From the NCBI RefSeq assembly GCF_002844195.1, contig NZ_PEND01000001.1, positions 434,001 to 498,000 of the forward strand: a DNA stretch of 64,000 nucleotides. The letters are read 5' to 3'. A program made the position numbers and the translations under genes. Shown in pieces: positions 1-64,000 of the stretch; position 1 is the first letter of the stretch, and the number at the start of each line of letters is the position of its first letter. A model generated the notes under the pieces. It had not been told where the DNA came from and searched no databases. It saw only the letters and a list, made by a program, of their open reading frames with translations. The DNA comes from Halegenticoccus soli. GTDB taxonomy: Archaea > Halobacteriota > Halobacteria > Halobacteriales > Haloferacaceae.

Positions 1-327
1 GAGCGTCCGCTCCGCGACGAGCAGCGCGGTCTCGACGGCGAGCGCGTAGGGGTGCGGCGTCGCCCGGATTTGGGGCGAAGCGACCGCCGGGGGCGGCGAC
101 GTCGAACCCGACGCCCGGCAGCAGGGTCACGTCCGCGTCCGCCGCCGCGGCGTCGCGGCGTCCTCGGCGCCGAACGTCCGCGCGTCCAGACCGAGTTCGC
201 CGGCCTGGTCCGAGACGGCCTCCGCGTCGCGCCCGGCGAGAATCGGATCCACCCCCCGACGCGCGTCCTCGCGGGCGATCAACGACCCGGTGTAGCCGTA
301 CGATCCGTAGATCAGCAGGTCGGGCAT
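1..327 (-). pseudogene. Broken saccharopine-dehydrogenase-like (enoyl reductase family) gene, cut by window edge
   Basis: The start at 327 gives MPDLLIYGSYGYTGSLIA, the glycine-rich Rossmann start of the saccharopine dehydrogenase / trans-acting enoyl reductase family. The frame stops at 127. A second frame then reads DADVTLLPGVGFDV, a family motif normally about 50 residues further on, and a third reads TPHPYALAVETALLVAERTL, which resembles the C-terminal part of the family. The intervening stretches are missing, so at least two internal deletions or frameshifts are inferred. Normal members are about 350 residues; here the three pieces lie within 327 bases. The 3' end lies outside the window. 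The remnant is not expected to be active. Confidence 0.72.
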
Positions 328-558
328 GAGCGTCACCTGACCGGCCGGCGGATAAACCCTGTCGTCCCGCCGATTGTCACGCTCGGGAGGACCGTCGCGT
401 TCGCCTCGTCGGTCGCCCCGTCGGTCGTTTCGTCCGTCCGCCCAAACGGCCGGTCGCCCGGACGACCGACCGCCCGGTTCGCCGTTCCTCCCGTCGCCGG
501 TGTCGGTCCGCCCTGCCGGGACCCGAGCCTTTCAGGTGCCAGCGTCCCCCCGTCCGGT

Positions 559-1365
559 ATGGACGCCGAACTTCCGAGACTCGGCCTCGGCACGTACGAG
601 AACACCGATCCCGAGCGGTGCGCGAAGAGCGTCGAGGTGGCCGTCGACGTGGGTTACCGCCACGTCGACACGGCGCAGATGTACGACAACGAGGCGCACG
701 TCGGCGACGGCATCGAGCGCGCGGCCGTCGACCGCGAGGACCTGTTCGTCGCCACGAAGCTCGACACCGACAACCTCGGCTACGACGACGTGATCGAGAC
801 CACGAAGGAGAGCTGTGACCGCCTCGGTGTCGACGCCGTCGACCTCATGTACGTCCACTGGCCGCTCGACAGCTACGACCCCGAGGAGACGCTGCCGGCG
901 CTGGACGAGCTGGTCGACGACGGGATCGTGCGGAACGTGGGCCTGAGCAACTTCCTGCCGGAGCAGCTCGACGAGGCGCGCTCCGTCCTCGACGCGCCGC
1001 TCTTCGCCCACCAGGTCGAGATGCACCCGCTGCTCCAGCAGGGGGAACTACACGCGTACGCGCGCGAGCACGACCACTGGCTCGTCGCCTACTGCCCCAT
1101 CGCGCGGAACCAGGTCGCGGACGTGCCCGAACTGCAGGAGATCGCCGAGCGCCACGAGACGACCCCGGCGGTGGTCTCGCTCGCGTGGCTCCTGCAGAAG
1201 GACAACGTCGCGCCCATTCCGAAGGCGTCGAGCGAGGCGCACATCCGGGAGAACTACGAGGCACTGGAGCTGGAGCTCTCCGACGACGAGGCGGCGGCGA
1301 TCGACGGGATCGACCGCGAGGAGCGGATCGTCGACTTCGAGGAGGCTCCCTGGAATCGGGCGTAG
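559..1365 (+). CDS. Aldo/keto reductase
   Basis: 268 residues, cytosolic NADPH-dependent carbonyl reductase of the AKR superfamily. The start is the ATG opening MDAELPRLGLGTYENTD, where family homology begins; a TATA-like CCTTTCAG lies about 28 bases upstream, which suits a leaderless message, so the open frame running back to 52 is not used. The catalytic tetrad is visible: Asp in HVDTAQMYDN, Tyr in the same motif, Lys in VATKLD and His in YVHWPLD. The cofactor loop near the C-terminus reads PIPKASSEAHIREN. The physiological substrate cannot be told. It stands alone between two decayed genes. Confidence 0.93.
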   Translation: MDAELPRLGLGTYENTDPERCAKSVEVAVDVGYRHVDTAQMYDNEAHVGDGIERAAVDREDLFVATKLDTDNLGYDDVIETTKESCDRLGVDAVDLMYVHWPLDSYDPEETLPALDELVDDGIVRNVGLSNFLPEQLDEARSVLDAPLFAHQVEMHPLLQQGELHAYAREHDHWLVAYCPIARNQVADVPELQEIAERHETTPAVVSLAWLLQKDNVAPIPKASSEAHIRENYEALELELSDDEAAAIDGIDREERIVDFEEAPWNRA

Positions 1366-1385
1366 ACCCTTCGAGGGACGACGAG

Positions 1386-1443
1386 TCGTTCGGCGATACG
1401 ACCGCTCAGGAACTCGTTCGGCGGTACGAACGACCGCTCAGGA
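1386..1443. repeat. Imperfect tandem direct repeat beside the decayed PQQ gene
   Basis: Two copies of TCGTTCGGCGRTACGA followed by CCGCTCAGGA lie at 1386-1411 and 1414-1443; the second carries an extra ACGA. The right copy runs into the end of the PQQ-repeat pseudogene. It may be slippage debris. Confidence 0.6.
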
Positions 1444-1948
1444 GAGGACGCACAAGTCCTTGTCGGGCCGACTCACGACCTATAGACCGCCGTCCGAGAC
1501 GGCCATCGGCTGCGAGAGCGCCGTCTCCACCGGGTAGCTGTGGCGGACTTCCCCCGTTTCGACGTCGAGCGCGTCGATTCGCTCCTTCCGCTCGTTTTCG
1601 ACGTACGCGGTCGTCCCGGCGACGCCGAGTAGGGACGTCGCCTGCCCGGTGCTGTGCTCCCAGACGACATCCCCGGTTTCGAGGGACACGCCCACCGGTG
1701 GACCGTCCCTGCAAGGAGACGACGGCGGTGGTCGGTCCGAGAGTCGGCGGTGAAACTTTCACGCCATCTCTCCCGTGTCTCGCCCGACCGCGTAGAGCCG
1801 ACCGCGAGGGCTCCCGGCGGTAGTTACGTGTACGTGGGTATCGTCGGCCGAAATCCCACTGACGCACGTGTCCGCCTCCTCGATGTGGTCGAATTTCCAG
1901 GGCGGCACACGTGCCCGCAGCGGCCCTCAGGAGGGATCTGCGGTTCAT
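1438..1948 (-). pseudogene. Decayed exported PQQ/beta-propeller repeat protein
   Basis: The start at 1948 reads MNRRSLLRAAAGTCAA, a Tat- or lipoprotein-like export signal. After a frameshift a second frame gives PPWKFDHIEEADTCVSG and then RLYAVGRDTGE, a typical PQQ-repeat strand. A further frame gives GVSLETGDVVWEHSTG and ALDVETGEVRH, more repeats of the BamB/PQQ propeller type. The last frame meets an in-frame TAG where a tyrosine is expected (GGL-stop-VVSRPDKDLCVLS) and ends with TGA at 1438. Intact relatives have about 350-450 residues, so large deletions are also present. The original role, probably an extracytoplasmic propeller, is lost. Confidence 0.75.
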
Positions 1949-2004
1949 GAGTCGATAACCATAATATGACGCGATAGGAACACATCTGCGCATCGGTAAC
2001 AACC

Positions 2005-2421
2005 ATGAACTGTCCCCGCCGGAAATTTCTCGCCGCAGCGTCCCTCGGGGGTGTCTCGTTTGGAATGGGCTGTCTCGCTCGGCTCTCGAATGCAGATACG
2101 CTCCCCGCTGGCTCCGTAGAGATCACCAATCGCGATTCGAAGGCACACGCTGTCACGATAACTGTCGAGCCGCTGAACGCTTCTGGGAGTGACTCTGCGA
2201 AGAGCATCCACACACTCACGGTCGGTCCGGGCGAGACGGCGACGAAGCAGCTTATCACCGAGCCGGGGGAATACAACGTGACCGCGCAAACGAAAGACGG
2301 TACGTCCGACTCGGTGGACGTCTCACTGACCACGTACGGCGACGGTCTCGCGGGAGACGAAATTGCAATCTCCATCGAATCCGGTGGCGGTCTCCGGATA
2401 ACCACTGCGACCGGAACGTGA
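2005..2421 (+). CDS. Small Tat lipoprotein of unknown function
   Basis: 138 residues. The N-terminus carries a twin-arginine motif (CPRRKFLAAASLGG) followed by a lipobox-like GMGC at about residues 20-23, so it is probably exported folded and lipid-anchored on the outer face of the membrane. The rest is Ser/Thr-rich with alternating hydrophobic residues, like a single beta-sandwich (AHAVTITVEPLN, ETATKQLITEPGEYNVTA), a layout common among haloarchaeal surface lipoproteins. TATA-like elements lie 28-40 bases upstream. Base composition is visibly less GC-rich than the neighbours, and it lies next to gene debris, which hints at recent acquisition. No function is assigned. Confidence 0.75.
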   Translation: MNCPRRKFLAAASLGGVSFGMGCLARLSNADTLPAGSVEITNRDSKAHAVTITVEPLNASGSDSAKSIHTLTVGPGETATKQLITEPGEYNVTAQTKDGTSDSVDVSLTTYGDGLAGDEIAISIESGGGLRITTATGT

Positions 2422-2562
2422 ACGAATCCCCACCCACACACTCCTCGTTCGTCTACTTCGAGCAGTTGGTCGAAGCGTTGGACAGCCCAGAAGGCACGGT
2501 CCGGGTTCGTAACGATCGAAGGGTCGACGTGACGCGACGCTTCAGTGCCGTCTCGCCGAATC

Positions 2563-5256
2563 TCACCCCGTGTTCTTCATCCCCGCCGCGATCCCCTTCA
2601 CCGTCAGCCGCAGGGTCTGCTCCTCCGCCTTCGTCCGGTGGGTCTGCGCGAGCAGGTGCGTCTGCAGGAAGTTCAGCGGGTCGACGTAGGGGTTCCGCCG
2701 GCGCAGGCTCTCGCTCAGCCAGTCGCGCTTCAGGAGTCGCTTTCGGTCGCTCACGTCGAGCACGAGGTCGACCGCCTCGCGGTACTCCTCGTCGATGCGC
2801 GGGAAGAACCGCTCGCGGAGCTCCGAGTCGGCCAGCTGGGCGTACTCGGCGGCGATCTCCATCTCCGTCCGCGAGAGCGACAGCGCGGCGTTGTCGAGCG
2901 TGGTCCGGAAGAACGGCCACTCCTCGTACATCTCCCGGAGCGTCTCCTCGTCGCCGCCCCCGTCGAGGTACGCGCGCATCCCGGTCGCCAGCGAGTACCA
3001 GCCCGGGAGGATACAGCGCGCCTGCGTCCAGGAGAACACCCACGGGATGGCCCGGAGGTCCTCGACGGTCCGCTCGCCCGAGCGCGAGGCCGGGCGCGAC
3101 CCGAGGTTCAGATTCTCGATGACGGTGATGGGCGTCACCTGCTCGAAGTAGGCGACGAACCCCTCCGTTTCGAGCAGGTCGCGGTACTCCTCGCGGGCCG
3201 CGGCGGCCATCGTGTCCATCGCGTCGACCCAGGCGTCGGGGACCTCCTCCTCGGGTTGCCGGAGCGCGCGGTGCCGCGCGCGGATCTGCGCGTCGAGCAT
3301 CTGTTCGAGGTTTCGCTCCGCGATGCGCGGGTTGGCGTACTTCTCGGCGATCGCCTCGCCCTGCTCCGTGAACTTGACCTGCCCGGTCACGGTTTCGTTC
3401 GGCAGCGCGAGCAGCGCCTCGTTCATCGGCCCGCCGCCGCGCGAGATGGAGCCCCCGCGACCGTGGAACAGCCGCATCGTCACGTCGAACTCCTCGGTGA
3501 TCTCCGCGAGGCGGCGCTGGTTCTTGTAGAGGTCCCAGTTGGCCGCGAGGAAGCCGTTCTCCTTGTTCGAGTCGGAGTAGCCGAGCATGATCTCCTGGAC
3601 GTTCCTGCGCGCCGCGAGGGCCCGCCCGTACGCCTCGTTCTCGAACAGGGTGCCCATGATGCGTCGGGCCCCGTTGAGCGCGCTCTCGGTTTCGAGGAGC
3701 GGCACGACGTCGATCCCGCAGTGGTCGGGGAGGCTGACGACGCCCGCCTGGTCGGCGAGGAAGAGCACCTCCATCGCGTGGCTCGGCTCCTCGGTCATGC
3801 TGATGCAGTAGGTGTCGATCGCGCCGACGCCGTACTCGCGCTGCCAGTCGCCCAGCTTCGAAAAGAGCGTCAGCACCCGCTCGGACGTGTCAGACACGTC
3901 GCCGGGCTCTTCGAGGTCGATGACGGGCTCGTCCTGGAGGACGGCCTCGGTGAGGAGTTCCATCCGTTCGTCCTCGTCGAGCCCGCGGTAGTCGACGCCC
4001 TCGTTCGCGAGCGCCTCCGCGACCGCCTCGGTGTGATTCTTCCGGTGGTCGCGGAGGTCGAGGCTGGCGAGGCAGAAGCCGAACGTGTCCACCTGCCGGA
4101 TCAGCGGGTCGAGGTACGCGTCGACGACGTTCTCGGCGCCGTTCCGCCGGAGGCTCTCGGCGATCGATTCGAGGTCCTCCTTCAGCTCGCCCTCGTCGGC
4201 GTAGCCGTTGGGGCGGACGTCCTCGACCCGCCGGAGGCGCTCCCGCATCAGTTTCAGCTTCTGCCGGTACGGCTCGTCGGGGTACCGCTCTTCGGCCTCC
4301 GCGGCGACGCCCGGGAGGCGTTCGCGGTCGGCTTCGAGCCGCTCGTCGAACGCCTCGCCCGTCTCGATCCGGTTGCCGTCCTGGCTCAGGAGGCCGGAAA
4401 AGCGCTTCAGCGCCGTGCGGTACTTCGCGAGCACGACCGAGCGCTGGCGTTCGAGCGTGTCCTCCGTCACCTCGGGCGTCACGTACGGGTTGCCGTCGCG
4501 GTCGCTGCCGGCCCACGAGCGGAACTCGAACAGCTTCGGCACCGTCACGTCGTCGTACTCCGCGGAGACGAGCTCCTCGACCTCGCTGTACACCTCGCCG
4601 ACGACGTCGAAGAGCGTGTTCTCCAGGTACCACTGGACGTTCCGCGCCTCGTCCTGGGGCTCCGGCCGCCGGTTGCGGACCTGCGCCGTCTGCCAGAGGC
4701 TCGTCACCTCGGCGTCGACCCGGTTCCACTCCTGTTCCTGCTCCTGATCGGTCAGCCGGCGCTCGTCGAGCGTTTCGAGGTGTTCGGCGATGGAACGAAG
4801 CTTCGCTTTGACCGTCTTCCGCCGGGCCTCGGTCGGGTGCGCGGTGAACGTCGGCTCGATGAGCACGTCGTCCAGCACCCGCTGGACGGCGTCGGCGTCG
4901 GCGCCCGACTCGGAGAGGTACGCGACCGTCTCCTTCAGGCTGTCCCCGAGGGTCCCCTCCTGCGAGCCCTGTCGGACCGCCCGGACGCGCTCGCGCTCCT
5001 CGGCGAGGTTGATGAGCTCGAAGTAGGAGGTGAACGCCCGCGCCACCACGCTCTCGCTTTCGGGCGACAGCCGACCGAGCACGTCGTGTAACGGCTCCCG
5101 CGAGGGGAGCGACCCTTCGCGGTAGCCGATGGCCGCGGTCCGGAGCTCCTCGACGGTTTCGAACGATTCGGTCGACGTCTGCGCTTCGAGCACGTCTCCG
5201 AGAAGTGCGCCCAGTTCCCGAACGTCCTGTCTGACTGTTCGGTTGTGTAACTTCAT
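2563..5256 (-). CDS. ppc: Phosphoenolpyruvate carboxylase
   Basis: 897 residues, full length for the bacterial-type enzyme. It carboxylates PEP with bicarbonate to oxaloacetate, replenishing the TCA cycle in the cytosol. Visible signatures are FTAHPTEARRKT with the catalytic His (about residue 140), GYSDSNKENGF, and FHGRGGSISRGGGP with the active-site Arg/Gly loop; the C-terminus ends AAGMKNTG as usual for the family. I chose the ATG at 5256 (MKLHNRTVRQDVREL) over the ATG at 5277: the TATA-like TTTTAC at 5282-5287 lies 29 bases before 5256, which fits a leaderless message, but is too close to 5277. It is divergent from the Rieske gene. Confidence 0.97.
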   Translation of the reverse strand: MKLHNRTVRQDVRELGALLGDVLEAQTSTESFETVEELRTAAIGYREGSLPSREPLHDVLGRLSPESESVVARAFTSYFELINLAEERERVRAVRQGSQEGTLGDSLKETVAYLSESGADADAVQRVLDDVLIEPTFTAHPTEARRKTVKAKLRSIAEHLETLDERRLTDQEQEQEWNRVDAEVTSLWQTAQVRNRRPEPQDEARNVQWYLENTLFDVVGEVYSEVEELVSAEYDDVTVPKLFEFRSWAGSDRDGNPYVTPEVTEDTLERQRSVVLAKYRTALKRFSGLLSQDGNRIETGEAFDERLEADRERLPGVAAEAEERYPDEPYRQKLKLMRERLRRVEDVRPNGYADEGELKEDLESIAESLRRNGAENVVDAYLDPLIRQVDTFGFCLASLDLRDHRKNHTEAVAEALANEGVDYRGLDEDERMELLTEAVLQDEPVIDLEEPGDVSDTSERVLTLFSKLGDWQREYGVGAIDTYCISMTEEPSHAMEVLFLADQAGVVSLPDHCGIDVVPLLETESALNGARRIMGTLFENEAYGRALAARRNVQEIMLGYSDSNKENGFLAANWDLYKNQRRLAEITEEFDVTMRLFHGRGGSISRGGGPMNEALLALPNETVTGQVKFTEQGEAIAEKYANPRIAERNLEQMLDAQIRARHRALRQPEEEVPDAWVDAMDTMAAAAREEYRDLLETEGFVAYFEQVTPITVIENLNLGSRPASRSGERTVEDLRAIPWVFSWTQARCILPGWYSLATGMRAYLDGGGDEETLREMYEEWPFFRTTLDNAALSLSRTEMEIAAEYAQLADSELRERFFPRIDEEYREAVDLVLDVSDRKRLLKRDWLSESLRRRNPYVDPLNFLQTHLLAQTHRTKAEEQTLRLTVKGIAAGMKNTG

Positions 5257-5281
5257 ATCCGTGTGTACGGGTGGCATATCG

Positions 5282-5287
5282 TAAAAG
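5282..5287 (-). promoter_or_regulatory. TATA-like box of ppc
   Basis: On the minus strand the sequence reads CGCCCTTTTACGATATG. The T-rich core lies 29 bases from the ATG at 5256, the spacing expected for a leaderless archaeal transcript, and decides that start over the one at 5277. Confidence 0.6.
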
Positions 5288-5366
5288 GGCGTGACTCGTT
5301 TCGAAAAATTGCCTTCGGGTTGAGTTAATCGTGAGGATAGATTGCTCGGCGCGCACGTGACCGCCG

Positions 5367-5394
5367 CGCGCCGGCGGTGCGCGCCGCCGGCGCG
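5367..5394. repeat. Perfect 11-base GC inverted repeat
   Basis: The arms CGCGCCGGCGG (5367-5377) and CCGCCGGCGCG (5384-5394) are exact reverse complements around a six-base loop. It lies about 80 bases beyond the ppc promoter in a gene-free stretch. No T-run follows, so it is not a classical terminator; it may be an operator or an extruding hairpin. Confidence 0.6.
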
Positions 5395-5674
5395 AGACAG
5401 GGTACAATGGCTCGGATGACAGGCTACTTTGGTGGCGTGAGGTTGACAGGCTTACGCGGCCGAAGGCCGGCGGACACACGCCGGTCGAGACGTCTCGCGG
5501 GCAGGATAAGTATCTCGCTAAGTGCCCTCTATACCGATATTGAGACGTTCGGTGCGCTCGCTCGGCGTCGACGAACATCCCTGTGCACCGTCGACGATCT
5601 CTCCGGCGCGCAGTTCCCGTCGGTGCGCCGGCGCGTGATTCTCCGGCGCGGGGCGACCGCGCACTTCGTCAACC

Positions 5675-5682
5675 TTTTTATC
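5675..5682 (+). promoter_or_regulatory. TATA-like box of the Rieske gene
   Basis: CTTTTTATC sits about 25 bases before the ATG at 5703 and supports that start against the much longer open frame that begins at 5583. Confidence 0.55.
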
Positions 5683-5702
5683 GGCCGGTCCAACCTTCCG
5701 GC

Positions 5703-6548
5703 ATGAGCGAGAGCGACAAGTACCCCACCGATTCGGGTCGTCGTCGGTTCGTAAAGGGCGTCGTCGGGGGGGCGACGCTCGTCGGCGTCGGCGCGACGGG
5801 GGCGACGGCGATTAACCTCGCGACATCTTCCACCGGGGCCGGCGGGGGTTCGACGCAGGCGATGGCGATCGAGAACACTGGCGGACCCGCCCCGCGGGGG
5901 ATGCCCCAGATCCCCATCGAGATCGACGAGGAGGGCTACCTCAAGGGCGTCTGGCCGGACATCAAGACGGTGACGCAGGAGGGCGTCGAAGTCCAGATCG
6001 CCGAGATGCAGCTCGGCGGGATGACGTACTCCCAGAACTGGTTCCAGTACTGCGGGGTGGAGTCGTACGAGGGCCTCAATCCGGAGTACGACAGCGACAA
6101 CTACTTCCACTCCGACGCCAACCCGCCGTACTCCTGGCAGCAGGAGGCCTACAGCGAGGGCGACAAGCTCCACGTCGACGACTTCAGCGAGTACAAGAGC
6201 TGGGGTAACGGCATCGGGGAGGCCGGCGTCGGCATGCCCGCGACCGGCACCTGGCGGTCGCAGGACGCCGAGGACACCATCCCGATCCAGGTGCTCCGCA
6301 GCGAGCGGATCCAACAGATGGCGCAGAACAACGAGTGGCTCCAGGCGAGCACGCAGGAGGGCTTCATCGCCTGGCTGAACAAGTGCACGCACTTCTGCTG
6401 CGTTCCGGGCTACAAACAGAGCAGCGACGCGGCGAGGTACGGCGCGGCGAACGGCGTCTACTGTCAGTGCCACCAGTCGGTGTACGACCCCTTCAGCATC
6501 ACCGAGACGCTGTTCGTCGCCCGTCCCCGCCCCGAGGGCGACGACTGA
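5703..6548 (+). CDS. Rieske iron-sulfur protein with Tat signal
   Basis: 281 residues. An N-terminal twin-arginine motif (GRRRFVKG) precedes a hydrophobic stretch rich in G, A and V (about residues 20-40), so the domain is exported folded and probably stays membrane-anchored. The Rieske cluster ligands are visible: KCTHFCC with Cys228 and His230, and CQCHQS with Cys254 and His257, holding a [2Fe-2S] centre. The long middle region resembles haloarchaeal Rieske subunits of bc1- or b6f-like oxidoreductases, but no cytochrome b or halocyanin gene adjoins it here. The ATG at 5703 is fixed by the TATA element just upstream. It probably transfers electrons in the respiratory chain. Confidence 0.88.
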   Translation: MSESDKYPTDSGRRRFVKGVVGGATLVGVGATGATAINLATSSTGAGGGSTQAMAIENTGGPAPRGMPQIPIEIDEEGYLKGVWPDIKTVTQEGVEVQIAEMQLGGMTYSQNWFQYCGVESYEGLNPEYDSDNYFHSDANPPYSWQQEAYSEGDKLHVDDFSEYKSWGNGIGEAGVGMPATGTWRSQDAEDTIPIQVLRSERIQQMAQNNEWLQASTQEGFIAWLNKCTHFCCVPGYKQSSDAARYGAANGVYCQCHQSVYDPFSITETLFVARPRPEGDD

Positions 6549-6717
6549 GCCGGTCCGTCCTCTCGCGGACGACTCCCTCCGTTCTGTTCGATTCCGCGTG
6601 CCGCGAGCGACCGCGTCGGGCTCGGCGCGTCGAACGGTCGCACCGCCCGTCGCGTCCAACCGTCCCGTCAACCCGTAACCCGTCACGCCGTCCGTCGCAC
6701 CGACCGCCGAGCCGACT

Positions 6718-6993
6718 TCAGCCGCCGCTCACCGGCGGAAACAGCGCGAGTTCGTCTCCCTCCTCGAGCTCCGTGTCGAGGCCGTCGGCGGTGAACACGT
6801 TCTCGCCGTTCCGGAGGACGTTGATGTGGTCCCTGAGGTCGCCCTCGTCGTCCAACACGCGGTCGGCGAGCGCCGGGCGGGCTTCGAGCAGCGCGTCGAG
6901 CGCGTCGCCGACGGTCGCCCCGCCGTCGACCTCGACCGTCACCCGACGGCCGTCCGCTGCCTCCGCGAGATCCGCAAAGAGCTTCCACTCCAT
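6718..6993 (-). CDS. samp1: Small archaeal ubiquitin-like modifier protein SAMP1
   Basis: 91 residues, beta-grasp fold. It opens MEWKLFADLAEAADGR and ends ALFPPVSGG, whose terminal di-glycine is the residue adenylated by the E1-like UbaA for protein conjugation; by family knowledge SAMP1 also supplies sulfur for molybdopterin synthesis (MoaD-like). Conserved HINVLRNGENV is present. It starts five bases after the end of a membrane TrkA-C gene on the same strand, so it is probably co-transcribed with the two potassium-related genes. Recognition rests on near-identity of its ends to the Haloferax SAMP1 I remember. Confidence 0.92.
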   Translation of the reverse strand: MEWKLFADLAEAADGRRVTVEVDGGATVGDALDALLEARPALADRVLDDEGDLRDHINVLRNGENVFTADGLDTELEEGDELALFPPVSGG

Positions 6994-6998
6994 GCGAG

Positions 6999-8177
6999 TT
7001 ACTCCCCGGCGGCGGGTGATGAGGGTTGCGCCTGCGCGGCTGATTCGAGCCGTCGGAGGGCGGCCGGTCGGGCGATGAGGTAGAGGGCGTCGCCCGCGTC
7101 GAGCGTCCGATTCCGGGGCGGCAGCGCCTCGACGGCACCGTCCGCCGCCCGCACCGCCGCGACGGACGCGTCGATATCGCCGACGGTGCTCCCCTGCAAG
7201 CTACCGCCCTCCTGGACGACGATCGCGCTCATCGTCTCGTCCGCGGCGCGGAGGTGCGAGGCGAACTCCCGGTCGGCCGGCGGCTCGGCGGGGAGCGTCA
7301 CGAGCCGGTACTCGGTCTCGGAATCGAGCCTCGCGGCGTCGGACTCGTCGACGACGAGCGTCGCAACGTCGCCGGCGGTCGCCCGGAGTTCGGCGTTCAC
7401 CACCCGCGTCGGCTCCGCGCCGCCGCGCCACACCTGGACGGCGTCGCCGGCGCTCGCGCCGCGGGCGGGGTCGCCCCTGACCGCGACCGCGACGTCCGAG
7501 GGGGCGAGGGTCGGACCGATGCCGGACGCGCGGCTCCCCAGCGCGAGGTACTCGACGACCCCCTCGTCGGTGACGTCCGCGTCGACGTGTCCGACGCCGT
7601 AGTCGTCCTTCAGCCGCGTCGCGAGCCGATCGCGGAGCTCCGCGACCGTGAGCCGCCGCGGGAACAGGAGCGTCTTTCCGGCGATCTCGGCCTTCTTCTC
7701 GTCCGAGACGGGGTCGTAGTCGTCCATGTCCCTGATCTCCTCGGGCAGCGTCACCGCCGTCACGCGGCCGACCGACCGGACGACCCTGCTCACTTCGCCC
7801 TCCAGTTCCCTCGCGCCCGTAACGGCGAAGACGTTCGTGGCCGTCGCGTCGCCGACGCGCAGGCCGACGGAGGTCACGGCGAGGGCCGCGCCGAACGCGA
7901 CGATGTATCCCAGCGCGGTCTCCGGCTCGAAGAGGGCGCTCCCGCTCCCGGATATCACGTCGCTGAGCGTGAACGTGTTGAGGACGAGCGCGACGGCCGA
8001 CAGGCCGATGAGCGCGGCGATCCCCTGCGGGATCCGTTCCCGAAAGTACCAGCGGTAGCCGAGCGCCGCCGCGGCCGCGGCGGCCGTCGAAAGGAACATG
8101 AGCAGGAGGACCGCCGTGGCGGCCCGCTGCGGATCCTCGAGCGAGACGTTCAGTTGGAGGACCGCGTCCCCGATCAC
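6999..8177 (-). CDS. Membrane protein with TrkA-C (RCK_C) domains, second of pair
   Basis: 392 residues. Three membrane segments (about residues 15-40, 48-70, 85-110) precede a cytosolic part with a basic-acidic linker and two TrkA-C-like domains, the last being GSLQGSTVGDIDASV to LDAGDALYLIARP. TrkA-C domains bind ligands such as c-di-AMP or cations and gate potassium transport; no pore or TrkA-N nucleotide site is visible here, so a regulatory or sensor role is inferred. The start is GTG at 8177, overlapping the upstream stop as GTGA, which shows translational coupling. It resembles its upstream neighbour throughout and so is a tandem paralogue. Confidence 0.8.
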   Translation of the reverse strand: MIGDAVLQLNVSLEDPQRAATAVLLLMFLSTAAAAAAALGYRWYFRERIPQGIAALIGLSAVALVLNTFTLSDVISGSGSALFEPETALGYIVAFGAALAVTSVGLRVGDATATNVFAVTGARELEGEVSRVVRSVGRVTAVTLPEEIRDMDDYDPVSDEKKAEIAGKTLLFPRRLTVAELRDRLATRLKDDYGVGHVDADVTDEGVVEYLALGSRASGIGPTLAPSDVAVAVRGDPARGASAGDAVQVWRGGAEPTRVVNAELRATAGDVATLVVDESDAARLDSETEYRLVTLPAEPPADREFASHLRAADETMSAIVVQEGGSLQGSTVGDIDASVAAVRAADGAVEALPPRNRTLDAGDALYLIARPAALRRLESAAQAQPSSPAAGE

Positions 8178-9421
8178 GCCGCCACCTCCGCGAACGCGTC
8201 GAGTTCGTCGCGGCCTCCGACGACGAACAGTTCGTCGCCGGCCGAAAGCCGCGTCTCCCCGTCGGGGGCGAACTCCCAGGAGTCGCGCCGGACCGCGAGG
8301 ATTCCGACGCCGTAGGCGTCTCGCACCTTCACCTCGCCGATGGTCGCGCCGTCGAGCGGTCCGCCGGGCCTGACCGACGCCTTCCGAACGCGCTTGCCGG
8401 CCCGCCGGAGGAGCGAGAGCAGTTCGAACTCCCGCCGCGTCCCGCGCGAGAGCACGATCACCCGGCCGCGTTCGGCCCGGAGCAGCGCCCCGGCGTCGGC
8501 GCGATCGATCGAGACCGTGATCCGCCCCTCCCCGCCGGTCGTGACCGGCGCGCTCCGGGACTTCTCCGTCTCCTCGACCCCTTCGTCCGCGCCGCCGTCG
8601 GTCGCCGCGGGGGGCTCGCCGACGGTCTCGGACGGCGCGCTCTCCGCCGCGCGGTCGTCCGTCCGGGCGCTGACGACGGTCCCCGCGACCGCGCCCTCGG
8701 CCGTGACGACGCGCACGGATTCGCCGCGGGCGACCCCCGTCGGAATCAGCGCCTCGAGCGACACGGCCCGCTCGCCGGGCGGCACTCGTTTCGAGAGCCC
8801 GCCGACGGGCGGCGCGGCGGCGATCGTCGCGCGCGCACGCTCGTCGAGGGTCACGGACACGTCCGCGAGTTCGTGTTCGTTCCGCAGCCGGTCGGCGAGC
8901 CGCGTTTCGAGCTCGCTCAGCGGGACGTCCGCCGGGAACGTCCACGTCCCCTCTCGGATCTCCGTCCGGAGGGCCGCCGGAAGCGGCGGGTACCCCTCCA
9001 TGTCGTCCACGTCGCACGCGACCTCCACCCTGACTTGCCGCCGGTTGCCGACGAACTCGATCACGTCCGCCGACAGGGTGCGCCCCGTGAGCTGCTGGAG
9101 CGACACCCGCCGCGGGAGAGTATCGCCGAGCTTGTCGCCCTGCGCGTGCGCGTACAGGGAGAGCATGAGCACGACGAGGATGGCGACCACGAGCGCGATG
9201 TTGTGTTCGTTGTTCAGGACGGTTTGATCGTAGAGCGCGAGGATTCCGCCGTTGACGCCCGCGATGGCGAGCGAGAGCACGACGACACCGAACCCGGGGA
9301 TGGTGACGTCCGTGAAGTACTTGAAGATGAACCCCAGCGCGCCGGCCACGAGCGCGGGGATGATGCCGGTCAGAACCCCCAGATAGATGCCGTAGAGGAT
9401 TTCGACGGGGAGCGATGCCAT
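8174..9421 (-). CDS. Membrane protein with TrkA-C (RCK_C) domains, first of pair
   Basis: 415 residues. The N-terminus has three membrane helices (about residues 8-33, 42-62, 75-95), then a first TrkA-C-like region (TFPADVPLSELETRLADRL), an acidic and Ser/Thr-rich linker (about 255-300), and a final TrkA-C domain (GPLDGATIGEVKVRDAYGVG to LSAGDELFVVGG). It probably senses a small ligand or cation and controls potassium flux, together with its paralogue downstream and the potassium channel gene upstream, which diverges from it. The ATG at 9421 lies about 25 bases after the nearer of two duplicated promoter cores. Confidence 0.8.
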   Translation of the reverse strand: MASLPVEILYGIYLGVLTGIIPALVAGALGFIFKYFTDVTIPGFGVVVLSLAIAGVNGGILALYDQTVLNNEHNIALVVAILVVLMLSLYAHAQGDKLGDTLPRRVSLQQLTGRTLSADVIEFVGNRRQVRVEVACDVDDMEGYPPLPAALRTEIREGTWTFPADVPLSELETRLADRLRNEHELADVSVTLDERARATIAAAPPVGGLSKRVPPGERAVSLEALIPTGVARGESVRVVTAEGAVAGTVVSARTDDRAAESAPSETVGEPPAATDGGADEGVEETEKSRSAPVTTGGEGRITVSIDRADAGALLRAERGRVIVLSRGTRREFELLSLLRRAGKRVRKASVRPGGPLDGATIGEVKVRDAYGVGILAVRRDSWEFAPDGETRLSAGDELFVVGGRDELDAFAEVAA

Positions 9422-9441
9422 GTGAGCCACCAGACCCTCAT

Positions 9442-9488
9442 CCGATAAACAACTACCGCAGCCGGGCCGATAAACAACTACCGCAGCC
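9442..9488. repeat. Duplicated 22-base promoter segment of the TrkA-C operon
   Basis: Two exact copies of the 22-mer starting CCGATAAACAACTACC and ending CGCAGCC lie at 9442-9463 and 9467-9488, period 25. On the minus strand each contains GTTGTTTATCGG, a TATA-like core. The nearer core is about 25 bases from the ATG at 9421, the farther about 50. A duplicated promoter is the simplest reading. Confidence 0.7.
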
Positions 9489-9570
9489 AGGCGGGCGCGT
9501 TGCGAACCGCGTCGCCTCGGACGCTCGCAACGCGCCCGCCCGTCCGTCCGTCCGTCGCGGAGGGCGATCC

Positions 9571-9596
9571 GGCCGGTATTTATACGCGGACCGGCC
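9571..9596 (+). promoter_or_regulatory. TATA box of the potassium channel gene framed by an inverted repeat
   Basis: TATTTATA at 9577-9584 lies about 27 bases before the ATG at 9608. It is bracketed by GGCCGGT (9571-9577) and its exact reverse complement ACCGGCC (9590-9596), so a repressor bound there would block the promoter. The protein that would bind is unknown. Confidence 0.55.
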
Positions 9597-9607
9597 AAAG
9601 GTGTGAC

Positions 9608-10774
9608 ATGGCGCGGGGCAGGGAGTGGATCGGGACCCGGGCGACGGTGCTTCTGACCTTCACGGTCGCGGTGCTGTCCGTCGTCACCGGCATCGCCAAC
9701 ATCACCCTGCCGGCCAGCGGTCCGTTCGCGCGCTACGTCCCGGCGGTCGTCCAGCAGACCGTCGGGTTCACGGGGGCGCTGACCGGGTTTCTCATGCTCG
9801 TGAGCGCCATCGGGCTCCGACGCGGACTCCGCGCGGCGTGGTACTCCTCGCTCGTGCTGTTTCCGCTCACCGCCGCCCAGGGGCTGCTGCAGTCGAGCGC
9901 CTACTCGGTGCCGCTCGTCGTCCTGTCGCTCGTGTCGCTCCCGGTCGCCCTCCTCAACCGTCGGCAGTTCGACCGCCGCCTGGACCTGACGGGCACCCAG
10001 CTGGCGGCGATCGTGGCGTTCGTGAGCGCGCAGACGTACGGAACCGTCGGGACCTACGCGCTGCGGGAGGACTTCACCGGCGTCTCGACGCTGGTCGACG
10101 CGTTCTGGTACACCATCGTCACCGGGAGCACCGTCGGCTACGGCGACGTGACGCCCGTCCCGGACAGCCCCCGCGCGAAGCTGTTCGCGATCTCCGTGCT
10201 GCTCGTCAGCGTGTCGAGCTTCGCGGTCGCCCTCGGCGTCCTCCTGACGCCCGCCATCGAGGCCCGACTCTCGAAAGCACTCGGACGAATGACAGACACC
10301 GACCTCGAACTCCTGGAAAACCACATCCTCGTGCTCGGGCACGGGGAGCTGACCGAACCGATCGTCGACGAGCTCGCCCCGCAGGCGGCGTTCCTCGTCG
10401 TCACGAACGACCCCGAGCGGACGCGGGAGCTCACGGAGCGGGGGATCAGGGTGCTCACGGCGAACCCGAGCGACGAGGAGCCGCTCCGCCGCGCGCGCAT
10501 CGACGCCGCGCGCGCCGTCGTCGTCGCCACGAACAACGACGCGGAGGACGCGCTCGCGATCCTCACGGCCCGACAGCTCAACCCCGAGATCCGGATCGTC
10601 GCCGCCGCGACCGACAGGGAGAACGTCGCCAAACTCCGCCGCGCCGGCGCGGACACGGTCATCAGTCCCGCCAGCATCGGCGGGCACCTGCTCGTCGAAT
10701 CCGCGCTCGGCGGCGAGGGGGCGGAGACGGTCGCGGAGCGCATCATGTCGGAGGAGCCGTCGCGGGAATCCTGA
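9608..10774 (+). CDS. Potassium channel with TrkA-N (RCK) domain
   Basis: 388 residues. Four hydrophobic segments (about residues 12-33, 48-70, 76-95, 98-115) come before the pore unit, in which the selectivity filter TVGYGD lies at about residues 175-180 between two helices (LAAIVAFVSAQTYG and AISVLLVSVSSFAVAL). A cytosolic TrkA-N Rossmann domain follows (ILVLGHGELTEPIVDEL, then VTNDPERTRELTERG and VVVATNNDAEDALAIL). The glycine motif is GHGELTEP rather than the usual GxGxxG, so nucleotide binding may be changed. It mediates potassium movement across the membrane; the first four segments could be extra helices or a voltage-sensor-like module lacking an obvious Arg ladder. Confidence 0.9.
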   Translation: MARGREWIGTRATVLLTFTVAVLSVVTGIANITLPASGPFARYVPAVVQQTVGFTGALTGFLMLVSAIGLRRGLRAAWYSSLVLFPLTAAQGLLQSSAYSVPLVVLSLVSLPVALLNRRQFDRRLDLTGTQLAAIVAFVSAQTYGTVGTYALREDFTGVSTLVDAFWYTIVTGSTVGYGDVTPVPDSPRAKLFAISVLLVSVSSFAVALGVLLTPAIEARLSKALGRMTDTDLELLENHILVLGHGELTEPIVDELAPQAAFLVVTNDPERTRELTERGIRVLTANPSDEEPLRRARIDAARAVVVATNNDAEDALAILTARQLNPEIRIVAAATDRENVAKLRRAGADTVISPASIGGHLLVESALGGEGAETVAERIMSEEPSRES

Positions 10775-10789
10775 GCCGCCCCCCTCGGG

Positions 10790-12268
10790 TCAGACGCCGC
10801 CGCGGTCGACGACGGCGACGTCGCACTCGACAGACCGGAGGCGCTCGAACGTCGGCGGCGAGACGAACCGCGAGGCCGCGCTTCGATCGCGGCTCGATCC
10901 CAGTATCACGAGGTCGTACGCGCCGGCGTTGGCCTCGATGAAGTTCTCGATCTTCGCGCGCGCCACCCGGGTTTCGACGTTCCCCTCCGCGGTCTCGACG
11001 AGGTTGGCGAGCCGCGTCTCGGCCGGGCGGCGCTCGACCTCCGTGTCGATGCAGGTGCAGACGCTCACGCTCCCGACGGGGCCGGCCAGCCGGGTCGCGA
11101 AGTCGATCATCGCGTGGGCCGAATCGCCCGGCCGAGAGACGGTCACGAGGATCCGTCGCCAGCGCCGCTTGCCGGTCGCAGAGCGGAAGGCGATCGCGTC
11201 GGTCGGCCCGTCGAAGACGGCCCGGACGACCCCGGAGAGCAGCCCCCGTTCCTCCTCGTAGGGCGTCACGACGAGGTCGCAGCCGGCCTCGCGAGCCGTC
11301 CGGACGATGGTCGTTCCGGGATCGCCGCTGGCGACGACGACCTCGCAGGGGACGCCCACCCGGGTGCGGATCGTCGCCGCGTGCGCTTCGAGGTCGGCCG
11401 CTGCGCCCGCGGCCGCGCGCCGCGCCGCCTCGTCGGCGAGTTCGCCGTCCCCCGTACCGACGGTCTCGTCCGCGACGGGGACGCCCTCGGCCGCCGCGCG
11501 CTCTTCGAGCACCTCTCGCTCGGCCGCGGCGAGCCGGTCGTCGTCGACCACGTCGAGCAGGACGACCTTCCCGGCCTCGTGGGCCGCGGCGAGCCGGGCC
11601 CCGAACAGCGCCGCCGTCTCGGGATCGTCGCCGCGCATCGGCACGAGCACGTGGTCGTCGCTCTGGGTGGTTCCGTAGAGGTAGCGCGCCCGCCGCTCGT
11701 AGAACCGCGAGCGCCAGACGGCGAACGCCGCGGCGACGATGCCCCCGGAGACGGCGATGCTGACCACGTACGCCGACGGACTCGCGCCGTCCGTGAGAAG
11801 CACGAGGAGCGCCGTCGAGAACGCGGCCGGCTCTTCGACGCTGAACGCCCACGTGACCGCGCCGGTCAGGAAGATGCTGAGGGCGGCGCTCGCCGGACTC
11901 ACGCCCGGGAGCGGCGCAGTCACGCCAACCGCGGCGGCCACGACCTCCTCCGCGGCCCACCCGCAGACCGCGCCGAGGGTGAGGCCGGCGACGAACTTGG
12001 CCGGCGACGCGTAGCGCCCCTCGGGGTCGGCGAAGAGCGTGTACGCGCCCGCGGCGAGCGGCGGAAACAGCAGGAAGGTCAGCCCCGGCAGCGCGTTCGA
12101 CAGCACCGTCACGAGCGCGATGAGCAGCGGCACGACGAGGAGGATCGTGAGGTGGAGCAGGTTGCTCGTGTCCTCCGCCCAGCGCCGGAACTCGGCGACC
12201 TCACGCCGTTCGAGCCGTCGCGCCCGTCGAACGAGGTCGGCGGCGCGCGCTTCGAGTCGGTCCAGCAT
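10790..12268 (-). CDS. HPP-family membrane protein with two UspA domains
   Basis: 492 residues. A short coiled, charged N-terminus (residues 1-35) leads into an HPP-type membrane domain with about five to six helices (about 38-190; FLLFPPLAAGAYTLF and AAFSTALLVLLTDGASPSA). Two cytosolic universal stress (UspA) domains follow, about 210-350 and 370-490; the second ends VILGSSRDRS with VECDVAVVD, while neither keeps a clean G-2X-G-9X-G(S/T) ATP site. HPP proteins elsewhere transport nitrite or related anions; here a stress-controlled transporter is inferred. It begins 21 bases after the uridine phosphorylase gene ends and may share its transcript. Confidence 0.82.
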   Translation of the reverse strand: MLDRLEARAADLVRRARRLERREVAEFRRWAEDTSNLLHLTILLVVPLLIALVTVLSNALPGLTFLLFPPLAAGAYTLFADPEGRYASPAKFVAGLTLGAVCGWAAEEVVAAAVGVTAPLPGVSPASAALSIFLTGAVTWAFSVEEPAAFSTALLVLLTDGASPSAYVVSIAVSGGIVAAAFAVWRSRFYERRARYLYGTTQSDDHVLVPMRGDDPETAALFGARLAAAHEAGKVVLLDVVDDDRLAAAEREVLEERAAAEGVPVADETVGTGDGELADEAARRAAAGAAADLEAHAATIRTRVGVPCEVVVASGDPGTTIVRTAREAGCDLVVTPYEEERGLLSGVVRAVFDGPTDAIAFRSATGKRRWRRILVTVSRPGDSAHAMIDFATRLAGPVGSVSVCTCIDTEVERRPAETRLANLVETAEGNVETRVARAKIENFIEANAGAYDLVILGSSRDRSAASRFVSPPTFERLRSVECDVAVVDRGGV

Positions 12269-12289
12269 CTTCGTGCGGGGCTGGGCCGC

Positions 12290-13069
12290 CTACGCGATGC
12301 GCGCGACGGCGTCGAGCGCGATGCCGATGGCGCGCTCGACGTTGTTCTTCGCCTTCTCGGGCAGCTCCTCGTCGCCGTCGGCCCCCTTCTGCGTTCCCTT
12401 CACGAGGTTCCCGTCGACGGTGCAGATCGCGCCGGCGCGCATGCCCTTCCGGCGGGCCAGCGCGAACACCGTCGCGGCCTCCATCTCGATCGCGAGCAGG
12501 TTCGCCTCGTTCCAGTCTCTCACGTACTCGTCGCTCTCGTTGTAGAACGCGTCGTCGCTGACGATGGGGCCGACGTGGACTCGGCCCGCGGCGTCGCCGC
12601 TCGCCCCCTCCGCGGCCTCGTTCGAGGCCGCGCGCTCCTCGTTTTCCTCGGCCGCATCGACGAGCGCGGTCAGCACCTCGTAATCCGGGACCGCGGGGTA
12701 CACCGCGGACTCGTAGCGCTTCGAGGTGCCCTCCTCCTTCGCGGCGCCCGTCGCCACGATCATGTCCCCGATCTCGACGCGCTCCTGGAGCGCGCCGATC
12801 GTGCCGACGCGGACGACCGTGTTCACGCCGACGCGCGAGAGCTCCTCGATCGCGATGGCGGCGGAGGGACAGCCGATGCCGGTCGAGCAGATCGTGAGCC
12901 CGACGCCCTCGTACTCGGCGTTGACGATCTTGTACTCGCGGTTCTGCGACACCTCCTCGACGTTCTCGCACTGCCTCGCGATCCGGTCGACGCGGCCCGG
13001 ATCGCCGGGCACCAGCGCGATCTCGTTGACGTCTCCCTCCTCGACGAGCAGGTGGGGCTGTTTTGCCAT
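12290..13069 (-). CDS. udp: Uridine phosphorylase / nucleoside phosphorylase
   Basis: 259 residues, cytosolic. It splits uridine (or a related nucleoside) with phosphate to ribose-1-phosphate and the base. Family signatures are LVPGDPGRVDRIA near the N-terminus (phosphate site), STGIGCPSAAIAIEEL, VRVGTIGALQ and NLLAIEMEAATVFALA with the ribose-binding Glu-Met-Glu. A variable acidic insert (about residues 145-165) is typical of halophiles. The ATG at 13069 opens MAKQPHLLVEEGDV, with a T-rich element about 28 bases upstream; the longer frame to 13126 would begin upstream of this promoter. With the PfkB kinase and DeoC nearby it suggests use of nucleosides as carbon. Confidence 0.92.
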   Translation of the reverse strand: MAKQPHLLVEEGDVNEIALVPGDPGRVDRIARQCENVEEVSQNREYKIVNAEYEGVGLTICSTGIGCPSAAIAIEELSRVGVNTVVRVGTIGALQERVEIGDMIVATGAAKEEGTSKRYESAVYPAVPDYEVLTALVDAAEENEERAASNEAAEGASGDAAGRVHVGPIVSDDAFYNESDEYVRDWNEANLLAIEMEAATVFALARRKGMRAGAICTVDGNLVKGTQKGADGDEELPEKAKNNVERAIGIALDAVARIA

Positions 13070-13727
13070 ACTGTCGGCTCTCGCGTCGGCGGGAAAAATG
13101 ACGCGGTTGGGTCGACCGCGGGTCACGATCGGCGGCGCGTCGCTCCCGACGAGCCGCGTCCGCGCGCTCGCCTCTCGGCTGTCGAAACGTTCGCGCCGTC
13201 CGACGTTCCGGCCCGTTCGAGCCGGCCGTTCAGTCCCCGCGATCCCGACTGTTTATCGGTCCCGATCGCCTAACGCGGTGTTGCCGCCGCCAGTTCGCCC
13301 GCTACCTCCCTTCGCGGGCCGAACGAACCCGTCGCGGGGCGTCCGATCGACAGAGTGTGAACGGTTGAAACGGAACTCTCGTTTACTATCGTTTATCGGA
13401 CGCCGGGACCCGCGTCGGGGGCGCCCGACAGTTTAGCGCGCTTTCGGCGAGTAACGGGATTTTGAAGCCTCGCGACGACCGCTCAGCGAGAACGATCGTT
13501 GTCAATTGAGCGATGATCGGGAAAACGTACAATATTCCCGATGCAACTACCGTCGGCGTTGAATACGGGTTCTGTCGACAGTACCGAGCGAGCGACGAGC
13601 GCTCGGACGGAGTTCGTTCGGTGCGGTTGACTCGACCGCTCGGCCTTCGGTGCGGTGGTTGAATCTGACTCGACCGCTCGGCCGGTTGAATCGGGCCTTC
13701 GTCCGGGCGTTCCTGCTCGTGATACCC
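13070..13727. other. Gene-free stretch between udp and the Q/N-rich protein gene
   Basis: 658 bases with no supportable gene. The left end carries the udp promoter. The right half is less GC-rich and contains AT patches (for example ACAATATTCCCG near 13530) and an 18-base direct repeat at 13628 and 13666. The next start codon at 13728 has no clear TATA at -27, so the message may have a long leader here. Confidence 0.55.
13628..13683. repeat. 18-base direct repeat upstream of the Q/N-rich protein gene
   Basis: TGACTCGACCGCTCGGCC occurs at 13628-13645 and again at 13666-13683, period 38, each followed within a few bases by GGTTGAATC-like sequence. It lies 45-100 bases before the start codon and could be a regulator site or leader structure. 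Confidence 0.6.
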
Positions 13728-14090
13728 ATGAAAAAGGCACTACGCATCCTGATGGCCCTCGTGGTCGTCGGCACCGTCTTCAGCGCCGGTCTCGCGGGAA
13801 CCGTCGCCGCGGACCACAGCGACTGGAAAGACAAGATGAAGGACAAGGCGAAGGACAAGACCACGATCAAGCAGAACCAGGAGAACTACCAGAACGCCGA
13901 GGCGAGCGTCGACCAGGACCAGGACGTCGACCAGTCTAACGAGAACACGCAGGTTGGCGCGTCCGTGGGCGTGTTCAACAAGGGCGACCAGTCGGTCAGC
14001 CAGAGCAACAGCCAGGCCAACTACAACAGCCAGACCGGCAGCGCCTCCGCGTCCAACTCCGCCACGCAGAGCCAGAGCGCCAGCGCGTAA
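13728..14090 (+). CDS. Small secreted Q/N/S-rich protein
   Basis: 120 residues. A Sec signal peptide (MKKALRILMALVVVGTVFSA, cleavage likely after AGTVAA near residue 29) leads to a short Lys/Asp segment and then about 85 residues of low complexity rich in Gln, Asn, Ser and Asp, with recurring DQD, QSN and SASASNS blocks and a single GASVGVFN segment. There are no cysteines and almost no aromatic residues. The composition recalls functional amyloid or biofilm-fibre subunits such as curlin repeats, but that is only a likeness of composition. A run of six T at 14107 follows. The start is fixed by the signal peptide. Confidence 0.75.
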   Translation: MKKALRILMALVVVGTVFSAGLAGTVAADHSDWKDKMKDKAKDKTTIKQNQENYQNAEASVDQDQDVDQSNENTQVGASVGVFNKGDQSVSQSNSQANYNSQTGSASASNSATQSQSASA

Positions 14091-14106
14091 TCGGTAACCG
14101 ACCCCG

Positions 14107-14112
14107 TTTTTT
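14107..14112 (+). terminator. T-run terminator
   Basis: CCCCGTTTTTTAG lies 17 bases after the stop of the Q/N/S-rich gene; archaeal RNA polymerase commonly stops in such T-runs. Confidence 0.45.
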
Positions 14113-14192
14113 AGATCCGGTCGACGACGGACCGAGCGTATCGGCCGTCCGGCGGACGATCGTCTCGTCGAAGCCCGTACCGCTTCCGACGC

Positions 14193-14705
14193 TCACGCGG
14201 CGATCGACCAGAGGACCGGCGCGATCAGCGTGAGCGTGACGCCGAACACGAGCGACGAGCGGAGCCACTGGCCGCGCACCGCGGTGGACTGGTCCTCGTA
14301 GATCGCGCTCTTTGCCCGGGGAAGCACCACGTAGGCGTACGAGGCGTAGACGAGGAGGACGACGACTCCCACCGCCAGCAGGTGCGGCAGGAGCGCGACG
14401 CCGGCGACCCGACCAAGCCCCGGCACGACGACCGAGAGCGCGGAGAAGACGGCGGCGTAGAGCGCCCCGGCGACCGCGCCGGTCGCGTGGTGGGCGACGT
14501 TCGCGTCGCGGGCACTCACCTCGTCGGGCTTCTTCCGCCTGAACACCGACGCGGCGACGTACGCGGGCGAGAATCCCTCCGACTGCCGGCGGACCGGCAG
14601 CGTCATCGCCAGCGCCGCCGCCAGCCCCGCTAACGCCCCGATACCGAGGTTCAGGGCGAACGAGAGCGCCGGCGCCGCCAGCTGTGGAACCGTGCCCGGA
14701 TTCAT
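14193..14705 (-). CDS. Four-helix membrane protein of unknown function
   Basis: 170 residues with about four membrane helices (residues 10-35, 75-100, 105-130, 148-168). A short polar loop with RRKKPDEVSARD and HHATG sits between the first two, which leaves a His pair (NVAHHATGAV) at the start of helix 2. I do not recognise the family. The ATG at 14705 (MNPGTVPQLAAP) has a TATA-like CTTATCTCG about 28 bases upstream, which favours it over the longer frame to 14747. It follows the PfkB kinase gene on the same strand but has its own promoter. Confidence 0.7.
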   Translation of the reverse strand: MNPGTVPQLAAPALSFALNLGIGALAGLAAALAMTLPVRRQSEGFSPAYVAASVFRRKKPDEVSARDANVAHHATGAVAGALYAAVFSALSVVVPGLGRVAGVALLPHLLAVGVVVLLVYASYAYVVLPRAKSAIYEDQSTAVRGQWLRSSLVFGVTLTLIAPVLWSIAA

Positions 14706-14747
14706 TATCTCCGAACAGTCCGCGCAGCGAGATAAGTTTGCGGGCAA

Positions 14748-15614
14748 TCAGCGCGAGAGTAGCTCTGACACGCCGTCCCAGTCGAGCGGCGTCCGCGCCC
14801 CCCTCGTCCGCGCGGCGAGGGCGCCGCAGGCGTTCGCGAGCGCGAGCGCCTCCTCGCACCCGTCGCCGCGGAGCAGCGACGCGATGAACCCCGCGGCGAA
14901 CGCGTCGCCCGCGCCGGTCGTGTCGACCGTCTCGACGGCGAAGCCGGGGTGCGTGTACGTCCTCGTCCCCGTCCGGACCTCCGCCCCCCGGGGTCCGTGC
15001 TTCAGGACGAGCGTCCGGTTCTCGGAGTCGAGCGCGTCGCCGAGCGCCGTGGCCGCCTCGCGGTCGTTGAGGAAGACGACGTCCGCGCGCGCGAGCGCGC
15101 CAGAGAAGTCCCGCTCGTCGAGCCGCCGCCCGGGATCGAAACTCACGGTCGCGCCGGCCTCCCTCGCGCGGTCGGCCAGCCGGGCGGCGGTGTTCGGACG
15201 CTGGCTCGTGAGGTGGACGTGCTCCGCCGACGCGAGCGTCGACTCGGGCAGGTGGCCGGCGGTGAACGCCTCGTTCACGCCGTCGCGGCCGAACACCATC
15301 ACCTCGCCGGCGGCCGAGACCGCGAGGTACTTCACCGCCGTCTCGCCGTCGGGCACCGTCTGGATCGTCCCGCAGTCGACCCCGGCGTCGATCAACTCAG
15401 CCCGCGCGGCCGCCCCGTGGTCGTCCTCGCCGACGCTCCCGAGGAGCGCGACGGGAACGTCGAGCCGCGCCAGCCCGCACGCGACGTTCGCCGCGCTTCC
15501 CCCTCCAGCGCCGGTCTGGGCCTCGATGACCGCCTCGCCGTCGGGTTCGGGCAGGCGGTCGACGTACAGCGTGACGTCCCAGTTGACGTGGCCGGCGCAG
15601 ATAACGCGGGGCAT
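14748..15614 (-). CDS. PfkB-family carbohydrate kinase
   Basis: 288 residues, cytosolic ATP-dependent sugar kinase. The start MPRVICAGHVNWDVTLYVDR, the AGGGSAANVACGLARL substrate/dimer motif (about residues 37-52), and the C-terminal DTTGAGDAFAAGF signature with the anion hole and catalytic Asp are all present. The substrate is unclear; ribokinase, sugar-acid and ribose-1-phosphate kinases all belong here. Because uridine phosphorylase and DeoC lie within 3 kb, phosphorylation of ribose or ribose-1-phosphate is a reasonable guess only. A run of seven T on the coding strand, 25-31 bases before the ATG at 15614, probably acts as its TATA element. Confidence 0.88.
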   Translation of the reverse strand: MPRVICAGHVNWDVTLYVDRLPEPDGEAVIEAQTGAGGGSAANVACGLARLDVPVALLGSVGEDDHGAAARAELIDAGVDCGTIQTVPDGETAVKYLAVSAAGEVMVFGRDGVNEAFTAGHLPESTLASAEHVHLTSQRPNTAARLADRAREAGATVSFDPGRRLDERDFSGALARADVVFLNDREAATALGDALDSENRTLVLKHGPRGAEVRTGTRTYTHPGFAVETVDTTGAGDAFAAGFIASLLRGDGCEEALALANACGALAARTRGARTPLDWDGVSELLSR

Positions 15615-15743
15615 GGCCGAACCGACGCGGCGGTCCGGAAAAAAACCTGTAGCCGTCGGCGAACCGATCAAACGGATCGGGGGAACCAGTTTCGGCGGAC
15701 TGGCGGACGGGTACGCGGCCGACTCGACGGGACCCGCCGGCGC

Positions 15744-16550
15744 TCACGCGATCGAAAAGAGGACGAGGTTGTGCGTCCCGGGACCGAGCCCCACGGCGGC
15801 GATCAGCGCCAGCAGGAGGTACCCCTCAGTCGGCTCCTCGCGGACGTAATCGGCCATCAGGGCGACGACGACCGACGCGACGGCGAGCTTCACGAGCACG
15901 AACAGCCATCCCGCGCCGACGAGTTCGGCCGTCGGCAGCGCGTCCCCGAACTCGATGATGACCCGCGACAGCGGCGTCCGCTCGCCGAAGCCGAGCACGT
16001 CGACGCCGAGGGCCGTCGAGACGCCGTCGAGGACGTGGCCGAACATCGCGAGCGCCCCGGCCCCGCCCGTGATCGCCGCCTGGGGCCGCAGGCGGGCCAG
16101 CCCGACCCACGCCGCGGCGGCGACGACGGCCGACGCGACCAGCCCGAGCGCCGGCCAGCGGGGGTGGAGCGTTCCCCGGGCCGACCCGACCGCCAGCGCG
16201 AGGCCGAGCGCCGCGAGCAGCGCGAACGCGCCGGTCACGGCGAGCGCCCGCGGCGCGCGGCCGGTCCCTTCGTCCGCCCCGATCCAGATCGCTCCGGCGA
16301 CGAGCGCGACCGTCAGGTAGACGGCGGGCGTCCCGGCGAGCGGCCGGACCGCGGGCGGCAGGGCGTCGAGGACGTACAGGACGTGCAGGCAGGCCCCGGT
16401 GCACATCCACGGCGCGAGCGCGACCACGTGCCGGTCGGTGACCGGCGGCCTGCGGCGGGCGAACGCCCAGCCGACGGCGCCGAGACCGACGAGCAGTCCG
16501 AGCAGGTACGGTGCCGGCGGCAGCGCGAACCCCTCCGGGAGGAGCTGCAT
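15744..16550 (-). CDS. DUF63-family membrane protein
   Basis: 268 residues with about seven to eight membrane helices spread evenly from residue 10 to the end. The motifs [19 protein letters not shown] and [18 protein letters not shown], with conserved His/Asp in helices, fit the archaeal DUF63 family, whose function is unknown. The ATG at 16550 opens [18 protein letters not shown]; the open frame further upstream is Arg-rich noise. It is divergent from deoC with about 210 bases between, so the two may share regulation. Confidence 0.8.
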
Positions 16551-16764
16551 GCGCGAACGGCCGTCGGGCCGGCGGGAAAGCCTTGCGATTAGGTTGACGG
16601 GCGAACCTGTCCGCGGAACCGACCGCGGGCGTCGGCGCGTCCCCGTCGAGGGCGGCGACGGGACGAGGCGACAACGGGACGAGGCGGCCGTCAGTCTCTC
16701 GGCCCGCCGCGGGAGCGACCCGCGCTTCGGCGCGTTTTTGCCCCCGCACCCCGTGGGACCGCGC

Positions 16765-17499
16765 ATGGACCGAAGGGAGTTCGTCGCGCGCATCGACCAC
16801 ACGGTGCTGGGTCCGGAGACGACGCCGGCCGACGTCGAGCGCGTCCTCGACGAGGCGGCAGCGTACGGGATGAACGCCTGCGTTCCGCCGTGCTACGTCG
16901 CCGAGGCGGCGGCACACGCCCCGGACGTGACGCTCGCGACCGTCGTGGGGTTCCCCCACGGTCAGCACAGCACGGCGGCGAAGCGCGCCGAGGCGGTGGA
17001 CGCGTGGGAGAACGGGGCGGACGAACTCGACGTCGTGATCAACGTCGGCCGCCTGAAGGCCGGCGAGAACGGCCGGAACGGTACCGGTGGCGAAGACGGC
17101 GAGGACCGGGGAGGCGACGACACGCACGCCGATCCGGACCGCGCGGACGGCGTCGCCCCGCGGGTCGACGCGGTCGAGGCCGACCTCGCGGAGGTCGTCG
17201 CCGCGGTCCCGATCCCGGTGAAGGTCATCATCGAGACGGCGCTCCTCTCGGTGGACGAGAAGCATCGGGCCTGCCGCGCGGCGGCCGAGGCCGGCGCCGC
17301 GTTCGTGAAGACCTCGACGGGGTTCGCCGAGGGCGGCGCGACCGTCGAGGACGTCGAACTGATGCGCGAGTACCTGCCGGTCAAGGCGAGCGGCGGGATC
17401 GGCAGCTACGAGGAGGCGCGGGCGATGCTCGACGCCGGCGCGGAGCGCATCGGGGCGTCGAGCGGCGTCGAGATCGTCGAGGGGTTCCCCGGGGAGTGA
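16765..17499 (+). CDS. deoC: Deoxyribose-phosphate aldolase
   Basis: 244 residues, class I aldolase that splits 2-deoxyribose-5-phosphate to glyceraldehyde-3-phosphate and acetaldehyde during deoxynucleoside breakdown. Visible are [48 protein letters not shown] and the Schiff-base Lys in [15 protein letters not shown], followed by VKASGGI. An acidic, glycine-rich insert of about 30 residues (about 102-135) sits after VGRLKAG, where the usual enzyme has a short loop. The ATG at 16765 is preceded at about -30 by CGTTTTTGCC, so the message is probably leaderless. Confidence 0.95.
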
Positions 17500-17869
17500 G
17501 GCGCGGGTCCGCCGTGTCGTCCGGCGGAGCGCCCGGTCCGCGTCCGCGGCTCCGCGACGGACGATCTCGGCGCGCAACCGGTCGGAACCGACGACCGTTC
17601 TCGAATCGGGAAGTTCAGCTCTGTTCTGATGTCGAATCAGTTAAGTCGGCGCGGGCGAAAGCGGGGATCGTGATCGGAAACGGGGTACGTCCGCGGTCCG
17701 CCGCGCGGGCTCTTCGCCTCGGTGCGCCGGCGGGACACCGCCCCTGATTCTCTGCTCTTCGCACACATGAGCCCACGATACTCTCTCCGACAGACGGAAA
17801 CGCCGGACGGAACGTCCGTCGACGGCCGCGGTTGCCGGGGGCTGACGCCCCGCGGGACGGTGATGAGCG
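17500..17869. other. Gene-free stretch between deoC and the APC permease
   Basis: 370 bases with no supportable gene. A slightly AT-richer patch near 17630-17645 (CAGTTAAGTCGG) could be a promoter of the permease with a leader of about 200 bases; otherwise I see nothing distinctive. Confidence 0.5.
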
Positions 17870-20113
17870 ATGGCTGACGAGGAACTGGCGAAGGACCTCG
17901 GCCTGCTGTCGGCGCTCACGATCGGCATCGGCACGATGATCGGCGCGGGCATCTTCGTCCTGCCCGGCGTGGCCGCCCGCGAGGCGGGGCCGATCGTCGT
18001 CGTCTCGTTCATCGTCGGCGGGTTCATCGCGATGGTCAACGCCCTCTCGGTGAGCGAACTCGGGACCGCGATGCCCAAAGCCGGCGGCGGCTACTACTAC
18101 GTCAACCGCGCGCTCGGCCCGCTCTTCGGCTCGATCGCCGGCCTCGGCGACTGGATGGGGCTCGCGTTCGCCTCCGCGTTCTACTGCATCGGCTTCGGCG
18201 GCTACCTCTCGACGCTGCTCCCGATTCCGGGGGTCCTCTTTCTCGACCCGGTGCAGATCGGCGCGCTCCTCGCCGGCGTGGCCTTCGTCGGCGTCAACTA
18301 CATCGGCGCGAAGGAGACGGGCGGGATCCAGACGGTCATCGTGCTCTCGCTCCTCGCGATTCTCACGGTCTTCGCCGCGGCGGGGTTCCTGCAGTTCGAC
18401 TACGGCACGCTCGTCGACGAGGGCGGACTGGCGCCGTTCGGCCCCGCCGCGATCCTCCCCGGGACGGCCCTCGTCTTCGTCTCCTTTCTCGGCTACGCCA
18501 AGATCGCGACCGTCGCCGAGGAGCTGAAGAACCCCGGCCGGAACCTGCCGATCGCCGTCATCGGCAGCGTCGCCGTCGTGACCGTCATCTACGCGATCCT
18601 CGTCGTTGTGATGCTCGGCATCGTCCCCTGGCCGGAGCTCGACCTCAACACGCCCGTCTCGCAGGTCGCCTCGATCTCCTTTTCGGGGAACCTCGGCGCG
18701 CTCGGCGTGACGATGATGACCTTCGGCGCGCTCCTCGCGACGGCCTCGAGCGCGAACGCGTCCATCCTCGCGTCCGCCCGGATCAACTTCGCGATGGGGC
18801 GCGAGCGGATCGTGAGCGCGTCGCTCAACGAGATCCACCCGCGCTTTGCGACCCCGTACCGCTCCATCCTCGTCACGGGGCTCATCATCGTCACGTTCAT
18901 CGCACTCGGAACGGTCGAGACGCTCGCCAAGGCGGCGAGCGTCCTCCACCTCATCGTGTACGCGCTGATGAACCTCGCGCTCATCGTCTTCCGGGAGGCG
19001 GACCTCGCCGACTACGATCCCGACTTCCGCGTCCCGCTGTACCCCGTCACGCCGATCGTCGGCGCGGTCGTCTCGCTTGGGCTGGTCGCGTTCATGGATC
19101 CCGTGGAGATCGCGCTCTCGGCCGTGTTCGTCGCCCTCGCCGTCGTCTGGTACTTCGTCTACGCGCGGGGGAACACGGACAGACAGGGGGTTCTCGGTCG
19201 GTACATCCTCGCTCGGGCGGACGAGATGCCCGACGCCGCGGTGTCCGCCGCGAGCACCGTCCAGCCCGACGGCGGGGACTACCGGGTGATGGTCCCGCTC
19301 GCAAACCCCCGCACCGAAAAGGACCTCATCGAACTCGCCAGCCTGGTGGCGAAGGCCCGGGGCGGCACCGTCGTCGCCACGCACATCGTGCAGGTCCCGG
19401 ACCAGATCCCGCTGTCCGCCGGCGCGGAGCGCGTGGACGAGATCGACGCCGAGTCCGCGGCGCTCCTGGACGCGGCGCGCGACGACGCCGAGACGTTCGG
19501 CGTGCCGGTCGAGACGCGGACGATCATCTCGCACCGGCTGTTCGAGGAGGTGTTCGACGCCGCCGAAACCTCCGCCGCCGACCTGGTCGTCATGGGGTGG
19601 AGCGAGGAGGCGTACTGGTCGGCGGGCCGCGTCGAGGGGACGTTCGACGAGCTCACGAGCGACCTGCCCTGCGACTTCCTCGTCCTCAAGGACCGCGGCT
19701 TCGACCCTTCGCGCGTGCTCCTCCCCACCGCCGGCGGGGCCGATTCGGACCTCAGCGCCGAGGTGACGCGCGTGCTGAAGGACCTCCGCGGCGCCGACGT
19801 CACGCTGCTGTACGTCGCCGACGGCGAGGACGAACGCGAGGCGGGCGAGGCGTTCCTCCGCGACTGGGCGGCCGAGCGCGACCTCGGCGACGCCGAGCTC
19901 GTGGTCGACGCCTCGGGCGACGTGGAGGGGGCGATCGCCCGCCACTCGGAGGACGCGACGATGGTCGTGATCGGCGCGACTGAGCGCGGCCTGCTCTCTC
20001 GGCTGCTCGGCGGCTCGCTCGTCTACGACGTCGTCAACGAGGTGGAGTGTTCGGTGCTCCTGGCCGAACGCCCCCGGAAGCGGTCGTTCCTCTCGCGGCT
20101 GTTCGGGCGGTGA
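17870..20113 (+). CDS. APC-superfamily permease with C-terminal UspA domains
   Basis: 747 residues. Residues 1-430 form an amino acid-polyamine-organocation permease with about 12 helices; the first carries GIGTMIGAGIFVLPG, the unwound substrate-binding helix of this fold. Two cytosolic universal stress domains follow (about 465-610 and 620-740); the second ends VVIGATERGLLSRLLGGS, close to the G-2X-G-9X-G(S/T) nucleotide motif. Such fusions are common in haloarchaea and probably let ATP or stress state tune amino acid uptake. The substrate is not predictable. The ATG at 17870 opens MADEELAKDLGLLSALT, where homology starts. Confidence 0.92.
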   Translation: MADEELAKDLGLLSALTIGIGTMIGAGIFVLPGVAAREAGPIVVVSFIVGGFIAMVNALSVSELGTAMPKAGGGYYYVNRALGPLFGSIAGLGDWMGLAFASAFYCIGFGGYLSTLLPIPGVLFLDPVQIGALLAGVAFVGVNYIGAKETGGIQTVIVLSLLAILTVFAAAGFLQFDYGTLVDEGGLAPFGPAAILPGTALVFVSFLGYAKIATVAEELKNPGRNLPIAVIGSVAVVTVIYAILVVVMLGIVPWPELDLNTPVSQVASISFSGNLGALGVTMMTFGALLATASSANASILASARINFAMGRERIVSASLNEIHPRFATPYRSILVTGLIIVTFIALGTVETLAKAASVLHLIVYALMNLALIVFREADLADYDPDFRVPLYPVTPIVGAVVSLGLVAFMDPVEIALSAVFVALAVVWYFVYARGNTDRQGVLGRYILARADEMPDAAVSAASTVQPDGGDYRVMVPLANPRTEKDLIELASLVAKARGGTVVATHIVQVPDQIPLSAGAERVDEIDAESAALLDAARDDAETFGVPVETRTIISHRLFEEVFDAAETSAADLVVMGWSEEAYWSAGRVEGTFDELTSDLPCDFLVLKDRGFDPSRVLLPTAGGADSDLSAEVTRVLKDLRGADVTLLYVADGEDEREAGEAFLRDWAAERDLGDAELVVDASGDVEGAIARHSEDATMVVIGATERGLLSRLLGGSLVYDVVNEVECSVLLAERPRKRSFLSRLFGR

Positions 20114-20200
20114 TCCCTCGCGGGAACTCCGCGTCGGAGGGGCGAGCCACCCCCGACCGGGTCCACACTTTTGCGCGTCGGTACCGACTGCTAGCAGTGG

Positions 20201-21301
20201 ATGGCTCGCTGGAACCACACCCGAGTGCAGCTTCTGTGGTGGGCGGCCGGAGTCGGGATCGTCGCGGTCGTCGCGTTCGCGCTCTACTCGCTCGTCGGGG
20301 CGCTCGTGTTCGGGATCTTCCTGTACTACGCGACGCGCCCGATCTCCCGCCGGCTCGACAGGTACGTCGATAATTCGGACGCCACGGCGGCGCTGACGCT
20401 CCTCGCCGTCGGACTGCCGATGCTCCTCGTCGTCGGGTACGGGCTGTTTCAGGGGCTCGGCGAACTGAACCAGTTTCTCGCGTCGAACGACCTCGGGCGG
20501 TATCGCTCCTACCTGCGGCCGCACGTCGATCTCGCGCGAATTTCGAACCTGCAACGACTGTCCGAACGGATCCAGCAGGGGCGATCTGGACCGCTCGGTC
20601 CGGTTTCGTGGACGGCGATCCGGCGGTATCTGAGCGCCCTGTTACGGTACGCGAGCGTGATCTTCGGCGTCCTGCTGGACGCGTTCGTGATGCTCCTCGT
20701 CGCGTTCTACCTCCTCCAGGCGGACGACGCCGTGGGGCGGTGGTTCCGCCGGACCTTCGAGCGGGAGCGGAGCGTCGTCGCGTTCGCGGAGAGCGTCGAC
20801 GCGGACTTAGAGCGCATCTACTGGGGCAACCTGGTCGTCGTCGGCATCACGGCGCTCATCGCCGGCGTCACCTACTACGGCCTGCGGTCGATCTCACCCC
20901 AGGGGGTGACCGTGCCGTACGTCGTCCTCTCCGCCGCGTTGACCGGCATCTTCACCCTCGTCCCGGTCGTCGGCATCAAGCTGTTCTACTTCCCGATGAC
21001 CGGCTACCTGCTCCTCGTGGCCGTCACCCGCGAGGCCGCCCCGCTGTGGTTCCCCGTCGCGTTCTTCCTCGTCACGCTCGTCGTCGTCGACACCGTCCCC
21101 GATTTCTTCATCCGCTCGTACGTCTCGTCCGGCGACATCCACGCGGGCCTCGTCCTCATGTCGTACGTCTTCGGCTCCGTCGCGTTCGGCTGGTACGGCA
21201 TCTTCCTGGGGCCGATCGTCCTCGTGCTGTTTCTGCACTTCGCGCGCACGATCCTCCCGATGCTCCTGCGGGGCGTCCCGGTCGAATCTCGCGCGGAGTG
21301 A
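20201..21301 (+). CDS. AI-2E family transporter (PerM-type)
   Basis: 366 residues, polytopic membrane protein with about seven to eight helices: a pair near residues 12-45, one near 62-85, a soluble loop (90-150), and the C-terminal group (155-350). The regions LVPVVGIKLFYFPM, DTVPDFFIRSYV and HAGLVLMSYVFGSVAFG match the conserved C-terminal half of the AI-2E/PerM family. Members export autoinducer-like molecules or act as sodium/proton antiporters; which applies here is unknown. It stands alone, 88 bases after the permease gene, with its own start ATG at 20201. Confidence 0.9.
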   Translation: MARWNHTRVQLLWWAAGVGIVAVVAFALYSLVGALVFGIFLYYATRPISRRLDRYVDNSDATAALTLLAVGLPMLLVVGYGLFQGLGELNQFLASNDLGRYRSYLRPHVDLARISNLQRLSERIQQGRSGPLGPVSWTAIRRYLSALLRYASVIFGVLLDAFVMLLVAFYLLQADDAVGRWFRRTFERERSVVAFAESVDADLERIYWGNLVVVGITALIAGVTYYGLRSISPQGVTVPYVVLSAALTGIFTLVPVVGIKLFYFPMTGYLLLVAVTREAAPLWFPVAFFLVTLVVVDTVPDFFIRSYVSSGDIHAGLVLMSYVFGSVAFGWYGIFLGPIVLVLFLHFARTILPMLLRGVPVESRAE

Positions 21302-21442
21302 CCCGCCGGGGTGAGGTGGGGTGGGGACCGCAGGAACGGTCGAGAGAGATCGCCCGAACGCACGCCGGCCGGCGCGTTCCTCGCCGCCTTCGCCCCGGAC
21401 CGTCGCGCTTTTGCCCGCGCACCCGAAACGTCCGCTAACTGA

Positions 21443-22693
21443 ATGGCCCGATATCACATCGAGACCTACGGCTGCACGGCGAACCGGGGTGAGAGCCGTC
21501 AGATCGAGCGGGCGCTCCGCGACGGCGGACACCACCGCGCCGACGGGCCCGAGGACGCCGACGTGGCGATCCTCAACACGTGCACGGTCGTCGAGAAGAC
21601 CGAGCGCAACATGATCCGCCGGGCGAAGGAGCTGCAGGAGGAGACGGCGGACCTCATCGTCACGGGCTGCATGGCGCTCGCGCAGGGCGAGGAGTTCGTG
21701 AAGGCCGGCGTCGACGCGCAGGTGCTCCACTGGGACGAGGTGCCCGTCGCGGCGATGAACGGCGAGTGCCCGACGCCGACGCCCGACGCGGAGCCGGTTC
21801 TCGACGGCGTCATCGGCATCCTGCCCATCGCCCGCGGCTGCATGAGCGACTGCTCGTACTGCATCACGAAGAAGGCGACCGGGCGGATCGACTCCCCGCC
21901 GATCGAGGAGAACGTCGAGAAGGCGCGGGCGCTCGTCCACGCCGGCGCGAAGGAGATCCGGATCACGGGGCAGGACACCGGCGTCTACGGCTGGGACAGG
22001 GGCGAGCGCAAGCTCCACGAACTGCTCGAACGGATCTGCGGGATCGACGGCGACTTCCGCGTCCGCGTCGGGATGGCGAATCCGAAGGGGATCCACGGCA
22101 TCCGCGACGAACTGGCGCGGGTCTTCGCGGAGAACGACGAGCTCTACAACTTCATCCACGCGCCCGTCCAGTCCGGGTCGAACGACGTGCTCGGCGACAT
22201 GCGCCGCCAGCACCAGGTCCGCGAGTTCGTCGAGGTGGTGGAGACGTTCGACGAGCGGCTCGACTACTGGACGCTCTCGACCGACTTCATCGTCGGCTTC
22301 CCGACCGAGACCGAACACGACCACGCCCAGAGCCTGGCGCTCATGCGCGAGGTCCGCCCCGAGAAGATCAACGTCACCCGCTTTTCGAAGCGGCCCGGAA
22401 CCGACGCCGCGAAGCTGAAGGGGCTCAACGGCGCGGTGAAGAAGGAGCGCTCGAAGGAGATGAGCGAGCTGAAGATGGAGATCGTCGGCGAGGCGTACGA
22501 GTCGATGGTCGGGACGACGCGTCAGGTGCTCGTCGTCGAGGAGGGGACCGGCGACTCGGTCAAGTGCCGGGACGGCGCGTACAGGCAGATCATCGTCCGA
22601 AACGCCTCGGAGCGCGGCATCGAACCCGGCGACTTCCTCGACGTGGAGGTCACGGGCCAGCAGACGGTGTACGCGTTCGGCGAGCCGGTCTGA
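21443..22693 (+). CDS. tRNA t6A37 methylthiotransferase (e-MtaB/CDKAL1 type)
   Basis: 416 residues. This radical-SAM enzyme adds a methylthio group to N6-threonylcarbamoyladenosine at position 37 of tRNAs. Domains in order: UPF0004 with YGCTANRGE, NTCTVVEKTE and VTGCMA supplying three cluster cysteines (residues 1-105), the radical-SAM barrel with CMSDCSYC (about 133-140), and a C-terminal TRAM RNA-binding domain (about 355-416). The motif TDFIVGFPTETE is conserved. Its archaeal/eukaryotic affinity rests on the sequence around GIDSPP and GANMALGR-like parts being of that subgroup and is moderately sure. Single gene with ATG at 21443. Confidence 0.93.
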   Translation: MARYHIETYGCTANRGESRQIERALRDGGHHRADGPEDADVAILNTCTVVEKTERNMIRRAKELQEETADLIVTGCMALAQGEEFVKAGVDAQVLHWDEVPVAAMNGECPTPTPDAEPVLDGVIGILPIARGCMSDCSYCITKKATGRIDSPPIEENVEKARALVHAGAKEIRITGQDTGVYGWDRGERKLHELLERICGIDGDFRVRVGMANPKGIHGIRDELARVFAENDELYNFIHAPVQSGSNDVLGDMRRQHQVREFVEVVETFDERLDYWTLSTDFIVGFPTETEHDHAQSLALMREVRPEKINVTRFSKRPGTDAAKLKGLNGAVKKERSKEMSELKMEIVGEAYESMVGTTRQVLVVEEGTGDSVKCRDGAYRQIIVRNASERGIEPGDFLDVEVTGQQTVYAFGEPV

Positions 22694-22720
22694 CGCCATC
22701 GGACGGGACCGGGGCTTCGG

Positions 22721-22776
22721 TTCGTCCGTTTCATTTCGTCCGTTTCATTTCGTCCGCTTCACTTCGTCCGTTTCAT
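22721..22776. repeat. Four tandem copies of a 14-base unit
   Basis: TTCGTCCGTTTCAT is repeated four times at 22721-22776; the third copy has C for T at two positions. It lies after the methylthiotransferase stop and before the signal peptidase gene. It reads like replication slippage in an intergenic spacer. Confidence 0.85.
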
Positions 22777-22859
22777 CTCGCCTCGTTTGCCATAGGAGGC
22801 CGTCTCACGGCCTGCAAACGACGCGAATCTACTAACCGCCGATCGGTGTACGAGTGTCC

Positions 22860-23438
22860 ATGTCTGACGACCGACGCTCCTGGACGCGCACGCTCGCGCG
22901 CTCTTTCCTCTTCGTCGCGGTTCTGACGCTCGCTCTCTTCGCCACCTGCGGCGTCTGGCCGCCCATGGTCGCCGTCGAGAGCGGGAGCATGTCGCCGAAT
23001 ATCCAGACGGGCGACCTGGTCGTCGTCACCGACACCGACGGGTGGACCGTCGCGGCGGCCGACGGACCGGACATCGACACCGTCCGCTCGCCCGACGGCG
23101 ATCCGAAGTTCGGCGCGCCGGGCGACGTGATAATCTACGACGTTCCGAGCAGGGGAACGTCGGTAATCCACCGCGCGCACTTCCGCGTCGAGCGGGGCGA
23201 AAACTGGTACGACCGGGCGAACGAGTCGTACCTCCCGCCGGACGCCGACGGGTGCGACGACCTGCGGAACTGCCCGGCGCCGCACGGGGGATACATCACG
23301 AAGGGAGACGCCAACCCGTACTACGACCAGGTGTCCGGCATCGCGCCGCCGGTTCGTCCCCAGTGGATCAAATCGAAAGCGGGGCTCCGGGTGCCGGAGC
23401 TCGGATGGATCCGCCTGGTGGTGGTCGGACGGGGCTAA
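22860..23438 (+). CDS. Signal peptidase I (S26, archaeal type)
   Basis: 192 residues. One N-terminal membrane helix (about residues 14-38) anchors a catalytic domain on the outer face that removes Sec signal peptides. The catalytic serine is in SGSMSPNIQTGDLV (about residue 43); the archaeal-type histidine is in SVIHRAHF and the aspartate region is YITKGDANP. The body is of the haloarchaeal form with GENWYDRANESYLPPDA and a Cys pair (GCDDLRNCPAPHGG). I prefer the ATG at 22860 (MSDDRRSWTRT) to the GTG two codons earlier. Confidence 0.93.
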   Translation: MSDDRRSWTRTLARSFLFVAVLTLALFATCGVWPPMVAVESGSMSPNIQTGDLVVVTDTDGWTVAAADGPDIDTVRSPDGDPKFGAPGDVIIYDVPSRGTSVIHRAHFRVERGENWYDRANESYLPPDADGCDDLRNCPAPHGGYITKGDANPYYDQVSGIAPPVRPQWIKSKAGLRVPELGWIRLVVVGRG

Positions 23439-23513
23439 TTCCGGCCTCCGATCCCCCGACCGAGGCCGTCGCCGCCTCTCCCCACTCGTCTCGGCTCTCC
23501 GGCCGGTTCAGCC

Positions 23514-24488
23514 TCACGACCGCCTCCGCTTTACCGTCGTCTCGGCGTCGTCCTCGGACTCGGCCCCGGACGCGGGCGCGTAGTTTGCGAGCCGATCCGC
23601 CTCGGCGTCCTCCTTCCACTCGCCGAGCTCCCGGGGATCGACGTGGACGAACACGTCGTCAACGCCCGGAATCTCCCGTACCGACTCGACGACCGCCGTT
23701 TCGAGCGCGTGCGCCCGCCTGATCGTCATGTCCCCCTCGACCTCGATGTGGAGGCTCACGTCGATTTCGGGGCCGACGTAGTGGGCGACCACGTCGTGGG
23801 CCCCCTTCACCTCCGGGTGCGAGAGCGCCCGCTGGACGATCTCGGCCCGGAGTTCCTCCGGCGGGGCCGCCCCGACGAGGTAGTTGACGTTGTCGCGGAC
23901 GATCTCGACCCCGGTGTAGAGGATGCCGAGGGAGACGACGCCGGCCGCCAGGGGATCCAGGATCGGGTACCCCGCCCCCGCCCCGAGTACCCCGATCAGC
24001 GCGGCGCCGGCGGTGAGGATGTCGTTCCGGTTGTCGAGCGCGGTCGCGACGACCGCGGGCGAGTTCCGCTCGCGACCGACGCGGAGACAGTACCGGTAGA
24101 GGAGGTACTTGGTGACCGCGGTGGCGGCGAGGACGGCGACGGCGATCGGGCTCGCGCCGTCGGCGGTCGGCCCCGCGAGGACGGCCGTCGTCGCCTGCCA
24201 GAGCACCGCCGCGCCGGCGGCGAACACCCCGACCGCGACGAACAGCGAGACGAAGGGCTCGATCCGCTCGTGACCGTGGGGGTGTTCGAAGTCCGGCGGC
24301 TGCGTCGTGACGTACAGCCCCGCGAGGATGACCATGCTGTACGCGGCGTCCGCGAGGCTGTTGACGGCCTCGGAACCGACGGCGAGGCTCCCGGTGACGG
24401 ACCACACGGCCGCCTTTCCCAGCAGGAGGACGACGTTGACCGCGAGCACCGCCAGCCCGACCCGCCTCACGGCCGTCTTTCGCTCCAT
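23514..24488 (-). CDS. Cation diffusion facilitator transporter, Mn-type metal site
   Basis: 324 residues from ATG 24488 (an alternative ATG lies nine codons earlier at 24515). Six membrane helices (about residues 10-205) are followed by a cytosolic ferredoxin-like dimerisation domain (VGPEIDVSLHIEVEGDMTI, about 210-290). The metal-site motifs are Asn-xxx-Asp in helix 2 (EAVNSLADAAYS) and Asp-xxx-Asp in helix 5 (TALDNRNDIL). That N-D-D-D set is the one known for manganese exporters such as pneumococcal MntE rather than the H/D-xxx-D of zinc exporters, so manganese(II) efflux is inferred. A basic, Ser-rich tail ends the protein. Confidence 0.9.
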   Translation of the reverse strand: MERKTAVRRVGLAVLAVNVVLLLGKAAVWSVTGSLAVGSEAVNSLADAAYSMVILAGLYVTTQPPDFEHPHGHERIEPFVSLFVAVGVFAAGAAVLWQATTAVLAGPTADGASPIAVAVLAATAVTKYLLYRYCLRVGRERNSPAVVATALDNRNDILTAGAALIGVLGAGAGYPILDPLAAGVVSLGILYTGVEIVRDNVNYLVGAAPPEELRAEIVQRALSHPEVKGAHDVVAHYVGPEIDVSLHIEVEGDMTIRRAHALETAVVESVREIPGVDDVFVHVDPRELGEWKEDAEADRLANYAPASGAESEDDAETTVKRRRS

Positions 24489-24578
24489 CACCGGGGGTTC
24501 GCCGTCGGCCTCCAAAGGCCCTTCGGGGTCTTCGGTCCGTCCGCCGCGTCAGCCGAAACGTTTCGACGGCTCGCCACG

Positions 24579-25118
24579 TCAGTCGAAGCGCAGCCGAACG
24601 GCCCCGTCCGCGGCCGGGGTCGTCGCGCCGCCCTGTTCGGCGAAGGCTCCGCGGACGCGTTCGTACGTGTCGTCCAGCGCCTCCACGATGACCTTCGTGT
24701 CGCCCACGACCGGCATGAAGTTCGTGTCGCCGTCCCACCTGGGGACCACGTGGGTGTGGAGGTGGTCGCCTATCGATCCCCCGGCCGCCCGCCCGAGGTT
24801 TAATCCGGCGTTGAAGCCGTCCGGATCCAGCGCGTCCGCGATCGCGGTCAGCGTCCGCTGTTTCAACCGGGCGTGGTCCAGAAGTTCCGCGTCCGAAAGC
24901 TCCGCGTACTCGCCGGTGTGCCGCAGCGGAATGACCATGGCGTGGCCCGGGTTGTAGGGGTAGTTGTTGAGCAGGACGAAACTCCGCTCGCTCCGGGCGA
25001 CGATCCGGCTCTCGCGATCGTTCCCCCGCTCGGGGAGCGCGCAGAACGGACAGCCGTCGCCGTCGCCGCCCTCGCGCTCGACCCACTCGATCCGCCACGG
25101 GGCGAAGATCTGCTCCAT
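24579..25118 (-). CDS. HIT-family nucleotide hydrolase
   Basis: 179 residues, cytosolic. The histidine triad is HLHTHVVPRW (about residues 118-127), which hydrolyses nucleotide phosphoamidates or dinucleoside polyphosphates; upstream NPGHAMVIPLRHTGEY is the usual second motif. A CPFC pair near residue 23 with the later His suggests the structural zinc of the Fhit/GalT-like branch. The opening MEQIFAPWRIEWVE is typical of this branch. A TATA-like CGATAAACG lies about 27 bases before the ATG at 25118. The natural substrate is not known. Confidence 0.92.
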   Translation of the reverse strand: MEQIFAPWRIEWVEREGGDGDGCPFCALPERGNDRESRIVARSERSFVLLNNYPYNPGHAMVIPLRHTGEYAELSDAELLDHARLKQRTLTAIADALDPDGFNAGLNLGRAAGGSIGDHLHTHVVPRWDGDTNFMPVVGDTKVIVEALDDTYERVRGAFAEQGGATTPAADGAVRLRFD

Positions 25119-25355
25119 ACGGGGGGGACGAACCCCACTCGTTTATCGTTTGTCTCACGCGGTCGTATATCGGGGCTTAGGAGGGTAATAACCGCAGATT
25201 GAACGAAAACAACGGTTCGTATGGACGTCGTACGGCGAACGTCGGAATTCGGGCGACGCGGACGGTTCTGAGCCGTAAATCGTGGGATGAACGGTCGAAA
25301 TAATCCGGAACGGAGATCGGCTTTTATTCTCTCGCCCGCCGTCCGACCGGATACT

Positions 25356-25556
25356 ATGGCGACACAACCATCCGACCTTGACGGAGTTACGGAACCCTGT
25401 GCGGACTGCCGCAGCGAGACGCTTCACAAGGTGCGGGTGGAGTTACGGACGGAGAGTTCGAAAACGGAGAACGCGGAGTTCTCCCGCGAGCCCTACCGCG
25501 TCGCGGTGTGCATGGAGTGCGGCAGCGAGACGATCCAGCGGATGAACAACGCCTGA
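25356..25556 (+). CDS. Small two-CxxC zinc-ribbon protein
   Basis: 66 residues. Two CxxC pairs, CADC (about residue 15) and CMEC (about residue 50), form one zinc ribbon with KVRVELRTES between them. It resembles a conserved haloarchaeal family (DUF7835-like) of unknown role. The ATG at 25356 follows TATA-like CTTTTAT at 25321-25327, so a leaderless or nearly leaderless message is likely; the open frame from 25287 would begin ahead of the promoter. Confidence 0.75.
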   Translation: MATQPSDLDGVTEPCADCRSETLHKVRVELRTESSKTENAEFSREPYRVAVCMECGSETIQRMNNA

Positions 25557-25637
25557 ACGCGGCGACCGGTTCCCGCGAACGGCACGCGGGTCGGCGAAGC
25601 TTCCTCGCTTTCGCGTTATTCGACCGACGTCACGAGG

Positions 25638-26528
25638 TCATCGAGTGGTGATCTCGCACCCGCTTTCGGTGACGATGACGGTGTGTTCGGCCTGGCTGAC
25701 CAGCCGCCCGTCCTCCTCTTTCAGCACGGGGTACCCGCGGAGGACGCTCTGCTGTTTCAGGCGGCGGATCGCCATCTCGGTTCGGGGACCGTCGAGCCAC
25801 CGGGCCGCGAAGGGGAGCGTTCTGTACCGCTCCGACACCGTTTCGATCACCTGTCGCGCCCGGCGGTCCCGGACGGACCGCTCGTCGACGAGTTCGTAGA
25901 TCTCCTCTTTCGCGCCCTCGCTCACCTTCCCCCGGCCGTCGGTCGCGAACGGCTCGACGGCCACCACGTCGCCGACTTCCAGTTCGACCCCCCGGTCCGT
26001 CCCGCGGTTCGGGATGCTCGGCCCGGTGTGGGCGTCGTACCGCTCGACGCCGTGCCCGGAGAGGTTGAGCACGGGCGTGTAGCCGTACCCGCGGATCACG
26101 TCCTCGATCTCGGCGCCGACCTCCCCGGTCTCGACGCCCGGCCCGATGACGTCGAGTGCGGCCGCCAGCGCCTCCTCGGCCGCCTCGACGAGCTCGTCGT
26201 TGCCCGAGAGGTCGACCGTCACGGCGGCGTCGGCGATGTACCCGTCGACGTGCGCGCCGAGGTCGAGACAGACCATCTCCTCGCCGAACTCGGTTTCGTC
26301 GTCGGCCCCGGGAGTGGCGTGCGACGCCTCCTCGTCGACGCTGATGTTCGCGGGGAACGCGCACCCGTCGGCGAGTTCCTCGATGCGCGCTTCCGCGTGC
26401 TGTGCGACCTCCAGGTGGGTCGCGCCGGGCTCGATCAGCGCCGCCGCCTCGTCGATCACCGTTCGGAGGGCGTCGCCGGCCTCCCGGTACTTGTCCACGG
26501 CCTCGTCGTCGAGAGGTCCAGTGCTCAT
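25638..26528 (-). CDS. map: Methionine aminopeptidase, type II
   Basis: 296 residues, cytosolic dimetal protease that removes the initiator methionine. The pita-bread ligands can be placed: Asp in CLDLGAHVDG, Asp in IADAAVTVDL, His in SGHGVERYDAHTGP, Glu in AVEPFATDG and Glu in QAEHTVIVTESG. The insert around residues 190-250 marks the type II (archaeal/eukaryotic) form. The ATG at 26528 opens MSTGPLDDEAVDKYREAG. It ends the block convergent with the zinc-ribbon gene. Confidence 0.96.
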   Translation of the reverse strand: MSTGPLDDEAVDKYREAGDALRTVIDEAAALIEPGATHLEVAQHAEARIEELADGCAFPANISVDEEASHATPGADDETEFGEEMVCLDLGAHVDGYIADAAVTVDLSGNDELVEAAEEALAAALDVIGPGVETGEVGAEIEDVIRGYGYTPVLNLSGHGVERYDAHTGPSIPNRGTDRGVELEVGDVVAVEPFATDGRGKVSEGAKEEIYELVDERSVRDRRARQVIETVSERYRTLPFAARWLDGPRTEMAIRRLKQQSVLRGYPVLKEEDGRLVSQAEHTVIVTESGCEITTR

Positions 26529-26678
26529 GCCGCGGTGCTTCGGCCGTCCGGGGGAAAGAGGTTGCGGGATTCCCGCGGGCGAGACGCCCGAATAACGCCA
26601 GAACCGCCCCCGGACGCGGCGGCTGTCTATATATCACTCGGTAGACCTCTTAGCAACCGTTTACTCCCGCAGAGTCCG

Positions 26679-26685
26679 TTTATAA
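26679..26685 (+). promoter_or_regulatory. TATA box of the phosphatase-ppk operon
   Basis: CGTTTATAAGG lies about 22-25 bases before the ATG at 26704. It is the only clear promoter before both the phosphatase and the polyphosphate kinase genes. Confidence 0.6.
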
Positions 26686-26703
26686 GGAGGGACTCACACC
26701 CAC

Positions 26704-27402
26704 ATGACCGTCCGCTTTACCGAACCCCTGGAAGCACAACACCGCCGCGTCGACCCCGACGACTGGGACGACATCTACGTCGTCGGCGACGTTCACGGGT
26801 GTCTCGCGGAACTGCGCGCGCTCCTCGGGAAGCTGCGCCCCGGCGACGACGATCTCGTCGTGTTCGTCGGCGATCTCGTCCGGAAAGGGCCGAACAGCGG
26901 CGGCGTCGTCGACCTGGTCCGCGGATCGCCCAACATGCTCGCCGTCCGCGGCAACAACGAGGAGAAGGTGCTGCGCGGCGAGAAGACGGTTCCCGGCCTC
27001 GCCGAGGCGGACGTCGAGTGGCTCCGGTCGCTCCCCGTCGCCGTCTCCTGGGACGACGCGCTCGTCGTCCACGGGGGCGTCGACCCGCGGAAGCCGCTCG
27101 CGGAGCACACGGTCGACGACCTGCAGACCACCCGATCGCTCGCGCCGGGAGGCAGCTACGACCGACCCTTCTGGTTCGAGCGGTACGACGGTCCGAAGCG
27201 GGTGTTCTTCGGTCACACGGTGATGGAACGACCGGTCGTGCGCGAGCACGCGGTCGGGCTCGACACCGGCTGCGTCTACGGCGGAGCGCTGACCGCGTAC
27301 GACTGGCGGTGCGGGGAGTTCGTCGGCGTCGAGGCGGACCGGACCGTCCAGTCCCGGAAGGACTCGAAGATCGTCACGCCCCGCCGGACCGCGGCCAACT
27401 GA
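26704..27402 (+). CDS. Calcineurin-like metallophosphoesterase
   Basis: 232 residues. The PPP/ApaH-type dimetal motifs are all present: GDVHG (about residue 28), GDLVRKGP (about 60), RGNNE (about 85), HGG (about 122) and GHT (about 175). Relatives act as protein Ser/Thr phosphatases or as dinucleoside tetraphosphatases. It lies 13 bases upstream of polyphosphate kinase on the same strand with one shared promoter, which suggests a role linked to phosphate or polyphosphate turnover, though the substrate is unknown. Confidence 0.9.
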   Translation: MTVRFTEPLEAQHRRVDPDDWDDIYVVGDVHGCLAELRALLGKLRPGDDDLVVFVGDLVRKGPNSGGVVDLVRGSPNMLAVRGNNEEKVLRGEKTVPGLAEADVEWLRSLPVAVSWDDALVVHGGVDPRKPLAEHTVDDLQTTRSLAPGGSYDRPFWFERYDGPKRVFFGHTVMERPVVREHAVGLDTGCVYGGALTAYDWRCGEFVGVEADRTVQSRKDSKIVTPRRTAAN

Positions 27403-27415
27403 GGGGGAACGAGGC

Positions 27416-29836
27416 GTGACCGCGGACCGGACGGGAGAGGAGCGGGGGGACGAAGAACAGTCGGACAGGGAACCGACAGAAACCTCGGTCGACGGGGCGG
27501 ACGGATCGGAGGAATCGAACGGCGCGCCGGCGCTCGATTACGACGATCGGTCGCGGCCGGACTCGGACCGGGACGGGGCCGACGGGGACGGAGCCGATGC
27601 CGACGGAAACGAGGACGCCGTCGGCGGAGGCGTCGGAGACGGCGTTGACCTCGACGGCGGCGGAGACGAGGAGGCGACGGCCGCCGCGGACGTCGACCTC
27701 GACAGCCCCGAGTACTACCTGAACCGCGAGCTGAGCGAACTCGCCTTCCAGCGCCGCGTGCTCTTCGAGGCCCTCGACGAGCGGAACCCCCTCCTGGAGC
27801 GCGTGAAGTTTCTCGCCATCTTCACGACGAACATGGACGAGTTCTTCATGAAGCGCGTCGGGGGGCTGAAACAGCAGATGGACGCGGGCGTCACGGAGCG
27901 GACCGCCGACGGGCGGACGCCGCACGAGCAGTGGCGGGAGATCCTCGCGACGGCCCGGGAGCTGTTCGAGGAGCAGAACCGGTGTTACCACGAGGAGATC
28001 CGTCCGGCCCTCGCCGAGGCGGGGATCGAGATCGCCGACCACGACGACCTCGACGGCGACGACAGGGCGCGCCTGCGCGAGTACTTCGAGAGCTCGGTCC
28101 TGCCGACGCTGACGCCGCTCACGTTCGATCCCGCCCACCCCTTTCCGTTCATCTCGAACCTCAGCCTCTCGCTCGCGGTGCTGACGCGCGAGGGCGACGA
28201 CGACCCGAAGTTCTCCCGCGTGAAGATCCCGAAGAACCGGCCGCGGGTCGTTCGGGTCGGCGAGGGCGAGCCGACGTTCGTGCCGATCGAACAGATCGTG
28301 GAGGCGAACCTCGACCTCCTGTTTCCGAACGTCGAGATCGTCGACGCCTTCCTGTTCCGCGTGACGCGCAACGCCGAGGTCAGGCGGAACGAGGAGGTCG
28401 CCGAGGGGCTCATCGAGATGATCGAGGACGTGCTCCGCCAGCGGCGGTTCGCGACGGTCGTCCGCCTCGAAGTCGCCGCGGACATGCCGCCGGAGGTCCG
28501 ACGGCTACTCATCGACCAGCTCGGCGTCGACGAGCGGGAGGTGTTCGACCTGCGCGAGCCGATCGACTTTCGCGACTTCATGGACCTGACGGACCTCGAC
28601 CGGCCGGAGCTGAAACTCGACCCGTGGACGCCGAAGGTCCACCCCCGATTCGCGGGCCTCGACGCGGACCGTCCCGACGAACTGTTCGACGAGATCCGGC
28701 GGGACGACGTCCTCGTCCACCACCCGTACCACTCCTTTGCGAACACCGTCCAGACGTTCCTCGACGCCGCGGCGAGCGACCCCGACGTGCTCGCGATCAA
28801 GGCCGCCATCTACCGGACGGCGAGCGACTCGCAGGTCATAGAGAGCCTCATCGAGGCCGTCAAGAACGGCAAGCAGGTGGCGGTGATGGTCGAACTGAAG
28901 GCGCGGTTCGACGAGGAGAACAACCTGCGGTGGGTAAAGCGCCTCGAAGAGGAGGGGATCCACGTCGCCTACGGCACCATCGGGCTCAAGACCCACAGCA
29001 AGACCGCGCTGGTCGTCCGCGAGGAGGACGACGGCGTGCAGATCTACTCTCACGTGGCGACGGGTAACTACCACTCCGAGACGGCGAAGACGTACGTCGA
29101 CCTCGGCCTCCTGACCGCCGACCGCGACGTCGGGCAGGACCTCGTGAAGCTGTTCAACTTCTTCACCGGCCACGCGCTGCACGAGCGGTACCGAAAGCTC
29201 CTGGTCGCGCCGGAGAACATGCGCGAGGCGTTCTCCCGGCTCATCCGGCGTGAGGCGGAACACGCCCGCGACGGGCGCGACGCCCGGATCGTCGCGAAGA
29301 TGAACGCGCTGGAGGACCCCGAGATGGTGAAGGAGCTCTACAGGGCGTCGATGGCCGGGGTCGACGTCGACCTCGTCGTCCGGGGGATCTGCCGGCTCAG
29401 ACCTGGCGTCGAGGGGGTGAGCGACACCGTCTCCGTCCACAGCGTCGTGGGTCGGTTCCTCGAACACTCGCGGATCTTCTACTTCCGCAACGACGGCGAC
29501 CCGGAGTACTACGTCGGCTCGGCCGACTGGATGACGCGCAACCTCGACCGCCGCGTCGAAGCCGTCGCCCCGGTCGAGGACGAGGCGCTCCGCGAGGAAC
29601 TGCGGGCGATCCTCGAGGTCACGCTCTCGGACAACCGCAAGCGCTGGGTGATGAACGCCGACGGCAGCTACGACCAGGTCCGTCCCGCGGAGGGTGAGCC
29701 CGTCGTCAACACCCACGAGCGGCTGATGCGGCGGGCGGCTGAGTCCGCGCCGGACGAGGAGCCCCGACCGGTACCGTCCAGGGGGCGGCGCGAACCGTCG
29801 ATCGACCTCGACGACGTGTTCACAGACCAGCGGTGA
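27416..29836 (+). CDS. ppk1: Polyphosphate kinase 1
   Basis: 806 residues. It polymerises the gamma-phosphate of ATP into polyphosphate and can act in reverse. The core begins at SPEYYLNRELSELAFQ (about residue 97) and keeps the N, head and two C-terminal domains: NMDEFFMKRVGG, HPYHSFANTVQTFL, IYRTASDSQVIESL and the autophosphorylated His in LKTHSKTAL. The first 96 residues are acidic and repetitive (D, G, A, E) and lie before the normal start of the family. GTG at 27416 is the only start I can place, 13 bases after the phosphatase stop; a shorter translation cannot be excluded. Confidence 0.95.
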   Translation: MTADRTGEERGDEEQSDREPTETSVDGADGSEESNGAPALDYDDRSRPDSDRDGADGDGADADGNEDAVGGGVGDGVDLDGGGDEEATAAADVDLDSPEYYLNRELSELAFQRRVLFEALDERNPLLERVKFLAIFTTNMDEFFMKRVGGLKQQMDAGVTERTADGRTPHEQWREILATARELFEEQNRCYHEEIRPALAEAGIEIADHDDLDGDDRARLREYFESSVLPTLTPLTFDPAHPFPFISNLSLSLAVLTREGDDDPKFSRVKIPKNRPRVVRVGEGEPTFVPIEQIVEANLDLLFPNVEIVDAFLFRVTRNAEVRRNEEVAEGLIEMIEDVLRQRRFATVVRLEVAADMPPEVRRLLIDQLGVDEREVFDLREPIDFRDFMDLTDLDRPELKLDPWTPKVHPRFAGLDADRPDELFDEIRRDDVLVHHPYHSFANTVQTFLDAAASDPDVLAIKAAIYRTASDSQVIESLIEAVKNGKQVAVMVELKARFDEENNLRWVKRLEEEGIHVAYGTIGLKTHSKTALVVREEDDGVQIYSHVATGNYHSETAKTYVDLGLLTADRDVGQDLVKLFNFFTGHALHERYRKLLVAPENMREAFSRLIRREAEHARDGRDARIVAKMNALEDPEMVKELYRASMAGVDVDLVVRGICRLRPGVEGVSDTVSVHSVVGRFLEHSRIFYFRNDGDPEYYVGSADWMTRNLDRRVEAVAPVEDEALREELRAILEVTLSDNRKRWVMNADGSYDQVRPAEGEPVVNTHERLMRRAAESAPDEEPRPVPSRGRREPSIDLDDVFTDQR

Positions 29837-29872
29837 GCCGGTCCCTCGGTTCCCGAAGGGAGGCCGCCGGAG

Positions 29873-30772
29873 TCAGGACCGCGCGACGCTCGTCTGCATC
29901 CCGTCGCTGTTGTACGCGCTCCCCGCTCCGTCGCGGTCGAGCACGATGACCCCCGCCTCGGACCCCGTGAGCTCGCCGAACTCCTCGATCGCGAGTTCGG
30001 CGGCCCGCTGGGCGTCGAGCCCTCGCTCCAGGTGCGAGACGGCCCGCCGCGAGAGAGTGACGCGGGCGATGTCCTCGCCGCTCCCGGTCGCGCTCGCGCC
30101 GCCGGCCGGGGCGCAGTAAAAGCCCGATCCGACCTGCGGCACGTCGCCGACGCGGCCGGCGAGCGCGAACCAGCGGCCGCCCGTCGAGGTCGCCGCGGCG
30201 AACGCCTCGCCGTCGGTCGCCACCGCCCCGACCGTGTCGTGATCCGTCGGGTCGCGGGCCGCCGACTCCCCCTCGGCGCTGTCGTGGCGGCCCCACCGTT
30301 CGCGCAACCACGCGAGGTGGGCCTTCGGACCCAGTTCCCTCCCCGGCGGATCCGCCTCGGCCCACCGCTCGCGGCTGCGCTCCGTCAGCAGATCGACGCC
30401 GGTCTCGACGCCGAAGTCCTCGGCGAGGGCGGCGGCGCGCTCGCCCGCGACGAACACGTGCGGCGTCTCCTCCATCACGACCCGCGCGGCGGAGACGGCG
30501 TGTTCGACGCCCGGGACGCTCGCAACCGCGCCGACCGCGCGGGCGTCGGTCATGACGCCCGCGTCGGTCCGGACGACGCCGTCCGACTGGACCGCGCCGC
30601 CGACGCCGGCGTTGAACCGCCCGTTCGATTCGAGCACCTTCACGGCCGACTCGACGGCGTCGAGGGGCGTCGATCGCGCCGCGCCCGTTTCGGCCGCCTC
30701 GTCGAGCACCCGCTGCCGGGGTTCGGGGTCGTCCGGGACGCCGCCCGCGCCGCCGTGGACGATGACGTGCAT
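29873..30772 (-). CDS. Isoaspartyl peptidase / L-asparaginase (Ntn hydrolase)
   Basis: 299 residues, made as a precursor that cuts itself before the nucleophile Thr. The opening MHVIVHGGAGG, the GVGGAVQSDGVVRTDAG motif, the self-cleavage site DHDTVGAVA (nucleophile Thr near residue 185) and the substrate loop STGG with GSGFYC are all there. It hydrolyses isoaspartyl dipeptides and asparagine and so clears damaged protein fragments. I prefer the ATG at 30772 to the one at 30799. It runs convergent with ppk1 and divergent from icd. Confidence 0.93.
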   Translation of the reverse strand: MHVIVHGGAGGVPDDPEPRQRVLDEAAETGAARSTPLDAVESAVKVLESNGRFNAGVGGAVQSDGVVRTDAGVMTDARAVGAVASVPGVEHAVSAARVVMEETPHVFVAGERAAALAEDFGVETGVDLLTERSRERWAEADPPGRELGPKAHLAWLRERWGRHDSAEGESAARDPTDHDTVGAVATDGEAFAAATSTGGRWFALAGRVGDVPQVGSGFYCAPAGGASATGSGEDIARVTLSRRAVSHLERGLDAQRAAELAIEEFGELTGSEAGVIVLDRDGAGSAYNSDGMQTSVARS

Positions 30773-30922
30773 GCCTCCGCCGTCGGGCGTGCGGGGCATG
30801 GGCGTGTCGGTTCTCGGCGTCCGCGCCGCTCGTCGCCGCGGCGTGCCGTCTCGTCCCGTGCGCCGTGCTGTCTCGCGCGTTCCCGCGGCGATATTTGCTC
30901 TTCGAACCGAAGAACGGCAGGC

Positions 30923-30929
30923 CTTTTAC
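30923..30929 (+). promoter_or_regulatory. TATA-like box of icd
   Basis: GCCTTTTACG lies about 30 bases before the ATG at 30956 and supports that start against a much longer open frame beginning at 30032. Confidence 0.5.
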
Positions 30930-30955
30930 GCTGGTCGGGAAACACCCGATCGTTC

Positions 30956-32218
30956 ATGAGCTACGACAAGGTCGAGGTCCCCGAGGAGGGGGAGAAGATC
31001 ACGCTCGCCGACGAGGAGACCGGGAAGCTCGACGTCCCGGAGAACCCGATCGTACCGATCATCCACGGCGACGGGATCGGGACGGACGTCGGCCCGGCGG
31101 CCCAGAAGGTGCTCGACGCGGCGGCGGAGGCGACGGGACGATCCGTCTCCTGGATGCGCGTCTACGCCGGCGCGAGCGCCCGAGAGAAGTACGACGAGAA
31201 CCTCCCGGACGACACCGTCGACGCCATCCGCGAGTTCCGCGTCGCGATCAAGGGCCCGCTCACGACGCCGGTCGGCGCCGGCTTCCGCTCGCTCAACGTC
31301 GCGCTCCGCCAGAAGCTCGACCTCTACGCGAACGTCCGCCCCACCTACCACATCGAGGGCGTCCCCTCGCCGGTCAAACGCCCCGAGAAGATGGACATGG
31401 TCACCTTCCGCGAGAACACGGAGGACGTGTACGCCGGCATCGAGTGGGAGGCCGGCACCGACGAGGTCGAGGAGGTCGAGGCGTTCCTCACGGACGAGAT
31501 GGGCGTCGGCGACAAGCTGCACGACGGCCCCATTGGGATCGGCGTCAAGCCCATCACGGAGTTCGGCACGAAGCGGCTGGTCCGCCAGGCGATCGAGTAC
31601 GCCCTGGAGAACGACCGCGATTCGGTGACGCTCGTCCACAAGGGCAACATCATGAAGTTCACCGAGGGCGCGTTCCGCGACTGGGGCTACGAACTCGCCG
31701 CGGAGGAGTACGGCGACGTCACCATCACCGAAGACGAGCTGTGGGACGAGTACGACGGCGAGAAGCCCGCGGACAAGCTGGTCGTCAAGGACCGCATCGC
31801 GGACAACATGCTCCAGCAGCTGTTGACGCGAACCGACCAGTACGACGTGATCGCCACGATGAACCTCAACGGCGACTACATGTCCGACGCCGCCGGCGCG
31901 CAGATCGGCGGGCTCGGCATCGCCCCCGGCGCGAACTTCGGCGACGGCCGCTGTCTCGCCGAACCCGTCCACGGCTCCGCGCCCAAGTACGCCGGCGAGG
32001 ACAAGGTGAACCCGACGGCGATGATCCTCTCGGGCCGCCTCCTGTTCGAGTACATGGGCTGGAAGGACGCCGGCCAGCTCATCCGCGACGCCGTCGAGGA
32101 GACGATCGCCTCCAAGGAGGTCACCTACGACCTCCACCGCCAGATCGAGGGCGGCGAGAAGCTCGCCACCAGCGAGTTCGCTGACAAGATCGTCGAGAAC
32201 ATCGAGAAGCTGGCGTAG
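30956..32218 (+). CDS. icd: Isocitrate dehydrogenase
   Basis: 420 residues, cytosolic homodimer of the TCA cycle that converts isocitrate to 2-oxoglutarate and CO2 with NADP(+). Motifs: PIIHGDGIGTDVGPA at the N-terminus, the substrate site RSLNVALRQKLDLYANVRP (about residue 105), FRENTEDVYAGIEW, KGNIMKFTEGAF, MNLNGDYMSD (metal Asp) and HGSAPKYAGEDKVNPTA at the cofactor site. The ATG at 30956 opens MSYDKVEVPEEGEKI with a promoter at -30. Cofactor choice for NADP is from the family, not a tested residue. Confidence 0.96.
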   Translation: MSYDKVEVPEEGEKITLADEETGKLDVPENPIVPIIHGDGIGTDVGPAAQKVLDAAAEATGRSVSWMRVYAGASAREKYDENLPDDTVDAIREFRVAIKGPLTTPVGAGFRSLNVALRQKLDLYANVRPTYHIEGVPSPVKRPEKMDMVTFRENTEDVYAGIEWEAGTDEVEEVEAFLTDEMGVGDKLHDGPIGIGVKPITEFGTKRLVRQAIEYALENDRDSVTLVHKGNIMKFTEGAFRDWGYELAAEEYGDVTITEDELWDEYDGEKPADKLVVKDRIADNMLQQLLTRTDQYDVIATMNLNGDYMSDAAGAQIGGLGIAPGANFGDGRCLAEPVHGSAPKYAGEDKVNPTAMILSGRLLFEYMGWKDAGQLIRDAVEETIASKEVTYDLHRQIEGGEKLATSEFADKIVENIEKLA

Positions 32219-32291
32219 ACGGACCTCGACCGTTCGGCCGACGAACCTGTTTTCCGAAATACCTTTCGTTCGTCCCGAGAGATTCCGGTCT

Positions 32292-32597
32292 ATGGTCCCC
32301 CTATCCGGCCGTCAGTTGATCAGATCGTTGCGACCCGTCGGGGCACTCGTGCTCGCGTGGGCCGCCGTCGTCCTGTTCAGCGAGTTCGGCGTCAAGAACG
32401 TCGGTTACAGCGAGCCCGGCAGCCTCATCTGGTGGCTCGGGACGCTCATCACGGCCGGCGCGACCGTCGTCGCGGCGGCGGGCGTTCTCCTCTACGTCCT
32501 CGCGCAGGGGATCCGACTCGGCCTCGGTGTCGATCCCGTCGGCGACTCGAACGGCGGCGGAGGCGGCGGAGGGTGCCCGGCCGCCCGCAACGAATGA
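32292..32597 (+). CDS. Small two-helix membrane protein
   Basis: 101 residues with two membrane helices (about residues 14-31 and 47-75) joined by an extracellular-like loop (KNVGYSEPGSLIWW), and a C-terminal tail rich in Gly ending GGGGGGCPAARNE. I do not recognise the family. The ATG at 32292 is the natural start. It sits between icd and the SUI1 factor with independent spacing of more than 70 bases on each side. Confidence 0.6.
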   Translation: MVPLSGRQLIRSLRPVGALVLAWAAVVLFSEFGVKNVGYSEPGSLIWWLGTLITAGATVVAAAGVLLYVLAQGIRLGLGVDPVGDSNGGGGGGGCPAARNE

Positions 32598-32694
32598 GGC
32601 GCGGCTGTCCGTCCACGGCCAGGGGCGCGAGCGCGACGGTCCGCGGCGGCGCGCCCGCATCACATTCTTTGCCGTCCGTCCCCTACGGTACGTC

Positions 32695-32985
32695 GTGACA
32701 AACGGCGATCCGTTCGACGACTTCGACGACTTCGACCCCATGGCCGACCTCGACCGCGCCGAACAGCGCCTCTCGGTGCGCGTCGAGCGCCGCCGGTACG
32801 GGAAGCCCGTGACCATCGTCGAGGGATTCGAGACCAGCGTCATCGACATCGACGAGGTGGCCTCCGAGCTGAAGCGGAAGCTCGCGACCGGCGGCACGGT
32901 CGAGGGGGACGCCGTCGAACTCCAGGGCGACCACCGCAACCGGGTTCCGGGCGTGCTCGAAGACATGGGCTTCCGGGTGGAGTGA
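32695..32985 (+). CDS. SUI1/eIF1-family translation factor
   Basis: 96 residues. The SUI1 fold is recognisable by RLSVRVERRRYGKPVTIVEGF, the ELKRKLATGGTVEG block and the C-terminal GDHRNRVPGVLEDMGF. It belongs with archaeal eIF1/YciH, which bind the small ribosomal subunit and monitor start codon choice. An acidic N-terminus (DPFDDFDDFDP) precedes the domain. The start is GTG at 32695 with T-rich ACATTCTTTG about 30 bases upstream; an internal ATG at codon 16 would still leave the domain intact. Confidence 0.9.
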   Translation: MTNGDPFDDFDDFDPMADLDRAEQRLSVRVERRRYGKPVTIVEGFETSVIDIDEVASELKRKLATGGTVEGDAVELQGDHRNRVPGVLEDMGFRVE

Positions 32986-33048
32986 CCGCCCCGGCACCCC
33001 TGCCGCTCGGTCGGCCGCGGACCCGCGCGCCGGGCGACGGGGGATCCG

Positions 33049-33315
33049 TCAGTCCGGTCTGACCCGCGCCAGCGGGTCCCCCCGGCGGAACGTCCCGTTC
33101 TCGGGGACGAGCCGTTCGACGAGTTCGCCCGGGGCGGGCGCGGGCACGTCGACGCTCACCTTCTCGATCTGGATCTCGCAGACGGTCTGCCCGTCGGCGA
33201 CCCGCGCGCCCTCGCGGACGAACCAGTTCGCCACGACGCCCTCGTCGACGTCCGCCGCGTCGTCGGGCCAGACGGCCGCCGAGTCGACCGCGACGAGGCC
33301 GGGCTCCTCGCTCAT
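33049..33315 (-). CDS. Free-standing lipoyl/biotinyl-like domain protein
   Basis: 88 residues, one lipoyl-type beta-barrel and nothing else. The modifiable lysine is in CEIQIEKVSVDVPAPAPGEL (about residue 50), followed by the usual ENGTFRRGDPLARV. It is translationally coupled to the E1-beta gene (stop and start share ATGA at 33312-33315), so it probably carries the acyl group for the E1 pair. The E2 acyltransferase core and peripheral-subunit-binding domain are absent here. Confidence 0.85.
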   Translation of the reverse strand: MSEEPGLVAVDSAAVWPDDAADVDEGVVANWFVREGARVADGQTVCEIQIEKVSVDVPAPAPGELVERLVPENGTFRRGDPLARVRPD

Positions 33316-34340
33316 CCCTGCGTCCGGCGGACCGCCGCGGCGATGTCCTCCGTCGCGGGATTGACCTCCTCCTCCAGCGGCCGCGCGTAGGGGATCGGCA
33401 CGTCCGGGATCGCGAGCCGCTCGACCGCCTCCAGATCGGATAGCGCCCCCTCGGCGGCGCGGGCGACGATCTCCCCGGTCACGCCGAACGACCGGTAGTC
33501 CTCGTCGACGACGACGAGCCGACCGGTCTTGCGGACCGACTCGACCACCGTCTCCGTGTCGAGCGGAACCAGGGTTCGGAGGTCGATCACCTCCGCCTCG
33601 ACGCCGTCGTCGGCGAGTTCCGCCGCGGCCTCCAGCGCGCGGTGGACGTGCAGGCCGAGCGTGACGACGGTCGCGTCGTCGCCCTCGCGCTTCACGTCGG
33701 CCTCGCCGAAGGGGATCTCGTACGCCTCCTCCGGAACGGGCGTCTTCGGTCCGGGCGGGGCGGGCATCCACCCGAGCCCCATCAGTCGCTTGTGGAACAT
33801 GTACACGACGGGGTCGTCGTCGCGGATCGCGCTGTGCATGAGCCCCTTGGCGTCGTAGGCGGTGCTCGGAACGACGACCTTCATCCCGGGGAGGTGCGCG
33901 AACGTGCCGTACAGCGTCTGCGAGTGCTGGCCGGCGTCGCTGTAGGTGCCGCCGACGGCGGTCGTGAGCACCATCGGGACGTTCACCGCCCCGCCGCTCA
34001 TGTACGCGTTCTTCGCCATCTGGTTGTAGATCTGATCCATGCAGACGCCGAAGAAGTCGACGAACATCAGCTCCGCAATCGGCCGCATCCCCGCCTGCGC
34101 GGAGCCGACGGCCGCCCCGATGAACGCCGTCTCGCTGATCGGCACGTCCATCACCCGATCGCGGCCGAACTCATCCAGCAGGCCCTGCGTGCTGTCGAAG
34201 ATGCCGCCGTAGTCGGCGACGTCCTCGCCCATCACGAACACCTCGTCGTTCTCGCGCATCTCGGTCGCGACGGCCTCGACCATCGCCCGGCTCATCGTCA
34301 GGTCCCGCTCCGCGACGGGTTCGGGCTCCGTCGTCGCCAT
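33312..34340 (-). CDS. 2-oxoacid (acetoin/pyruvate-type) dehydrogenase E1, beta subunit
   Basis: 342 residues. It forms the alpha2-beta2 TPP-dependent E1 that decarboxylates a 2-oxoacid or cleaves acetoin. Conserved parts are GEDVADYGGIFDSTQGL, MDVPISETAFIGAAVG, the His of YSDAGQHSQTLYGTFAH and DLRTLVPLDTETVVESV. ATG at 34340 shares its A with the stop of the alpha gene (TGATG), which favours it over GTG at 34343. The order E1-alpha, E1-beta, lipoyl domain is a single transcription unit. Confidence 0.93.
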   Translation of the reverse strand: MATTEPEPVAERDLTMSRAMVEAVATEMRENDEVFVMGEDVADYGGIFDSTQGLLDEFGRDRVMDVPISETAFIGAAVGSAQAGMRPIAELMFVDFFGVCMDQIYNQMAKNAYMSGGAVNVPMVLTTAVGGTYSDAGQHSQTLYGTFAHLPGMKVVVPSTAYDAKGLMHSAIRDDDPVVYMFHKRLMGLGWMPAPPGPKTPVPEEAYEIPFGEADVKREGDDATVVTLGLHVHRALEAAAELADDGVEAEVIDLRTLVPLDTETVVESVRKTGRLVVVDEDYRSFGVTGEIVARAAEGALSDLEAVERLAIPDVPIPYARPLEEEVNPATEDIAAAVRRTQG

Positions 34341-35389
34341 CACTCGTCACCTCCCCCGTCCGCGGCCGCGGTCCCCGGCTTCGCCGCCGGCTCCGGCGGG
34401 TCGGCGAACACGTCGTCGTACGCCTCCTCGGGATCGGGTTCGGGCTGCTCCTTCGCGAAGGCGATGGCGTCCTCGACGCGCCGTTCGGCCGCCGCGCGGA
34501 GTTCCCCGAGTCGCTCCTCGTCGACCCCCTCGGCCCTGAGGCGGTCGGCCAGTCGGTCGATCGGGTCGAGGCGCTTCAGCCGCTCGACCTCGTCGTCGGG
34601 GCGGTACGCCTCGGCGTCGCCCATGAAGTGGCCCATGTGGCGGTGGACCTGCACCTCCAGGAGCGTCGGTCCGTTGCCGGCACGGGCGCGCCCGACCGCC
34701 TCCGCGGCGGCCTCGTACACGGCGACGGCGTCGTTGTAGTCGACGCGGACGCCGGGCATGTCGAAGCCGTCGGCGCGCTGGGCGCCGTTTTTCACGTCCG
34801 TGACGCGCTCCTTCGGCATGCTGATCGCCCAGTCGTTGTCCTCGACGACGAACACGACGGGCAGGTCGTGGACGCTCGCGAGGTTGAGCGATTCCAGAAA
34901 GCCGCCCTGGTCGATCGCGCCCTCGCCGAGGTAGGCGACGGCGACACCGTCGGTTCCGCGCTTCTTCGCCGCCATCGCCGCGCCGACCGCCGGCGGACAC
35001 CCCTGTGCGATGATCCCGCTGCACGCGAAATTCACGTCGGGGTCGAACAGGTGCATGTGTCCGCCCTTGCCCTTACAGAGGCCCGTCCGCCGACCGAAGA
35101 TCTCCGCCGTCATCCGATCGAGGTCGACGCCCTTCGCGATGGCGACGTGGTGCGGCCGGTGCGGCGCGGTCACCGTGTCGTCGTCCCGGAGGTGCTGACA
35201 GACCCCCGCCGCCGCGGCTTCGTGCCCCGCGGCGAGGTGTAACTCCCCCGGAATCGGTCCGGCGGAGATGTCGAACGCCGGTTGTTTCCCTTCGAGGTAC
35301 TCCTCCTGCAACCGCTCCTCGTAGTACCGAGCGGTCACCATGTCGGAGAACATCTCCACGAGTTCGCTTTGTGTTGGCACTTGGCACAC
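34340..35389 (-). CDS. 2-oxoacid (acetoin/pyruvate-type) dehydrogenase E1, alpha subunit
   Basis: 349 residues. The TPP/Mg motif reads GEGAIDQGGFLESLNLAS, a mild variant of the usual GDGxxNxGxxxESLN, and is followed by VVFVVEDNDWAIS. Substrate-side motifs RPHHVAIAKG and KGKGGHMHLFD are as in acetoin and branched-chain E1-alpha. The start is GTG at 35389 or GTG at 35380; no ATG is available in front of the homologous region. The C-terminal 40 residues are a Pro/Ala-rich acidic tail. True substrate cannot be told from sequence. Confidence 0.92.
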   Translation of the reverse strand: MCQVPTQSELVEMFSDMVTARYYEERLQEEYLEGKQPAFDISAGPIPGELHLAAGHEAAAAGVCQHLRDDDTVTAPHRPHHVAIAKGVDLDRMTAEIFGRRTGLCKGKGGHMHLFDPDVNFACSGIIAQGCPPAVGAAMAAKKRGTDGVAVAYLGEGAIDQGGFLESLNLASVHDLPVVFVVEDNDWAISMPKERVTDVKNGAQRADGFDMPGVRVDYNDAVAVYEAAAEAVGRARAGNGPTLLEVQVHRHMGHFMGDAEAYRPDDEVERLKRLDPIDRLADRLRAEGVDEERLGELRAAAERRVEDAIAFAKEQPEPDPEEAYDDVFADPPEPAAKPGTAAADGGGDE

Positions 35390-35520
35390 CCCGTCGCAGG
35401 GATACCACTGGATCGACCATTAAGGTACGCCGTTCGTTTCTCCGACTCTATCACAGAAAATAGGGTCGCTGGGGCGGGATACGACCGATCCGAGTCACTC
35501 GCCTCGGGCCGAGTTCGGAA

Positions 35521-35859
35521 CTACTCGCCCCAGTCGGGATCCGTCCGCGGCGGGCTGAAGATGTCGACGCCTTTCACCGGGACGTCACCCCGGTTTTCGG
35601 CGGCGTGGGGTTCGTCGGCCGGGACCGCGTAGGAGTCGCCCGGGCCGGCGTGGACCTCCTCCCCGTCGACGACGAACGTCAGGGTCCCCTCGACGATGTA
35701 GCCCGTCTGCTCGTGCGGGTGGCTGTGCTCCGGCACGGTCGCCCCCGGTTCGATGAAGAAGTGCTGGACGCTCATCTCCTCGCCGGCCGCCAACTGCGAG
35801 AGGTGGACGCCGGGCACCGCTTCGACCGCTTCGACCGCATCCGTCGGAACGCACTCCAT
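35521..35859 (-). CDS. Cupin-domain protein
   Basis: 112 residues, one small beta-barrel. The two cupin motifs are EHSHPHEQTGYIVEGTLTF (metal-binding His-x-His and Glu) and GDSYAVPADEPHAAENRG (third His). It is therefore likely to hold a metal ion. Family members include isomerases, dioxygenases and sensors; no function is assigned. The ATG at 35859 is in frame with the longer open frame but begins the homologous region. Confidence 0.82.
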   Translation of the reverse strand: MECVPTDAVEAVEAVPGVHLSQLAAGEEMSVQHFFIEPGATVPEHSHPHEQTGYIVEGTLTFVVDGEEVHAGPGDSYAVPADEPHAAENRGDVPVKGVDIFSPPRTDPDWGE

Positions 35860-35993
35860 GCGTGGTGCGTGTTCCCCCGGAGCATAAATCTCCGCACCGC
35901 GGCGAACGAGGCGGTTCGCGGCGCGGCGAAGCGGCGTCGTTCGATCGCCGCCTTCCCGGGGCGGGATCGTGAACCCGCCGCGTCCGCGGGCGA

Positions 35994-36803
35994 CTACCGC
36001 GACTCGCCGCGACGCTCGGCGGCCGCCTCCCCGGCGAGTACGGCGTTGACGACCGCCCCGAGGAGGATGACGAGGCCGCCGAAGTACAGCCAGGTGACGA
36101 ACAGCAACACCGCGCCGAGCAGCCCGTAGGCCCGGTACCGCGCGGCGTTCTGCACGTAGTACAGGAAGACGACTTCGAGGAGGAGCCACCCCGCGGCGGC
36201 GACGACGGCTCCGGGGACGACCTCGCGAACCGTGACCGGCACCGGCGGGAGCACGTAGTACACGGGCAGCAGGACGACGGCGAGCGCGACAAAGAGGCCG
36301 GCGCTCCCCGCGATCGCGGGGTTCTCGATCGGGGGATCGAGCACCGCGAGCGCGACGCCGGTGGCGACCATCAGCGCGACGGCGAGCGCGACGAGTCCGA
36401 GCACGAGGAGGCCGTTCCGGAGCTGGACGAAGAGCGGGATCGACAGCCCCGCGTCGTACACCTCAGCGAACGCGATCGAGAGCCCGCGGAACACCTTCAG
36501 TCCGCTCCAGAGCAACACGAGGAGGCTCAGGACGCCGGCCCCGGTTCGCACCTCGGAGTTCCGCAACGCCTGCGCGAGCACCTCGCGACCGCTCGGGGTG
36601 AGATACGGCTCCGTCCACGCCACCAGCCGCGGGACGAGCTGACCCTCGCCGGCGGTCGTCGCGACGGCGAGGGCGATGACGACCAGCGGCACGAGCGAGA
36701 CGAGCGCGTAGTGCGCGAAGCTCGCCGCCATGAAGGTGATCTCGCGCTCCCGGGCGGTTCGAACCACCTCGATCACGGTGTCGGCCGCGACGATCGGACT
36801 CAC
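35994..36803 (-). CDS. YihY/BrkB-family membrane protein
   Basis: 269 residues with six membrane helices. Typical family elements are TFMAASFAHYALVSLVPLVV in helix 1, LLLVTWLYFGGLVILLGAVVNA-like C-terminal region (here VTWLYFGGLVILLG) and the GLLVLGLVALAVAL segment. Function is unsettled; once called ribonuclease BN by mistake, it is now regarded as a putative transporter. Start is GTG at 36803 (VSPIVAADTVIEVVR). The following 140 bases hold a divergent promoter pair with the zinc-ribbon gene. Confidence 0.87.
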   Translation of the reverse strand: MSPIVAADTVIEVVRTAREREITFMAASFAHYALVSLVPLVVIALAVATTAGEGQLVPRLVAWTEPYLTPSGREVLAQALRNSEVRTGAGVLSLLVLLWSGLKVFRGLSIAFAEVYDAGLSIPLFVQLRNGLLVLGLVALAVALMVATGVALAVLDPPIENPAIAGSAGLFVALAVVLLPVYYVLPPVPVTVREVVPGAVVAAAGWLLLEVVFLYYVQNAARYRAYGLLGAVLLFVTWLYFGGLVILLGAVVNAVLAGEAAAERRGESR

Positions 36804-36941
36804 GCGGGTCGATACGCGGCGGTGGGGACCAAGAGGTTTGTCGCGGTTCTCGCCGCGTGCGACGGGCGGTCCGTCGTCCTTTTCGGCGCGCCGGGACCGA
36901 CGGGACAGCAGATTCAAACCCGGCGACCGCGAAGCCGGGGT

Positions 36942-37457
36942 ATGTACGCGGTCGTCGGCTGCACCGACTGTGGCAACCTCTGGCTCCTCGAAGATCCCGG
37001 CGAGACGGCGCAGTGTTCGCGCTGCGGGAAGCGACACCGGACCCGGAAGCTCAGGCGCTTTTTCGAATCGGACGACAGGGAGGCGGCGCGGCAGGCCCGC
37101 GCGGCGATGCTCGCCAGGAAGGGCGGCCACGACGAGGCCTTCGCGGACCTCGACGACGTGGCGACGATGGAGGCGCGGCTGAACGACGTCGGCGTCGAGG
37201 ACCGGGAGCTTCTCGAACGGTCGGGCGTCGACGCCGACGAGGTCGCGGCGGCGGGCGACGCGTCCGCCGGTCGGTCGCGGAGTCGGCAGGAGATCGTCGT
37301 CGACGCGGTTCGCGAGGGCGACCGGCCGACGGAGGAGGAGGTTGTCGCCTACGCGACGGACCGCGGGGTCCCGGCGGACGCCGCCCGGAGGCTGCTGGAG
37401 GCGCTGACGCGCCGCGGCGAGGTCAGCGAGAGCCGGGGCCGGTATCGGCTGGTGTGA
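36942..37457 (+). CDS. Zinc-ribbon / winged-helix protein (DUF5817-like)
   Basis: 171 residues. An N-terminal zinc ribbon has CTDC and CSRC pairs (about residues 7-10 and 27-30). A basic helix RTRKLRRFFESDDR follows, and the C-terminal part (about 110-171) looks like a winged helix (RQEIVVDAVREGDRPTEEEVV, GEVSESRGRYRL). It reminds me of the haloarchaeal DUF5817 family of unknown role; nucleic-acid binding is inferred. The ATG at 36942 is 45 bases after a weak T-rich element. Confidence 0.78.
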   Translation: MYAVVGCTDCGNLWLLEDPGETAQCSRCGKRHRTRKLRRFFESDDREAARQARAAMLARKGGHDEAFADLDDVATMEARLNDVGVEDRELLERSGVDADEVAAAGDASAGRSRSRQEIVVDAVREGDRPTEEEVVAYATDRGVPADAARRLLEALTRRGEVSESRGRYRLV

Positions 37458-37510
37458 GTCGGCGCGAGGACGGTATCGGCTCGCGCGAGGCGACGGCGGG
37501 CCGACGGCGG

Positions 37511-38749
37511 CTATCTCCCCAGATTCTCGTGGGCGCTGGAGAGGTGCCGCGATCCGAGCGCCGCGAGCAGCGACAGTTCGCCCGCGAGCGCCCCGACCGC
37601 GATGCACTCGGCGAGCGCGTCCGCGTTCGACCCCGGCGGGTCGCCGCCGCCGCGGACGCCGAGCACGTCGAGGCCCTCCGCCTGCGTCGGGAGCTTCGTC
37701 CCGCCGCCGACGGTGCCGACCTCGAGGCTCGAAAGCGAGACGGAGACGTACAGGTCGCCGTCCGGATCGACCTCCGCCGTCGTGATCGCGTTCGCCCCCT
37801 CGACGACCTGCGCGGCGTCCTGCCCGGTCGCGAGGAACATCGCGGCGACGACGTTCGCGACGTGGGCGTTGAAGCCGAGGCTCGCGGCCTTCGCGCTGCC
37901 GACGAGGTTCTTCCGGACGTTGATCTCGGCGACCGCCTCCGGCGTCGTGTGCAGGCGCTCCTCGACGACCCCGCGCGGGATCGTCACGTCGGCCGCGACG
38001 CTCCGCCCCCGCCCCTCGACCGCGTTGATCGCGGCGGGCTTCTTGTCGGTGCAGAGGTTCCCCGAGAGGGCGACGAGCGAGGCGGTCGTCTCGGACTCGA
38101 TCAGGTCGCAGGCCGCCTGCGTGGCGATCGTGGCCATGTTCATCCCCATCGCGTCCTTCGTGTCGTAGCGGAACCGCAGGAAGACGGAGTTGCCGACGAC
38201 GTAGGGCGTCACGCCGAGCAGTTCCCCGTGGCTCGTGGTCGACTCGGCCGCCTCGGCGAGTTCGTCCCCGTGCCCGCGGACCCACTCGACGAGCGCCTCG
38301 GCCTCGGCGACGTCCGCGACGCGGAAGACGGGCGCGCGGGTCATCCCCGATTTGAGGACGCGCGCGGTCGCGCCGCCCGCCCGCTCGACGACGGAGCAGC
38401 CGCGGTTGACGCTGGCGACGAGGGCCCCTTCGGTCGTCGCGAGGGGGAGGTAGCGCGCGCCCGAGAGCGCGCCGCCGTCGATCGTGACCGGGCCGGCGAC
38501 GCCCATCGGCACCTGCGCCGCGCCGATCATGTTCTCGACGCTCGACTCGGCCGCGGCGGCGTCGAACCCGTACGAGCCGACGGCGTCGAGGGTCGCGTCC
38601 GACCGCTCCTCGACGAGCAGGCGTCTGGCCGCCGCCGCCGCGTCGGCGTCCGCGTGCGCTTCGAGTTCGTGGAACCGGAGGTCGCCGTCCCGGACGCGGT
38701 CGGCGAGCGCGCCCGCGTCCGCCGCCTCGGAGTCCGCGGTGTCGGTCAT
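37511..38749 (-). CDS. hmgA: HMG-CoA reductase
   Basis: 412 residues, class I NADPH enzyme that makes mevalonate for isoprenoid ether lipids and carotenoids. Motifs: ENMIGAAQVPMGVAGPV (substrate), DAMGMNM (cofactor), DKKPAAINAVEGRG with the catalytic Lys, GQDAAQVVEG with the catalytic Asp, GTVGGGTKLPTQ and the C-terminal His of RHLSSAHENLGR. Archaeal lipid synthesis depends on it, and statins target this enzyme in haloarchaea. It is convergent with the zinc-ribbon gene; ATG at 38749. Confidence 0.97.
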   Translation of the reverse strand: MTDTADSEAADAGALADRVRDGDLRFHELEAHADADAAAAARRLLVEERSDATLDAVGSYGFDAAAAESSVENMIGAAQVPMGVAGPVTIDGGALSGARYLPLATTEGALVASVNRGCSVVERAGGATARVLKSGMTRAPVFRVADVAEAEALVEWVRGHGDELAEAAESTTSHGELLGVTPYVVGNSVFLRFRYDTKDAMGMNMATIATQAACDLIESETTASLVALSGNLCTDKKPAAINAVEGRGRSVAADVTIPRGVVEERLHTTPEAVAEINVRKNLVGSAKAASLGFNAHVANVVAAMFLATGQDAAQVVEGANAITTAEVDPDGDLYVSVSLSSLEVGTVGGGTKLPTQAEGLDVLGVRGGGDPPGSNADALAECIAVGALAGELSLLAALGSRHLSSAHENLGR

Positions 38750-38982
38750 GGCGGGTGGTCGTTCCGGCGGTCGCTAAGGGTTGTCGGTTCCGCGTCCCGT
38801 CGGACCGCTCGCGGCGCGGCGGGCCGCGAGGGCGCTCGTCCGCGCCACCGGCTCTCACCGCGTTCGCGCCGCCGACGTTCGGTGCGTCGCCGGGGGTCCG
38901 GCGGACGGCGGACAACCGGCTCGACGTTCAACCGTGCCAACCGTTCACAACACGTTTGTGCGCTCGGTGCCGACTCGCGGAC

Positions 38983-39228
38983 ATGCCGCGCGATCCGATC
39001 GAGCGCGAGACGGCGGTCGGCGAGGACTACTCGGTCGCGGTGCCGCCCGCGGTCCGGGAGGCGGGCGCGGTCGCCCCCGGGGATCGGCTCCGATGGGTCG
39101 TCGGGCGGTACGGCGACGTGACCGTCGAAGTCGTCGGGCGGAGCGACGAGGGAGCGACGTACGACAACTTCGACCACGTGAGCGGCGAGGCGCTCGACGA
39201 ACAGGAGTTCGCGGGCGAGGAGCCGTAG
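38983..39228 (+). CDS. AbrB/SpoVT-like small DNA-binding protein
   Basis: 81 residues. The first half, DPIERETAVGEDYSVAVPPAVREAG then VAPGDRLRWVVG, has the swapped-hairpin pattern of SpoVT-AbrB domains (strand, VPPAVRE turn, GDRL strand). The second half is acidic. Such proteins are transcription regulators or antitoxins; no toxin-like partner adjoins it, so a regulator is more likely. The ATG at 38983 is about 40 bases after TTCACAACACG. Confidence 0.68.
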   Translation: MPRDPIERETAVGEDYSVAVPPAVREAGAVAPGDRLRWVVGRYGDVTVEVVGRSDEGATYDNFDHVSGEALDEQEFAGEEP

Positions 39229-39385
39229 CCGGGCGCGGGCGCGTCGGCGCGACCGAATCGAGGCGGTCTCTCGCGGCGGGAGCGACCGCCCGCGCTGACT
39301 GTCCGCGCGATCGCCCGCGCCGGTCCACCGCGGGCGACCGCCCGCTTCCCGAACGGTTTTGCCCTCTCACGTCCCCGACCGTCGT

Positions 39386-41047
39386 ATGACAGACGCCGCC
39401 GACCTCCTCCTGACGAACGCGGAGGTTCACACGCTCGCGGCTCCGGACGGGGCGACGTCCGGCCCGCGCGCACGGGTCACCGGTCGAACGACCGCCGCCC
39501 CCGACGCCGACGAGGTTCGCGAGGCCGTCGCCGTCCGCGACGGGCGGATCGTCCGCGTCGGCTCCGCGTACGACCTCCAGTTCCTCGCCGGGGTCGAGAC
39601 CGAGGTGATCGACCTCGACGGCCGCGTCCTCCTGCCGGGGTTCGTCGACGCGCACACGCACCTGCTCATGACCGGTCGGGCGCTCGTTCACGCCGACCTC
39701 TCCGGGGCGGACGGGCCGGCGGCGTGCCGGGCGCGCCTCCGCGACCGCGCGGCGAACGTCGGCGAGGACGAGTGGGTGCTCGGCTTCGGCTACGACGAGA
39801 GCGCGTGGGACGACCGGCGCTACCTCCGCCGCGAGGACCTCGACGCCGTCTCCGAGGGCCGCCCTGTCGTCGCCTTCCGCGAGGACATGCACGTCGCCTC
39901 GCTCAACTCGGCCGCGCTCGACCGACTCGCCGACGACATGCCGACCGGCGACGTGCGCCGCGAGGGCGGCGAGCCGACGGGCGTAGTCGTCGAGGAGGCC
40001 GCCGAGGTCGTGTACCGGGCCATCGAACCGGACCCCGGAGAGACGGCCGAGCTGATACGGGCCGCCCAGCGGGCCGCCAACGAGCGGGGCGTGACGGGCG
40101 TCCACGACATGGTCCGCAGGTCCCACGCCCCGCGGGTGTACCGGGAACTCGATCTCGCGGGCGAACTCACCCTCCGCGTGCGCCTCAACTACTGGTCTGA
40201 CCACCTCGACGCGCTGATCGAGGCCGGCCTGCGCACGAACCACGGGAGCGGGATGGTCCGAACGGGGGCGATAAAGACGTTCACCGACGGCAGTTTCGGC
40301 GGCCGGACGGCGAAGCTCTCGGAGCCGTACGCCGACGTGGGTTCGGACGCGGACGCCGGCGCGGACTCGGACACCGGCGACGGTGACGGGACCGGTCAGG
40401 ATGGCGGCGCGACCGGCCAGTGGGTGGTCGATCCGGGGGAGCTGAACGACCTCGTCGCCCGCGCCGACGCGGCCGGGTTCCAGGTGGCGGCCCACGCCAT
40501 CGGCGACGAGGCGATCGACGCCGCGCTCGACGCCTACGCCGACTGCGAGGATCCGGGCACGTCGCGCCACCGGATCGAGCACGTCGAACTGGCGAGCGAC
40601 GAGGCGATCCGGCGCTTCGGCGACATGGGCGTCGTCGCCTCGGTCCAGCCGAACTTCCTCAAGTGGGCCGGCGAGGGCGGCCTCTACGACGCCCGCCTCG
40701 GCGACCGCCGCACCGAGACGAACCGGTACCCCGCGCTCCTGGAGGCGGGCGCGCCGCTCGCGTTCGGCTCCGACTGCATGCCGCTCGATCCGCTTCTCGG
40801 CGTCCACTACGCCGTGAACGCCCCCGCGGAGAGCCAGCGGCTCGGCGTGACGGAGGCGATCCGCGCCTACACGCTCGGGGCGGCGTACGCCGGGTTTGAC
40901 GAGGGGCGCGTCGGGACCGTCGAGCCCGGAAAGCGCGCGGACTTCGTCGCCCTGGAGCGGTCGCCGTGGGAGCACCCGACGGAGATCGCGGACGTCGGCG
41001 TGGCGATGACCGTCGTGGACGGGGAGATCGTCTACGACGGGCGCTGA
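39386..41047 (+). CDS. YtcJ-type metal-dependent amidohydrolase
   Basis: 553 residues. Amidohydrolase signatures are LPGFVDAHTHL (His-x-His), KTFTDGSFGG, AAHAIGDEAIDAAL (His), RIEHVELAS (His) and FGSDCMPLDPLLG with the Asp ligand; a C-terminal beta-sandwich ends VGTVEPGKRADFVALE. YtcJ members hydrolyse N-formyl or amide substrates; the substrate is unknown. An acidic, Gly/Asp repeat insert of about 25 residues (about 320-345) is a haloarchaeal addition. Its last 16 bases overlap the convergent regulator gene. Confidence 0.93.
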   Translation: MTDAADLLLTNAEVHTLAAPDGATSGPRARVTGRTTAAPDADEVREAVAVRDGRIVRVGSAYDLQFLAGVETEVIDLDGRVLLPGFVDAHTHLLMTGRALVHADLSGADGPAACRARLRDRAANVGEDEWVLGFGYDESAWDDRRYLRREDLDAVSEGRPVVAFREDMHVASLNSAALDRLADDMPTGDVRREGGEPTGVVVEEAAEVVYRAIEPDPGETAELIRAAQRAANERGVTGVHDMVRRSHAPRVYRELDLAGELTLRVRLNYWSDHLDALIEAGLRTNHGSGMVRTGAIKTFTDGSFGGRTAKLSEPYADVGSDADAGADSDTGDGDGTGQDGGATGQWVVDPGELNDLVARADAAGFQVAAHAIGDEAIDAALDAYADCEDPGTSRHRIEHVELASDEAIRRFGDMGVVASVQPNFLKWAGEGGLYDARLGDRRTETNRYPALLEAGAPLAFGSDCMPLDPLLGVHYAVNAPAESQRLGVTEAIRAYTLGAAYAGFDEGRVGTVEPGKRADFVALERSPWEHPTEIADVGVAMTVVDGEIVYDGR

Positions 41048-41961
41048 CCGTTCGTCTCGATCGGCCGCGCGCAGCCGTCCGCGTCGACGACGTTCAGGCG
41101 GCCGTCGAGGACGATGCACATCGAGTCGTCGCCGCAGGGGATGTCGAGCCGCACCTCGATGGGGTCCTCGGAGACGATCGTCGTGCTGGCGTCGCTCACG
41201 CACCAGTCGAACGTCCAGAACGGCCGGGTGCTCAGGTCGACGCCACGCTCGGCGTGGAAGGTGAGCACGTCGGCGTTGTCGAGGAGGTTGAGCCCGACCG
41301 ACGAGTGGAGCCGGTTCCGACAGCGGGTGCACTCGTGAACGACCTGCACGTCGAGCCCCGGGTAGTCGGTCTCCGTCGTGAGCGTCGTCTCCATCTTCCC
41401 CATGCACTCGGGGCAGACGCCGTCCGCGGCGAGGCAGTAGTGGTGGCGGACGTGGTGGTGGAACGCCTGCAGCAGCTCCTCGGGGGTGCGATCGTCCAGG
41501 CCGCCCGGCGGGAACGAGTAGCTGACGTGGACCGCCCCGCACTCCCCGCACTCGATGGTGAGGTGCTCGTCCGCGTACCACGCCCGCAGGCCGCCGCCGC
41601 AGTCGTAACACGACCCCTCCGTCTCGAACGGGTCGAGGCGGGCGCGGTCGGTGAACGTGCCGGCGAAGACAGAGCGGACGACCTTCCGGCCGGGGTACTG
41701 GAACTCGTAGCCCTCGTCCGTCCGCCGGACGAAGTGGTCGGTGAGCTTCTTCAGGTGGTAGTTGAAGTGGGCGCTGTCGTCGATGTCGACCAGCTCGTAC
41801 AGCTCCGAGAAGGGGACCGGCCGCTCGTCGCCGCCGGCGTCCAAGAGCGCCTGCAGGATCTCGATTCGCGTGTCGTTGCCGAGCAGCGCGAACGCCTCGG
41901 CCGGCGAGATGCTCGCCGCCTCGGGTGGATCGCTCGCCGCGCTGTTGGCGGGCTGACTCAT
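41032..41961 (-). CDS. ArsR-like winged-helix regulator with zinc ribbons
   Basis: 309 residues. Residues 18-95 form an ArsR-type winged helix (AFALLGNDTRIEILQALL, FNYHLKKLTDHFVRRTDEGY). The remainder has several Cys pairs: CYDC, CGECG, CPECMG and CTRCRN, likely two zinc ribbons, then a ligand-like C-terminal domain ending with Cys. It is a haloarchaeal regulator family of unknown signal. ATG at 41961. It shares a 12-base promoter core with the divergent gene at 42123, which suggests autoregulation. Confidence 0.85.
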   Translation of the reverse strand: MSQPANSAASDPPEAASISPAEAFALLGNDTRIEILQALLDAGGDERPVPFSELYELVDIDDSAHFNYHLKKLTDHFVRRTDEGYEFQYPGRKVVRSVFAGTFTDRARLDPFETEGSCYDCGGGLRAWYADEHLTIECGECGAVHVSYSFPPGGLDDRTPEELLQAFHHHVRHHYCLAADGVCPECMGKMETTLTTETDYPGLDVQVVHECTRCRNRLHSSVGLNLLDNADVLTFHAERGVDLSTRPFWTFDWCVSDASTTIVSEDPIEVRLDIPCGDDSMCIVLDGRLNVVDADGCARPIETNGQRPS

Positions 41962-41984
41962 GTGAGAGGCTACCGTGCCCCCGA

Positions 41985-41996
41985 ACAAAACAGTTC
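41985..41996 (-). promoter_or_regulatory. Promoter core of the ArsR-like regulator, shared with the divergent gene
   Basis: On the minus strand this reads GAACTGTTTTGT, centred about 27 bases from the ATG at 41961. The identical 12-mer occurs on the plus strand at 42089-42100. Confidence 0.6.
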
Positions 41997-42088
41997 TGTA
42001 CCCCGCCGTCGCTACAAAAAAAGATTTCAGGAAGCGAGGCTGCGGGAGCGACCGCTGGCCCGCGACGCGCCCCGGTCGGCGCGAGAGG

Positions 42089-42100
42089 GAACTGTTTTGT
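42089..42100 (+). promoter_or_regulatory. Promoter core of the divergent membrane protein, same 12-mer
   Basis: GAACTGTTTTGT, centred about 27 bases before the ATG at 42123, is identical to the core at 41985-41996 in opposite orientation, about 90 bases away. Confidence 0.6.
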
Positions 42101-42122
42101 CGCGCTCGGCTCACCTTCCCGC

Positions 42123-42437
42123 ATGGCCCTCGCGCAGTTTCCCGGCGTCCCCGGCGGTCCCGAACTCCTGATCGTCCTCGCGGCGACGCTCCTCCTGTTC
42201 GGCCCCGTCGTGCTCGCCGTCGTCGCCCTCCTGCGGTACTTCGACCGCGACGGACGCGGCGAGGGCGACGACGTCCGCGTCGCCGAATTCGAAGCTAGAG
42301 TGGCGGAGCTGGAGCGCCGCGTCGAGGACGGTCGCCGGACCGGCGCGGGAGCGGACGATTCCGATGCGATCGGCTCGGGCGCGGACGATTCCGACGCGAT
42401 CAGCTCCGGCGCGGACGGTTCCGACGGGGACGACTGA
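42123..42437 (+). CDS. Small membrane protein with coiled coil and acidic repeats
   Basis: 104 residues. One membrane helix (about residues 15-38) is followed by a short basic stretch, a coiled coil (VAEFEARVAELERRVED) and a tail with three near-copies of GADDSDAI. No enzymatic motif. It is a Sec-independent single-pass protein, probably with the tail in the cytosol. Transcribed divergently from the winged-helix regulator, which may control it. Confidence 0.65.
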   Translation: MALAQFPGVPGGPELLIVLAATLLLFGPVVLAVVALLRYFDRDGRGEGDDVRVAEFEARVAELERRVEDGRRTGAGADDSDAIGSGADDSDAISSGADGSDGDD

Positions 42438-42552
42438 GACCGATCCGGGAGGCACGACCGAGACCGGCGCGGAAAAAACGACGGACGAGACCCCGCCGGA
42501 GGGTCGGTCGAAAAGGAGAACACTTAGCCTCCGCTCGCCCGAGAACCGGACA

Positions 42553-43344
42553 ATGACGTTCTTCGATCGCCTCAGAGAGCGCATCGAACGCGCGGACAGC
42601 GTCCTCTCGGTCGGCCTCGACGCCGACCCGGCGCGCATCCCCGAGCACCTCCGGGAGAAGGACCTCCCGCGCTGGGCGTTCAACCGCCGGATCATCGACG
42701 CGACCCACGAGTACGCCGCCGTCTACAAGCCCAACGCCGCGTTCTACGAGGACCCGGACGGGTGGCGCTCGCTCCGGGAGACGATCGCCTACGCCCGCGG
42801 CAAGGACGTGCCGGTCCTGCTCGACGCGAAGCGCGCGGACATCGGCAACACGACCCGGCAGTACGCGAAGCTCCTCGACCACGCGGACGCCGTCACCGTG
42901 AACCCGTACATGGGGCGCGACTCGCTCCAGCCGTTTCTCGACCGCCCCGACAGGGGCGTGTTCGTCCTCTGTCGCACTTCCAACCCCGGCGGGGCGGACT
43001 TACAGGACCTCGAACTCGCCTCCGGCGAGCCCGTCTACCAGCGGGTGGCCGCGCTCGCCGACCTGTGGAACGAACGCGGCAACGTCGGCCTCGTCGTCGG
43101 CGCGACCGCGCCCGAGGAGCTCGAAACCCTCCGCGGGCAGGTGCCGGACCTCCCGTTTCTCGTCCCCGGCGTCGGCGCGCAGGGCGGCGACGCCGAGGCG
43201 GCCGTCGAGTACGGGCTCGCGTCGGGCGTCGGTCTCGTCAACTCCTCGCGGGGCATCATCTTCGCCGGCGAGGGGGAGAACTTCGACAAGGCGGCCGGCC
43301 GGGCGGCCCGGCGGCTCCGCGACCGGCTGAACCGGTTCCGGTGA
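42553..43344 (+). CDS. pyrF: Orotidine-5'-phosphate decarboxylase
   Basis: 263 residues, type 2 (long) form. It makes UMP, the last step of pyrimidine synthesis. The catalytic Asp-x-Lys-xx-Asp set is LLDAKRADIGNTTRQYAK (about residue 92), with VSVGLDADPAR at the start and VVGATAPEEL and LVPGVGAQGG as phosphate-binding loops later. The ATG at 42553 has a TATA-like ACACTTAGCC about 30 bases upstream. Confidence 0.96.
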   Translation: MTFFDRLRERIERADSVLSVGLDADPARIPEHLREKDLPRWAFNRRIIDATHEYAAVYKPNAAFYEDPDGWRSLRETIAYARGKDVPVLLDAKRADIGNTTRQYAKLLDHADAVTVNPYMGRDSLQPFLDRPDRGVFVLCRTSNPGGADLQDLELASGEPVYQRVAALADLWNERGNVGLVVGATAPEELETLRGQVPDLPFLVPGVGAQGGDAEAAVEYGLASGVGLVNSSRGIIFAGEGENFDKAAGRAARRLRDRLNRFR

Positions 43345-43558
43345 GCGCGGCCTCCGCGTCGTCCTCTCGGTCGGAGAACGACGGCGCGGAGGAATCAGCG
43401 CCGCCCGTCGTCCGGAGGGGACAACGCCTCGCGTCCCTCGCGGCTGACCGGACCGTGCGACGTTCGGTCGCTGCGCTTTCCCCGTTCCCTCGGCCGTCGA
43501 ATTCGGATCAGCGAACGACAACAAGAAACATTGCGTCGGAACGCCAACTACGACCGTC

Positions 43559-43771
43559 GTGGCCCGACGACTCGAATGTCACCGGTGCGGGTACATCTGG
43601 GAGTACAGCGGCACGTTCCAGAAGGCGACGTGCCCGAGCTGTTCGGCCAAGGTCCCGGTCGAACGGCAGTCGACGGAGGAGTCGCTCGAAGACATCGCGG
43701 CGGACTACGACCTCTCCGTCCGCGAACTCAAGGAGATACTGCGGCGGGTCCGTCCGCGGAAGGAATCGTGA
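43559..43771 (+). CDS. Small zinc-ribbon protein
   Basis: 70 residues. Two Cys pairs, CHRC and CPSC (about residues 7-10 and 25-28), form one zinc ribbon around GYIWEYSGTF; a helix rich in Glu and Arg ends the protein (SVRELKEILRRVRPRKE). It belongs to a family of small archaeal zinc ribbons without known function; RNA or DNA binding is possible. Start is GTG at 43559. Confidence 0.75.
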   Translation: MARRLECHRCGYIWEYSGTFQKATCPSCSAKVPVERQSTEESLEDIAADYDLSVRELKEILRRVRPRKES

Positions 43772-43956
43772 TCGTCGCTCCTGCGCGCGGACGCCGTCGT
43801 CTGCCGAACGCGACGCCGCCGTCCCCGATCGCTCCGTTCGCGCGGGTCGGGGGATCGAAGTGACGCGGGGCGGATTCCGGAAAGTCGTCCCGCCGACGTT
43901 CACGATCCGGGGGCGGTGTCCGCCTCCGGACTCTCCTCCCCCGAGAAATTTTCACT

Positions 43957-43968
43957 ACTTATTTAAGT
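43957..43968. promoter_or_regulatory. Palindrome before the manganese catalase gene
   Basis: ACTTATTTAAGT is a perfect 5-2-5 inverted repeat immediately upstream of the AT-rich promoter element at 43972-43980. It could be an operator for a redox or metal regulator; a chance AT palindrome is possible. Confidence 0.45.
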
Positions 43969-43971
43969 GAC

Positions 43972-43980
43972 TAAATTTAT
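43972..43980 (+). promoter_or_regulatory. TATA-like box of the manganese catalase gene
   Basis: TAAATTTAT lies about 37 bases before the ATG at 44014, leaving a short leader of about 10 bases. Confidence 0.55.
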
Positions 43981-44013
43981 TCGCGCGTCTAACGTCAACT
44001 TCTGACGGAACCC

Positions 44014-44859
44014 ATGTTCTACCACGAGAACAAGCTACAGTACGAGGTGCGGGTGGAGGAACCGGACCCGGTGTTCGCGAAGATGCTGCAGCAGGCGATC
44101 GGCGGGGTCGAGGGGGAGATTCGGGTCGCGATGCAGTACCTGTTTCAGGCGTGGTCGCTGCCGCCGGAGCACGAGAAGTACCGGCGGATGCTCCTGAACA
44201 CGGGCGCCGAGGAGCTCGGTCACATCGAGATGCTCGCGACGGCGGTCGCGAAGAACCTCGAAGGCGCGCCGCTGGAACTGAGAGAGGAGATGACGCAAGC
44301 GGTCGGCGCGGGGACGATGAACGGCGTCCAGCCCCGCCAGATTCTCTCGTCGGGGCTGCACGCGATGGCCGTCGACAGCGACGGCGTGCCGTTCAACGGG
44401 AACTACGTCGTGGCGAGCGGCAACCTCGCCGCCGACATGACGGCGAACGTGATGGCCGAGTCGACCGGCCGCCTGCTCGCGACGCGGCTCTGGGAGATGA
44501 CCGACGATCCCGGCATGAGGGACATGCTCTCGTACCTGATCGCGCGCGACACGATGCATCAGAACCAGTGGCTCAGGGTGCTCCAGGACCTCGGCGAGAC
44601 CGACGACCCCTTCGAGGCGTTCCCGATCCCGGACAGCTTCCCCGACGGAGAGGAGAATCAGGAGTTCAACTACGCGTTCATGACGACGGACGCGGACGGA
44701 CAGGCCGACTACGAGGCGCCGTGGACGCGGGGGACCTCGATGGACGGCGAGGGGCAGTTCTCGCACGTCCGACAGCGGGACCTCGACGGTGACGACCCCG
44801 ACGTCAGCGTGCCGGACCCGAGGACGCACGACGATCCGACGCCCAAGGGAGAGGACTGA
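44014..44859 (+). CDS. Manganese catalase
   Basis: 281 residues. A four-helix bundle with a dinuclear manganese site decomposes hydrogen peroxide. Ligands can be placed at Glu35 (VEGEIRVAMQY), Glu67 and His70 (AEELGHIEM), then a Glu in the NVMAESTGRL helix and His in DTMHQNQWL. The C-terminal 55 residues form the lid found in this family (YEAPWTRGTS). Start ATG 44014 after a strongly AT-rich promoter with a palindrome. Cytosolic defence against peroxide. Confidence 0.93.
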   Translation: MFYHENKLQYEVRVEEPDPVFAKMLQQAIGGVEGEIRVAMQYLFQAWSLPPEHEKYRRMLLNTGAEELGHIEMLATAVAKNLEGAPLELREEMTQAVGAGTMNGVQPRQILSSGLHAMAVDSDGVPFNGNYVVASGNLAADMTANVMAESTGRLLATRLWEMTDDPGMRDMLSYLIARDTMHQNQWLRVLQDLGETDDPFEAFPIPDSFPDGEENQEFNYAFMTTDADGQADYEAPWTRGTSMDGEGQFSHVRQRDLDGDDPDVSVPDPRTHDDPTPKGED

Positions 44860-44874
44860 GGCCGCTCAGCGGCT

Positions 44875-45051
44875 TCACCGCATCCCGGTTCCGGGGCCGA
44901 CGTCGTCCTCCCCGCCGAGCGACGCCGCACACCGGACGCAGACGCCGTGCTCGCGGTCGTAGTGGCGTTCGCAGACGAGCGTGCCGCACTGGTCGCAGGC
45001 GTGGGTGGCCTCGGCCGCCTCGCAGATCTGACAGACGCCGGTGACGCTCAT
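44875..45051 (-). CDS. Small zinc-finger protein
   Basis: 58 residues. It carries CQIC, CDQC, CERHY and CVRC, a cysteine and histidine spacing like a HIT- or B-box-type zinc finger binding two metal ions. No other domain is present. The ATG at 45051 is preferred to the frame from 45075. Protein interaction or ubiquitin-like work is possible but unproven. Confidence 0.72.
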   Translation of the reverse strand: MSVTGVCQICEAAEATHACDQCGTLVCERHYDREHGVCVRCAASLGGEDDVGPGTGMR

Positions 45052-45369
45052 ACCCGCGATTCGTCCCCCGCCCACTTGAGCGCTCGGCCCGTTTGTCCGG
45101 GTACTGTTCAGCTCAGAGGGTTGGAGTCGACAGCGAGACAGAGACCTCCTCGAACGCCCCCGCCGTCTCGACTTGGGCGACTCGTTGCGGTCCTCGGACT
45201 CCGTCTGCGGTTCTTCCCTCGTCGGCCGTCGTCGAGACGGCGGCCCCCTTCACTCCCACCCCGCGCCGGGTGTCCGGCCTGCAATCGCCTATCTGAACAC
45301 TGCCGGTTGTCCGGGCGTTCGGTGCGCCCGGACAGGCATCCGCCGCCCCCGGACGGGACGCTTACGTCC
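45052..45369. other. Intergenic stretch with a possible decayed coding tail
   Basis: 318 bases between the zinc-finger and DnaJ genes. On the minus strand an 82-codon frame without a stop runs from 45361 to its TGA at 45113, with no convincing start. Its end reads VAQVETAGAFEEVSVSLSTP, with protein-like composition. It could be the remnant of a lost gene, perhaps a transposase tail, but no motif supports that. Confidence 0.4.
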
Positions 45370-45849
45370 GTGCGTCTCCAAGGCGTCCGCGTGGATCGCG
45401 ATCGACTCGTGCTCGGACTCGCGGCGGTGTTCGCCGGCCTCACCGTCCTACTCGTCGTGCTCGCGTTCGTCTATCAGCCGTTCCTGCTCGTCGTCGCCGC
45501 CGCCTTCGGCGCGACCACCTACTTCATGTGGTATCAGGCCACCGGCAGACTGGAAGCCAGCACGCGCCGCCGCGTCCGCCGGACCCGCGCACGTCGGTCG
45601 GACGCTCACCGGAACGCGGCCGGCGCCGGGACTCGGGGGAACGACCGCCGGGCGCGAACCGCGCGGTCGAGGCGGACGCCGACTCCCGCGGAGGCGTACC
45701 GCACGCTGGGTCTCGATCCCGGCGCGAGCCCGCAGGAGATAAAACGCGCCTACCGGACGAAGGTGAAGGAGGCCCACCCCGACACGAAATCGGGGAGCGA
45801 AGAGGCGTTCAAGCGGGTCAACCGGGCGTACGAAACCCTGGTCGAGTGA
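45370..45849 (+). CDS. Membrane-anchored DnaJ-domain protein
   Basis: 159 residues. Two membrane helices at the N-terminus (about residues 14-55) put a basic linker (about 65-100, rich in Arg) and a C-terminal J domain (about 104-159) in the cytosol. The J domain has AYRTLGLDPGASPQEIKRAYRTK and HPDTKSG: the invariant HPD tripeptide is intact. It should stimulate DnaK ATPase at the membrane. Start GTG at 45370 is assumed; GTG at 45391 would shorten the N-terminus by seven residues. Confidence 0.85.
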   Translation: MRLQGVRVDRDRLVLGLAAVFAGLTVLLVVLAFVYQPFLLVVAAAFGATTYFMWYQATGRLEASTRRRVRRTRARRSDAHRNAAGAGTRGNDRRARTARSRRTPTPAEAYRTLGLDPGASPQEIKRAYRTKVKEAHPDTKSGSEEAFKRVNRAYETLVE

Positions 45850-46021
45850 CGCGGCGGGGGCGGTGGCGCGTTCGGGGATCAGTCCCCGCCGCCCGCGTTC
45901 GTCGCGGTTTCCGTCCCGTTCCCGCCGGGTCGATCACCGTCGACCGCCCCGAATCTCGGAGAACCTGATAAATACCGCTCCCGAGACCTCCCGTGTCATG
46001 AGAATACACATCACGAAAAGC

Positions 46022-46028
46022 GTTATAC
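46022..46028 (+). promoter_or_regulatory. TATA-like box of the GTPBP1-type gene
   Basis: CGTTATACG lies 27 bases before the ATG at 46052, supporting that start over the frame that opens at 45863. Confidence 0.6.
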
Positions 46029-46051
46029 GAAACGGCTCCCTACCCGCGCCC

Positions 46052-47662
46052 ATGAGCGCGGATCGGGCCATCCTGGAGGAGGCCCTAGAGCGCGGCGAAG
46101 AGGAGGGCGGGCCGATCGAATTCAAAGAGCGACTTTCTCGCGGCGTTCACCTCGCGGACGGACGCATGGAGAGTCTCGCGGCGCAGCTCCGCCACCGGGT
46201 GCTGTCCGGGAACGGCGAGGCGACCTACGTCGTCGGCGTGACGGACGACGGCGGAATCGCCGGCATCTCGCCGTCGGCGTTCTCCGAGTCGATGGACGTC
46301 CTCTCGCTGCTCGCGGAGGAGGCGGGCGCGCACATCGAGAACGTGGAGACCTGGGGGGTCGGCGACGGACCGGACCGCGGGCTCGTCGGCGTCGCCACCG
46401 TCCGCGAGGGTTCGATGCTCGAAACCGACGACGAGCACATCGTCGTCGGCACCGCCGGTCACGTCGACCACGGCAAGAGCACGCTCGTCGGCTCGCTCGT
46501 CACCGGACGGGCCGACGACGGCGACGGCGGCACGCGGAGCTTCCTCGACGTACAGCCCCACGAGGTCGAGCGGGGGCTCTCCGCCGATCTCTCCTACGCC
46601 GTCTACGGCTTCGGCGACGACGGTCCGGTTCACACGATGAACCCGCACCGCAAGGCGGACCGCGCCAGGGTCGTCGAGGAGGCCGACCGCCTCGTCTCCT
46701 TCGTCGACACCGTCGGCCACGAGCCGTGGCTGCGGACGACCATCCGCGGGCTCGTCGGTCAGAAGCTCGACTACGGCCTGCTCACGGTCGCCGCGGACGA
46801 CGGCCCGACGAAGACCACCCGCGAGCACCTCGGCATCCTGCTTGCGACCGAGCTGCCGACCATCGTCGCCATCACCAAGGTCGACGTCGTCTCCGAGGAG
46901 CGGATCGTCGAGGTCGAACGGGAGGTCGAGCGCCTGCTGCGCGACGTGCGGAAGACGCCGCTGCGCATCGAACGCCACGGCGTCGACGCGGCGGTCGAGG
47001 AGATCGGCGACGCGGTCGTCCCCATCCTCCGGACCAGCGCGGTCTCGATGGAGGGGCTCGATACCCTCGACCAGCTGTTCGAGCGGCTGCCGAAGACGAA
47101 CGGCGGCGGCGGCGACTTCCGGATGTACATCGACCGCACCTACAGCGTCACCGGCGTCGGCGCGGTCGCCTCCGGGACGGTGATGTCCGGGAGCGTCGAG
47201 GCCGGCGACGAACTCCTGCTCGGCCCGATGCCCGACGGCCGGTTCCGCGAGGTCGAGGTCCGGTCCATCGAGATGCACTACCACCGGGTCGACCGGGCCA
47301 AGGCCGGCCGCATCGTCGGCATCGCCCTGAAGGGCGTCAAGGAGCCCGAGATCGAACGCGGGATGGTGCTCGCGCCCCGCGAGTCGGACCTGCGCCCCGT
47401 CCGCTCGTTCGAGGCGGACGTGATGGTGCTCAACCACCCGACCCGGATCGGCTCGGGCTACGAACCCGTCATCCACCTCGAAACCGTCAGCGAGGCGGCC
47501 GTCTTCCACCCCGAGGGCGGACAGCTCCTCCCCGGCGACACCGGACGCGCCCGCGTCGAGTTCAAGTTCCGCCCCTACCTCGTCGAGGAGGGCCAGCGGT
47601 TCGTCTTCCGCGAGGGCCAGAGCAAGGGCGTCGGGACCGTGACGAAGGTGTACCGGGAGTAG
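46052..47662 (+). CDS. GTPBP1-type translational GTPase
   Basis: 536 residues. An N-terminal domain of about 125 residues precedes the G domain, where GTAGHVDHGKSTL (G1), DTVGHE (G3) and ITKVD (G4) are all present; two beta-barrel domains follow (TGVGAVASGTVMSG and the C-terminal GRARVEFKFRPYL). It belongs to the EF-Tu/GTPBP1 family of archaeal elongation-factor-like GTPases, linked in eukaryotes to mRNA surveillance and ribosome rescue. The function in archaea is not established. Its own TATA element gives a leaderless message. Confidence 0.92.
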   Translation: MSADRAILEEALERGEEEGGPIEFKERLSRGVHLADGRMESLAAQLRHRVLSGNGEATYVVGVTDDGGIAGISPSAFSESMDVLSLLAEEAGAHIENVETWGVGDGPDRGLVGVATVREGSMLETDDEHIVVGTAGHVDHGKSTLVGSLVTGRADDGDGGTRSFLDVQPHEVERGLSADLSYAVYGFGDDGPVHTMNPHRKADRARVVEEADRLVSFVDTVGHEPWLRTTIRGLVGQKLDYGLLTVAADDGPTKTTREHLGILLATELPTIVAITKVDVVSEERIVEVEREVERLLRDVRKTPLRIERHGVDAAVEEIGDAVVPILRTSAVSMEGLDTLDQLFERLPKTNGGGGDFRMYIDRTYSVTGVGAVASGTVMSGSVEAGDELLLGPMPDGRFREVEVRSIEMHYHRVDRAKAGRIVGIALKGVKEPEIERGMVLAPRESDLRPVRSFEADVMVLNHPTRIGSGYEPVIHLETVSEAAVFHPEGGQLLPGDTGRARVEFKFRPYLVEEGQRFVFREGQSKGVGTVTKVYRE

Positions 47663-47723
47663 CGAAGCGACGCAGGGGGTGCAACCCTCCCTACCGCCGC
47701 GCTCGCGCTCGTTTTCCCGCGCT

Positions 47724-48218
47724 CTACCCACCGGCGGCGGCGTACCCGCCGTCGGCGCGGTCCGCCAGCCCGAGGAGCACCGACCACTCCAGCACGCGCC
47801 CGATCCGGTCGTGCCAGATCTCCTCCCAGCTGGAGGGGTTCTTGTAGTGCTCCCACGTCGGCACGCGATCGCGGAACGTCTCGTACACCTCGTCGACCGA
47901 GCGCGGGCCGTCCGCCTCGGCGAGCGCCGAGAGCGCCTCGTCGGCGCCGAACACCCGGCGTCGGAACGCCCCGCGCAGGTGCTCCGGCGTCGGGTCGGTC
48001 CGGGTCCGCCTGAACCCCGACGGCGTTCGCTCGGCCAGGTCGAGCGCCCGGAGGAACGTGAGCCACGTCCGGGCGACGTCGGGGCTCGTGAGGTCGAGCC
48101 GCCGCAGCAACCGCGCCGTGCAGTCGTCCTCCGACCCCGGCACGAGCGGGATCGCGCGCCGCGCTTCCGCGACGACCTCGACCGAGGCGGGGGGTTCGGG
48201 GACGAGCTTGAACCGCAT
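47724..48218 (-). CDS. Conserved haloarchaeal protein of unknown function
   Basis: 164 residues, soluble, mostly helical by composition (ARTWLTFLRALDLAERTPSG, SWEEIWHDRIGRVLEWSVLLGLAD), like a small winged-helix protein. No cysteine cluster or catalytic motif. Its start at 48218 is six bases after the mch stop, so it is co-transcribed with mch and may be coupled to it in function. Confidence 0.7.
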   Translation of the reverse strand: MRFKLVPEPPASVEVVAEARRAIPLVPGSEDDCTARLLRRLDLTSPDVARTWLTFLRALDLAERTPSGFRRTRTDPTPEHLRGAFRRRVFGADEALSALAEADGPRSVDEVYETFRDRVPTWEHYKNPSSWEEIWHDRIGRVLEWSVLLGLADRADGGYAAAGG

Positions 48219-48224
48219 CCAGCC

Positions 48225-49160
48225 TCACCGCAGGCCGAACGAGTCGGCCAGCAGCTCCTCGTTCGTCTCGCCGAGGACGTGCGTCGGGCCGTTCGCCACG
48301 TCGATCGTGACCTGGGCGGGGGCGAACACCGACTCGGGGAGGTCGTAGAAGTCCCAGCCGACGCTCTCGAAGATCTCCTCGAACGGCGTGCCGTACTCGT
48401 CGGTCGCGGTCGAGGGGACCTCGTCGAAGCGGTCGAACTCCTCCGCGACGTGGAGATACACCTGCCCGCCGTAGGCGAGCGCGTCGTTCGTCCGCCCCAT
48501 CGCCACGCCCTCGTCGTAGCTGACGGGCGCGACGGGGGCGCTCCCCGAGACGGAGCGCACGTCCAGCGGGTCGTACCCGAGTTCGAAGAGCCGGAAGACG
48601 GCGAGCTCTGCCGCGCGCGCGGCGATCGAGACGCTGCCGGCGACGCTTCCGGTCGCGTAGGTCGGCAGGAACACCGCCGTCTCCTCGACGCCCGCGAGCT
48701 CTGCGACGTGCGCCGCCACCTCGTCGGTCGGGTGGTCGATGCTCTCGACGGCGAGGACCGTGAGGTCGAACTCGTCGTAGTAGCCGACGCGCTCGAACTC
48801 CGACTCCTCGCCGACGAGCGCGCGGGCGGGGCCGCTGCCGAGGCCGTCGAAGTCGCCGAACTCCAGCTCCCAGCCGGCCTTCTGCGAGCAGAGCAGCGCG
48901 ACGTCGGGGTGGTCGGTCGCGAGTTCGACGTGCGGCATCGGCGCGCCCGCCACCTCGTCCATGCGGGTCTGAATCGTCGCCAGCCCGGCCGTCTGAATCT
49001 CCGCGAGCAGCAGCCCGGCCTCGATGCCGCCGTCGGCGTCGATCCCGAAGTCGAGCTCCGTCGCCCCCGAGTCGAGTTCGCGGGACTCGATCCCGAGTTC
49101 GTCGGCGAAGTCGAGCGCCTCGTCGACGAGTTCGATCGCCATCCGGTTGATGCTGTCCAT
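48225..49160 (-). CDS. mch: Methenyltetrahydromethanopterin (or -folate) cyclohydrolase
   Basis: 311 residues, one-carbon metabolism enzyme opening methenyl-pterin to formyl-pterin. The family is recognisable by MDSINRMAIELVDEAL, the conserved middle LPTYATGSVAGSVSIAARAAELA, the SGSAPVAPVSYDEGVAMGRTNDAL block and the C-terminal VFAPAQVTIDV. In haloarchaea the carrier is probably tetrahydrofolate. The ATG at 49160 is preferred, since the longer frame starts in Arg-rich noise. Confidence 0.93.
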   Translation of the reverse strand: MDSINRMAIELVDEALDFADELGIESRELDSGATELDFGIDADGGIEAGLLLAEIQTAGLATIQTRMDEVAGAPMPHVELATDHPDVALLCSQKAGWELEFGDFDGLGSGPARALVGEESEFERVGYYDEFDLTVLAVESIDHPTDEVAAHVAELAGVEETAVFLPTYATGSVAGSVSIAARAAELAVFRLFELGYDPLDVRSVSGSAPVAPVSYDEGVAMGRTNDALAYGGQVYLHVAEEFDRFDEVPSTATDEYGTPFEEIFESVGWDFYDLPESVFAPAQVTIDVANGPTHVLGETNEELLADSFGLR

Positions 49161-49378
49161 GCCGGGGGTTGTTCGCGTCCGCCTAAAGGGTTTGTCAGTC
49201 CCCCTCCGAGTACTGGTTACATGAGCCCGATTCGGTCGAGTGAGCTGTCGAGACGGGCTTGAAAGTCCCACCCGCGGCGGTGGCTGGTTCGCCCGCAACC
49301 GTTGTCCGAACACCGCCTCCTCCCCCGGCGGTCGGCCGCCGAACCTATCGGCGCGCGCGGCGTACGGGGGTCCGGACG

Positions 49379-49633
49379 ATGCTCGAACTGTACCAGGCGG
49401 AAGGCTGTCCCTACTCGGAGACGGTGCGCGAGAAGCTGACCGAACTCGGCGTCTCCTACGTCGTCCACAACCCGCGGACGCACGACGGCGACGTGCTGAA
49501 CGAGCAGACCCACGGGGAGCTGACGGCGCTCGGCGGAGCGGACCAGATCCCGTTCCTCGTCGACCACCGCCGCGGCGAGGCGATGTACGAGAGCGACGAC
49601 ATCGTCGAGTACCTGGAGGACCACTACGCCTGA
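49379..49633 (+). CDS. Glutaredoxin / GST N-terminal-like thioredoxin-fold protein
   Basis: 84 residues, one thioredoxin fold. The redox motif is CPYS (about residues 10-13), a single cysteine as in monothiol glutaredoxins and GST N-terminal domains. The conserved cis-Pro is in DQIPFLVD and the second substrate site in YESDDIVEYLE. Without a C-terminal GST domain it probably acts as a small glutaredoxin-like reductase. ATG at 49379. Confidence 0.87.
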   Translation: MLELYQAEGCPYSETVREKLTELGVSYVVHNPRTHDGDVLNEQTHGELTALGGADQIPFLVDHRRGEAMYESDDIVEYLEDHYA

Positions 49634-49741
49634 CCCGACGGTCACAGCGCCCGAGGCGACGACAACTACTTCCGGCGTGACGGCGTCACCGGGCCCGACG
49701 CGGCGGCGGTCCCGTCCGAGGCCGCCGCCACCGCCGCGGAT

Positions 49742-49954
49742 CTAGCTCCCGCTCACCTCGTAGCCGGCGTTGCGGACCGCGTCGTGGAGGTCCCCCGTCG
49801 GTGCCTCGTCGGCGTCGTGGTCGACGACGACCGTGCCGGTCGAGCGGTCCGTCCGCACCTCGTCGACGCCCTCGATCCCGAGGAGCTCGTTTTCGACGAG
49901 CCGCGCCGCGTTCTCCGACTCCATGCCGCTCACGCGCAGTCGCGTCCGGTGCAT
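49742..49954 (-). CDS. HMA-fold protein without the metal-binding cysteines (second of pair)
   Basis: 70 residues, one ferredoxin-like heavy-metal-associated fold: MHRTRLRVSGMESENAARLV, then VDEVRTDRSTGTVVVDHD and DAVRNAGYEVSG. The usual GMxCxxC site reads GMESENA, so the two metal-binding cysteines are lost. ATG at 49954; a TTG at 49984 would lengthen it by ten residues. It lies 42 bases after its paralogue, in the same direction. Confidence 0.78.
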   Translation of the reverse strand: MHRTRLRVSGMESENAARLVENELLGIEGVDEVRTDRSTGTVVVDHDADEAPTGDLHDAVRNAGYEVSGS

Positions 49955-49996
49955 GCCCGACGGTTCGGCCGCCACGCCGTTCAAAGCGACGGCCGC

Positions 49997-50209
49997 TCAC
50001 TCGACCTCGTACCCGGCGTCCCGCACCGTGGACTTGATCGCCTCCGCCGAGAGCAACTCCTCGCCGTATCGCACCTCGACGTCGCCGCTTTCCGGGTCGA
50101 CGGTCGCCGACTGGACCCCTCTTCGTTCCCGCAGTTCCCGCTCGATCGTCCGCGCGTCGTCCTCGGACGCCACGCCCTCGACCGTGAAGTTCGTTCGGCT
50201 GTCCGCCAT
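49997..50209 (-). CDS. HMA-fold protein without the metal-binding cysteines (first of pair)
   Basis: 70 residues with the same fold as the next gene: TNFTVEGVASEDDARTIEREL, VQSATVDPESGDVEVRYG, STVRDAGYEVE. The metal loop reads GVASEDDA in place of GMTCxxC, again with no cysteine. It should fold normally but not bind soft metals by the usual pair. It follows the thiamine-binding gene by 60 bases. Confidence 0.78.
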   Translation of the reverse strand: MADSRTNFTVEGVASEDDARTIERELRERRGVQSATVDPESGDVEVRYGEELLSAEAIKSTVRDAGYEVE

Positions 50210-50269
50210 AGTCGGCGTTCGTCCGCCGGGGAGTTCAGTGCTGTGCCGGCATTCACAAGGGCGCGGGCG

Positions 50270-50581
50270 CTACCGCTCCTTCCTCGCCTCCCGGCCCAGC
50301 TCCCGCTCGACGGCTTCGACCTTCTCGCGCGCGCTCTCGGTCGACGTCCGCTTGTCGTCGATCTTGAGGAACGTGCTCACCCGGTCGGCGTCGACGGCGT
50401 TGTGCGCGGCCGCGACCGCCTCCAGGAGCGTGTCGACGTCGTCGGCCTCGATGACCGTCCCCATCGGGTTCGTCTCGTAGCCGACGTCGAAGTCGTCCAG
50501 GGCCGCGACGGCCTTCGCGACCTCGCCGGACATGCTGCCCTCGGTGACCGGTGCGACGCTCAGGAGCGCGATCACTGTCAT
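50270..50581 (-). CDS. MTH1187-family thiamine-binding protein
   Basis: 103 residues. The MTH1187/YkoF fold is visible: MTVIALLSVAPVTEGSMSGEVAKAV, ETNPMGTVIEADDVDTLLEAV and VSTFLKIDDKR. Members bind thiamine or a hydroxymethylpyrimidine-like ligand. No thiamine gene is adjacent. It is the first of a same-strand trio with the cysteine-less HMA-fold proteins. Confidence 0.88.
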   Translation of the reverse strand: MTVIALLSVAPVTEGSMSGEVAKAVAALDDFDVGYETNPMGTVIEADDVDTLLEAVAAAHNAVDADRVSTFLKIDDKRTSTESAREKVEAVERELGREARKER

Positions 50582-50709
50582 ACGTCGACTCTCGACCGCC
50601 AGCGGCCTAAGTCTGCGGGGCGCGCCGAGGGCCGCGGCCCGTGAACCGGACGGAACTGATCAGTCTCTCGTCAGCGACCGTTATGCTCTCGGCGCGCGTC
50701 TAGACGCGA

Positions 50710-50961
50710 ATGGCCACGCCTCAGACGCTCACTACCCGATCGGCCCGACGAACCGCCACGACCAGCGACCGCACTTCGGCGGGGGCGATCCCGCGCGGCG
50801 TTTCGGTCGCGAACCAGCGCCTCGTGGACGAATTCGGCGAGGCGTACCTCGTCTGGCGCTGCCTCGGCTGCGGCGAGACGGGCGACCTCGAGGCGTTCCC
50901 GGCCGCGTGTCCGAACTGCGGCGCGAGTCGCGAGGACCTCTACTACTGGACCGAGGACTGA
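50710..50961 (+). CDS. Small rubredoxin-like protein (DUF7130-like)
   Basis: 83 residues. After a Ser/Thr-rich basic N-terminus (about 25 residues), the sequence has WRCLGCGETGDLEAFPAACPNCG, a two-pair CxxC rubredoxin-like knuckle that likely binds one iron or zinc. A C-terminal YYWTED is conserved in relatives I remember. TATA-like CGTTATGC lies about 28 bases before the ATG. Electron transfer or structural role; not assigned. Confidence 0.78.
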   Translation: MATPQTLTTRSARRTATTSDRTSAGAIPRGVSVANQRLVDEFGEAYLVWRCLGCGETGDLEAFPAACPNCGASREDLYYWTED

Positions 50962-51047
50962 GTCTCGCACGTCGACGAGGACCGCGTCTCGGAAGCCGGG
51001 GCGGACCGAACGCCGGTCTTTTGTCCTTCGTCCGCCGAACGCAACGC

Positions 51048-51359
51048 ATGTACCTCTCTCACCCCGTCCGCCGGATCAGAGACGACCCGACGCCCGGCGA
51101 GTCGGTGGCGCTCGTCGTCGAGGCTTCCGAGTCCGCCGGCGCGGAGACGATCGAGGAGGCGGTGTCGGATCTCGGGGGCAGCGTCGACCGCGACCTGGGG
51201 TTCGACGCGGTGCTGGTGACGGTCCCCGAGACGGCGGTCGCGGCGCTCGCGGAGCGCGCCGACGCGGACAGAATCGAGACGGCGAACACCATCTCGCTCG
51301 GGCTGGATCCCGAGGTCGAGGGCGGAACCGACTCCGGGGCCGGGCGCGAGGAGCGCTGA
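51048..51359 (+). CDS. Small conserved haloarchaeal protein
   Basis: 103 residues. Alternating hydrophobic pattern (SVALVVEASESAGAETIEEAV, FDAVLVTVPETAVAALAERA, RIETANTISLG) suggests an alpha/beta ferredoxin-like fold. No catalytic residues, no Cys. Acidic C-terminal tail. ATG at 51048 has a T-rich element about 28 bases upstream (GGTCTTTTGTCC). Unknown function. Confidence 0.65.
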   Translation: MYLSHPVRRIRDDPTPGESVALVVEASESAGAETIEEAVSDLGGSVDRDLGFDAVLVTVPETAVAALAERADADRIETANTISLGLDPEVEGGTDSGAGREER

Positions 51360-51447
51360 TCGCCCCGGCTCGCGCGCGAAGAAACAATCGGCCGATTCCC
51401 GATCCAAATCCACTCGTCTGCCCGCTCGCCGCCGTCGCCGACCTCGG

Positions 51448-51660
51448 CTACAGCGCGTCGGACGCTGGCGACGTCCTGTCGCGCACCGCGTCGGTGTAGT
51501 ACACCCGCTCTCGGGGGACGTTTCGGGTTATCGCGTCGCCGTCGTCGGTTTCGCCGATCGGGAAGGACCACACCTCCCGGGCGTCGTTGTAGCGGAGCTC
51601 GCCGTCCTCGACCTCGCGTTCGACGACACCGTCCGGCGATTCGAAAACGATCGTTGCCAT
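51448..51660 (-). CDS. Small haloarchaeal protein of unknown function
   Basis: 70 residues, beta-rich (TIVFESPDGVVEREVEDGELRY, EVWSFPIGE), ending RVYYTDAVRDRTSPASDAL. No known motif. ATG at 51660 is the natural start. It sits between the small gene at 51048 (convergent) and the DUF2270 gene (same strand). Confidence 0.65.
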   Translation of the reverse strand: MATIVFESPDGVVEREVEDGELRYNDAREVWSFPIGETDDGDAITRNVPRERVYYTDAVRDRTSPASDAL

Positions 51661-51707
51661 GGACGGAGGTACGACGCGCCGTCACTTAGCGGTCGCGCGG
51701 CCGTCGG

Positions 51708-52430
51708 CTACTCCCACGGGTCGATCTCGTAGCCTTCGAGTTCGCGTTCCACGCGCCACTGGCGCGGTCGGTAGGCGATCACCGCGAGACCGACGTAGGA
51801 GGCGGCAACGATCCCGACGACGACGACGCCGGGGACCGGCCCGATCGCCGCACTGGAGGGCCACGGACTCGCGGCGTACCCGGTGACGCGAATGAGCCAC
51901 GCGGCGAGCAGCAGGGCGTACAGCGGAAAGTACACGCGTCGAAGCCGGTGGGCGAGAGACTCCTCGAAGCTGATCTTCATCTTCGGCGAGCGGTAGTCCT
52001 CGCTCAGCTCCGCGCGCCACTGCGGGTCGGAGACGCTCCGGGAGGGGTCGAGCGCGTAGGCGAACACGTTCTTCTGGAGCAGCCGGACCCGCGACCGCCA
52101 GATGTCGTAGCCGCGGAACCGGCGCGCTTCGATGACCAGGAACACGCTGAGGATCGCTACCGCGATCAGCACGATGTAGTGGGGGTTCGTGTGGCTCGAA
52201 AACGCCCAGGTGAGGATGGCGGCGATCACGGTCACCGCCCAGTACGTCGTCCGGTCGAGGCGCTCGCGCCAGAACTTCATCCGGTGGATCTCGCCGCGGT
52301 ACAGGTGTGCCATCGCCGAGCCGGGACCCATGTCCTCGTCGAATAGCCCCCGGCCGAGCTGCCGATTCTCGCGGCTCGTCGGATCGGGGCCGTCCTTCGT
52401 CCGTCCGGCGTTTTCGTCGGTCGGATCCAT
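51708..52430 (-). CDS. DUF2270-family membrane protein
   Basis: 240 residues with four membrane helices in two pairs (about 62-78, 86-105, 168-185, 195-218) and a conserved cytosolic stretch with HLYRGEIHRMKFWRERLDRTTYWA before the first helix and RRFRGYDIWRSRVRLLQKNVFA after the second. This is the pattern of DUF2270, of unknown function. ATG at 52430. Confidence 0.85.
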   Translation of the reverse strand: MDPTDENAGRTKDGPDPTSRENRQLGRGLFDEDMGPGSAMAHLYRGEIHRMKFWRERLDRTTYWAVTVIAAILTWAFSSHTNPHYIVLIAVAILSVFLVIEARRFRGYDIWRSRVRLLQKNVFAYALDPSRSVSDPQWRAELSEDYRSPKMKISFEESLAHRLRRVYFPLYALLLAAWLIRVTGYAASPWPSSAAIGPVPGVVVVGIVAASYVGLAVIAYRPRQWRVERELEGYEIDPWE

Positions 52431-52533
52431 CCGTACGCGGTGGGTTAGCCTCCCGAGAATACAGCGGTTTCGTCGCCGCCCGGTGGACGACGGGTTCGGA
52501 GATGCGATTCGGGCCGAACGGGTGCCGATCGAC

Positions 52534-52833
52534 TCAGGCTTCCGAGGCCTCTTCCATCGGGAAGTACTGTCGCTTCCACTCGCGGTGTTCTTCGAGCTCT
52601 TCGAGACCCTTTTCGGAGATGCTGTACGAGTTCGTCCGCCGGTCTATCGTCCCCTTCTCGACGTAGCCCTGCTTTACGAGCGTGTCGAGGTTCGGGTACA
52701 GCCGACCGTGGTTGATTCCGCCGCCGAGGTGCCGTTCGAGTTCCTCCTTCACGTCCTGTCCCGAGGGGTTTTCCTTCCCGGCGATCACGTACAGCAGGTC
52801 CCGCTGGAATCCGCTCAACTCGAAGAGACTCAT
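52534..52833 (-). CDS. PadR-family transcriptional regulator
   Basis: 99 residues. The winged-helix domain reads LSGFQRDLLYVIAGKENPSGQDVKEELE, GRLYPNLDTLVKQGYVEKG and NSYSISEKGLEELEEHREW, all PadR-type. No ligand domain is fused. The ATG at 52833 has a TATA-like GATAACTATG about 30 bases upstream. The likely target is itself or the neighbouring DUF2270 gene. Confidence 0.87.
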   Translation of the reverse strand: MSLFELSGFQRDLLYVIAGKENPSGQDVKEELERHLGGGINHGRLYPNLDTLVKQGYVEKGTIDRRTNSYSISEKGLEELEEHREWKRQYFPMEEASEA

Positions 52834-53361
52834 GTTCCCCGGATTGGACGGTCGTGCACATAGTTATCAGCAGGCTATCGAATCTCGGTCGTACGGTCTC
52901 GGGAGACAGTCGTTCCGAGTGTCAGGTGCGGCGGATCGACCGCGGGACCTTCGTCACGTCCGGCGGTTTTCCGCTCCGAAGACGTCGGACGCCGCTGAGA
53001 GGCGCGCCGATAGGAGGGACTTACAGCACGTTATGCGGAGCGTTTCGGCCGAAACCGTCGATTCTCACCGACGGTACGCGCGCTCGACCGCTTCGAACAC
53101 CGCCCGGACGGTGGTGGCGAGCGTCGCGACGAGAGGAACGCTCGTCCGGCGTTCGGCAGCGGGAACTCGACGCCGGCGAGCCGCTCGGCCGTCGAGGTGG
53201 GTCACCACCGAAGGCGTGAGCGAGCACGTCCTGCTCGGCTCACTTCGTTCGCCTGTGCGGGCTGCGACCGGCAGAATTCAAATCCCAGTGCTCCGCATAC
53301 ACGGAACCACAGCCTCGCGGCGAGACGAACCTCACCGCTCGGGGTTCTGGCGTCAGAGAAG
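52834..53361. other. Gene-free stretch between padR and tRNA-Gly
   Basis: 528 bases with no supportable gene. The left end holds the padR promoter. At 53277-53288 the plus strand reads TTCAAATCCCAG, identical to the T-loop and 3' T-stem of the tRNA-Gly next to it but in the opposite direction and without the 5' half. I see nothing else. Confidence 0.5.
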
Positions 53362-53432
53362 TGCGCTGGCTGGGATTTGAACCCAGGTTGCGACCATGGC
53401 AAGGTCACGTGATACCGCTACACTACCAGCGC
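53362..53432 (-). tRNA. tRNA-Gly (anticodon GCC)
   Basis: 71 bases. Folding by eye gives acceptor stem GCGCTGG / CCAGCGC, a D arm (GTGTAGCGGTATCAC), anticodon stem TGACC / GGTCG with loop TTGCCAT (anticodon GCC), a four-base variable region and T arm CTGGG-TTCAAAT-CCCAG, then discriminator A. No CCA is encoded and no intron is present. A TATA-like CCTTAATAC lies near 53489-53497. Confidence 0.95.
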
Positions 53433-53611
53433 GCGTCGCGCTTCGCAGCGCCGTGCTGCTGCATTCAACCCTAACTGGCGTTCGAGTATTAAGGGTTCCG
53501 AAATCTGTGCGAATCGAGAGGCGGCGTGGGGGTGGCTCTCACTCGCTGAAACGGAAGAATGTCCCGTATTCCGTCGTGTGACGGTCTGCCAGGCGCGTCT
53601 CCAATTCGCTA

Positions 53612-53620
53612 CCCTTTTAG
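53612..53620 (+). promoter_or_regulatory. TATA-like box of the ribosomal protein operon
   Basis: ACCCTTTTAGG lies about 35 bases before GTG 53651 and 58 before ATG 53675. It is the only clear promoter before the operon. Confidence 0.55.
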
Positions 53621-53637
53621 GGGCGTATCCGGTACAA

Positions 53638-53657
53638 TCGCCACAGTCTAGTGGCGA
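53638..53657 (+). repeat. Seven-base inverted repeat at the operon start
   Basis: TCGCCAC (53638-53644) and GTGGCGA (53651-53657) are exact reverse complements around AGTCTA. The pair lies just downstream of the TATA box, so it would fall near the transcription start or form a hairpin at the messenger's 5' end. It may act as an operator or leader element. Confidence 0.5.
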
Positions 53658-53674
53658 GACGCCGAAGGACGGGC

Positions 53675-54562
53675 ATGACGCTCACCGTCTGTGTCCCGTC
53701 CTCGCTCGCCCGGGAAGCCGAGGACCAGCGCGAGGCGACTCGCAAACTCGGCTACGTCGCCCGCGCGGCGGCGGTGTTCCGGGCGGATCGACTGGTCGTC
53801 TTCCCCGACCGGGAAGGCGAACGAAGGCAACGCTGGGGCGGCGAGTTCGTCGCCACCGTGTTGGAGTACGCTGCGACGCCCCCCTACCTCCGACAGGAGG
53901 CGTGGGGAAAGCGCGACGAACTGCGGTCCGTCGGCGTGCTCCCGCCCCTGCTCGTCTCGCCGCAGACCGGCTCCGAACCCGACGGTTCGGGGTCGTTAAG
54001 ACAGGGAATCGTGACCGAGGTCGGACCTGAAGGCCGCGTCCGGGTCAATTGCGGACTGCAACACCCGATCTCCCTCATCGCCCCTCCGGGAATGGAGGTC
54101 GAGGAGGGGGAGCGCGTCACCGTCAGGATCTCTTCGCGAGAGCCGGTCCGCGCGCGGATCGTCGACGAGGCCCCGCCGGGGTTCGTCGTCGAGCGCGTGG
54201 ACCTTCCGGAAGCGCTCGGCCGTGAGGACGCCGGCGTCCGAATCGCCACGTCGCGGCACGGACGGAAGCTGTCCGTCTCGCGGCTGTCGGACCTGGCCGG
54301 GCGCCTCGCGGGCGGCATGACAGTCGCCTTCGGCGCGCCCGAACGGGGGCTTCCGGAGATCCTCGGCGTCGCCGTCGAGGACATCCCCGCCGGCCCGACC
54401 GGCGAGGGGTTCAGCCCCGTCGACGAGAGCGACGGGCGAAGCGTCGAACCCGATCCGGGGTTCGACCTCTGGCTGAATACGATTCCGCGACAGGGCAGCG
54501 AGGTCGTGCGGACCGAAGAAGCGATGTTCGCCTCCCTCGGCTGTCTGACACTCACGGAGTGA
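53675..54562 (+). CDS. SPOUT-type RNA methyltransferase (DUF171), ribosomal operon
   Basis: 295 residues from ATG 53675 (MTLTVCVPSSLAREAED), where family homology starts; GTG at 53651 would add eight residues and lies nearer the promoter. The knotted SPOUT methyltransferase is split around an OB-like insertion (about residues 110-180, RQGIVTEVGPEGRVRVNCGL). The knot motif is TVAFGAPERGLPEIL and the C-terminus has DLWLNTIPRQGSEVVRTEEAM. Relatives methylate uridine N3 in rRNA. It is regularly found before rpl3 in haloarchaea and is the first gene of this operon. Confidence 0.85.
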   Translation: MTLTVCVPSSLAREAEDQREATRKLGYVARAAAVFRADRLVVFPDREGERRQRWGGEFVATVLEYAATPPYLRQEAWGKRDELRSVGVLPPLLVSPQTGSEPDGSGSLRQGIVTEVGPEGRVRVNCGLQHPISLIAPPGMEVEEGERVTVRISSREPVRARIVDEAPPGFVVERVDLPEALGREDAGVRIATSRHGRKLSVSRLSDLAGRLAGGMTVAFGAPERGLPEILGVAVEDIPAGPTGEGFSPVDESDGRSVEPDPGFDLWLNTIPRQGSEVVRTEEAMFASLGCLTLTE

Positions 54563-54566
54563 AACC

Positions 54567-55583
54567 ATGCCACAACCAAGCAGACCACGAAAAGGCTCGC
54601 TGGGCTACGGCCCGCGCAAGCGTGCGGCCAGTGAGGTTCCACGCATCAAGTCGTGGCCCGACGACGACGGGTCGCCCGCGCTGCAGGGCTTCGCCGGCTA
54701 CAAGGCCGGGATGACCCACGTCGTGATGGTCAACGACGAGTCCAACTCCCCGCGCGAGGGGATGGAGGAGTCGGTGCCCGTCACGGTCGTCGAGGTGCCG
54801 GCCATGCGGGCGGTCGCACTGCGAGCCTACGAGGAGACGCCGTACGGACTGAAGCCGCTGACCGAGGTGTGGGCGTCCGATCTCGACGACGATCTCGGAC
54901 GCGTCCTCGACCTGCCGGCGGAAGACACCTTCGAGGACGACGCGGAGGAACTGCGCTCGCTCCTCGACGAGCGGCGCATCGACGACGTGCGGGTCATCAC
55001 CCACACGGTGCCGCGCGGACTCAAGAACGTCCCGAAGAAGAAGCCCGACGTGATGGAGACGCGCGTCGGCGGCGGCAGCGTCGAAGAGCGCGTCGACTTC
55101 GCGCTCGACCTCCTGGAGGAGGGCGGCGCGTACGAGATGGCCGACGTGTTCCGCGCCGGCGAGTACCTCGACGTCGTCGGGGTCACGAAGGGCAAGGGCA
55201 CGCAGGGGCCCGTCAAGCGCTGGGGCGTCCAGAAACGGAAGGGCAAGCACGCCCGGCAGGGCTGGCGGCGCCGCATCGGCAACCTCGGCCCGTGGAACCC
55301 GAGCCGCGTGCGCTCGACCGTCCCCCAGCAGGGGCAGACGGGCTACCACCAGCGGACGGAGCTCAACAAGCGGCTCGTCGCCATGGGAGACGACGGCGAC
55401 GCGACCGTGGAGGGCGGCTTCGTCAACTACGGCGAGGTCGACGGCCCGTACGCGCTCATCAAGGGCTCGCTGCCGGGCCCGAACAAGCGGCTCCTCCGGT
55501 TCCGACCGGCCATCCGGCCGAACGACCAGCCGCGCCTCGATCCCGAGGTGCGCTACGTCTCCACAGCATCCAACCAGGGGTGA
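54567..55583 (+). CDS. rpl3: 50S ribosomal protein L3
   Basis: 338 residues, the long archaeal/eukaryotic form. It binds 23S rRNA near the peptidyl-transferase centre. Family motifs: GSLGYGPRKRA at the N-terminus, GFAGYKAGMTHVVMV, and VVGVTKGKGTQGPVKRWG with KRKGKHARQGWRRRIGNLGPW in the loop that reaches the catalytic centre. It starts four bases after the methyltransferase stop. Confidence 0.98.
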   Translation: MPQPSRPRKGSLGYGPRKRAASEVPRIKSWPDDDGSPALQGFAGYKAGMTHVVMVNDESNSPREGMEESVPVTVVEVPAMRAVALRAYEETPYGLKPLTEVWASDLDDDLGRVLDLPAEDTFEDDAEELRSLLDERRIDDVRVITHTVPRGLKNVPKKKPDVMETRVGGGSVEERVDFALDLLEEGGAYEMADVFRAGEYLDVVGVTKGKGTQGPVKRWGVQKRKGKHARQGWRRRIGNLGPWNPSRVRSTVPQQGQTGYHQRTELNKRLVAMGDDGDATVEGGFVNYGEVDGPYALIKGSLPGPNKRLLRFRPAIRPNDQPRLDPEVRYVSTASNQG

Positions 55584-55590
55584 ATGATAC

Positions 55591-56337
55591 ATGGAAGCAA
55601 CAGTACGCGACCTGAACGGCGAGGAGGCGGGCGCGCTCGACCTCCCCGAGGTCTTCGAGACGCCGTACCGACCGGACCTCATCAAGCGCGCCGTCCTCGC
55701 CGCGCAGGCGAACCGAAAGCAGGCCTACGGCGCGGACCCGTACGCCGGGATGCGGACCCCGGCGGAGTCTCTGGGCAGCGGCCGCGGCCTCGCGCACGTT
55801 CCGCGCGAGAACGGCCGCGCCCGACGCGTCCCCCAGACGGTCGGGGGGCGCAAGGCGCACCCGCCGAAGGCGGAGAAGGACCAGGGCAAAGGAATCAACA
55901 AGAAGGAGCGTCAGCTCGCCACGCGCTCTGCGATCGCCGCGACGGCGAACGCCGAGCTCGTCCGCGAACGCGGCCACCGGTTCGACGACGGCGTCGAGCT
56001 CCCGCTCGTCGTGAGCGACGACTTCGAGGACCTCGTGAAGACGAAGGAGGTCGTCGAGGCGCTCGAATCGCTCGGCGTGTACGCCGACATCGAGCGGGCC
56101 GACGACAACAGGAAGGTGAAGGCGGGCCGCGGCAAGACGCGCGGGCGCAAGTACAAGCGCCCCAAGTCGATCCTGTTCGTCACGAGCGAAGAGCCGTCGC
56201 GCGCGGCGCGCAACCTCGCCGGCGCCGACGTCGCCACCGCGGCGGAGGTCAACGCGGAGGATCTCGCGCCCGGCGCGCACGCCGGCCGGCTGACGATCTT
56301 CACCGAGAGCGCGATCGAGGGGGTGGCGGGCCGATGA
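55591..56337 (+). CDS. rpl4: 50S ribosomal protein L4 (L4e/L1e)
   Basis: 248 residues, archaeal form with the globular domain and long loop lining the peptide exit tunnel (YAGMRTPAESLGSGRGLAHVPR, RVPQTVGGRKAHPPKAEKD). Starts seven bases after rpl3. Its stop overlaps the start of a 21-codon frame as ATGA. Confidence 0.98.
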   Translation: MEATVRDLNGEEAGALDLPEVFETPYRPDLIKRAVLAAQANRKQAYGADPYAGMRTPAESLGSGRGLAHVPRENGRARRVPQTVGGRKAHPPKAEKDQGKGINKKERQLATRSAIAATANAELVRERGHRFDDGVELPLVVSDDFEDLVKTKEVVEALESLGVYADIERADDNRKVKAGRGKTRGRKYKRPKSILFVTSEEPSRAARNLAGADVATAAEVNAEDLAPGAHAGRLTIFTESAIEGVAGR

Positions 56338-56399
56338 GTTCCGTCGCACGCGTCGCGCACTACGACCTTGTCGTTCTCACGCGAGGTGAGAGCCGATGA
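56334..56399 (+). CDS. Possible 21-residue bridging peptide between rpl4 and rpl23
   Basis: The frame reads [21 protein letters not shown] and stops. Its ATG overlaps the rpl4 stop as ATGA (56334-56337), and its TGA overlaps the rpl23 start as ATGA (56396-56399). Nearly every junction of this operon uses such coupling, and ribosomes ending rpl4 would have to cross this frame to reach rpl23. The peptide has no known motif. It may serve only to carry ribosomes across the 58-base spacer. Confidence 0.45.
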
Positions 56400-56647
56400 G
56401 CGTGATCGAACACCCGCTCGTCACCGAGAAGGCGATGAACGAGATGGACTTCGACAACAAGCTCCAGTTCGTCGTCCACCTCGACGCGGGCAAATCCGAG
56501 ATCCAATCGGAGATCGAATCGCGCTACGACGTGACCGTCACGAAGGTGAACACCCAGGTCACGCCGAAAGGAACGAAGAAAGCGACAGTCACGCTGGGCG
56601 AGGACGACGACGCGACCGAGATCGCCTCGCGCATCGGGGTGTTCTGA
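56396..56647 (+). CDS. rpl23: 50S ribosomal protein L23
   Basis: 83 residues. The family opening [20 protein letters not shown] and the C-terminal [23 protein letters not shown] are conserved. It sits at the tunnel exit, where signal recognition particle docks. ATG at 56396 is coupled to the preceding mini-frame by ATGA. Confidence 0.97.
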
Positions 56648-56649
56648 CA

Positions 56650-57381
56650 ATGGGACGCAGAATCCAGGGACAACGACGCGGCCGCGGCGGCCCGACGTTC
56701 CGCGCGCCGTCGCACCGCTACAAGGCGGAACTCTCGCACAAGAAGGCCGAGGAGACCGACGTCGTCTCCGGGACGGTCGTCGACATCGAGCACGACCCCG
56801 CCCGGAGCGCGCCGCTCGCGGCGGTCGAGTTCGACGACGGCGAACAGCGCCTCGTGCTCGCGCCCGAGGGCGTCGCCGTCGGCGACGAGATCCAGGTCGG
56901 CGTCAGCGCCGAGATCAAGCCGGGCAACACGCTCCCGCTCGCCGAGATCCCCGAGGGGGTCCCGGTGTGCAACGTCGAGAGCAAGCCCGGCGACGGCGGC
57001 AAGTTCGCCCGCGCCTCCGGCACGTCGGCGCAGCTTCTCACCCACGACCGCCACGTCGCGGTCGTGAAGCTGCCGAGCGGCGAGGTCAAGCGGCTCAACC
57101 CGCAGTGCCGGGCGACCATCGGGGTCGTCGCGGGCGGCGGTCGGACGGAGAAGCCGTTCGTCAAGGCCGGGAACAAGTACCACAAGATGAAAGCGCGCGG
57201 CACCAAGTACCCGCGAGTTCGGGGCGTGGCGATGAACGCCGTCGACCACCCGTTCGGCGGCGGCGGTCGCCAGCACCCGGGCAAGCCGAAGAGCGTCTCG
57301 CGCAACGCGCCGCCGGGACGGAAGGTCGGTGACATCGCCTCGAAGCGCACCGGCCGCGGCGGCAAAGGAGGCAACAAATGA
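56650..57381 (+). CDS. rpl2: 50S ribosomal protein L2
   Basis: 243 residues. [22 protein letters not shown] opens it; [17 protein letters not shown] and the conserved histidine region [18 protein letters not shown] close to the peptidyl-transferase centre are intact. ATG at 56650 lies two bases after the rpl23 stop. The rps19 start overlaps its stop as ATGA. Confidence 0.98.
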
Positions 57382-57800
57382 GTTCGGACTACCGCACCGG
57401 CCGCGAGGGTGAGTTCACCTACCGCGGCTACACGCTCGACGAGCTGCAGGACATGGAGCTTGACGAGGTCGCAGAACTGCTCCCCGCTCGCCAGCGGCGA
57501 ACCATCACCCGAGGGCTGTCGACCCAGCACGAGAAACTGCTCGCCAAGGTCGAGGGCAAAAGCGAAGAGGAGACGGCGAACGACCCGATCCGGACGCACC
57601 TGCGCGACATGCCGGTGCTGCCGGAGTTCGTCGGCCTGACCTTCGCGGTCTACACCGGTCAGGAGTTCGAACGGGTGAAGGTCCAGCCGGAGATGATCGG
57701 CCACTACCTCGGCGAGTTCCAGCTGACCCGGCAGTCGGTCGAGCACGGGCAGGCCGGCATCGGCGCGACCCGGTCCTCGAAGTTCGTGCCACTCAAGTAA
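57378..57800 (+). CDS. rps19: 30S ribosomal protein S19
   Basis: 140 residues, the archaeal S15e-like form with an N-terminal extension (about 45 residues). Core motifs [22 protein letters not shown] and [35 protein letters not shown] are conserved. It binds 16S rRNA in the head. Coupled to rpl2 by ATGA. Confidence 0.97.
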
Positions 57801-57803
57801 GCC

Positions 57804-58274
57804 ATGGGAATCAACTACAGCGTCGAGGCCGACCCGGACACGACGGCGAAAGCCATGCTCCGGGAGCGGCCCATAAGCCTCAAGCACAGCAAGGCCATCG
57901 CCCGAGCCATCAAGGGCATGACCGTCGCCGAGGCCGAGGAGTACCTCGAGGCGGTCATCGCGGGCGAGCGCTCCGTCCCGTTCAAGCAGCACAACACGGG
58001 CGTCGGTCACCGGAAGGACATCGACGGCTGGGACGCCGGGCGCTACCCGAACAAGGCCTCGAAGGACTTCCTGAAGCTCATCGAGAACGCGAAGAACAAC
58101 GCGACCGAGCGCGGGTTCGACGGCGAATCGATGCGCATCATGCACGTCGCCCCCCACAAGGTGGGCGAGCGCATGGGGCGCAAGCCGCGCGCCATGGGTC
58201 GCGCGACGCCGTGGAACACGACGCTCTGCGACGTCGAGCTGATCATCGAGGAGCCAGAGGAGGTCGAGGCCTGA
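57804..58274 (+). CDS. rpl22: 50S ribosomal protein L22
   Basis: 156 residues. [20 protein letters not shown], the [20 protein letters not shown] tunnel loop and [23 protein letters not shown] are typical of archaeal L22/L17e. Its stop TGA shares one base with the rps3 ATG (TGATG). Confidence 0.97.
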
Positions 58275-59275
58275 TGGCGGACGAACACCAGTTCATCGAG
58301 GACGGGCTCCAGAAGTCCCAGATCGACGAGTTCTTCGCGTCCGAACTCGGCCGCGCCGGCTACGGCGGCATGGAGGTCGCGAAGACCCCCATGGGGACGC
58401 AGATCGTCCTCAAGGCCGAAAAGCCCGGCATGGTCATCGGCAAGGGCGGCAAGAACATCCGGAAGATCACCCGCGAGCTCGGACAGCGGTTCGACCTCGA
58501 CGACCCGCAGATCGACGTGCAGGAGGTCGACGAGCCGGACCTCAACGCCCGGATCGTCGCGGACCGCCTCGCCAACGCGCTCGAGCGCGGCTGGTACTTC
58601 CGGAAGGCCGGCCACACGACCATCGACCGGATCATGGACGCGGGCGCGCTCGGCGCCGAGATCGTCCTCTCCGGGAAGGTCACGGGCGCGCGGTCGCGCG
58701 TGGAGAAGTTCAACCGCGGCTACATCAAGCACAACGGCGAGCCGGCCCAGGAGGTCGTCGACGAGGGGCAGGGCGTCGCCGTCATGAAGCTCGGCACCAT
58801 CGGCGTGACGGTGAAGATCATCCCGCCGGGGGCGGAGCTCCCGGACGACTTCGCCATCGCCGAGGACGCCGAGGTCGAGGCGGTCGAGCAGGTCGCCGAG
58901 ACCGAGGGCGTCGAGGGGCTCCTCGAGGAGCCCGAGGACGAGCTCGTCCCGGACGCCGAGGCCGACCAGGAGCAGGTCCCGGCCGAACACGCCGGCGAGG
59001 AGGAGGCCGAGGAGGCCATCGACGAGGAAGTCGTCGAGGAGATCGTCGAGGAGTCCGGCGACGTGGCGTCGCGCAGCGAGTCGGCCGAGCCGGATCCGCA
59101 GGAGGAACCCGTCGAGACGGGCGACGTCGAGGCGGAGGAGCCGGCGCTCGACGAGGACGAGGAGGCGACCGACGACGTCGACGCGGAGTACTCCGAGCTC
59201 GACGAGGAAGTCGAGCAGGAGGCGGCGGACCTCGTCGCCGAGATGGAAGCCGACGAAGAGGAGGGTGAACAGTAA
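58274..59275 (+). CDS. rps3: 30S ribosomal protein S3 with long acidic tail
   Basis: 333 residues. The KH domain is at residues 15-90 ([19 protein letters not shown]), followed by the C-terminal S3 domain with [15 protein letters not shown]. From about residue 215 to the end there is a tail made mostly of Glu, Asp, Val and Ala, roughly 118 residues, longer than in many archaea. ATG at 58274 overlaps the rpl22 stop. Confidence 0.97.
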
Positions 59276-59493
59276 TGGCGATCCTCTACGCCGAGGAGAT
59301 CCGCGACATGACGCCCGCCGAGCGGCGAGCCGAGCTCGAGGAGCTCGAAACCGAGCTCCTCAACGCCAAGGCCGTGCAGGCGGCCGGCGGCGCGCCGGAG
59401 GACCCCGGCCGCATCGGCGAGCTGCGGCGGACGATCGCGCGGATCAAGACGATCCAGCGGGAAGAAGGCGACCTGGACGAAGAAAACGAGTAA
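59275..59493 (+). CDS. rpl29: 50S ribosomal protein L29
   Basis: 72 residues, two long helices with the conserved [27 protein letters not shown] and [18 protein letters not shown]. It binds near L23 at the tunnel exit. The ATG shares its A with the rps3 stop (TAATG). Confidence 0.97.
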
Positions 59494-59497
59494 GCGG

Positions 59498-60013
59498 ATG
59501 CCGATTTCGCCCGAGACCCTGACGCGACACGAACTCAACGGCCTCCCGGTGCGGGTGGCCGACGCCGCCAACCCCGACCTCGTCGGGATAGCCGGCCGTG
59601 TCGTCATCGAGACGATGAACACGCTGCACGTCGACACCGGCGCGACCAAGGCGCGCCGCGCGTTCGGCGACGGCGACGGCGACGAGGGCGCGGACGGGTC
59701 TCGGGTGCGGCAGGTGCCGAAGCGGGGCACGACGTTCGAGTTCGCGCTCCGAGAAGCGTCCGGCGACGAGCCGTCGTCGGCGCGAACGGGCGCAGACGAA
59801 CTCGCCGGCGACGAGCCGGCTCGCACAGATGAAGCCGCCGGCGGCCGAAAGGCCCCGGGGTCCGCGTCCGAACTTCCGTCGGATACTGCCGGCGTCAACG
59901 CCGGTCAGTCTGGCGGTTGCGAGGGCGCGGTCTACGTTACGGTGGATGGCGAACGACTGCTCTCACGACCCGCCCACCGCACCGAAAACGCAGGTGATTC
60001 GAAATGGCGATAG
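59498..60013 (+). CDS. rnp1: RNase P protein component 1 (Rpp29/Pop4 type)
   Basis: 171 residues. It supports the RNase P RNA, which matures tRNA 5' ends. The fold is at [41 protein letters not shown] (about residues 8-50) and the C-terminal [19 protein letters not shown]. Between [14 protein letters not shown] and that piece lies an Ala/Gly/Asp/Glu-rich insert of about 55 residues (90-145), low in conservation. It starts five bases after rpl29 and overlaps rps17 by ten bases. Confidence 0.9.
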
Positions 60014-60438
60014 GACTGAACGTACCAGAGCCGGAGGAGACCTGCTCCGACCAGCACTGTCCGTTCCACGGTTCGCTTTCCGTGCGCGGACAGACGCTGG
60101 AGGGAGTCGTCGCCTCCACAGATATGGAGAAAACCGTCATTGTGGAGCGCGAATACGACGTTCGCGTTCCCAAGTACGACCGCTACATGAAGCGGCGCAG
60201 CCGCGTCCCGGCCCACGCACCCCCGTGCCTGGAGCTGGAAACGGGCGACATCGTCCGCATCGCGGAGACGCGCCCGCTCTCGAAGACCAAATCGCACGTG
60301 GTCGTCGAGAAGCTCGCGGCCGAGGATGCTTCGGTGTCCGCGCAGGTCACCGAGCACGCCGCCGGAGCGGTCGAGGAAACGACCGGCAACGTGACCGAGG
60401 GGGCGTCCGCCGACCGGAGCCCGGAGGGTGGTGACTGA
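60004..60438 (+). CDS. rps17: 30S ribosomal protein S17
   Basis: 144 residues. The archaeal Cys motif [10 protein letters not shown] (about 15-24) is followed by the OB-fold ([38 protein letters not shown]). A C-terminal tail of about 30 residues is acidic and Ser/Thr-rich. It overlaps the end of rnp1 and the rpl14 start (TGATG). Confidence 0.97.
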
Positions 60439-60836
60439 TGGAAGCGCTCAAAGCTGACATCACCCAGGGCCTGGAACGCGGCTCTCTCATCACGTGCGCC
60501 GACAACACGGGTGCCCGCGAGCTGAAAGTGATCAGCGTCGCCGGGTACTCCGGAACGAAGAACCGACACCCCAAAGCGGGCGTCGGCGACAAGGTGACCG
60601 TCTCGGTCACGAAAGGCACGCCGGAGATGCGCCGCCAGGTGCTGGAGGCCGTCATCGTCCGGCAGCGAAAGCCGATTCGCCGACCGGACGGCACCCGCGT
60701 GAAGTTCGAGGACAACGCCGCCGTCGTGATCGACGAGATGGGCGAGCCTCGCGGGACCGAGATCAAGGGTCCCATCGCGCGCGAAGTCGCCGAGCGCTTC
60801 GGGAGCATCGCGAGCACCGCGACGATGATCGTATAG
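60438..60836 (+). CDS. rpl14: 50S ribosomal protein L14
   Basis: 132 residues. [23 protein letters not shown] and [38 protein letters not shown] are the family core. It forms part of the factor-binding face with L24. The start overlaps the rps17 stop as TGATG. Confidence 0.98.
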
Positions 60837-60839
60837 ACC

Positions 60840-61202
60840 ATGAGCAGACAACCACGCAAACAGCGAACCCGAAAGTGGGACGCGCCGCTGCACGAGCGGC
60901 AAAAGCAGGTCCGCGCGACGCTCTCCGACGACCTCCGCGAGGAGTACGGCCGTCGGAACGTCCGCGTCAACGCGGGCGACACCGTCGAGGTCCTCCGCGG
61001 CGACTTCGCCGGAGAGGAAGGCGAAGTCGCCGAGGTCGACCTCAAGCGCGAGGTCATCTACGTCGAGGGCGTCGTCGTCGAGAAGGCCGACGGCGAAGAG
61101 GTGCCGCGGCCGCTCGACGCGAGCAACGTCCGCGTGACCGACCTGGACCTGGACGACGAGCGCCGCGAAGCGCGTCTCGAAGGATCGGAGGGTAACGAAT
61201 GA
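60840..61202 (+). CDS. rpl24: 50S ribosomal protein L24
   Basis: 120 residues. Archaeal L24/L26e with the KOW motif ([29 protein letters not shown]) and a C-terminal [13 protein letters not shown]. It binds 23S rRNA at the tunnel exit. Its stop overlaps the rps4e start as ATGA. Confidence 0.97.
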
Positions 61203-61942
61203 CGAAGCACCAGAAACGACTCTCGGTACCGAACTCCTGGCCGGTCGAACGGAAGGAAGCCACGTGGACGGTCAAAGCCGGTGCCGGTCCGCACGGCGCG
61301 GCCGGCGTCCCGCTTCTCATCCTGCTGCGGGACGTGCTCGGCTACGTCGACTCCGCGAAGGAGGCGCGCTACGCGCTGAACCAGGGCACCGTCCTGGTCA
61401 ACGGCGACGCCGTCTCCGACGTGCGCCGACCCATCGGGATGTTCGACATCCTGGCGTTCACGGAGCGCGAGGAGTACTACCGCGTGTTCCCCGACGAGGG
61501 CGGTCGGCTCGCGCTGACGCCCGTCGACGCCGACGCGGCGGACAGCCGCCTCGGGAAGGTCGTCGGCAAACGCCAGGTGACCGGCGGCGACTTCCAGCTG
61601 TCGCTGCACGACGGGACGAACGTCCGCGTCGAGGACGGCAGCGAGTACAGCGCCGGCGACTCGCTCGTCATCGACAACGAGACGAAGGAGATCGTCGCGC
61701 ACTTCTCCTACGAGGAGGGTGCGCTCGTGACCGCCGTCGCGGGCGCTCACGCCGGCGAGATCGGCACGATCGAGGAGATCACCGTCACCGCCGGCAGCGG
61801 GCCGAACACGGTCCGCGTCGCCCAGGAGGGCGAGGAAGGCGAGGACGCCGGCTTCGAGACGATCGCCGACTACGTCGTCGTCATCGACGAGAACTTCACC
61901 GGCGGCGAGGACGCCGTCACCACCGGAGGTGAGAGCGAATGA
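61199..61942 (+). CDS. rps4e: 30S ribosomal protein S4e
   Basis: 247 residues, archaeal/eukaryote-specific. [16 protein letters not shown], the S4-like RNA-binding region [20 protein letters not shown] and the KOW-like C-terminal [12 protein letters not shown] are present. Coupled by ATGA to both rpl24 and rpl5. It sits in the body of the small subunit. Confidence 0.97.
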
Positions 61943-62481
61943 GCGAGAGCGAAGGCGAAGCCGAAGCCGAAGCCGAGTTCCACGAGATGCGCCGGCCCCG
62001 CGTCGAGAAGGTCGTCGTCCACATGGGCGTCGGCGAGGGCGGTCGCACGCTCGCCAACGCGGAGGAGATCCTGGAGGACATCACCGGCCAGGAGAGCGTC
62101 CGAACGACCGCAAAGCGCGCCGGGCAGGACTTCGGCGTCCGCCCCGGCACGCCGGTCGGCGCGAAGGTGACGCTCCGCGGCGAGGCGGCCGAGGAGTTCC
62201 TGCGGACGGCACTGCCGCTCGCGGACCTGTCGCGCTCGCAGTTCGACGACACCGGCAACTTCAGCTTCGGCGTCGAGGAGCACACGGAGTTCCCGAGCCA
62301 GGAGTACGACCCGAACATCGGCATCTACGGGCTGGACGTGACGGTCAACCTCGTCCGCCCCGGCTACCGGGTTCGGAAGCGCGACCAGGCGAACCGCCCG
62401 ATTCCGTCGGGTCACCGCCTGACGCCCGAGGACGCGATCGCGTTCCTCGAATCGACCTTTGACGTGGAGGTGAACGAATGA
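61939..62481 (+). CDS. rpl5: 50S ribosomal protein L5
   Basis: 180 residues. [41 protein letters not shown] and [26 protein letters not shown] are typical of archaeal L5/L11e. An acidic N-terminal repeat (EGEAEAEAE) is a haloarchaeal addition. It holds 5S rRNA and contacts P-site tRNA. Confidence 0.97.
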
Positions 62482-62654
62482 GCGAAAGCGAGAGCGAAGC
62501 CACGGGCGAGCACGCGACCCGACGCACCGGCCAGGAGAACGAGTGCCGGCGCTGCGGTCGAAAACAGGGGCTCGTCGGCAAGTACGACATCTACCTGTGC
62601 CGACAGTGCTTCCGCGAGGTCGCCCGCAGCATGGGCTTCAAGAAGTACCGATAA
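62478..62654 (+). CDS. rps14: 30S ribosomal protein S14 (zinc form)
   Basis: 58 residues, too short for many gene finders. The two zinc pairs are [10 protein letters not shown] and [18 protein letters not shown]; the opening [11 protein letters not shown] is a haloarchaeal acidic addition. ATG at 62478 overlaps the rpl5 stop as ATGA, and TAA ends at 62654. It binds 16S rRNA in the head. Confidence 0.95.
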
Positions 62655-62656
62655 CC

Positions 62657-63049
62657 ATGGCAGGCAACGACCCACTCAGCAACGCGCTCTCTGGCGTGAA
62701 CAACGCCGAGAGCGTCGGGCACCTGAACCACACGGTACAGCCCGCCTCGAACATCATCGGCTCCGTACTCGAGGTCTTCTACGACCGCGGGTACATCGAC
62801 GGCTTCGAGTTCGTCGACAACGGGAAGTCCGGGAAGTTCGAGGTCGAACTGAAAGGCGCGATCAACGAGTGTGGCGCCGTCAAGCCCCGCTACTCCGCGG
62901 GCGCGGACGAGTTCGAAAAGTGGGAGAAGCGGTTCCTCCCCGCCCGCGACTACGGGACGCTCATCGTCACGACGAGCCACGGCGTCATGAGCCACTACGA
63001 CGCCCGCGAACGGGGCATCGGTGGCCAGATCATCGCATACGTCTACTAA
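62657..63049 (+). CDS. rps8: 30S ribosomal protein S8
   Basis: 130 residues. [50 protein letters not shown] and the C-terminal [31 protein letters not shown] are the conserved S8/S15a parts. It nucleates the central domain of 16S rRNA. ATG at 62657, two bases after rps14. Confidence 0.97.
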
Positions 63050-63050
63050 C

Positions 63051-63614
63051 ATGAGCAGAGTCGAAATCGAAATTCCGGACGACGTGTCCGCCGAGGTGGA
63101 CCACCTCGACCTGACCGTCGAGGGACCGAACGGGAGCGTGACGAAGCGCCTCTGGTACCCCAACGTCTCCGTCGCCGTCGAGAGCGTCGAGAACGACGAC
63201 GGCGACGACGTCGAAGCGGTGGTCGTCGAAAGCTCCGAGGAGAACGCGAAGACGAACGCGACCCTCGGAACCTTCGAGAGCCACGTCCGCAACATGATCC
63301 ACGGCGTCTCCGAGGGTTGGGAGTACCGCATGGAGATCTACTACGCCCACTTCCCGATGCAGGTCAACGTCGAGGGCGACGAGGTCGTCATCAACAACTT
63401 CCTCGGCGAGAAGTCGCCGCGGCGGACGCCGGTCCGGGGCGACACCGAGGTACAGGTCGACGGCGAGGAGATCGTCCTGAGCGGCCCCGACAAGGAGGCC
63501 GTCGGACAGACCGCCGCCGACATCGAACAGCTCACGCGCGTCACCGACAAGGACACGCGCGTGTTCCAGGACGGCGTCTACATCACCGAGAAGCCGAAGG
63601 CGGGTGGTGTCTAA
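63051..63614 (+). CDS. rpl6: 50S ribosomal protein L6
   Basis: 187 residues. Two L6 folds: PDDVSAEVDHLDLTVEGPNGSVTKRL, and HFPMQVNVEGDEVVINNFLGEKSPRRTP then VTDKDTRVFQDGVYITEK at the C-terminus. ATG at 63051 is one base after the rps8 stop. It lies near the sarcin-ricin loop. Confidence 0.97.
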   Translation: MSRVEIEIPDDVSAEVDHLDLTVEGPNGSVTKRLWYPNVSVAVESVENDDGDDVEAVVVESSEENAKTNATLGTFESHVRNMIHGVSEGWEYRMEIYYAHFPMQVNVEGDEVVINNFLGEKSPRRTPVRGDTEVQVDGEEIVLSGPDKEAVGQTAADIEQLTRVTDKDTRVFQDGVYITEKPKAGGV

Positions 63615-64000
63615 ATGGCCGAAGAGGAAAACGACATTCAGGAGCTCGAAGACATAAGCGGGGTCGGCCCGAGCAAGGCCGACTCGCTCCGCGACGCGGG
63701 CTACGAGTCCGTCGAGGACGTGAAGGCCGCGAGCCAGTCCGAGCTGGCCGAGGTCGAGGGCATCGGCAACGCGCTCGCCGCGCGGATCAAAGCCGACGTC
63801 GGCGGCCTCGAAGTCACCGAGGAGACCGAAGCCGAAGTCGAAGTCGAAGAGGAAACCGAGGAGGCCGAAGCGGAGGCCGAACCCGAGGAGGCGGCGGAGA
63901 CGGAGCTCCGCCCCCGCGGACACGCCGACAAGACGCCCGACCTCAGCGACGAGAAGGCGCGCGCGCTGGCCCAGAAGCACCGCGAGGGCAAGCCGCAGTT
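63615..64000 (+). CDS. rpl32e: 50S ribosomal protein L32e (cut by window end)
   Basis: 128 residues seen. ATG at 63615 follows rpl6 directly. Haloarchaeal L32e carries an N-terminal helix-hairpin-helix domain (ISGVGPSKADSLRDAGYESVEDV and VEGIGNALAARIKAD, about 14-62), then a Glu/Ala/Val acidic linker (about 68-95) before the globular L32e part, which begins PDLSDEKARALAQKHREG at the edge. The end lies beyond 64000. Confidence 0.96.
   Translation, partial: MAEEENDIQELEDISGVGPSKADSLRDAGYESVEDVKAASQSELAEVEGIGNALAARIKADVGGLEVTEETEAEVEVEEETEEAEAEAEPEEAAETELRPRGHADKTPDLSDEKARALAQKHREGKPQ

Follow-up and report, generated by a model that had tools for sequence, protein, structure and literature searches.

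The ribosomal protein genes rpl4 and rpl23 are separated by 58 nt in the window, a stretch of 64,000 nt from the haloarchaeon Halegenticoccus soli, and this gap is best explained by a mobile translation relay: a dispersed insertion of 62 bp, made up of a 55-bp core and a 7-bp duplication NNATGAN, that would hand ribosomes over from rpl4 to rpl23. We give this reading a probability of roughly 0.75. Comparisons between genomes demonstrate that the insertion is precise, that the element is dispersed among operon junctions which its frame bridges, that its copies share covarying hairpins and a direct repeat, and that there is no selection at the level of the encoded peptide. That the relay is translated, that hairpin melting matters and that the element moves is inferred.

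A short frame links rpl4 and rpl23

The original prediction had described a 21-codon frame with ATGA at both ends between two genes lying 58 nt apart, and the sequence of the window and its open reading frames confirm this layout. The micro-ORF reads ATG AGT TCC ... CGA TGA (56334-56399), i.e. 21 sense codons followed by a stop, and it forms a 4-nt ATGA overlap at either end. The features of the region are:

55591 to 56337, plus strand: rpl4 (uL4), the upstream gene (open reading frame; Pfam Ribosomal_L4, 5.8e-40)
56319 to 56326, plus strand: Shine-Dalgarno-like GGGGGTGG at the end of rpl4, now preceding the micro-ORF start (sequence and junction alignment)
56332 to 56338, plus strand: left 7-nt direct repeat CGATGAG, target-site duplication (end-to-end base correlation across copies)
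56334 to 56399, plus strand: putative relay micro-ORF, 21 codons and stop (sequence and open reading frame; frame retained in every well-scoring copy)
56335 to 56337, plus strand: TGA stop of rpl4, within the micro-ORF start (sequence)
56339 to 56393, plus strand: core of the inserted element, 55 bp (empty sites in relatives; boundaries from direct-repeat analysis)
56342 to 56364, plus strand: hairpin 1, partly decayed in the window copy with 7 of 9 pairs (family covariation)
56367 to 56400, plus strand: hairpin 2, Shine-Dalgarno motif and AUG of rpl23 paired with an upstream complement (family covariation)
56383 to 56389, plus strand: GAGGTGA, element-borne Shine-Dalgarno motif for rpl23 in the 3' arm of hairpin 2 (sequence; columns 53-59 strongly conserved)
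56394 to 56400, plus strand: right 7-nt direct repeat CGATGAG, including the rpl23 start (end-to-end base correlation)
56396 to 56647, plus strand: rpl23 (uL23), the downstream gene, its ATG (56396-56398) overlapping the micro-ORF stop (open reading frame; Pfam Ribosomal_L23, 7e-16)

The gap is an insertion into a native overlap

We compared 110 rpl4-rpl23 junctions, 30 from relatives identified by whole-genome search and 80 from named haloarchaeal loci. In nearly all of them the two genes overlap directly, in the form ...GGAGGTGGCCGACCG-ATGAG..., and since nearly all relatives have this direct ATGA overlap, the window genome carries a precise insertion of 62 bp. Extra DNA at exactly this overlap is present in the window genome and in six other genomes of its family, which named relatives indicate to be the Haloferacaceae. 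A check of relatives with the same spacer found the frame preserved: Five of the six (G001, G007, G085, G192 and G068) have the 66-nt frame between rpl4 and rpl23, and the insert of G190 is shorter and has a frame of 19 codons. The insert supplies its own Shine-Dalgarno motif, and the motif at the end of rpl4 now lies upstream of the micro-ORF; where the window has GGGGGTGG at this place, most relatives have GGAGGTGG. A similar picture was obtained for the etfB-etfA junction, with 26 of 29 readable relatives having empty -4 overlaps and the remaining three carrying the element.

A family dispersed among operon junctions

BLAST searches with the rpl4-rpl23 junction also matched other places, e.g. 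the etfB-etfA junction of genome G034. Covariance models were made in three rounds, the final one from 49 copies, and resulted in 77 matches in the Halobacteriales; positions 56331-56400 of the window match with an E value of 4.9e-18, the window copy having been part of the training set. Copies are present in 52 of 392 genomes and 31 of 96 genera of the Halobacteriales (E <= 2e-4) and in 17 of 170 genomes of the window's family (E <= 1e-3), and the covariance model detected none outside the Halobacteriales in a phylum-wide sample of 393 genomes. The number of copies per genome is low, one to three, with three in G346. Model searches of the window and its genome revealed no convincing second copy; the final model did not return a match (E 6.5e-4) that an earlier model had given on a different contig. 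Rfam contains no covariance model that matches the element up to an E value of 1.

The great majority of the matches (71 of 77) bridge a stop/start overlap in an operon, in the sense orientation. For 67 of the 77, a script verified both the start on the upstream stop and the stop on the downstream start, and four further bridging copies were checked by eye: L073, in which the end of the contig cuts the downstream gene, L074 and L076, both at leuC-leuD, and L212. The six remaining matches (L218, L222, L227, L228, L235 and L236) are weak, with E values of about 1e-5 or higher, and lie away from overlaps; we treated them as chance matches. Among the junctions that harbour the element, as judged from gene context and Pfam matches of flanking genes, are rpl4-rpl23, rpl2-rps19, etfB-etfA, trpB-trpA, argB-argD, leuC-leuD and sucC-sucD, moreover those between an ABC ATPase and its permease, between a thiolase and its OB-fold partner, between two branched-chain permeases, and within a MoeA pair and a split methionine synthase pair.

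The length of the frame is remarkably constant: 50 of the 67 scripted frames have exactly 21 codons. The others have 19, 20, 22, 27, 28, 29, 36 or 37 codons, lengths of 16 and 32 were seen elsewhere, and all length variants (16-37 codons) remain in frame. The upstream offset is +1 in 64 and -2 in three of the 67 copies, the downstream offset -1 in 65 and +2 in two, and at each junction the scripted copies have a stop/start overlap (-4 or -1) as in termination-reinitiation (TeRe). L199 and L232 have a -1 overlap at their second junction (TGATG and TAATG, respectively), and both overlaps are an 8-nt ATGAGTAA in L212, a copy which we take to lie before a SpoVR-like gene; these cases indicate that the type of overlap is either kept or swapped for another coupling type. 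The rate of stops simulated from column conservation is 5% in the micro-ORF frame. Column conservation thus partly explains the stop-free frame, and its retention is indicated chiefly by the length variants and by the coincidence of both ends with a stop and a start.

Several variants were observed among the copies. L213, L229, L219, L223, L080, L233 and L234 belong to a related sub-family with longer frames that end in GWFA or similar (e.g. MSSVDRFLARGARETAPDDLTLATVGWFA and then the stop); it occupies sucC-sucD, an ABC transporter and other junctions, and its downstream starts are mostly GTG. L071 and L152 are composite versions of 36-37 codons that have a second module (roughly S-R-x-T-A-x-D-G-G) after the normal core, and G085 has a 16-codon version (L054) at the same symporter junction as L071.

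Two further readings were considered and discarded. Spread confined to plasmids was rejected, the good plasmid matches being only the two etfB-etfA copies of Natrarchaeobaculum, as was a phage-borne element: the phage collection gave no match, and one strict pattern was absent from viral contigs. A RefSeq-derived plasmid record annotates etfB and etfA and not the frame between them, which is only a hint because the PLSDB gene tables are incomplete.

Two covarying hairpins

The copies have two covarying RNA hairpins in common, the second of which holds the downstream Shine-Dalgarno motif and start codon. In the alignment of 49 copies, 89.6% of the cells of this structure pair, as compared to 79.4 +/- 0.6 for shuffled controls. 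Both sides have changed in 13 of the 22 pairs, including eight of the nine pairs of hairpin 1, and the covariation score is 0.283 versus 0.119 +/- 0.008 after shuffling and at most 0.098 for slid structures. The alignment was fitted to the model; an earlier, model-free alignment of seven sequences agreed in direction. The window copy alone folds no better than its shuffles (z -0.75), and its hairpin 1 is partly broken.

The downstream AUG is predicted to be less accessible in the presence of the element: Its median unpaired probability is 0.28 as compared to 0.63 at the in-silico empty site (p 0.003). This difference concerns only the AUG; for the Shine-Dalgarno region, much the same exposure is predicted whether or not the element is present. 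Moreover, an internal CTCATCG is complementary to both starts, with column 37 pairing with column 8 in 39 of the 49 copies and with column 70 in 38.

A proposed translation relay

In our model, the insertion splits the rpl4-rpl23 overlap into two identical ATGA overlaps that are linked by an in-frame relay cistron of 21 codons. A ribosome that finishes rpl4 would re-initiate at the AUG of the relay, translation of the relay would melt the hairpin that conceals the Shine-Dalgarno motif and the AUG of rpl23, and the ribosome would then stop at the second ATGA and re-initiate on rpl23. In this way, the element would preserve translational coupling despite the distance of 58 nt between the genes. 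In Haloferax volcanii, coupling at ATGA overlaps is strict and initiation cannot start de novo from Shine-Dalgarno motifs (PMC6728339), and gaps of 22-23 nt cut re-initiation to zero or near zero (PMC10666635). If this effect is valid for the relatives studied here, a gap of 58 nt would uncouple rpl23 unless the gap itself is translated, and a relay would be the simplest explanation. A coupling device had been one of two suggestions in the original prediction, and it stands by inference: The well-scoring copies, in about ten different lengths, all bridge the upstream stop to the downstream start in frame, and coupling in Haloferax is reported to be lost once the gap reaches about 20 nt.

Signs of movement

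A comparison of the two ends in 44 copies revealed the 7-nt direct repeat NNATGAN around the 55-bp core. The base at +4 is identical at both ends in 37 of the 44 copies (19.2 expected) and that at -2 in 29 (18.0 expected); for base -1 the agreement is weak (21 of 44, 15.2 expected; p about 0.05), and there is no correlation between the ends at positions -3 and +5. On a tree of rpl4 and rpl23, 18 carriers require 16 state changes (16.9 with shuffled labels), a scatter to which the deliberate choice of carriers from different genera contributes. The cores of copies from different families and junctions diverge by as little as 9-12%, less than the flanking genes, and are as close to each other as copies at one junction. 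Within the window's genus, the cores of two species (G000 and G001) differ by 0.11 and the flanks by 0.09 and 0.11, as expected after vertical inheritance. Taken together, the direct repeat and the patchy phylogenetic presence point to mobility.

No transposase, autonomous version or parent transposon was found. The 7-nt NNATGAN is a target-site duplication as in MITEs, but there are no terminal inverted repeats, the core ends TTCCGTCGCACG and GGAGGTGAGAGC not being inverted repeats of each other. IS200/IS605-derived, PATE-like elements have palindromes close to their ends and a fixed, unduplicated target beside the left end; the element resembles them in its two hairpins and its fixed ATGA target and departs from them in its direct repeat. 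Its internal CTCATCG (GTCATCG) is the complement of the CGATGAG (CGATGAC) overlap, and base 37, the first of this motif, varies with the target base at either end; this match may stem from a role as targeting guide or from selection acting on hairpin 2. It is a speculative and rather doubtful extension of the model that the element finds its target by base pairing, as a guided, translation-transparent transposon. The pairing, possibly with the mRNA, would then direct sense-oriented insertion to the stop/start overlaps of operons, and thanks to the relay frame even essential operons would take up the element without harm.

Alternative explanations

Long open frames are common in GC-rich DNA and the fold of the window copy alone is insignificant, as would be expected for an open frame that arose by chance within a neutral spacer. 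This idea is refuted by the comparative data and retains a negligible probability: the gap is an insertion found in few genomes that recurs with its frame elsewhere, and the frame recurs at about 70 junctions, bridges them in frame and shows covariation. That the frame encodes a functional micropeptide which has been retained in different operons was the other suggestion of the original prediction. The exact length of 21 codons in most scripted copies and the recognisable consensus MSSVARxARDDLIVLTGGESR agree with it; however, conservation at the peptide level was not found. An amino acid is altered in all 55 of 55 compensated cells of hairpin 1, the loop codon is hardly constrained (0.2-0.3 bits in columns 22-24), the differences between near-identical pairs number 23, 15 and 14 for codon positions 1, 2 and 3, i. 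e. without a bias for third positions, and NCBIfam has no match to the peptide. As amino acids vary freely to keep the RNA pairing and the codon positions bear no signature of peptide selection, the new micropeptide had to be given up as the function of the frame and is very improbable; by this comparison, the RNA structure is conserved rather than the peptide.

A regulatory RNA switch would account for the same hairpins differently: the structure would chiefly lower or condition downstream translation (attenuation), the short frame would act as the sensor, and selection would have set the element between genes for subunits of a complex. The predicted concealment of the downstream AUG by hairpin 2 is in line with this, as are the two exclusive states that the complementarity of CTCATCG to both starts could allow, and there is a natural precedent in mgtQ between mgtC and mgtB of Salmonella (PMC8092293). 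Yet the copies lie in unrelated pathways (ribosome, electron transfer, amino acids, transporters), most relatives of the carriers do without the element, and neither conserved sensor codons nor a ligand pocket are apparent, and we regard a switch as unlikely. Somewhat less likely still is an old inherited element with many precise losses between its direct repeats, the apparent mobility being the result of loss and gene transfer. The recurrence of the same junctions in distant families, the flank-like divergence of the copies within the window's genus and the 7-nt repeats, which could permit precise deletion, are compatible with this history, but the 16 changes for 18 carriers and the closeness of copies from different junctions and families speak against it.

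Relation to known systems

The element resembles TeRe at the ATGA overlaps of haloarchaea (Huber et al. 2019, 2023; PMC6728339, PMC10666635) in that its ends are canonical 4-nt overlaps after Shine-Dalgarno motifs and the genes flanking it often encode subunits of one complex. While TeRe is a mechanism at native overlaps, the inserted element duplicates the overlap and adds a relay cistron. With bicistronic designs, or two-cistron leaders, the element shares a short frame that crosses a structured downstream ribosome site and ends on its start codon, but the designs are synthetic and placed at the start of the transcript, whereas the element is natural, dispersed and located between operon genes. 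Such designs were used in PMC5995908 and PMC6302717. With mgtQ of Salmonella (PMC8092293) it shares an intercistronic short ORF overlapping stem-loops, which in the case of mgtQ control the downstream gene. However, mgtQ is a single locus that depends on acidic codons and is not described as dispersed.

Rickettsia palindromic elements are short palindromic mobile repeats within genes that extend the encoded proteins and are tolerated in coding context because they are in frame. They insert inside genes, whereas the element sits between genes and leaves both proteins intact. The SMRs, MITEs and PATEs of Haloquadratum walsbyi are, like the element, short and non-autonomous haloarchaeal elements; according to the sections of PMC3119063 considered here, PATEs have palindromes, MITEs have target duplications, and SMRs and MITEs have terminal inverted repeats, the SMRs without target duplication. 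The element differs from the SMRs, as those sections define them, in both respects. None of the three is described there as confined to stop/start overlaps or as bearing a relay frame, and by description this sets the element apart.

The open-access papers searched contain no description of the element, subscription literature being outside the scope of the search, and we know of no dispersed element that is confined to the stop/start overlaps of operons and carries a relay cistron. The components, i. e. coupling at overlaps and small palindromic mobile repeats, are known; as far as the open-access search goes, their union in one dispersed element is new. This claim would shrink if the element turned out to be derived, as an ordinary non-autonomous form, from a transposon already on record. 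Operon overlaps would seem to be closed to insertions because a gap of about 20 nt collapses coupling. An element that enters such overlaps, even those of ribosomal protein operons, with its own start, stop and Shine-Dalgarno motif would show how mobile DNA can remain transparent to the translating ribosome. It would provide dozens of natural termination-reinitiation experiments in archaea, with the same element in different operons and the operons with and without it, and a ready-made coupling part for archaeal genetics.

Further observations in the window

At positions 61926-61953, the ATGA junction of rps4e and rpl5 matches the 3' part of the element with 86% identity over 28 nt; this probably reflects only a shared Shine-Dalgarno and start context. 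At positions 58274-59275, rps3 continues into a long, acidic C-terminal tail of roughly 100 residues (354-aa open reading frame, counted from an upstream GTG).
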